Virus record (IMG/VR): IMGVR_UViG_3300027985_000682 | Location: 1-23,750 of that record | Length of the DNA: 23,750 nucleotides | Strand: one strand, 5' to 3' | From: a virus | In this document: positions 1 to 23,750 of the stretch, piece after piece | How positions within the stretch are numbered: position 1 is the stretch's first letter | How the letters are laid out: each line of letters begins with the position of its first letter | Made by a program: the position numbers and the translations under genes | The notes under the pieces: generated by a model | Told to the model about the DNA's origin: nothing | Databases searched by the model: none | Seen by the model: the letters and a program-made list of their open reading frames with translations, nothing else

Positions 1-17
1 GTGGTTAGACTGGACAT
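1..17. repeat. 17-bp direct repeat of the capsid gene start (first copy)
   Basis: GTGGTTAGACTGGACAT at 1-17 is identical to 5117-5133, where it codes for the first residues (MSSLTT) of the capsid protein. Here it also reads MSSLTT in frame within the probable tape measure gene. The copy is cut by the window edge, so it may be longer. Confidence 0.8.
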
Positions 18-890
18 CTGCTGCCCCGTTAGATTAACTTGACCAGCGGGTATAAACTGCCCTCGGCTCCCTCTCCTCCCGACGTAAATTCCTGTTGGGG
101 TAAGAGGCATTCCCGTCGACGCAAGCCCTCGCATCGTGGTGGCCTCCTGCTCCCATGTAGGCTGTGGGTATTGAACTGCTCCTACCGGTACTCTAAGTTC
201 TCCCATATCGTCAACAAGCGTGTCGAGAGATGCAGTTGGCCCTGTTGGAGTTATCGCTCTTTGATCCGATTTTAATCCACCGAGTATACCTGACTGCGTG
301 AGAAATGGCATGCTGAAACGCATACCTCCACCAAGTCGCGGTATCGCTTGCTTAACACCTGTCCAGGTTGAGGAGAGTGCATTGCCTATAAAGTCTGGAT
401 CGGCATTCTCTCTACGCTTGGATTGAGTTGCTACAAAGGAGCCAATCTGTGGGCGTAAAGCATCAACCATGATGTTTTCCACGTCACCGATTGTTCTCGC
501 GTTTTGAAGTCTGACTAGGCCAGCCTTGTATCTGGGGTCTTCATTCTGGAAAGCTGCCTGTCCAAACTCTGATGTAGTAAGTCTGTCCAACCCACTAGCA
601 AAACTCGGAGGTAATGGAGATGATCGAACAGTGCCGAGGAAACTGCCGCTCGACGATTGAGATAGTGCTCTTTGGATAGCAGATTGTCCACCACCGGACA
701 AGAAATCCTTATAGGCACTCTCGACATCCTGATAGCCTCCAGGCTGTCCAATGCCATACATTCCCCCATATCGATTTTGGAACCTTGTTCGGTAAATATC
801 AGATAGCATCGTGGCCGCATAATCTAAATACGGCTCACGAATGTAGTTGGTTCCTGCTATATAATCATTGATGATGTCTTCAAATGCCAT
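1..890 (-). CDS. Probable tape measure protein, N-terminal 296 residues (runs off the window)
   Basis: An open minus-strand frame begins at ATG 890-888 (protein start MAFEDIINDYIAG) and has no stop down to base 1, so the C-terminus lies outside the window. An AAAGGG stretch 5-10 nt upstream can serve as the ribosome site. The visible part is polar and rich in Gly, Ser, Gln and Thr, with no clear membrane segment. I recognise no domain. The call rests on synteny: in siphoviruses the tape measure gene directly follows the frameshifted tail assembly chaperone pair, and here it starts 37 nt after the GT stop. In that role it would set tail length and thread the tail tube during assembly. It could instead be another tail or tip protein; the full length, expected to be long and helical, would decide. 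Confidence 0.5.
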   Translation of the reverse strand, partial: MAFEDIINDYIAGTNYIREPYLDYAATMLSDIYRTRFQNRYGGMYGIGQPGGYQDVESAYKDFLSGGGQSAIQRALSQSSSGSFLGTVRSSPLPPSFASGLDRLTTSEFGQAAFQNEDPRYKAGLVRLQNARTIGDVENIMVDALRPQIGSFVATQSKRRENADPDFIGNALSSTWTGVKQAIPRLGGGMRFSMPFLTQSGILGGLKSDQRAITPTGPTASLDTLVDDMGELRVPVGAVQYPQPTWEQEATTMRGLASTGMPLTPTGIYVGRRGSRGQFIPAGQVNLTGQQMSSLT

Positions 891-903
891 CTGACCCTTT
901 CGG

Positions 904-941
904 GGAGGGATCAGGTGGGAGGCGCGTCACCTGATCCCTCC
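904..941 (-). promoter_or_regulatory. 14-bp perfect hairpin between GT stop and tape measure start
   Basis: GGAGGGATCAGGTG at 904-917 is the exact reverse complement of 928-941, with a 10-nt loop. The GT stop codon (927-929) sits at the loop/stem boundary. No T-run follows on the minus strand, so it is not a classical intrinsic terminator. It may be an RNA processing or stability element, or may tune expression of the tape measure gene relative to the abundant tail tube. Confidence 0.6.
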
Positions 942-1615
942 TGTAGCGTCAAAGTCCTGAAGCATGGCCTTCTGGGCATTGAGCGCCACTTCTTGTGCTT
1001 TTTTTGTAAATTTGATAATCATACTAAATAATTTTGGTTCATCTAGTGGATTTTCAACAATATGCCTGTTGGTTTTTATACATACTAAAGCCAGATCAAT
1101 GATACCGGCGTCAAACCTCTGTGCGCTGCCCTGTAGTACAAAGTCAGTTATCGCCTCCTCGATCTCAACCCAGAATGGTTCCTGATCGACGGTTCGCTTC
1201 AGATGAATGTCGCCTAGCTTGCGTTTGGGTCTTCTGGCCCCCAGTGAGGATAGGATTGTCCTACCGCCCTCCAGATTTCCATAAACATAGCTCTCGGCAT
1301 CTCTCGTAAAACTTCCTCGATCTTCTCGATTGTAGCGTCGTCATCGAGGATCGGAGAAGGGTCATCTGCGTCTTTGGGGATATTTGTCCCGTCAAAGCAT
1401 AAAGCCACCTCCCTGAACCCAATTTCCAGGTTCGTTGGTGGCATTTCTACCCTACCGGCGGCTGTAGTTACCAACCGCCGATGGAGTAGAAATTTAGACA
1501 TCTCGAGTTCCATGCCAATTGTTACGGGTTTGATTTTCCACCACCAGTCATTCTCCAGGTCGAACTCGTGAATGACCGATGATACAACTGCATATTTTCC
1601 GAATAGCGAGCTCAT
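927..1615 (-). CDS. Tail assembly chaperone GT, -1 frameshift product (229 aa)
   Basis: This is the long product made when ribosomes slip back one base at C CCA AAC (1223-1229). The -1 frame then reads RKLGDIHLKRTVDQEPFWVE and stays open to TGA at 927-929, giving 100 codons with no start codon or ribosome site of its own. Total length after slipping is 229 residues. In lambda-like phages the G and GT proteins coat the tape measure and recruit tail tube subunits; GT is made at a few percent of G. The position between tail tube and tape measure fits this exactly. The sequence shows the slippery site and the open frame; the chaperone role is inferred from synteny. Confidence 0.8.
1214..1615 (-). 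CDS. Tail assembly chaperone G (133 aa)
   Basis: Zero-frame product of the chaperone pair, ending at TAG 1214-1216 just after the slippery site. I chose ATG 1615-1613 (MSSLFGKYAVVSS) because AAAGGAGG lies just upstream; a longer upstream reading to 1708 runs into the tail tube gene and has no ribosome site. The protein is acidic, with an N-terminal beta-like half (MSKFLLHRR, EIGFREVALCFDG) and a helical C-terminal half (ATIEKIEEVLREMPRAMFMEIWRAV). That layout is typical of tail chaperones, which bind the tape measure during tail assembly and are absent from the finished virion. I see no named family motif; function is inferred from position and the frameshift. Confidence 0.75.
   Translation of the reverse strand: MSSLFGKYAVVSSVIHEFDLENDWWWKIKPVTIGMELEMSKFLLHRRLVTTAAGRVEMPPTNLEIGFREVALCFDGTNIPKDADDPSPILDDDATIEKIEEVLREMPRAMFMEIWRAVGQSYPHWGPEDPNAS
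1223..1229 (-). promoter_or_regulatory. Programmed -1 frameshift site, C CCA AAC
   Basis: On the minus strand the reading is GAC CCA AAC GCA AGC TAG. The heptamer C CCA AAC fits X XXY YYZ with X=C, Y=A, Z=C, so both tRNAs can re-pair as CCC AAA. The zero frame stops 9 nt later, while the -1 frame continues for about 98 more codons. No strong downstream pseudoknot was identified by eye. Confidence 0.85.
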
Positions 1616-1634
1616 AGCGCCTCCTTTATAAACC

Positions 1635-2681
1635 TTATGCGTCGTAATCGGTGCTGTCAGTATTGACCAGGGTCGCCACAACGGGATCACCAGCGGTCGG
1701 GTCAGCAATAACGGTTCCAGTCAGTACATAGGTCAACTGACGGCCTGCGGAGATGTCCACAGGAGTTGCTTGCCAGACCACGTTCGCGGTGCCAGATGCC
1801 TGGTTATCGCCGTTCGCGGTGACGATCAAGCTGTACGGGGTAGCCGGTGCCGCGTCACGATCCGATTGGAACTCAACGCGAATATCAGCTTCCCGAAGCA
1901 TGTCCACAACCCACGCAGTCCCACCAGCGGGATCATAAGCGACTTTCGTGTACAGCGTTGTGTCGGTGATCTTCACCAAGAACTGGAAGGTCACGCTTCG
2001 CTGATTGATGTCGAAGTCATCCGGCGAGTAGGAGCCAGCGATCCACTGCTGATCCATCGGGACAGCCAAACCGAAGTTTACGCTCCCCTGAAGAACCTTG
2101 ATCGCGGTCGAGGTTGGAACTTCAAAGTAAGAAACAGGTGTCAGGAACTGCGGCCCACCATCAAGATAGGTCGCTGGTGCCCAAGAGCCCATTGATGCGG
2201 CTTTCTTGGGTAAACCGCCCATAATCTGGCATGTTGCACGGACAAAGTCCGGCGAACGCCAGTTTAGGGATAACCCTGCGATACGAGCATCCTGGTAGAT
2301 TTCACCATGGATGTTCCCAATGCCCATACGCATTGTGTAGTAGGGTGCCGAGAACTGGTCTGCACCCATTTTGATTGCGTGGCTATAATCTGGCCCCGAG
2401 CCCGTTACTGTGTCCGTACCCAATGCCGCGGTCAGCATGTGACCAAGGATGGTAGGACGCGGAATGAACTCAAAGCCGCCACCGGACATAACGCCCACTT
2501 TCACCATGTCACGGAGTAGAGCTCCGCCGCCTACTTCCTGATCTAGGGGTAGGACGATGGGTTGTGGCCCACCAGACCCTCTATTGAAGAGGAAGTAGGT
2601 GAAAGACGCGTCAGTGGTGTTCTCTGTCCCTTTACCGGTCTGTTTAGCCAGACCGATTACTGAACTTTCACTAGCGGTCAT
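1635..2681 (-). CDS. Tail tube (major tail) protein
   Basis: A 348-residue beta-rich protein, starting at ATG 2681-2679 with AGGAG 8-12 nt upstream. Early residues (ESSVIGLAKQTGKGTENT) match the usual opening of siphovirus tail tube proteins, which begin with an extended arm that contacts the next hexamer ring. The middle has alternating short strands (PYYTMRMGIGNIHGEIYQDARI, GLSLNWRS). The last ~80 residues (YSLIVTANGDNQASG...VVATLVNT) look like an added Ig-like C-terminal domain, common on tail tubes and exposed at the tail surface. It overlaps the upstream gene by ATGA and precedes the chaperone pair, the standard order. It should polymerise around the tape measure to form the tail. Family membership is by sequence look and synteny. 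Confidence 0.8.
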   Translation of the reverse strand: MTASESSVIGLAKQTGKGTENTTDASFTYFLFNRGSGGPQPIVLPLDQEVGGGALLRDMVKVGVMSGGGFEFIPRPTILGHMLTAALGTDTVTGSGPDYSHAIKMGADQFSAPYYTMRMGIGNIHGEIYQDARIAGLSLNWRSPDFVRATCQIMGGLPKKAASMGSWAPATYLDGGPQFLTPVSYFEVPTSTAIKVLQGSVNFGLAVPMDQQWIAGSYSPDDFDINQRSVTFQFLVKITDTTLYTKVAYDPAGGTAWVVDMLREADIRVEFQSDRDAAPATPYSLIVTANGDNQASGTANVVWQATPVDISAGRQLTYVLTGTVIADPTAGDPVVATLVNTDSTDYDA

Positions 2682-3226
2682 GTGTTTGTACTCCTGGTTG
2701 TCAAGAGCTCGAAGCGGATTTTTACCTGGAAGTCATACTGGTCAGGGGGGCCGCCACTTTGCACTTGTTCACTTTCGATATTATCGCTGAAGACACCTCT
2801 GGAAATATACTCGTTAGTTTCTTCATCAACGATTTCATTCCAGTCTGTCGTCAGCAGTTTGGTTTCTATCCTAGACCGTACCGTCGACGCAACCAGCCGC
2901 GCCGTGTGGAGATCGTACTGCTTATTCGTGAAGAGGCAACGAACCTTTACGGTGAAACGCCGACGCCACGTAATTGAACCACCACACTCGACCTCGTAGA
3001 CTTCATCGAGCCATGTTTTCGCTGACATGCTCTTTCCGCCATAAACTGTATCGGGGTCATTCTCATGTAGAGTAACCGAAATCACAGCCACGTCGGGATC
3101 AGGATCACCCTGGAGGGGCCCAATCTTAACTATGCCAGCTCTGGCTTTGTCATCTAAGGGCGCACTGGTTATCAATGCGTCCTCGAGGTTTTCTTGTAAA
3201 TGGTCAAGTATTACGTCGTGTATCAT
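2678..3226 (-). CDS. Tail completion / tail terminator-like protein
   Basis: A 182-residue protein that opens with an amphipathic helix (MIHDVILDHLQENLEDALI), followed by beta strands such as DVAVISVTLHEND, RRRFTVKVRCLF and YDFQVKIRFELL. Helix first, then a mixed sheet, is the usual form of the tail terminator that caps the tail tube and docks to the head. It overlaps both neighbours by ATGA (3223-3226 and 2678-2681), so translation is coupled between adaptor and tail tube. In siphovirus maps this slot between head-tail adaptor and tube is filled by head closure and tail completion proteins. I see no catalytic motif. Exact identity (closure versus terminator) is uncertain. Confidence 0.55.
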   Translation of the reverse strand: MIHDVILDHLQENLEDALITSAPLDDKARAGIVKIGPLQGDPDPDVAVISVTLHENDPDTVYGGKSMSAKTWLDEVYEVECGGSITWRRRFTVKVRCLFTNKQYDLHTARLVASTVRSRIETKLLTTDWNEIVDEETNEYISRGVFSDNIESEQVQSGGPPDQYDFQVKIRFELLTTRSTNT

Positions 3227-3849
3227 CGCTTTTGCAGGAAGACAGTGCCTCCACCTCTCCTCTCGGCGATTTTGTTATAGTAATCGCGCATAACCTGATT
3301 GGTCTCTGGTAGCAGTGGATTGTCATCTCTGTCACCACTGCCTAACTTAAAGCGATCCAGGTTGGACTGGGCCGAGCGTATTTGCTCTATCGCTTTTCCC
3401 TTTATGTACAAGCGCAACAGCTCCTCATCCATCTCGGGTATTGTAATCGCAAACGATGTATCAGTAGCCGAGGATGGAACTGGATGCATGGCCTCGTAGT
3501 TGAGGTAGGCATCTCCAGTGGGGGAGGCGTCTAGGTACAACCTCCCCCCTGAGATGTAGTAGCGTGTAGGATAGGTCTCGCTTTGAGGCGGACGCTCGAA
3601 ACGCCTGTCCAGGTAACGACCCGCTGGATACTCAACGGATATAACCTCAAGGAAGTCGCTCGGTAGTGCATACGAGCCTGAATTTAGCGTGAGTTGCTCT
3701 GAGTACTTCATTTGGGGGAAGTTCAGAGAGTAGTCGCGTATAGCATCTTTAGCCCAGAGATACAGAGCGGCATCAGACCACCGTTTAGTGGCCGCTTCAT
3801 CCTTGAGGTCTACACGTATATCAGCAAGCAACGTTGCCCAGGTAGACAT
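3223..3849 (-). CDS. Head-tail adaptor (connector) protein
   Basis: A 208-residue protein directly downstream of the capsid gene. The N-terminus (MSTWATLLADIRVDLKDEAA) and the pattern W-x-A-x-L-x-W-A-x-x-A-I-R-D, followed by YALPSDFLEVISVEYPAG and ..RYYISGGRLYLDASP.., closely resemble phage adaptor proteins of the SU10/gp6-like type. In those, N-terminal helices are followed by a beta insertion and C-terminal helices (MDEELLRLYIKGKAIEQIRSA). These proteins form a ring under the portal that completes the packaged head. It ends in a basic tail (AERRGGGTVFLQKR). The start at 3849 is 3 nt past the capsid stop and lacks a strong SD, so it is probably coupled to capsid translation. Confidence 0.7.
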   Translation of the reverse strand: MSTWATLLADIRVDLKDEAATKRWSDAALYLWAKDAIRDYSLNFPQMKYSEQLTLNSGSYALPSDFLEVISVEYPAGRYLDRRFERPPQSETYPTRYYISGGRLYLDASPTGDAYLNYEAMHPVPSSATDTSFAITIPEMDEELLRLYIKGKAIEQIRSAQSNLDRFKLGSGDRDDNPLLPETNQVMRDYYNKIAERRGGGTVFLQKR

Positions 3850-3852
3850 TAT

Positions 3853-5133
3853 TTAGTCCGTAGAGCCTGCGGTCAAAAGCACTTCGACGAACTCGGGGCG
3901 GAACATCTGGAATTTCAAGAAGCCACGCCATCCGATACGATTTAACATCATAAGGTCGTCGTACTTCGGTGGCAAGATTGGGTGTGGGCGCTCGCCAACA
4001 CCTTCGACAACGGACGGGCCGCCGTGGAAGATAGAGGCGTGCAGATCACGGCCAAGTGTTACCCAGTCATTGTCAGCATGCGGTTTCAGCAGTGGCTTGT
4101 CAAAGACCAGGCGGTTATTGCCAGCATCGATCTCAACCACTCGACGAACCTCGATGCTACCGTCGCTCTCCACTGGGGGAGTGCCGGACGCATGAGCGTT
4201 TTGATCGGAGATGGTCACGTAGTCGCCTACGGAGATGCCGGTTTCGTCATCTACGGTAACGTAGCGAGTAGAAGTTGACTGACCAACTGTGTACACATTG
4301 TCCACAGTCTGCTTGGCACCCTGACCGGCCACAGTAGCGCCATTCAGCGCAGTCTGGACGGTCACAGTACCCATATTGTGCAACTTCAGCCGGTTGGAAC
4401 GAACCCAACGAACGCCTGCCCACGTTCCGGCCTCGCCGTTGAACTTGCGGACGGAGCCAGCATACTCGTTGACTTCCAGCCACTTGCTGTTGGGGTTGGT
4501 GCGGATGTCTTTGATGACACGTGGGGTCGTAGTGCACACGATCTGGGGTGCGGCTCCGTCTTCCGAGCGGAAGACGCCAGGGATGTCATTTTCCTCGAGG
4601 TGAACACGGATGGTTTCCGCGATGTCGGGGTCAAAGTAATCCGTAGCGCCGATGGAGGTGCGAGCACCAGCACCGGTCAGAACGCCAGAGATCAGTGCAA
4701 AAACGTTGGGGTGGGTCAGGAACGCATTACGAGCCAGGATGTCGAGATAATCGGTTTGGTTTTGGCCGATTTTGTCTTTGACCAGGCCGCGGATGTCGCC
4801 CCGCTTGATGTATTGAACGATCTGGTTGTAGTCAGAGAATTTCAGGATGTCTCCATGAATTTCTAACTGAATACGAACCGTTCGGCTATCCAGGTATGCA
4901 CCAGGAAGCCAGATACCGGTCTCGGCCAGAGCGTTGATGTTTGGATCGGTGTCGTACACTTCCGAGAAGACCACAACGCCACTGTCTGCGGCGGCAAAGT
5001 CCTCTTTCAGACTTGTGTAAGGCACCAAAATGGATTTGGTGCGGAGTGTCTCCATCAACTGGAGAGCGTAATAATCACGCTGCCAATCGGGTAAGGTTGA
5101 AGACCACATTGCACCAGTGGTTAGACTGGACAT
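3853..5133 (-). CDS. Major capsid protein
   Basis: A 426-residue protein. The start at ATG 5133-5131 has GAGG 6-9 nt upstream, just after the scaffold stop. It lies between scaffold and adaptor, the expected capsid slot. Residues ~90-200 (IHGDILKFSDYNQIVQYIKRGDIRGLVKDKIGQN...) give a long spine-like helix and ...TDYLDILARNAFLTHP. The ending, WRGFLKFQMFRPEFVEVLLTA, resembles the C-terminal P-domain strand of HK97-fold proteins of the N4 gp56/SU10 class. A beta-rich insertion at ~265-360 (TVTVQTALNG...VGQSTSTRYVTVDDETGISVGDYVTI) is probably a surface domain. No maturation protease gene is visible nearby, which fits a scaffold that exits intact. Capsid identity is well supported; the subfamily is tentative. 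Confidence 0.85.
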   Translation of the reverse strand: MSSLTTGAMWSSTLPDWQRDYYALQLMETLRTKSILVPYTSLKEDFAAADSGVVVFSEVYDTDPNINALAETGIWLPGAYLDSRTVRIQLEIHGDILKFSDYNQIVQYIKRGDIRGLVKDKIGQNQTDYLDILARNAFLTHPNVFALISGVLTGAGARTSIGATDYFDPDIAETIRVHLEENDIPGVFRSEDGAAPQIVCTTTPRVIKDIRTNPNSKWLEVNEYAGSVRKFNGEAGTWAGVRWVRSNRLKLHNMGTVTVQTALNGATVAGQGAKQTVDNVYTVGQSTSTRYVTVDDETGISVGDYVTISDQNAHASGTPPVESDGSIEVRRVVEIDAGNNRLVFDKPLLKPHADNDWVTLGRDLHASIFHGGPSVVEGVGERPHPILPPKYDDLMMLNRIGWRGFLKFQMFRPEFVEVLLTAGSTD

Positions 5134-5141
5134 TTTTTACC

Positions 5142-5792
5142 TCACTGTTTGTTTTGAGCGGCCAGGAACTCGTACATACGATCCATAGCTTGCGCTCTTT
5201 CTGGTGAGCCTATCGGTAATCCATTGATGTGTGTTTCCCATGCCTCATAAGATTGAGGCTGTGCGACAGTTTCGTTGACACTATTGGGTAATGGCACGAC
5301 GCCAGACAAGAGAATTTGTTCTCTCTGTTTTACTAGGTTATCGGCCCAAGTGGCCATTTCTGTCATTGTTGACTTGAGTTTTTCTGGATCATCCATATTA
5401 GGAATGTTATCCAGTATTGGCAAAAGTTCAGGTCGCCCAAGTTCCTTGGCAACTTTCAACTTGTTTTCGAGGGCACGCAGCCTTAAGAGCTCTTGTGCTG
5501 ACTGAGTTTGGGCCTCCGTCAGGCTCTGTAATTGGTTGTCTTTTTGCAGTAGAGCGTTCTCGAATTCGTTCGCCTTGGTGCCCAGTTGCGTTTGCAATTG
5601 CTCTAGTTGTGAGTTTTGCTCGGCAAGCTGTGCCGCGATATTCTTTCGAGCTTCCACTGCCTCTTGTAGGGCTGCCTGCTGACCTTTGTAGCGAGCTTCC
5701 CAGTCAACAGGTGGTGTTGTTCCGGTACCAGTCTGCTGAACAGGGGGATTTGTTTCGGGGGTTCCTAGCTGTTCAGGGGCTTTGTCCGTCAT
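5142..5792 (-). CDS. Capsid scaffolding protein
   Basis: A 216-residue protein with a low-complexity Pro/Thr/Gln-rich N-terminus (residues 1-28). A long coiled coil at about 33-120 (EAVEARKNIAAQLAEQNSQLEQ onwards) is followed by a helical C-terminus that includes MDRMYEFLAAQ. That architecture, directly upstream of the major capsid gene, is the hallmark of phage scaffolds, which line the procapsid and leave before or during packaging. The start at 5792 has AAAGGAG on the minus strand 7-13 nt before it. A copy of the dispersed GTCGACGCAA motif (5813-5822) lies in the short gap upstream. Sequence alone cannot show whether a protease is fused; no Ser or Asp protease motif is visible. Confidence 0.8.
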   Translation of the reverse strand: MTDKAPEQLGTPETNPPVQQTGTGTTPPVDWEARYKGQQAALQEAVEARKNIAAQLAEQNSQLEQLQTQLGTKANEFENALLQKDNQLQSLTEAQTQSAQELLRLRALENKLKVAKELGRPELLPILDNIPNMDDPEKLKSTMTEMATWADNLVKQREQILLSGVVPLPNSVNETVAQPQSYEAWETHINGLPIGSPERAQAMDRMYEFLAAQNKQ

Positions 5793-5825
5793 TATTATAC
5801 TCCTTTATATTCGTCGACGCAAGTA

Positions 5826-6068
5826 TTAACTGGCTGGCATGAGGCCTGCGGCCGTGAGAGCCGCCAGCAATGCATCAACCTTATCCGAAATTGCTTGAAC
5901 TTCCCCAACGGATGGGCCGGAGATGGTTTGGTCAAGCAATGGAATGTTTGCAGCAATACCGTGATTAGCTACCACGGAACTCAGGACGGCGCTGACCATA
6001 TCCTTCTGATCTTCTCGGACGCCAGCGGCCTGTTGGGCTGCACTAATTTGGGATGCGTTGAGTGGCAT
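5826..6068 (-). CDS. Small hypothetical protein (80 aa)
   Basis: An 80-residue Ala-rich protein with a strong ribosome site (GGAGGAAC) before ATG 6068-6066. The sequence is mostly helical (SQISAAQQAAGVREDQKDMVSAVLSSVV; VGEVQAISDKVDALLAALTAAG), with a short hydrophobic middle (HGIAANIPLLDQTI). No cysteine and no membrane helix. It overlaps the upstream gene by 26 nt and precedes scaffold and capsid, so a small virion or assembly role is plausible, but I do not recognise a family. Confidence 0.6.
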   Translation of the reverse strand: MPLNASQISAAQQAAGVREDQKDMVSAVLSSVVANHGIAANIPLLDQTISGPSVGEVQAISDKVDALLAALTAAGLMPAS

Positions 6069-6435
6069 CTTGTTCCTCCTCGATCATGAAACTTATCGTA
6101 TTCAACTCCGCCGGAGTGATCGTTAAGTTTGATCCGAAGTCCGATAATTTCAGTTTTCCAACTGGAACATCGAACATTTCTAATAGAGCCTCATCTACAA
6201 CTTTTTGATGTTTCTCTATCATCTCGGGTGGTGGCATTTCGCCTTCCTCGAGGTCTTCAAAACCACATGCCTTTCGACTTCCGGTTATGATACCTTCAAT
6301 CTTGGGGGCCGCAGTTTTGTTGTAAACTTCCGTAATCTTGCCGAAGTTGTACGCTGCCCTAGGGGGCATCCGCTCGGCCATGAGCCTTGATAGAACAGGT
6401 GCCGCGGCAAGCCATTGTCGTAATGTCGCTTCCAT
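6043..6435 (-). CDS. DUF1617-like small phage protein (130 aa)
   Basis: A 130-residue protein with a good ribosome site (GGAGG, spacing 8) before ATG 6435-6433. Its pattern is one I recognise from many phage proteins, including DUF1617-type entries. A leading helix LRQWLAAAPVLSRLMAERMPPRAAYNFGKI is followed by a central helical segment. A pattern of E-x-L-L-E-M-F-D-V-P-V and 'KLKLSDF...LTITPAELNTISFMIEEE' closes it. Function is unknown; members often sit close to tail-fibre or structural genes. Here it follows the metallophosphoesterase and precedes the scaffold block. The family assignment is from memory of the pattern and is moderate. Confidence 0.6.
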   Translation of the reverse strand: MEATLRQWLAAAPVLSRLMAERMPPRAAYNFGKITEVYNKTAAPKIEGIITGSRKACGFEDLEEGEMPPPEMIEKHQKVVDEALLEMFDVPVGKLKLSDFGSNLTITPAELNTISFMIEEEQDATQRIPN

Positions 6436-6437
6436 TT

Positions 6438-7190
6438 TTACGCCTCCGTATACTCCTTACCTCTCCATACAGCCGTTTTTTTATTGCTAGTTGTATGAAT
6501 TGGTATTGGTTCAATAGATAGATGATTTCTATCTACATCTATCAACACGATCCCTTGTTGCCAGTTAGGATTATCCATGTATTCTGGATTTAGTGTGCAG
6601 AGGCAAAATGCTTCCTGGCCAATTACCAGGCCGTGTCGCGTTGTCGCGTATACCGTTCCGCCTCTGTGTGTATGTCCAGCGACCACAGAAATTGAGTAAT
6701 GCTCTTTTTCAAGTTCTGCTTTGGCCGTATAGGCTGAGTTCTTTCTGACATAGGAGCCGTGTTTTAGTACTACTTTATTGTAAAGGTTCAGTTCCTTGCT
6801 TCCAGCCTCGCTCCAGTAAATATCGAACTTGAATAGTTCAAGTATGTTCTGGAGTTTCAGTACCTCGAGGTCTGAAATTTCTGGGTGGTTCCAGATGTAT
6901 CTCCTGAGCCGATCTTCGTGATTTCCTATGAGAAAGTATCCGTGTGCATTTGGGGCCGCATCCATCCACTCTCTCTGACCGGCTTGCCACTTATTTATTT
7001 CATTTTGAAGGTTCGTTCCTTTCATGCGCGCTGGATTTTTACTGTACTTTGAAATACTGTAAAAATCCATTCCGTCCGACCCTGCTATCCTCACATGAGG
7101 GTCAAAGTCTTGTACAATCTGCAATGCTACAGATCGGGCTCGCTCATCCTGAAAAGGATAGTGCTCATCGGTTGGGAAGGCAACTCTCAT
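6438..7190 (-). CDS. Calcineurin-like metallophosphoesterase
   Basis: A 250-residue protein with the full motif set of the calcineurin-like phosphoesterase family: D8-x-H10 (TDEHYP), D39/D42 in GSDGMDF, N90-H91 in GNHEDR, H144 in KHGSY, and H173-x-H175 in GHTHRG. These residues bind two metal ions and hydrolyse phosphomonoesters or diesters. The second motif reads G-S-D-G-M-D instead of the more common G-D-x-x-D, a one-residue variation. It overlaps the previous gene by one base (TAATG), so it is probably translated by re-initiation. Phages carry such enzymes for nucleic-acid end trimming or nucleotide turnover. Its place inside the structural block is odd, and the substrate cannot be told from sequence. 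Confidence 0.85.
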   Translation of the reverse strand: MRVAFPTDEHYPFQDERARSVALQIVQDFDPHVRIAGSDGMDFYSISKYSKNPARMKGTNLQNEINKWQAGQREWMDAAPNAHGYFLIGNHEDRLRRYIWNHPEISDLEVLKLQNILELFKFDIYWSEAGSKELNLYNKVVLKHGSYVRKNSAYTAKAELEKEHYSISVVAGHTHRGGTVYATTRHGLVIGQEAFCLCTLNPEYMDNPNWQQGIVLIDVDRNHLSIEPIPIHTTSNKKTAVWRGKEYTEA

Positions 7191-7465
7191 TAGTTCAGAA
7201 TGAGTATAGCCCAGGCCACGCCTTCGCCAGTAGTTCCATCGATCATAATATCAGCAAGATCGCGGACGTACTCATATCTTATCTCTTGGTTGGCGCTTAG
7301 TGGGTACCCATTCGTACTATCAACATCCCCGCCAGTATTTCCAACATACATTGGATTACTGTTTCCAGGGAGTGCCTTTACAAGCAGTGGGCCATCTACG
7401 CGACCAGCACCAAGTGGTTCTGCTGTACCGCCAACTGCCATTGTATTTTGTCCAGTAATAGGCAT
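7190..7465 (-). CDS. Small virion-associated beta protein (91 aa)
   Basis: A 91-residue protein with AGGAG 7 nt before ATG 7465-7463. The sequence (TAEPLGAG..LLVKALPGNSNPMYVGNTGG...STNGYPLSANQEIRYEYVRDLADIMI) resembles a small beta-sandwich type common in phage genomes near fibres, with the pattern 'vkA..gN...YVGn...stGy.L.a.e...y'. These are thought to be decoration or fibre-associated proteins. It follows the BppU-like gene by 9 nt and is read with the fibre module. No catalytic residues are visible. The exact role is unknown. Confidence 0.6.
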   Translation of the reverse strand: MPITGQNTMAVGGTAEPLGAGRVDGPLLVKALPGNSNPMYVGNTGGDVDSTNGYPLSANQEIRYEYVRDLADIMIDGTTGEGVAWAILILN

Positions 7466-7474
7466 TTTCTACTC

Positions 7475-7825
7475 CTATGATCCAGGTACTAAAATGGACT
7501 GGTACATTTTAGCTTTTCCGTTCAGAACTGTGGTTTCGACACCAGATAGATTTGTTGTTTTGATCTCGTACCAGTACGATCCTTCGGCCAAGGCATCTGT
7601 ATCGGTGTCATCTATAGATACTGTAAATATGCCATTGAGGCCATCGTCAATAGATATTCCACTTCCGACTGTTTTGGAGATCAGGGTGACATCATCCTTC
7701 TGAAGCCGGAGAGCAAATTCAATAGACCATCCGGTAATGTTTATGGCAACTTCATTAACGTCCTTTAGTGTAACCTGAAGAAATTTATCATTACCGGTGA
7801 ACATAGTAAAGTTGTAAGCTGTCAT
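7475..7825 (-). CDS. BppU N-terminal-like Ig-fold structural protein (116 aa)
   Basis: A 116-residue all-beta protein. The order of features (GNDKFLQVTLKDVNEVAINITGWSIEFALR, then DGLNGIFTVSIDDTDTDALAEGSYWYEIK, then VETTVLNGKAKMYQSIL) resembles the N-terminal domain of the lactococcal baseplate protein BppU and related tail proteins, which attach receptor-binding parts to the particle. It overlaps the giant fibre gene by ATGA, so the two are made together. It may be a fibre connector or assembly partner. Family recall is by pattern only. Confidence 0.55.
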   Translation of the reverse strand: MTAYNFTMFTGNDKFLQVTLKDVNEVAINITGWSIEFALRLQKDDVTLISKTVGSGISIDDGLNGIFTVSIDDTDTDALAEGSYWYEIKTTNLSGVETTVLNGKAKMYQSILVPGS

Positions 7826-10800
7826 ATCCTTACGTTGACCTCCTCAACGGGATCATAGATGCTCTCGATGATGTCCGTTGTTTTGTGTATGGCCACTATA
7901 AATATGTAACCTGGCGGTGCCGCTCCACCAGTGATAACCCCGCCGTGGAAAGTGTCGGGGTCTATGTAGATTGTCCCAATTAGGAATGCAGAGGCTAGTT
8001 CTAGTAGATGCGATCCAAAGCTATCGCTGTCTACATATAGGGTTCCCACTAATGGAGTGACAGGTGTGATTACACTAGAGCCAAAACTGTCAGCGTCCAC
8101 ATATAGTGTACCCGTAAGTGTCGTAATTGGCAAGAGTACGCTGGTTCCGAACCAGTCCGCATCTACATAAACTGTACCCGAGAGAGTAACTGCTCCAGTT
8201 GTGATTGCATTTGACCCAAATGCATCAGTATCAACGTAAAGAGTTCCCACGAGGCCTTGTGGAGCCCCACCCAAATTGATGATATGGCTCCCGAAACTGT
8301 CTGCGTCGACGAAAAGGGTTCCCGTTAATGCCACCGGCTGTGGGGAGACCGTTTGGCTGTAAAAGGTATCGCTGTCCGTAAACAGGGTTCCGGTCAGGGT
8401 TTGAGGGGCTCCAGATTGAGAGACGCTATGAGAACCAAAGCTATCGCTATCTATATAAATGGAACCCGTTAGTGTAATTCCCTGCGGAGAAATTACTGGG
8501 CTGTAGAATGTATCCGTATCGACGTAGATCGAGCCGACTACATTCAGATCGATTTGGTCTACACCAAAGCTGTCGCTATCGACAAACAGAACTCCAGTTA
8601 GGGTGACTGCTTGTGGGGTGACGGTTGGCGAGTAGAAGGTGTCGCTATCTGCGAAGGTTGCAGTCTGAACCAGATTTTGTGGAGCTGATCCAATGTTGAT
8701 AACGTGACTTCCGAAACTGTCGGCGTCGCTGTAAAGTGTTCCGGTAAGGGTTACTGGGCCGGTAGTGATCGTTGGGCTGTAGAATGTATCTGGGTCAACG
8801 AATAACGTACCGGTCAGGTCATAAATCGCATCTATAGAATGAGAATAAAAACTATCTGTGTCGATATAAATCGAGCCGGTCAAATCATAGATTGTATTTA
8901 TTGAGGGGCTGTAAAATACGTCTGTATCTACATAGATGCTACCAGCGAGGTCGTAAATCGCATCCAGTGTATGGGAGTAGAATGTATCCCCGTCCGTGTA
9001 AATAGTTCCGGTTAGAGTTACTGGCTGTGGAGACACCGTTGAGGAATAGAAGGTATCTGCGTCGGAAAAAGTTGCAGTCTGAACTAAATCTTGTGCTCCA
9101 CCGGCTAGGGCAACTACATGGGAGCCAAAAGTATCTGGATTAACATACAAGGTTCCAGTCAGAGTGACTGGGCCAGTTGTGATTGTGTGCGAATAAAAAC
9201 TATCTGGGTCGATATAGATCGATCCGGTAAGATCGTAGACAGTATCGATTAATTGAGAGTAGAAAGTATCCGTGTCTACATATAAAGTTCCCGTAAGGTC
9301 GTAGATTGCGTCGACGGTAGGAGAGTAGAAACTGTCTGGGTCTACGTAAATACTTCCTACCAGGTTCATCCCAATGGCATCAGCACCAAAGGCGTCTGGG
9401 TCTACGTAAATTGACCCAGATAAATTCATAGCTAAGGAGCTGGCACCAAAGCTATCAGCATCTACATACAATGTCCCAGTCAAGTCTTGAGGAGCTGCGG
9501 CCTGGGATACAGTGTGAGCATAGAATGTATCGGTGTCTGTATAAATGCTACCGGTTAGGGTAACTGCTTGTGGGGAAACTGTTGGGCTATAGAATGTATC
9601 TGGATCGATATAAATAGCTCCAGACAAATTCATAGCAATGGACGGGGAGTAAAAAGTATCTCCATCCACGTAAATCGTTCCGGCCATATTCATGGCCAAT
9701 GAGCTGGCACCAAATGTGTCGGCGTCAGTAAATATTGAAGACTGGCTCAGGAACTGTTCAATGTATATTGTGTGCGAGTAGAACGTATCTGCGTCAGTAT
9801 ACTTTGCTGTTTGTGTGAGGTTTTGGTCTGTGCTTAGGGTATATTCACCGTAGAATACGTCACCGTTAAATCCCGCAGAGGGAGCTGGGCCACGATCAGC
9901 GTCAGCAACTACCCATGCCAAAACTCCATTATGGAATTCGCCGGAGATAATATCAGTTGTGATGCCGTCAGCGATTTCTGTGTCTGTTGCCCACGAACCA
10001 CCGGCTGTGGAATATGTCATATATAAGTCGAAGGTCGTATTATCGGCATAAACTACATAAACTGTATCCGTGGCTGGATCGACACCAACAAAAGCATTCG
10101 GGGAAAGACTTGATGCGATGTCAGCTCTCACCGTATTGTCCGAGATAGCACTTGCAGTTTCGGAGCCAACAGAACCATCTGTTACCCGCCTAGCATACAA
10201 CTTGCTATCTGTGCTCTTGTAATAAACCAGCGTGATGATCTCACTGCCGCTTTCGTCGTGATAAACTGGCTTCAGAGCTGGTGCAGTTACAGCAGCGCCG
10301 ACGGATGTGGTAAGTTCTGTTCTTCCAGAAAGGCTATCTCCACTGGATAAATTGCGATAATAGATAGCAGTGCTGTCACCAGAGTATACAATATGGGTGA
10401 GGTCACTTGCTCCGACGCAACACCGAACGCCATTCCAGGCGATACCAGCTTCCACCTCGAGGTTGTTTTCACTACCCCAGGTACCACCAGATGATCTAAT
10501 TTTATAAAATAGTCTATCGTCGGTTGAGGTGTAGGAGTAAAAACAAACTACTGTACCGTCTGATCTGACTGAAATAGCACACGCTTGGTCTACAACGGAA
10601 GAGGGGCTCGCTACGGTTTCGGTAGCGGTGGCGAATTCATCTGGGTTGGTTGGATGCGTCGACACATTGAATTGTCTGTAGCTTACGATAGTTGATCGTT
10701 GCCATGCAATATGCAGTACGTTTCCGACTAACTGCATATCGGCAGCCTCTAGTTCTTTATTTCCTCCTGGCTCCCAGCCATTGACACCCGTTATTAATTC

Positions 10801-12531
10801 TCCATCGTCCTGAGGAACCCACGTCACTCCATCATCCGTAGATTTCAGAACACATGGGATAATTGGGGATGGTAAGTTTCCGTGCTCTACAATTGTGTAG
10901 AGATTTCCATTACCGTCACGGATTGGGCCGATGTTCCCAGGTGTCTCGGCCTGGACACCACCAACAAAGTTTGATTTGTTGGATATTGTTATCGTTGGTG
11001 TGGTGTATGAGCCAGCAAAAACGGTTCCATCGCTCTCGACAACTCTAAATTGATAGGTATCACCAGCGTTATTGGAGCCCCAGACAGGAGAGTAGTTCGA
11101 TGTGTTGAACAGCTTGTGGATTATTACTCCCCACTCTATTTCAGTGTGTTCTGCACCAGAGAACGCAATAGATGCAGTTACTGGAGTGGCATCGTAAGTA
11201 ATACCTTCTCCCGCCCTGAATGTTGCCGACGATCCAGACAACAGATTTGTTGTGGCTGTGCCGTTTGTGAAGTTTGCCTGATATGCAACATCGACAGGGT
11301 ACTGTAAACCTGTTCCAGGAGAGCCGTTTCCGTAACCTTCTGCATGTGCATCATACCAGGTACCAGTGCCTTTTCTATACTGTAGTTTGAACTGCTTGGT
11401 AACTGTTCCCGTGGTTTCGACTTCAAATCTAATACGAAATAGAGTATCTGGCGTGACAGATACGTTGGCATTAAGAGCACCGAGCCAGCCACTATCTGTG
11501 TTTAATCCAGCACTGTCGTCCCTAACTCTAAAATTTGGTTGTGATAATGTTGCTGGAATTGTATAGTCTACGAGTAAGTAGGCGGCATCTACATCTGATT
11601 GGCTTGTGGAGTTTGCGTGGGCTATGTATAACTGAGCCGCATCAACCTTTGCCCATGTATCAAGAATTGACGAAACATCAACACTTGCCCACCCCCAACT
11701 TCCAGGTAATGATAGACCAGTTGAATTCCAACTAGTACCGTCGTGAATATAAAACGTATCGCCAACTGCTGTCTGTCCATAGACATACAGTGTTACGCTA
11801 TTGAGGGTGTCTGTTGGTGGACGTGCAGTATTAGCAAAAGACCAATCACCGATCTCTGCTTTTTTGGTTGCAGTCCATACATAGTCCGTTGGTTGGTTCT
11901 GAGAAGACAACCAGGGAGTTGAGCCTACTCTAGTCCACCCTGTTCTATTATCAGTAAAGCCAGTTGCGTAAAGGGTTTCTGTTGGGTCGTCACCAAATTC
12001 TTGAATAGCTGACTGCATTCTAAGAATTTCACGTGCCTGATATAAGATTTTTTCTAGGCGCTCTCTCCTATCCTCAGCAATTATGAAGTCCATCTCTTGA
12101 TCTTTTTTAAGTTCAATAGATGCCTCAATATCCATCTCGTAATTTGGTAAAGCTGGGCAATCAAGTTCGTCTAGTATATCTTGATCTGTGTGAGCTACTG
12201 GAAAATCAGCACACGAACGAGGACGTGTCTCATAAATACCACATAAATTATCGGGGCGAAGAAAAGGACAGGGTTTCTTTGGTGCAGTTACAGTATCCTC
12301 GATGTAGAAACCTCTTTTTCCACGATCAGGATGGTCAATATAACTGATCTTTGCTAGAATGTCATAACGACCTTCTTTAGACCAGCGCAATATATCATGA
12401 TACGACACATTGATGTTGACATATCTACAGCACCAACCACATTTAGTACAGTTAAATTCGCCCTTGGCGGGCTTATTTACTGTACCTTCGTTAACAGGTA
12501 AATCGCCAAAAGATTTTACTACTTTTGGCAT
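7822..12531 (-). CDS. Giant repeat fibre with N-terminal CxxCxxCC domain (1569 aa)
   Basis: A 1569-residue protein in four parts. Residues ~25-112 are a YkgJ-type metal-binding domain with C28-x2-C31-x2-C34-C35, then C88, C97 and C107 in RPRSC. Residues ~190-340 look like a beta-sandwich (VTLYVYGQT, DAAYLLVDY). Residues ~520-890 look like a beta-propeller of sialidase type, with one clear Asp box (STDDGVTW, 564-571). Residues 904-1535 are 28 repeats of 20-25 residues with the core LTGTLYVDADSFGSH or DTFYSPTV. The end is a short IFIVAIHKTTDI tail. Beta-propeller plus long repeats suggests a fibre that meets glycans on the host. Its place between portal and scaffold would also allow a head fibre. 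I know of no fibre with this N-terminal domain. The start rests on ATG with AGGAA about 12 nt upstream. Confidence 0.75.
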   Translation of the reverse strand: MPKVVKSFGDLPVNEGTVNKPAKGEFNCTKCGWCCRYVNINVSYHDILRWSKEGRYDILAKISYIDHPDRGKRGFYIEDTVTAPKKPCPFLRPDNLCGIYETRPRSCADFPVAHTDQDILDELDCPALPNYEMDIEASIELKKDQEMDFIIAEDRRERLEKILYQAREILRMQSAIQEFGDDPTETLYATGFTDNRTGWTRVGSTPWLSSQNQPTDYVWTATKKAEIGDWSFANTARPPTDTLNSVTLYVYGQTAVGDTFYIHDGTSWNSTGLSLPGSWGWASVDVSSILDTWAKVDAAQLYIAHANSTSQSDVDAAYLLVDYTIPATLSQPNFRVRDDSAGLNTDSGWLGALNANVSVTPDTLFRIRFEVETTGTVTKQFKLQYRKGTGTWYDAHAEGYGNGSPGTGLQYPVDVAYQANFTNGTATTNLLSGSSATFRAGEGITYDATPVTASIAFSGAEHTEIEWGVIIHKLFNTSNYSPVWGSNNAGDTYQFRVVESDGTVFAGSYTTPTITISNKSNFVGGVQAETPGNIGPIRDGNGNLYTIVEHGNLPSPIIPCVLKSTDDGVTWVPQDDGELITGVNGWEPGGNKELEAADMQLVGNVLHIAWQRSTIVSYRQFNVSTHPTNPDEFATATETVASPSSVVDQACAISVRSDGTVVCFYSYTSTDDRLFYKIRSSGGTWGSENNLEVEAGIAWNGVRCCVGASDLTHIVYSGDSTAIYYRNLSSGDSLSGRTELTTSVGAAVTAPALKPVYHDESGSEIITLVYYKSTDSKLYARRVTDGSVGSETASAISDNTVRADIASSLSPNAFVGVDPATDTVYVVYADNTTFDLYMTYSTAGGSWATDTEIADGITTDIISGEFHNGVLAWVVADADRGPAPSAGFNGDVFYGEYTLSTDQNLTQTAKYTDADTFYSHTIYIEQFLSQSSIFTDADTFGASSLAMNMAGTIYVDGDTFYSPSIAMNLSGAIYIDPDTFYSPTVSPQAVTLTGSIYTDTDTFYAHTVSQAAAPQDLTGTLYVDADSFGASSLAMNLSGSIYVDPDAFGADAIGMNLVGSIYVDPDSFYSPTVDAIYDLTGTLYVDTDTFYSQLIDTVYDLTGSIYIDPDSFYSHTITTGPVTLTGTLYVNPDTFGSHVVALAGGAQDLVQTATFSDADTFYSSTVSPQPVTLTGTIYTDGDTFYSHTLDAIYDLAGSIYVDTDVFYSPSINTIYDLTGSIYIDTDSFYSHSIDAIYDLTGTLFVDPDTFYSPTITTGPVTLTGTLYSDADSFGSHVINIGSAPQNLVQTATFADSDTFYSPTVTPQAVTLTGVLFVDSDSFGVDQIDLNVVGSIYVDTDTFYSPVISPQGITLTGSIYIDSDSFGSHSVSQSGAPQTLTGTLFTDSDTFYSQTVSPQPVALTGTLFVDADSFGSHIINLGGAPQGLVGTLYVDTDAFGSNAITTGAVTLSGTVYVDADWFGTSVLLPITTLTGTLYVDADSFGSSVITPVTPLVGTLYVDSDSFGSHLLELASAFLIGTIYIDPDTFHGGVITGGAAPPGYIFIVAIHKTTDIIESIYDPVEEVNVRI
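7925..9822 (-). repeat. 28 tandem protein-coding repeats (DxDxF type)
   Basis: This DNA codes for the 28 repeats of the giant fibre. Two flavours are mixed: D-x-D-[ST]-F-Y-S-x-[TV] and D-x-D-[ST]-F-G-S-H. Linkers are short (AMN, DAIYD) or longer (SPQAVT, GGAPQD). Unit length varies between about 60 and 75 bp. Codons for identical residues differ from unit to unit, so the repeat is far clearer in protein than in DNA. Confidence 0.9.
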
Positions 12532-12623
12532 TTACGAAGAGTTTCCTGTTGTGTATATGCTGTTCACTTAGATATTCTCTCTTTTGTGTCAGAAAGTGTC
12601 CCGTCTCGTAAGTAATCTAAGAA

Positions 12624-12644
12624 AGGGAGGCTATTAGCCTCCCT
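12624..12644 (-). terminator. Intrinsic terminator upstream of the fibre gene
   Basis: AGGGAGGCT (12624-12632) and AGCCTCCCT (12636-12644) form a 9-bp stem with a 3-nt loop. On the minus strand this is followed by TTTCTTAG. It sits 2 nt after the stop of the upstream gene. The gap 12532-12623 has only a weak promoter candidate (GGGACA, 17 bp, GAGAAT), so read-through may drive the fibre. Confidence 0.75.
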
Positions 12645-12646
12645 GC

Positions 12647-13075
12647 TTAGAGCTCAGTTACCTCGAGGGTCTCAAGATATAGAACCAGCCCACCCTCCCA
12701 GGCAATTTTATCCACCCGAACCTTCGTGGGTACGATTACTTTGTCAGCCGGTGGTACTGGATCGATACGCGAGCAATATTTGTACTTCAGCCAGTATTGT
12801 TGTCCAGGCAGGCCAACGAGTTCTGGGTGCAGAAGCGGATCACCTCTCAGATCAAAGATTTGGACATAGGCTATTTTGCCATTGCTGTCGAACGACAGAT
12901 AATGCTTAAGTTCAACCTGTTTCAGGGTCTCTGGTTTCCAGTACCATGCCCTTATACCAGGAGTAAGCATTAGGTGATTTCCATTCCTGTCATGTGCCTG
13001 GGCGGCTGGTTTGCCATCCTGGTACATGGGAACAGGAGTTGGGTTCATGATTTCGATTTCTTGCTTTTCAGCCAT
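12647..13075 (-). CDS. Hypothetical protein (142 aa)
   Basis: I prefer ATG 13075-13073 (MAEKQEIEIMNPTP); a GTG at 13084 is also possible, but it would lie only 3-4 nt after the AAAAGGA ribosome site. The protein has an N-terminal Pro-rich stretch, then strands and turns with PGIRAWYWKPETLKQVELKHYLSFDS and YLETLEVTEL. I do not recognise a family. The gene overlaps or abuts the MptE-like gene upstream and is followed at once by a terminator, so it ends a transcription unit in the accessory structural block. A minor virion protein is possible but unsupported. Confidence 0.6.
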   Translation of the reverse strand: MAEKQEIEIMNPTPVPMYQDGKPAAQAHDRNGNHLMLTPGIRAWYWKPETLKQVELKHYLSFDSNGKIAYVQIFDLRGDPLLHPELVGLPGQQYWLKYKYCSRIDPVPPADKVIVPTKVRVDKIAWEGGLVLYLETLEVTEL

Positions 13076-13076
13076 T

Positions 13077-13898
13077 TTAGTCACGTATCCTTTTTAGTTC
13101 ATCTGGTGAAATTTTCTCTCCGTCGCATATCCTCACGAGGCGGTCGCTGAAGGTTTCGATAGCGGCATACTGATGTGTCAGGAGGTACAGCCTGTTTACT
13201 TCAGCAGATAGCATATTAACCATCTCGGGGTCTACATTCGCCTCAAGGTGTCCCGTAGCTCGGTTTACCTTGGATAGAAATTCAATTTTGAGGTTCTTGT
13301 AGATGTCTCTGTAGCCTTCTAGCTGTTGCCTGCCGATCATTTGTGCATTCTCGTAACCGTACAGAGCGCCTTTTAAGAGTTTGCTTTTTCCGTGTATCCA
13401 CACACGGACACCTCTCTCACGCGCAACACCCAACCAGTGTTCCACTCCAGGCTTCTGGTATGACCATTCCGTATTTGAAGGTAGATCAAACCCATAAAGC
13501 TCTATGAAGTCATACTCCTCGATAGCGAGTGCCAGCATGTAAGCGAATGTCGCAGTGGAATAAAGAACATTTTCCCCGTCATGCTGGATAATGTCTGTTT
13601 CGATGATCTCGAGCGGGTAAGCCTCACTATTATGGACTTCTGGATAGGCTTCCAACATCATCACCCTATATGGATGCTTGGTTGTTGTTAGCCATGTCCA
13701 GTAGTCATAATCTGGATTTGGGTCATACAGTGGATGCTTGAGAAAGCTCGGTGGATGCATTTCAAAAAGTCGCGTTAGATTGTTAAAGTGCATACCACTA
13801 GCCACTGTAGTGTTGAGCGACCACTGTTCATCACAGCGGGTTTTATTGTAGCCTTCTAGGGTGTTTGGGGCTTTTCCAACCAAACAAACCGATTTCAT
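13077..13898 (-). CDS. Rossmann-like protein resembling MptE/DUF115 family (273 aa)
   Basis: A 273-residue protein. It opens with a beta strand and glycine turn (SVCLVGKAPNTL), then 'EQWSLNTT', 'RLFEMHPP', a 'YSTATFAYMLALAIEEYDFIELYGFDL' core, and 'EHWLGVARERGVRVWIHGKSKLLKG'. This pattern occurs in phage proteins related to the MptE-like/DUF115 Rossmann group (6-hydroxymethylpterin diphosphokinase-like and glycan-related relatives). The C-terminal ~90 residues are a helical, coiled-coil-like extension. The reaction is unknown; the group includes phosphotransfer and glycan-modifying enzymes, so virion or host glycan modification is one option. It lies between portal-linked genes and the fibre. 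The start at 13898 has GAGGAGG about 5 nt upstream. Confidence 0.55.
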   Translation of the reverse strand: MKSVCLVGKAPNTLEGYNKTRCDEQWSLNTTVASGMHFNNLTRLFEMHPPSFLKHPLYDPNPDYDYWTWLTTTKHPYRVMMLEAYPEVHNSEAYPLEIIETDIIQHDGENVLYSTATFAYMLALAIEEYDFIELYGFDLPSNTEWSYQKPGVEHWLGVARERGVRVWIHGKSKLLKGALYGYENAQMIGRQQLEGYRDIYKNLKIEFLSKVNRATGHLEANVDPEMVNMLSAEVNRLYLLTHQYAAIETFSDRLVRICDGEKISPDELKRIRD

Positions 13899-13916
13899 TT
13901 GCGCCTCCTCGGTTTG

Positions 13917-14324
13917 TTACAGTGTGAAAAGACCAGACGCATCAACTGTGAAGTTGATGTCCCCAGAGTTTGGAGTTACAGGCAATCCAGTGATACCAGT
14001 ATCCAGCCAGGCCACCAAGCGTGAAGTGGAGCCAGCTCCTGTATCGATAATGATGATGATAGCTTCACTCTCGTCGCCGGTCACACCAGTCCATGTCCAG
14101 TTATCACAATCGAAGGTTCCGTTTGTGACACTTTTCGTGGTCAGAGCTGGTGATGTAGCAACGATAGCGCCAGCAACGAGGTCATCCAGGAACTCGTTAG
14201 CCGCATCATATGGATCGTCCGTAACGTCAAACAGGATTGCTTTCACGGTACCGGCCATCAGGTCAGTGTTCGTCAGCGCGTCAAGCAATGCCTCTTTGTA
14301 CTTAGGGTAAATAGCGTTAGCCAT
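13917..14324 (-). CDS. Phage structural protein of the MANAIY family (135 aa)
   Basis: A 135-residue protein. Its opening MANAIYPKYKEALLDAL, the middle VKAILFDVTDDPYDAANEFLDDL, then AGAIVATSPALTTKSVTNGTFDCDNWTW and the ending LPVTPNSGDINFTVDASGLFTL are a pattern I recognise from many tailed-phage genomes, usually annotated as hypothetical or structural. It is mostly beta and resembles a small decoration or fibre-associated protein. The stop of the portal gene overlaps its start by 8 nt, and GGAG precedes the ATG. It is probably part of the virion, but no function has been shown that I can name. Confidence 0.65.
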   Translation of the reverse strand: MANAIYPKYKEALLDALTNTDLMAGTVKAILFDVTDDPYDAANEFLDDLVAGAIVATSPALTTKSVTNGTFDCDNWTWTGVTGDESEAIIIIIDTGAGSTSRLVAWLDTGITGLPVTPNSGDINFTVDASGLFTL

Positions 14325-15858
14325 TATTACTCTCCTTTAGATCAGGACGTTTGTCCTCTTTCTCCTTAATGCGGTTGTTTTCGTTATCGCCGTCTTGCGT
14401 CGACGAATTCTCCAACAGCATCTCGGAGACCATCGCTAAAATTTTTGTTACTTCCGCAGGGCCGCGGCCAAGAATTCTCTGGGCCGTCTCCAGCGAAATT
14501 GTTTTGGGTTCTGTGGACATCAGTTTTACAACCTCGTCCACGATTGCCTGGTGATCCCTAGGCATAATTGGATCAAATACTGGAACGATGCGACCAGAGA
14601 GTATGCTATCTACAGCCCTTACAGGTACATCAGTAAAGCCTTTTTGCTTCAGCATCAATCCAATAATTTTTATCAAACGTCTGATGCCGGTTCTCATGTA
14701 GTTCCGGCTTCGCCTCACCGCTTTGATAAGTGGCCACATGCGGAGCTCAAGTGTAATACCTGATCTTTGTCCGCCGCCGTCATCTTTTCCGAAAGCAATA
14801 GGAGGCGCCTCGGCAGATGTCTCCACCCAGGAGTAAATGAGCCTCATAAAATCAAGTGTGCCAGACTGCACGGTGTTCTTGATCTCTAAAGCTCCCACCT
14901 CGGGAGTATATCCACCAATCGATTTGCCCAAGTCCCACATAGCGCCAGGCCCAAGAGGGAAGTTCTCCGAATTGAAGCCTCGAGGCATATTGATGCCCCA
15001 CATGATCGGGTTTGATCCATAGTTCACAGCCTCAGAGATGTCGGCCATACGAGCATTGAATTCATCCTGGACGGGAATAAGCTCGCCTGCCAGACTATCT
15101 CCAAGGGGACTGCTCGATCTGTATCGCGGTATATAGGATGAGGGGATGATCCCAAAGGTGTTGGCCCCAACTATTCTTGGATCGTCTTCGTCGTTGTAGA
15201 ATATCTTGTAGTCTCTGGCAGTCCACACTTCTGTCCTAACTAACCTTTCGGTAGTTGTAAAGTTGTATTTCAGTTGGGCTTGGTCGGGAGATACATTGGA
15301 GACGATTACGGTTTTCAGGAGTTCGTTTGGGTTCTCGGGATCAAATACAGGGAAAAAGCTATTACGGGTTATTCTTTGTATGCGAATTCGCTCGTGCGGT
15401 TCTTTCGCGTTCGGTGTTAATGTGCCTGAGGAATAAACTATACCAGCTCTGAGGGCTCCGCCACCGTAGACATTTCTATCAAGCTCGGTTTCCCACAAGG
15501 TCGAGGACATATCATTGGCCTCGAAAATTTGCAGCAGAAGCTCGATTGCCTTACGGTCGGCGTCTGTCTCCTCTAGTCCGTCACGAACTGCGAACTGGAT
15601 TGGGGTACCGTCATGTTCCCCGAACATCGCGTCGGTATGCGTGTGACACATGACCTTAACGATATTCATACCAACAGGGAACATAAGAGGTGGCTCCTCA
15701 CCAGTTTCATACTCTCCTGGCACAGTCTCCTTGAAGACTTGGCCGGAGTAGTAATAATGCATCTGGTTAAGAGCCATGAGCATCGCATCCCAACCGTCTT
15801 GGGTCATGCGATCTGGTTGTGCACCACCGAGGTCAGACCATTCTGGAAAGCTAAACAT
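14317..15858 (-). CDS. Portal protein
   Basis: About 513 residues from ATG 15858 (MFSFPEWSD) or 523 from ATG 15888; the longer form starts inside a strong hairpin, and neither has a clear SD. The sequence fits the SPP1 gp6-like portal class: an N-terminal wing (GMNIVKVMCHTHTDAMFGEH), then PHERIRIQRITRNSFFPVFDPENP, a clip region with IPVQDEFNARMADISEAVNYGSNPIMWG, an alpha-rich crown (RSRNYMRTGIRRLIKIIGLMLKQ), and a charged disordered C-terminus (NENNRIKEKEDKRPDLKES). It forms the dodecameric DNA entry ring at one capsid vertex and docks TerL. Position upstream of scaffold and capsid agrees, though about ten genes separate them here. Confidence 0.85.
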   Translation of the reverse strand: MFSFPEWSDLGGAQPDRMTQDGWDAMLMALNQMHYYYSGQVFKETVPGEYETGEEPPLMFPVGMNIVKVMCHTHTDAMFGEHDGTPIQFAVRDGLEETDADRKAIELLLQIFEANDMSSTLWETELDRNVYGGGALRAGIVYSSGTLTPNAKEPHERIRIQRITRNSFFPVFDPENPNELLKTVIVSNVSPDQAQLKYNFTTTERLVRTEVWTARDYKIFYNDEDDPRIVGANTFGIIPSSYIPRYRSSSPLGDSLAGELIPVQDEFNARMADISEAVNYGSNPIMWGINMPRGFNSENFPLGPGAMWDLGKSIGGYTPEVGALEIKNTVQSGTLDFMRLIYSWVETSAEAPPIAFGKDDGGGQRSGITLELRMWPLIKAVRRSRNYMRTGIRRLIKIIGLMLKQKGFTDVPVRAVDSILSGRIVPVFDPIMPRDHQAIVDEVVKLMSTEPKTISLETAQRILGRGPAEVTKILAMVSEMLLENSSTQDGDNENNRIKEKEDKRPDLKESNNG

Positions 15859-15866
15859 AATAAAAG

Positions 15867-15894
15867 CAGGCGATGGATTGATTTCCATCGCCTG
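15867..15894 (-). promoter_or_regulatory. 11-bp hairpin at the portal start (terminator or translational control)
   Basis: CAGGCGATGGA (15867-15877) pairs perfectly with 15884-15894 around a 6-nt loop. On the minus strand it is followed by CTTTTATT, so it looks like an intrinsic terminator. It also contains the upstream candidate start ATG of the portal (15888-15886) and ends 8 nt before the second candidate (15858), so it could instead regulate portal translation. Confidence 0.65.
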
Positions 15895-15899
15895 TGCGG

Positions 15900-16172
15900 T
15901 TAGAACTTATCCCTTTTTATGTATTTGGCTCCACCTCGGGTTTTTCCGTGGTGCTCCCCGTATTTGGGCAGGCCGTCATGAATAACGATCCTGGTGAAGC
16001 ACTTTTGAGTTCGGAGAGCTCGGATGAGGTTTACTTCTTCTGCATGGAGCTCATGTTTTTCCTCTGGTTTTTCTTCTTCCATCTTGAGGTCGAGGATTTC
16101 CCCGTACTCTACCAGCTCGCGTATATCCTCGATGAGTTCCCACTCATCCTTACTCATGGATAATCTTATCAT
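15900..16172 (-). CDS. Hypothetical charged protein (90 aa)
   Basis: I chose ATG 16172-16170 (MIRLSMSKDEWELIEDI) because GAGGTG lies 6 nt before it and the upstream gene stops at 16189; a longer reading to 16250 would overlap that gene and lacks a ribosome site. The first half is acidic and helical (ELIEDIRELVEYGEILDLKMEEEKPEEK). The second is basic with Gly and His (HDGLPKYGEHHGKTRGGAKYIKRDKF). The C-terminal H/K/R-rich end could bind nucleic acid. I do not recognise a family. It lies between the zinc ribbon gene and the portal. Confidence 0.65.
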   Translation of the reverse strand: MIRLSMSKDEWELIEDIRELVEYGEILDLKMEEEKPEEKHELHAEEVNLIRALRTQKCFTRIVIHDGLPKYGEHHGKTRGGAKYIKRDKF

Positions 16173-16188
16173 ATTGTTCACCTCATTG

Positions 16189-16389
16189 TCAATAGTCTGG
16201 GTCGTAGTCCCTCCCTGATTGAACATCATCTCTTTTGGTAGGGGAACCACCAGGCCAGTTTACGGAAAAAGAATTATAAACTCGCCGTATTTTCGAGCCG
16301 CATGTAGGACATTTTGTTGGTTTGTCCTCTTTCATTGGGATTTCCAGCTCGAATTGTCCGTGTGTCGGACAACTAAAATCATATCTCAT
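16189..16389 (-). CDS. FmdB-like zinc ribbon protein (66 aa)
   Basis: From ATG 16389-16387 (MRYDFSCPTHGQFELEI) the protein has C7, H10 and the pair C27-P-T-C30-G, a compact zinc ribbon. The start sequence 'M-x-Y-D/E-F-x-C-P-x-H-G-x-F-E' is the signature of the FmdB family of small putative regulators. Start choice is supported by AAGG 5 nt upstream; an adjacent ATG at 16392 would add one residue. Its 5' end overlaps the exonuclease gene by 11 nt. It may act as a small DNA- or protein-binding regulator or a virion cofactor; function is unproven in this family. Confidence 0.75.
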   Translation of the reverse strand: MRYDFSCPTHGQFELEIPMKEDKPTKCPTCGSKIRRVYNSFSVNWPGGSPTKRDDVQSGRDYDPDY

Positions 16390-16927
16390 CATAACCTTCC
16401 CATGGTAGTAGTTTTTGGTAACACTTCCGAATAATTTTTGCGTCATATAGAGCGTTGTGCTTTGCTCCATGATCCATGCCAAGGTAATCCTCTCGGTTGA
16501 TGTCGGGATCGATACCCTTTACGTAAAACAGCGTTGATAGGTCGAATGGAATATAGTAAATATTATCTGGGATATGCATCGCTCCAATCCACAAATCACA
16601 AAACAACACCCAGTCATAAGCCAGGCAATCACCCCACATAATCACCTTATCGAACTGCCCGAGCCACTCCAGCAATCTGGCCCTGATCTGGGAGACATCC
16701 CCTTTCATGTCGTAGTGGTCAAAATCGATTGTTGGAACACTAGACCAGACATCCCTGAAACGTAAATTTGGGATGACATTCTCTGTTATCCAGTCCGACA
16801 GAACTGCTGATTTTTCTATTTGATATTCAGCATAAAACGTTTTTCCATCCTCGGAAATTAACCCTATACTTAATGGGGACGCGGCCTTAATCAATCCAGT
16901 AAATTCCATATCGAAGAATACGTTCAT
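16379..16927 (-). CDS. DEDD 3'-5' exonuclease, Rv2179c-like
   Basis: A 182-residue protein from ATG 16927-16925, which has AGGATAGGA upstream and overlaps the previous stop by ATGA. Motif I is D6-x-E8 (FFDMEFTG), motif II is D105 (CLAYDWVLF), motif III is H157-x4-D162 (KHNALYDAKI). These fit the DEDDh RNase T-like fold. The opening 'VFFDMEFTGL..ASPLSIGLISEDGKTFYAEY' matches the Rv2179c-like 3'-5' exoribonuclease family, common in phages. It should degrade RNA or single-stranded DNA from the 3' end with two metal ions. In a late cluster it may process phage or host transcripts. I am confident of the fold and less sure of the substrate. Confidence 0.85.
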   Translation of the reverse strand: MNVFFDMEFTGLIKAASPLSIGLISEDGKTFYAEYQIEKSAVLSDWITENVIPNLRFRDVWSSVPTIDFDHYDMKGDVSQIRARLLEWLGQFDKVIMWGDCLAYDWVLFCDLWIGAMHIPDNIYYIPFDLSTLFYVKGIDPDINREDYLGMDHGAKHNALYDAKIIRKCYQKLLPWEGYDEI

Positions 16928-17358
16928 TTTCCTATCCTTTTCAGTGCTGTTGAAGTCCAATCCATAATAATATGAACCCAGTCACTCATGCACATTCCGA
17001 CCAAAAGGTGGATATATAATATATGAGGGACGTTGATCTCTATTCGCGGGGTCAAGAGCCAGTATAGCGCGTAGACCATCGTGAATAAATAGGCGGCGCG
17101 TATGATCGAAGAAACGACTGGAAAATGGGAAACAAAACTCCGGTGTTTCACGAGGGCGCCATAGGGCCACCATAGGGTACTCCAAAATCCTTTGTGGCTT
17201 TCTGCCTGGTCTAAATCTGGGTGTACCAGTATCGTCAGACCCACTCCAATCCCAATCCATAGCATCTCCTCTTGCGTCAACGCAAAATATGTTCCCAAAA
17301 CGGGAACGCTGGCCGCAGTCAGTGCGGTTCCTACCAGATGCGTTTTTCTACCTGGCAC
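16924..17358 (-). CDS. YdjM/DUF2227-like membrane metal-binding protein (144 aa)
   Basis: A 144-residue protein with hydrophobic segments at ~10-26, ~33-46, ~82-102 and ~112-122. Conserved polar groups are K5-x-H7, H46-P-D48-x-D50 (LVHPDLDQ), K71-H72-R73 and S77-H78 (VKHRSFVSH), and D126-W-V-H129-x3-D133 near the end. This arrangement fits the YdjM/DUF457/DUF2227 group of inner-membrane, probably metal-dependent proteins related to phospholipase C-type hydrolases. In a phage a membrane hydrolase might modify the host envelope. It lies between a small unknown gene and the exonuclease, with ATGA overlap at its 3' end. Function is unproven. A TTGCGTCAACGCAA site lies inside the gene. Confidence 0.65.
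   Translation of the reverse strand: MPGRKTHLVGTALTAASVPVLGTYFALTQEEMLWIGIGVGLTILVHPDLDQAESHKGFWSTLWWPYGALVKHRSFVSHFPVVSSIIRAAYLFTMVYALYWLLTPRIEINVPHILYIHLLVGMCMSDWVHIIMDWTSTALKRIGK
17272..17285. promoter_or_regulatory. Palindrome TTGCGTCAACGCAA
   Basis: One of two copies of TTGCGTCAACGCAA, a 14-mer that pairs with itself at all but the central position pair. It is the strongest form of a dispersed motif with centre GTCGAC. It lies inside the YdjM-like gene, near codon 26. It may be a protein-binding site; no role is shown. Confidence 0.5.
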
Positions 17359-17713
17359 CGAAGAACCTCTTAATCTTTTTCCAGAGGGTATCTCTGTTTT
17401 TCATTACGGCCTCGGTCAGTGTCAAACCTGGATATTTTTCATAAAGCCAGATAGCATAATCGATGAACTGTCGATCTGGACGCTCGTGCTTCAACCTTGC
17501 CCATGTATATTCTCTGATGATATTGATCTCGGTATTTCTGTCTTTAGGAAATCTTCCACCCCACCAGTAGTCCTCAAACCACGATCTCCAGTGGATGTAA
17601 TCCACATTCTGCATATCGTCGATCCTTGCTGGCTCGAACAGCTCCATCTTGGTTCTTGGGAGATGCAAGGTAATCATAATTCTGTCGATTGCATTTTGTA
17701 TGTTGCGCTTCAT
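17348..17713 (-). CDS. Hypothetical protein (121 aa)
   Basis: A 121-residue basic protein rich in Trp and Arg (HWRSWFEDYWWGGRFPKD, YTWARLKHERPDRQFIDYAIWLY, TLWKKIKRFFGAR). It is predicted to be helical, with no Cys, no membrane span and no motif I recognise. It starts with an ATGA overlap at the end of the upstream gene and its own end overlaps the YdjM-like gene by 11 nt, so it is firmly in the operon. The basic Trp-rich ending could bind nucleic acid or membrane. No function is proposed. Confidence 0.6.
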   Translation of the reverse strand: MKRNIQNAIDRIMITLHLPRTKMELFEPARIDDMQNVDYIHWRSWFEDYWWGGRFPKDRNTEINIIREYTWARLKHERPDRQFIDYAIWLYEKYPGLTLTEAVMKNRDTLWKKIKRFFGAR

Positions 17714-18090
17714 TTCTTCAGCCCTTCATAGTATTTATGCTTGTTGATCCATTGCTGAAAATTCAGAGCACCGGCTTCGTTCCACCATTCCTCGAAAGCC
17801 TCTGCGCCCTCGTCATCTGTAAAAGACATGTAAATCTCGTGCTCGGCAAAGTGAACGGTTTTCTCGTCGCTGATAGATACTTCTGTGAATACTTCCTCCT
17901 CGAGGTGGTACTCAACCTCAACCCTGTAGATGCCGCTTACTGGAAGATACTCAAAGCCCATTTCGTCGACGCAATAGTTTTCAATTTTATTGTCAGCGAA
18001 TACTTGTTTTACCTTATTCTCGAGAAAGATATGGATACTGCTTTCAGTTTTTAGATATTCGTGTGCCTCGAATTCAACTATCAGTTTCAT
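17710..18090 (-). CDS. Hypothetical acidic protein (126 aa)
   Basis: A 126-residue acidic protein that begins KLIVEFEAHEYLKTESSIHIF and contains beta strands (IYRVEVEYHLEEEVFTEVSIS), followed by a helical end (EGAEAFEEWWNEAGALNFQQWINKHKYYEGL). One central Cys (NYCVDEMGFEYL). Both ends overlap neighbours by ATGA (with TerL above, the 121-residue gene below). High charge and small size suggest a host-protein binder or small assembly factor, but no family is recognised. A GTCGACGCAA motif falls within it. Confidence 0.6.
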   Translation of the reverse strand: MKLIVEFEAHEYLKTESSIHIFLENKVKQVFADNKIENYCVDEMGFEYLPVSGIYRVEVEYHLEEEVFTEVSISDEKTVHFAEHEIYMSFTDDEGAEAFEEWWNEAGALNFQQWINKHKYYEGLKK

Positions 18091-19613
18091 CTTCGTCCTC
18101 TACTCTTTACTCTTCGCGACCTTCTTCCTCTTGACCTCGAGGGTTTTCCGACCTCACCCTTTCCCATGTTCTGAATAAATCTAGCCAGGAAGGATATTTG
18201 GCCGATTGTCATTACGGTGTCCTGGGGTTCTCCCTGCCTATCGGCTTCCTCGGTGTAGGTTGTTAGTTGTCTGATTAAGCCCTTGATAGGAGGAAATCTC
18301 CAGTAGATATTGGTAATGTCACTCACAAGACTGTTTAAGATGCCGTTCTTGTCATTATTGAAGTTGATTTTCTCGGTTTCGATGCCCACATTCTCAAAAG
18401 CAAGCTCGTCCATCGCCTTTTGGGTTCCGGTGGCGTCGATACCCTTATAAAGGGGTGCGTACTTTTCAATTGCGTATTTGTAGCTACGAAGGAAGGGGTT
18501 GTATGATCCTTTTCCTGTAACCCAGTGGAAGTAAACGAGTTTCCAGGGGCGTTTTGTGACATCTGCCACCATAACACAGCCAGCATTTCGAGCAGGGTAT
18601 GATCCAGCTCCTGGGTCTCCGGCCGCGATGTAATATTTACCAGGCTCGACCGGCAGTTCAAAGAGGGTAATCCCGTGGCGTGGGTCTTCTTCAAGATGAT
18701 AGCCTCCTGGCACCGGTTTTTTATTCAGTGCCTCTAAAACAGCATCGTATATCGAAACGTCATTGCATTGACCAACGTAGTGAGCGGGAAAGAGAGACAA
18801 ACCGTATTCTGGGAACATTCCGCCCATTTCAACGTCCACCAAATCGGGAGGATATTCTGCCCTCATGGCGTCGACCTGGTCTACTGTAAGAGCGGTGTTA
18901 TCCCAAGTAGCAACCCTGAACGAGCGGTACAATCTAAGGTTGGTTTTTGCAGCATTTACATCCTCGTTCATACCTGAGTTGGGATCACCCTTATCGAAGT
19001 TCTCTCTCAACCATGGTGCCTCCGTCGGGGATGTTATACCGTCAAGTCTTGCCATTCTCGGTTTAGGCTGGACGCCAGTTATCCCCGACGGACGGACACC
19101 TCTTAAACGGCCTCTTAGAACTTTTACAATATGACCAATGAGATCAAGGCCGCATTCATCAAAGCCTATTCTGTCGTATTCGGAGCCTCTGATATTGTCC
19201 GCATTTCGCCCCGAGGTTCTAAAATCCCACTCCGATCCATTCTTCCAGGTGACTTTCTTATAGGGTGCCTTGGTAATACTATCAACCAGATGTCTTACCC
19301 TATCGCTCATGTCATACCAACCCATAAACATGTCATACATCAGGTTGGCCTGAGCCTCAGTGACCGAAGTTGTTAGAGCCCTAAAGTAAGGGATAGTCAT
19401 GCAGTCCATCGCGAGGGACATCGCCTCGACGGTAGTTTTTCCAGAGGCGATACCACAAACAGCATACATATTAGGGACGACCAACTGGTGCCACGTCCAC
19501 TGCCACGGCTGAGGCGTGATCCCAAAGTACCAGTCTGTAGCAACATGAAAACCTCCCTGAGCCCTCAAGGCAATAGGGAGGATTTCTTTGTCGGCCCTAG
19601 TCAGATATGCCAT
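18087..19613 (-). CDS. terL: Terminase large subunit
   Basis: A 508-residue two-domain packaging motor. The ATPase half has a Walker A-like loop CGIASGKT (53-60), in which the first position is Cys instead of Gly or Ala, and Walker B YDRIGFDE (146-153) with catalytic E153. The nuclease half has D333 (AAGDPGAG), D393 (YKGIDATG) and D421 or D432 (NNDKNG/SDI), the RNase H-like acidic set used to cut concatemers. The end is strongly basic (PSRSRGRRSRRVKSRGRR). The start ATG 19613 has GGAGAG 5 nt upstream and overlaps the previous gene by 17 nt. No conventional small terminase gene is recognised next to it. Headful versus cos packaging cannot be told from sequence alone. Confidence 0.9.
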   Translation of the reverse strand: MAYLTRADKEILPIALRAQGGFHVATDWYFGITPQPWQWTWHQLVVPNMYAVCGIASGKTTVEAMSLAMDCMTIPYFRALTTSVTEAQANLMYDMFMGWYDMSDRVRHLVDSITKAPYKKVTWKNGSEWDFRTSGRNADNIRGSEYDRIGFDECGLDLIGHIVKVLRGRLRGVRPSGITGVQPKPRMARLDGITSPTEAPWLRENFDKGDPNSGMNEDVNAAKTNLRLYRSFRVATWDNTALTVDQVDAMRAEYPPDLVDVEMGGMFPEYGLSLFPAHYVGQCNDVSIYDAVLEALNKKPVPGGYHLEEDPRHGITLFELPVEPGKYYIAAGDPGAGSYPARNAGCVMVADVTKRPWKLVYFHWVTGKGSYNPFLRSYKYAIEKYAPLYKGIDATGTQKAMDELAFENVGIETEKINFNNDKNGILNSLVSDITNIYWRFPPIKGLIRQLTTYTEEADRQGEPQDTVMTIGQISFLARFIQNMGKGEVGKPSRSRGRRSRRVKSRGRR

Positions 19614-20499
19614 CTTCTCTCCAGGGATTATCTCTCCTTCGTTCTGCCCAGTTACGGATGCTCTGATCCAGTTCTGCTTGCAAATTGTCAGCTTCTGGAA
19701 GGTTCTCTGTCCATCGTTTTACGATCCCGTGCACGGTGGACTTTTGCGTCGGTCGCAAGCCGAGAGCTCTAACGATCTCGGTTGGGCCTGGGATTTCAGT
19801 TCCGGCTGGTAAACTGTTGAGATACTCCTCGACAGCCTCGCTTACGTTCGCCGGTTGTTCGTAACGAACGTTCGGCTGTTCGTCCCGAACGTCACCTGTA
19901 AGATTTCTGAAGTTGAACTCCGTCAAGCCCATATTCCCCATGATGGTACGAACCCAGTCGATTTCCTTTTTGGTAATTGGGCGTTCGTAGTCTTCTGGAA
20001 TTCGGTCAACCATAGCGATTGTCCAGCTCAAAACGATAGCCAGGACAGTCGGGGCCAGGCCAAAGATGGCCACTGCCGCTTTGTAGGCAAGCCCTTCAGC
20101 GCCAGGGACATCCAGTAAGCCAACCTCGCTGGCACCATAAATAGCGTCAGCGAGGTTAAAAACTCCATCGAAGGTGGCGAAAAAGAGCATTGCGATGCGA
20201 GCGGGAACCACGGCGTTCTTGGATGTGGCATAGTAGGCGAGCTCTCTTTCACGCCTCCGCCTCTCCTTCGGGGAGCTTGGCTCATCGTCGTAGTCGGGCG
20301 GGTCTTCGTTCCTCGAGAAGTATGAGGAAGTGATTGTCCCTACGCCCAAACTCAGCGCGAACATGATCGAGATCAGATCGTGGACATCGGGGCCAGGGGT
20401 TTGTGGAGACATCGTCCTAACAAAGGAGCTTACTCGTGGAAGAACGATCAAGATCAGGAATATTGGCAGCACTCGTTGTAAAATCTTGAAGAATTTCAT
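19597..20499 (-). CDS. Membrane protein with C-terminal winged-helix-like domain (300 aa)
   Basis: A 300-residue protein with four likely membrane helices (about 7-26, 41-58, 98-118 and 140-164) and a charged loop at ~64-88 (DDEPSSPKERRRRERE). A soluble C-terminus carries a winged-helix-like segment at ~219-263 (VSEAVEEYLNSLPAG...PTEIVRALGLRPTQKSTVHGIVKRW). A membrane half plus a DNA-binding-like tail resembles DUF2637/SpdA-type proteins of mobile elements, but I cannot confirm that. It ends 17 nt inside terL, where a small terminase would normally be. The linker between the halves is coded by a 21-bp tandem repeat full of GTTCG/CGAAC inverted pairs. The start ATG 20499 follows GAGG closely. 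Confidence 0.65.
   Translation of the reverse strand: MKFFKILQRVLPIFLILIVLPRVSSFVRTMSPQTPGPDVHDLISIMFALSLGVGTITSSYFSRNEDPPDYDDEPSSPKERRRRERELAYYATSKNAVVPARIAMLFFATFDGVFNLADAIYGASEVGLLDVPGAEGLAYKAAVAIFGLAPTVLAIVLSWTIAMVDRIPEDYERPITKKEIDWVRTIMGNMGLTEFNFRNLTGDVRDEQPNVRYEQPANVSEAVEEYLNSLPAGTEIPGPTEIVRALGLRPTQKSTVHGIVKRWTENLPEADNLQAELDQSIRNWAERRRDNPWREDGISD
19846..19890. repeat. GTTCG/CGAAC inverted-repeat array (candidate operator or packaging site)
   Basis: Six GTTCG or CGAAC pentamers occur in 45 bp (19846, 19857, 19865, 19870, 19878, 19886). They form two GTTCG-N3-CGAAC elements at 19857-19869 and 19878-19890, 21 bp apart, plus CGAACGTTCG between them. The DNA is a 21-bp tandem repeat (18 of 21 bases alike) encoding VRDEQPN then VRYEQPA in the membrane/wHTH protein. 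Confidence 0.7.
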
Positions 20500-20500
20500 T

Positions 20501-20767
20501 TCACCTCGTAATGGATGGGCCGTCGGAATTTTGCCTGGTTATGTTCATAGAGATTGTGCCGACGCAACGTGGGCATGTTATTTCTAGTGGTGTAAACATC
20601 GGGGCGGCTATACTCAATTCCGTTGCACAGTACGGGCACGTCATAAACATAGAAACCCAACCAAAATAGCCATAGCCATCGCTTCTTTCCAGGAGCTCGA
20701 GAAAGTCTCCCCATTCAACAAACTCAATATTTTCTTGTGAATTTTCCATTTGGCAGCGTGTCGTCAT
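20501..20767 (-). CDS. Small zinc-ribbon protein (88 aa)
   Basis: From ATG 20767 (AGGA 9 nt upstream) the protein is 88 residues; ATG 20749 (MENSQENIEF) is a possible shorter start with no clear ribosome site. It carries C-P-Y-C (MTCPYCATEL) and C-P-R-C (EITCPRCVGTI) about 20 residues apart, a simple zinc ribbon, preceded by an acidic helix (FVEWGDFLELLERSDGYGYF). Such small ribbons often bind nucleic acid or RNA polymerase, but no target is evident. It overlaps the upstream membrane gene by 26-44 nt and ends 2 nt before the start of the next gene. Confidence 0.65.
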   Translation of the reverse strand: MTTRCQMENSQENIEFVEWGDFLELLERSDGYGYFGWVSMFMTCPYCATELSIAAPMFTPLEITCPRCVGTISMNITRQNSDGPSITR

Positions 20768-21101
20768 AGGTCTCTATCCTGGTTTTCTTATTCATGCTTA
20801 AGATCAGCCATATAAAAGCGCACACGATAAGCAATACCGCCCACATCGAGAAAGCGTTAGCCCATTGTATTGACACGATTGCCCCAAAGCCAGTGGCCGC
20901 GATTGCAGTATTAGATTTAAATCCGGCTCGTGCAACGTCGGCTTGAGTGTCGGCGGCCACCTCCTCAAAACTGCGGCCTTCTAATCTCTCGATCTCCAAT
21001 GCCTCGAGGTTAGCAAGACGCTCACTCTGGCGGTCAAAAATCGTGCCAATTCCAGCAAATAGTATCAAGGCTATCAGTAGTACAAGTATCAAGTTTTTCA
21101 T
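20724..21101 (-). CDS. Small two-helix membrane protein (125 aa)
   Basis: A 125-residue protein with an N-terminal hydrophobic helix (residues 4-21, LILVLLIALILFAGIG) and a second at ~87-103 (MWAVLLIVCAFIWLILS). A charged segment lies between (RLANLEALEIERLEGRSFEEVAADTQADVAR). The topology (TM, helical loop, TM) resembles spanin-like or holin-associated proteins, but no lipobox is present. The start ATG 21101 has GAGG 6 nt before it and lies 1 nt past the HNH stop. It is in the same array as the holin, so a lysis or envelope role is possible; evidence is limited to topology. Confidence 0.6.
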   Translation of the reverse strand: MKNLILVLLIALILFAGIGTIFDRQSERLANLEALEIERLEGRSFEEVAADTQADVARAGFKSNTAIAATGFGAIVSIQWANAFSMWAVLLIVCAFIWLILSMNKKTRIETYDDTLPNGKFTRKY

Positions 21102-21102
21102 T

Positions 21103-21507
21103 CTAGTCCTCGTAATTGTATCCGTAATTTATAGAAAGAATAGCCCTAAGCCTCTCCCTACTCAATTTATTGTCATGGGCCTCGGAGTGATGTTTACGGC
21201 ACAGCTTAATCAAATTCTCCGGAACATCATCGCCTCCCGCGCCCATGTGTGTAATGTGATGAATGTCCTCGCCTCCCATACATTCACTTATGCCACGAGC
21301 CATGCAGTATTTGTCTCTGAGTTTCCGTACATACTCGATAACCTCGAGATCAGATATGCGTTGCGGCTTTGGTGCGGGAGTGAACTTTTTTCTCGCAGGA
21401 TGAACATTCCCCACGGCGGGGCCAAATCTGTCACTGGAATTTCCCGACACGGCCACCTTCTTTCCTGATTTACCTCCGCCTTTCTCATTATGTTTCCGCT
21501 CGTCCAT
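21103..21507 (-). CDS. HNH endonuclease (134 aa)
   Basis: Residues ~68-111 carry an HNH core: C68, C76, H83-H84 (EDIHHITHMGAGG), N98 (PENLIKLC), C103, H106-H107 and H111. The first ~50 residues are basic and Gly/Ser/Pro-rich, without obvious fold. The start at ATG 21507 overlaps the PD-(D/E)XK gene by 220 nt; a GTG at 21456 has AGGA 6 nt upstream and may be the true start. HNH enzymes near terminase genes are common in phages and assist packaging or DNA processing; free-standing homing types are an alternative. The core motif is certain, the start less so. Confidence 0.8.
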   Translation of the reverse strand: MDERKHNEKGGGKSGKKVAVSGNSSDRFGPAVGNVHPARKKFTPAPKPQRISDLEVIEYVRKLRDKYCMARGISECMGGEDIHHITHMGAGGDDVPENLIKLCRKHHSEAHDNKLSRERLRAILSINYGYNYED

Positions 21508-21851
21508 CCTATCTCTGTTGCCTCCATTGCGTCAACGCAAACTCCGACCATGAAAATAATGTCGGATTTTATTTTCTTATCCGCGGGGTACTGCAAATAC
21601 AGTTTGTGAAGGTTCTCGTGCAGTCTCGTGGCTTTTACGTCTACACTCCAGCCTCTCCAGTAAAAATCTATTCCGCCGTCGAAGCCGGTGTGTAAACTCT
21701 CTTTAATACCGAGAAATCTCTGGGCCGCGAGTTCCCCCGCGGCACCAATCAGTTCTATGTTTTCAATATCTTTGTGGAACTTAGTCTTATTGTTTCTTAG
21801 ACGAGCCTCGGAAGTTCGGATAATATAATCCCAACTATTCCGTAGGAGCAT
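21288..21851 (-). CDS. PD-(D/E)XK-type nuclease (187 aa)
   Basis: A 187-residue protein with the core of a restriction-like nuclease: E40 in GAAGELAAQRFL, D62 in GGIDFYW, and D71-V-K73 in WSVDVKAT, followed by strand KLYLQYPADK..SDIIFMVGV and a closing EIGWTSGNIMR. This order (helix with E, D, then D-x-K) fits the PD-(D/E)XK superfamily. GAGG lies 6 nt before ATG 21851, inside the end of the holin gene. The last 73 residues are coded by bases that also code for the HNH gene in another frame; they include a conserved-looking PVTDLAPPWGMFIL stretch, so both frames seem used. It probably cuts or repairs DNA; the specific role is unknown. Confidence 0.75.
   Translation of the reverse strand: MLLRNSWDYIIRTSEARLRNNKTKFHKDIENIELIGAAGELAAQRFLGIKESLHTGFDGGIDFYWRGWSVDVKATRLHENLHKLYLQYPADKKIKSDIIFMVGVCVDAMEATEIGWTSGNIMRKAEVNQERRWPCREIPVTDLAPPWGMFILREKSSLPHQSRNAYLISRLSSMYGNSETNTAWLVA
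21527..21540. promoter_or_regulatory. Palindrome TTGCGTCAACGCAA, second copy
   Basis: Identical to 17272-17285. It lies 20 nt upstream of the HNH ATG and inside the PD-(D/E)XK coding frame. See the dispersed motif in the findings. Confidence 0.5.
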
Positions 21852-22185
21852 CTTCCGCCTCGGTGGCGAACGGTAGATCAGTCCATCGGTTAAGCATACC
21901 GACTACTGCCTCTACCGCGGCTTCGAGAATAAACTCTGGGACGCCAGGGAAATATTCCCGCATATATTGCATCACATAGTTTTTCTTCTGCTCGTTCGTC
22001 CATCCTGAGACCTTGCCAATTTGTTCTGCGGCATTGACCAGCATGTCGGCAATGCGTTGCAGTTCGTCAGAGAAGTCCAGCTTGCGCTTACCTTTTAGGG
22101 CGTCGTACAGTTCCTTTACAACTGCCAGAATGGCGACGAACAGAACTGCTCCTCCGAGCCATAAAATAGCTTCTACAAAGTTCAT
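21835..22185 (-). CDS. Holin, LLH-type (116 aa)
   Basis: A 116-residue protein with one N-terminal membrane helix (about 4-23, VEAILWLGGAVLFVAILAVV). A soluble part follows: a charged link (KGKRKLDFSDEL), a helix (ADMLVNAAEQIG), K67-K68-N-Y-V (EQKKNYVMQYM), and a closing helix with FILEAAVEAVVGMLN. This layout matches the LLH-type phage holins, in which the 'aeq' helix, 'K-x-Y-V' and 'E-A-A-V' features recur. Holins time host lysis by opening the inner membrane. No endolysin is recognised in this window. It overlaps the upstream membrane gene by ATGA and the downstream nuclease by 17 nt. Confidence 0.75.
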   Translation of the reverse strand: MNFVEAILWLGGAVLFVAILAVVKELYDALKGKRKLDFSDELQRIADMLVNAAEQIGKVSGWTNEQKKNYVMQYMREYFPGVPEFILEAAVEAVVGMLNRWTDLPFATEAEDAPTE

Positions 22186-22742
22186 GGTTGTGATCCTTTC
22201 GTTGGTGGTGTGAAATGTGGGCGGCTAAGGCCGCTGTAACTCTGCTGTCTGGACGGGCCAGGCAACGATTTTCTTTGTTTTGGCGCTGTTCTCATGTGAT
22301 CCAGTCCATAGACCAGGGAGTTTATTAGCGTAAACCGGATAATGAATACGAACAGGGCAACACTGACTGGGACGTAGACCAGGAGCTCGTTACGTGTAAT
22401 TAGCTCGTTTCCTATATCCCTTACAACCATCAATTCTAACACGGAGTACCAGGTCATCAAAGCATTCAAAAAGGCGGCTACGAGCCAGGCACCGACAGCG
22501 AGCCAGACTTCTGTTGGTTCCTTACTTAAACTCGTTTCCTGGTTCATGGCTCGAGAGATACCTCCAACGTCAGCGAGACAGGCCGCTAAGGCAAATAGGG
22601 TTCCGAGGCTAATACCCAGAACCCGTATATCCCCCAATATTGAAGTGACGGCAATCTCCGTGGTTGCGTAATTGAAAATCTCAAACGCCAGGATAGCCAC
22701 GCCGAGCAATGTGAATTGTGTCAAGCGCACTTGTTTTATCAT
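22182..22742 (-). CDS. Four-helix membrane protein at the head of the late operon (186 aa)
   Basis: From ATG 22742-22740 (MIKQVRLTQF) with AAAGGA upstream, the protein has 186 residues; a longer reading to 22841 would cross the promoter and is not likely. Membrane helices lie at about 9-28, 42-62, 78-100 and 118-140, followed by a Pro/Ser/basic tail (PKQRKSLPGPSRQQS). A DVGGISRA motif sits after helix 2. Its topology is similar to the first half of the 300-residue membrane/wHTH protein, but without the DNA-binding part. Function is unknown. As the first gene of the minus array and coupled to the holin by ATGA, it may act with the holin or in host takeover. Confidence 0.65.
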   Translation of the reverse strand: MIKQVRLTQFTLLGVAILAFEIFNYATTEIAVTSILGDIRVLGISLGTLFALAACLADVGGISRAMNQETSLSKEPTEVWLAVGAWLVAAFLNALMTWYSVLELMVVRDIGNELITRNELLVYVPVSVALFVFIIRFTLINSLVYGLDHMRTAPKQRKSLPGPSRQQSYSGLSRPHFTPPTKGSQP

Positions 22743-23020
22743 TTTGTATTTCCTTTCATAGGGTCGTGAGCATTTTACCACGTTTTGGGGTGGAATGCAA
22801 GTTATCTGGAGAAGCGGAAGGGTATCAGCCCGTATTAACATTCATTACAAGTGAACACCCCACTACCCACCTATAAGCAATACTTTCCAACCACTCGCTA
22901 TAAAAATAGCATACTATCTACGAGATGTTTAAAAGAGTTGCCTCCGGCTACAAAAAGTATACAGGGTGATGATAGAGATTATCTCACCCACCAAACATTC
23001 TAAGTAACTTGGAGGTTACA
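22743..23020. promoter_or_regulatory. Divergent control region
   Basis: This 278-nt gap separates the leftward and rightward arrays. It contains the minus promoter, an imperfect inverted repeat at 22964-22989 (GGGTGA-T-GATA, 5-nt loop, TATC-TCACCC) next to a TATACA box (22958-22963), and a copy of GTTGCCTCCGGC (22937-22948). The plus promoter cannot be fixed: TTGCCT lies only 14 bp before TATACA. The repeat may be an operator or a leader hairpin. Confidence 0.55.
22772..22800 (-). promoter_or_regulatory. Sigma70-like promoter for the minus-strand late array
   Basis: On the minus strand TTGCAT (22795-22800), a 17-bp spacer, and TAAAAT (22772-22777) match the -35 and -10 consensus closely. It lies 30 nt before the first minus gene and is the best promoter seen in the window. 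Confidence 0.75.
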
Positions 23021-23152
23021 ATGAAAGCAATTCTGTCTATCGTCGTCATGGTTCTCTGTGGGTTCATCCTCGGCGGCTCAAGCCTACTTCTGGCTCTGTC
23101 ACAGTGGATCGGTCAAATTATGCAAGCTCTACAGATAATCGGGATCGGCTAA
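23021..23152 (+). CDS. Small single-pass membrane protein (43 aa)
   Basis: A 43-residue peptide from ATG 23021 with GGAGG 5 nt upstream, a very good ribosome site. It begins MKAILSIVVMVLCGFILGGS and is almost entirely hydrophobic up to residue 26, then SQWIGQIMQALQIIGIG, which could form an amphipathic helix. It is the first gene of the plus array. The size and pattern fit a small membrane peptide; a signal-anchor is more likely than a cleaved signal. Function is unknown; early phage genes of this type sometimes act on the host envelope. Confidence 0.7.
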   Translation: MKAILSIVVMVLCGFILGGSSLLLALSQWIGQIMQALQIIGIG

Positions 23153-23202
23153 CGCCACCCAATCAACCAATTCCAACCTAATCAGATCAAAAGGAGAATT
23201 CG

Positions 23203-23520
23203 ATGTCCTACGTAGTAGTAGACAACACAGGAAAACCCATGATCGACGATGCAGTCGATAATTACGGGGAAGCGTGCGCGCTCGCACGTGAATTGGCAAT
23301 CGAACACGGTAAATCCTTTCGCATCCTCAAGATAGGTGGAAGGCCCGTGAAGCGCAACAAGCGCACCAAGGGCACGACGAAAGTCATGCTCATCAGCCCC
23401 CTCACAGGGGATGCGCTCAAAGGTCTTTACGAAGTAGGTGCAGAGGCCGCCAGAGCGGCTAACGCCTACAGGGCCAAGTACGGCAAGGCCCCGCTCGTCA
23501 AGTTCGTAAAGACGAGCTGA
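23203..23520 (+). CDS. Hypothetical small protein (105 aa)
   Basis: A 105-residue protein with AGGAG 6 nt before ATG 23203. It begins with a short strand (YVVVDNTGKPMIDD), then a helix (YGEACALARELAIEHG), a strand (SFRILKIGG) and a basic stretch (RPVKRNKRTKGTTK), and ends with an Ala-rich helix (AEAARAANAYRAKYG). No known motif is recognised. The basic segment may contact nucleic acid. It belongs to the rightward array and is followed by a terminator at 23564-23608. Confidence 0.65.
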   Translation: MSYVVVDNTGKPMIDDAVDNYGEACALARELAIEHGKSFRILKIGGRPVKRNKRTKGTTKVMLISPLTGDALKGLYEVGAEAARAANAYRAKYGKAPLVKFVKTS

Positions 23521-23563
23521 TACAACCGTTCCCTAATTCACAATGGCTCTAAGCCTACATAAC

Positions 23564-23608
23564 ATCGCCGGAAAGCGCCCACTAGAGGGGTTGCCTCCGG
23601 CGATTTTT
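23564..23608 (+). terminator. Intrinsic terminator after the 105-residue gene
   Basis: ATCGCCGGA (23564-23572) pairs with TCCGGCGAT (23596-23604), a 9-bp stem with a 23-nt loop, followed by a T-run (23604-23608). It includes the second copy of GTTGCCTCCGGC (23590-23601). Confidence 0.7.
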
Positions 23609-23638
23609 GCGTTAACTCTAACAGCTAGGAGGCTGAAA

Positions 23639-23750
23639 ATGTTCACATTTCTTGTTATACAAAATACTATCTACTACATGACGCGTGACGATGAACCAAA
23701 GGGTGCTTTGTTTGCGTCGACACAGGACGCACTCGATATGGGTAGGGTCT
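23639..23750 (+). CDS. Hypothetical protein, partial (N-terminal 37 residues)
   Basis: An open plus-strand frame starts at ATG 23639 with AGGAGG 7 nt upstream and runs past the window edge. The visible part begins MFTFLVIQNTIYYMTRDD and continues EPKGALFASTQDALDMGRV. The pattern (strand, then acidic turn, then a helix with DALDMG) is similar in kind to the start of the 105-residue neighbour but without clear homology. A TTGCGTCGAC motif lies inside (23712-23721). Too short to classify. Confidence 0.6.
   Translation, partial: MFTFLVIQNTIYYMTRDDEPKGALFASTQDALDMGRV

Follow-up and report, generated by a model that had tools for sequence, protein, structure and literature searches.

A putative membrane-anchored DNA-binding protein with a CGAAC repeat array inside its own gene, encoded next to a phage large terminase

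Described membrane anchors and in-gene targets

Apart from phi29 and a few giant phages, little is known of how a phage genome is positioned in the cell. The phi29 protein p16.7 has one transmembrane (TM) segment, and we know of no target array embedded in it. Both p16.7 and p1 anchor phage replication at the membrane (PMC4974454), and the original prediction is therefore wrong, in general, in stating that no link between phage DNA and the membrane has been described in tailed phages. Targets inside the gene of the binding protein are also described: SpdA2/sps of the Streptomyces plasmid pIJ101 has a palindromic target inside the SpdA2 coding region and affects segregational stability (PMC4170104), the binding sites of lambda O (ori) lie inside its own gene (PMC6022878), and the Rep boxes of pSK41 lie inside rep, in the part encoding a linker (PMC5703833).

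The protein considered here, P0001, is encoded in a 23,750-nt stretch of viral DNA (the window), and shares some features with each of these systems. P0001 would resemble p16.7 (and p1) as a phage protein, integral to or associated with the membrane, by which DNA replication is tied to it (PMC4974454), although p16.7 binds single-stranded DNA and terminal protein. SpdA2 is likewise a DNA-binding protein with a target in its own gene, as is inferred for P0001, but its DNA-binding region is N-terminal, it is not described as a membrane protein, and it is found only in Streptomyces plasmids. SpdB2 (DUF2637) is an integral membrane protein of a mobile element with DNA binding (PMC4170104); however, its binding is non-specific, and P0001 has no DUF2637 match. 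Lambda O and pSK41 Rep differ in being soluble replication initiators without a membrane domain. The small terminase, TerS, resembles P0001 in its place before terL and in its helix-turn-helix (HTH), but is a soluble oligomer, whereas P0001 has four TM helices and one of its relatives co-occurs with a real TerS. In P0001, a DNA-selected array lies in the coding sequence beside the DNA-binding domain. Anchor, binder and own-gene target are thus known singly, and their combination appears to be new.

The P0001 gene, its HTH and its array

The following features of the gene were identified:

19597..20499 (-): P0001 gene, 300 aa, four-TM and HTH protein (open reading frame, hydropathy)
20005..20478 (-): P0001 membrane part with four predicted TM helices, residues 8-165 (hydropathy and loop charges)
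19844..19892 (.): array of CGAAC/GTTCG half-sites in the P0001 coding sequence, residues ~203-219 (synonymous recoding and any-5-mer control)
19702..19836 (-): C-terminal HTH of P0001, residues 222-266 (model and hhalign profile match)

The reading frame has an ATG start and a stop, with GAGGTG, a good ribosome-binding site, just ahead of the ATG. The hydropathy profile peaks at residues 3, 39, 96 and 143, giving the four TM segments originally predicted. Loop 2-3 carries 8 K+R and loops 1 and 3 carry one each, so that an N-in/C-in topology fits and the tail is predicted to be cytoplasmic. The TM domains rest on hydropathy, structural models of this part being of low confidence. The AlphaFold single-sequence model of P0001 is poor as a whole (pLDDT 57), Foldseek with this model and phmmer against the PDB gave no useful match, and VIA-align of the TM part yielded uninformative matches of middling quality, transporter half-bundles for the most part. 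No family in Pfam, NCBIfam or PHROGs passes for P0001, and no direct relatives were found in viral-contig, phage or plasmid collections.

Blocks of the model inside residues 221-260 form three helices with pLDDT 79-89. In hhalign, an HTH profile built without P0001 from other TM-HTH proteins (see below) matched residues 222-266 with a probability of 91% (E 1.1e-6) and a score of 19.2 bits, the best of 2000 shuffles reaching 4.0 bits. The tail, called winged-helix-like in the original prediction, is thereby confirmed as an HTH, homologous to those of the other TM-HTH proteins. Compared with each other, the two main TM-HTH types align at E 4.2e-9, and only in the HTH; their HTHs are homologous although the TM families that carry them are not alignable. 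The recognition helices have a K-S motif in most of the CGAAC group and K-G in locus L024, and L013, in which the repeats are GTAC, has a diverged recognition helix. The HTH of L077 reaches Pfam gathering scores (HTH_28/HTH_23). A match of the tail to DUF5388 is below threshold (E 0.0009).

CGAAC is a half-site of Gram-positive LexA boxes. In Foldseek, the HTH of the L024 model matched LexA domains (3jso, probability 0.96; 3k2z, 0.97) and phage LexA domains (probability up to 0.99), all of these matches carrying E-values above 0.4. The LexA DNA-binding domain (PF01726) matched none of the tails at E up to 10. Membership of the LexA family, being without sequence support, was rejected, and the likeness is one of fold only.

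Between the TM part and the HTH, the window gene carries six CGAAC/GTTCG half-sites within 45 bp, an array that the original prediction had missed. GTTCGNNNCGAAC occurs twice in it, with 0.01 occurrences expected across the window. GTTCGTAACGAAC at 19857-19869 and GTTCGTCCCGAAC at 19878-19890 follow a 21-bp period, and extra half-sites lie at 19846 and 19870. The GTTCGTAACGAAC/GTTCGTCCCGAAC repeat was found nowhere else in the window (0.01 expected in the whole window). Taken alone, the array is modest by scan statistic (p 7e-8, against a median of 7.6e-7 for the best match of simulated windows). When the linkers were synonymously recoded, the observed number of motif copies was never reached (0/4000 in each of five genes; for CGAAC copies, 0/1000 in each of the seven CGAAC genes). 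With a stricter control counting any 5-mer, P was 0.005 for the window, 0.003 for L024 and 0/1000 for the remaining genes, except for L020, which fails (P 0.116). The copies lie in several frames, and in both orientations in most genes. The excess over recoding, together with this spread of frames and orientations, shows that selection acts on the DNA. Clusters of at least four CGAAC per 100 bp are confined to the TM-HTH gene in all seven CGAAC loci, which points to one cis-site per locus and not to a regulon.

Recurrence of the layout and the place beside terL

The TM-array-HTH layout was found in the window and in L013, L020, L024, L129, L063, L126 and L077, small counts in terms of distinct lineages. 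CGAAC arrays are present in 7/8 of these genes, the exception being GTAC in L013. A first scan, of the loci gathered by then, took open reading frames with at least three TMs and a soluble tail, with no selection on motif. In each of the five HTH-bearing genes that it covered (window, L013, L020, L024 and L063), copies of a 5-mer were densely arrayed between the two parts; in four of these genes the 5-mer was CGAAC or one overlapping it. L129, L126 and L077 were obtained by two array-pattern scans of viral contigs followed by an open reading frame filter. As these came through the motif, they speak for recurrence of the layout but are not independent support for CGAAC.

In L013, L020 (identical to L022 and L032) and L024, the four-TM/HTH-tail gene is directly or closely ahead of TerL, with other cargo between it and terL in L024. 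The L013 protein is 27% identical to that of L020 and 44% to that of L024; the TM part of P0001 could not be aligned with any of the three. Overlap with terL is 17 nt in the window, exactly as first stated, 20 nt in L020 and 17 nt in L129, and the two genes are adjacent in L013. The order in L129 is holin - PDDEXK - HNH - TM-array-HTH - TerL.

The other members are found in different surroundings. A further TM-HTH type (L039/L063, 274 aa) comes from G065, a genome of the class to which the Anaerolineae MAG L032 belongs. The L063 prophage carries an integrase, a PrimPol/CHC2 primase, a Rep_1-like RCR Rep and a weakly Zot-like ATPase, and is thus filamentous-phage-like. A tandem-CGAAC pattern search of 396 genomes of the class gave chance matches apart from L039/L063, and L039/L063 was also the only convincing match in an HTH-profile search of genomes. 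The L126 protein, 65% identical to that of L063, is encoded in a replication module together with RecT and a DnaD-like loader. L077 has a different TM part, and its phage encodes a canonical TerS (phrog_51, E 3.2e-20) and TerL, with the TM-array-HTH gene standing apart from both. DUF2637 (PF10935) has no match in P0001, L013, L020 or L024; L063 scores 13.6 bits (E 0.065), below the cut-off of 22.8.

Around P0001, the window gene order is as follows:

18087..19613 (-): large terminase terL (PHROG phrog_2, E 2.7e-21)
19597..19613 (-): P0001/terL overlap of 17 nt, at the terL start (coordinates; 17 nt also in L129/L201)
20501..20767 (-): small Zn-ribbon-like protein ahead of the P0001 gene
20724..21101 (-): putative membrane protein of 125 aa, belonging to the inserted block
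21103..21507 (-): HNH endonuclease, widely conserved ahead of terL in the phage group

Small Zn-ribbon-like open reading frames precede the TM-HTH gene in L013 and L024 too, and no relatives of the 125-aa protein were found. The P0001 gene lies in a late operon (lysis, packaging, head). TerL relatives were gathered from viral contigs and genomes, some of them from MAGs bearing the labels Anaerolineae, Deltaproteobacteria and Lentisphaerota. The genes around them commonly run holin - PDDEXK-like - HNH - variable cargo - TerL - variable cargo - portal - phosphoesterase - scaffold - capsid. The interval from HNH to TerL is empty, or holds nucleotide-metabolism or other small genes, or a TM-HTH gene, and most relatives have HNH or other cargo, and no TM-HTH gene, before terL. 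The content of this slot varies, so that it is not a conserved small-terminase position, as had been supposed, and the P0001 gene is accessory there. The original remark that no usual small terminase is seen is borne out for the 20 proteins of the window that were scanned with PHROGs, the record being linear, 23.7 kb long and possibly a fragment. P0001 itself matched no TerS family in PHROGs or Pfam at E up to 10.

Several other genes of this group were recorded. A four-TM 213-aa protein without HTH or array lies ahead of TerL in L007 (5677-6318), and could be unrelated to the TM-HTH genes or represent a reduced form related to them. A second four-TM protein of the window (22182-22841, (-)), in which no HTH was seen, lies ahead of the holin and has relatives in L013 (5194-5688) and L024 (4399-4845, 36% identity). 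A small protein before the portal (window 15900-16250, (-)), with no family match, is kept in L003, L005, L011, L027 and L031, and weakly in L024. The TerL of L006 (6789-9356) is a single 855-aa frame with a long, intein-like insert at the Walker A region; TerL matches are split after about residue 60 by ~960 bp in L019 (1746-4295) and by ~385 bp in L024 (7001-8872), possibly by further inteins or introns. The N-terminus of a 1569-aa protein of the window (7822-12531, (-)) is rich in cysteine and resembles YkgJ-type clusters; the protein also contains some two dozen repeats of LTGTLYVDADSFGS type and probably belongs to the tail or a fibre, its head domain being unusual.

Possible functions of P0001

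On balance, we lean towards P0001 being a membrane-anchored DNA-binding protein that has the CGAAC array of its own gene as target and acts as a tether for the genome, the tethering being less certain than the array binding. The four TM helices would put the HTH on the cytoplasmic side, where it would bind the array, and this binding would give the phage genome one membrane attachment point. In favour of this are the array present in every TM/HTH-tail gene found, the selection on its DNA, the single cluster per locus, the HTH homology across TM families, the LexA-like fold matches, and the precedents of lambda O, pSK41 Rep, SpdA2/sps and the phi29 anchors. Such an attachment would most likely serve to locate, replicate or partition the intracellular genome, and not DNA recognition for the terminase. 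Since a single gene carries both the protein and its cis-site, the unit would be able to move between unrelated phages and into any operon, and its recurrence in unrelated phages suggests a portable membrane fastening of phage DNA rather than a replacement packaging subunit. The late-operon place of the window gene counts against this explanation, being odd for a replication or partition site, and so do the modest scan statistic of the window array and the many unrelated viral genes with tandem CGAAC arrays. More tentatively, and with somewhat less than even confidence, the gene may be a self-contained membrane 'centromere', with anchor, DNA-binding domain and array in one gene, shared by tailed and filamentous-type phages, in which array and recognition helix change together (CGAAC versus GTAC) and which fixes the genome at a single point.

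A membrane-bound transcriptional autoregulator of the ToxR/CadC kind appears unlikely, although it ranks highest among the alternatives. Its HTH would repress or sense through the array as an in-gene operator, in keeping with the LexA-like fold matches and with known membrane-bound HTH regulators such as CadC (PMC5430869). However, the array is about 600 bp into the coding sequence and not at a promoter, a second cluster is absent in all seven loci, and the half-sites of L063 (23), L126 (20) and the L129 tail (17) exceed the needs of an operator. Next in order, and also unlikely, is a membrane-anchored origin-binding protein for which the array would be the replication origin, as in lambda O and RepA_N plasmids, with replication starting at the membrane. 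The neighbours of L063 (PrimPol and RCR Rep) and L126 (RecT and DnaD-like loader) agree with this, as does an unselected tally of 69 array-covering open reading frames from viral contigs, in which replication initiators and DnaD-like helicase loaders recur more than any other named class, the rest including methyltransferases and portals. The recurrence of this class favours, but does not prove, a cis-site meaning of the arrays. Against an origin, the arrays have no consistent AT-rich element nearby and no skew turn, the gene is in a late operon in the terL group and missing from most terL relatives, and the protein is without a helicase-loader domain.

That P0001 substitutes for the small terminase, recognising a pac/cosB-like array in its own gene and bringing TerL to DNA at the membrane, is improbable. 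The overlap or adjacency with terL in the window, L020, L129 and L013, the lack of a TerS among the scanned window proteins, and a TerS-like gene of L100 with a CGAAC array before its HTH region would fit. However, most TerL relatives are without the gene, L077 has TerS and TerL and still carries a TM-array-HTH gene elsewhere, L063 is in a filamentous-type prophage that does not need a terminase, and known TerS proteins are soluble. A packaging role of P0001 is thus unlikely. Of the original suggestion that P0001 tethers phage DNA or packaging to the membrane, the DNA tether is supported as an idea, whereas packaging is opposed by the L077 TerS and the absence of the gene from most relatives. 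The other suggestion, a mobile-element type of membrane protein, is likewise supported. The small-terminase position is opposed also by the same design occurring in a filamentous-phage-like prophage, a replication module and a TerS-bearing phage. Finally, the repeats could be a by-product of a charged low-complexity linker or of CGAA microsatellite growth, without DNA function. This is very improbable: (CGAA)n tandem runs do occur in many unrelated phage genes, but the arrays of the window and L077 consist of half-sites that are inverted and lie in several frames, not of simple tandem runs, the recoding tests oppose it, and L013 has another motif at the same place.

With anchor, binder and cis-site in one gene, the tether that we favour would make a genome-membrane link testable with one protein and a 50-bp DNA. 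The combination of TM helices, a DNA-level repeat array and an HTH also serves as a search rule, which gave L126, L129 and L077 from the DNA pattern alone.

Tandem CGAAC arrays in viral contigs are found in many unrelated genes, and many of them are simple CGAA runs without clear meaning. Array genes picked by hand include six replication proteins, one TerS-like protein and one FtsK/terminase-like ATPase. The pac site of tailed phages is often within terS. In L100, the TerS-like gene (5913-6662, (-); phrog_4044, E 1.8e-7), whose family is also present in L110, L112 and L150, has its CGAAC array just ahead of the HTH region, as expected for a pac site inside terS. In the ATPase of L147 (2835-4379), TM helices lie at the N-terminal end and the CGAAC array precedes the C-terminal domain; the protein is reminiscent of TraB/FtsK proteins, which read short repeats.
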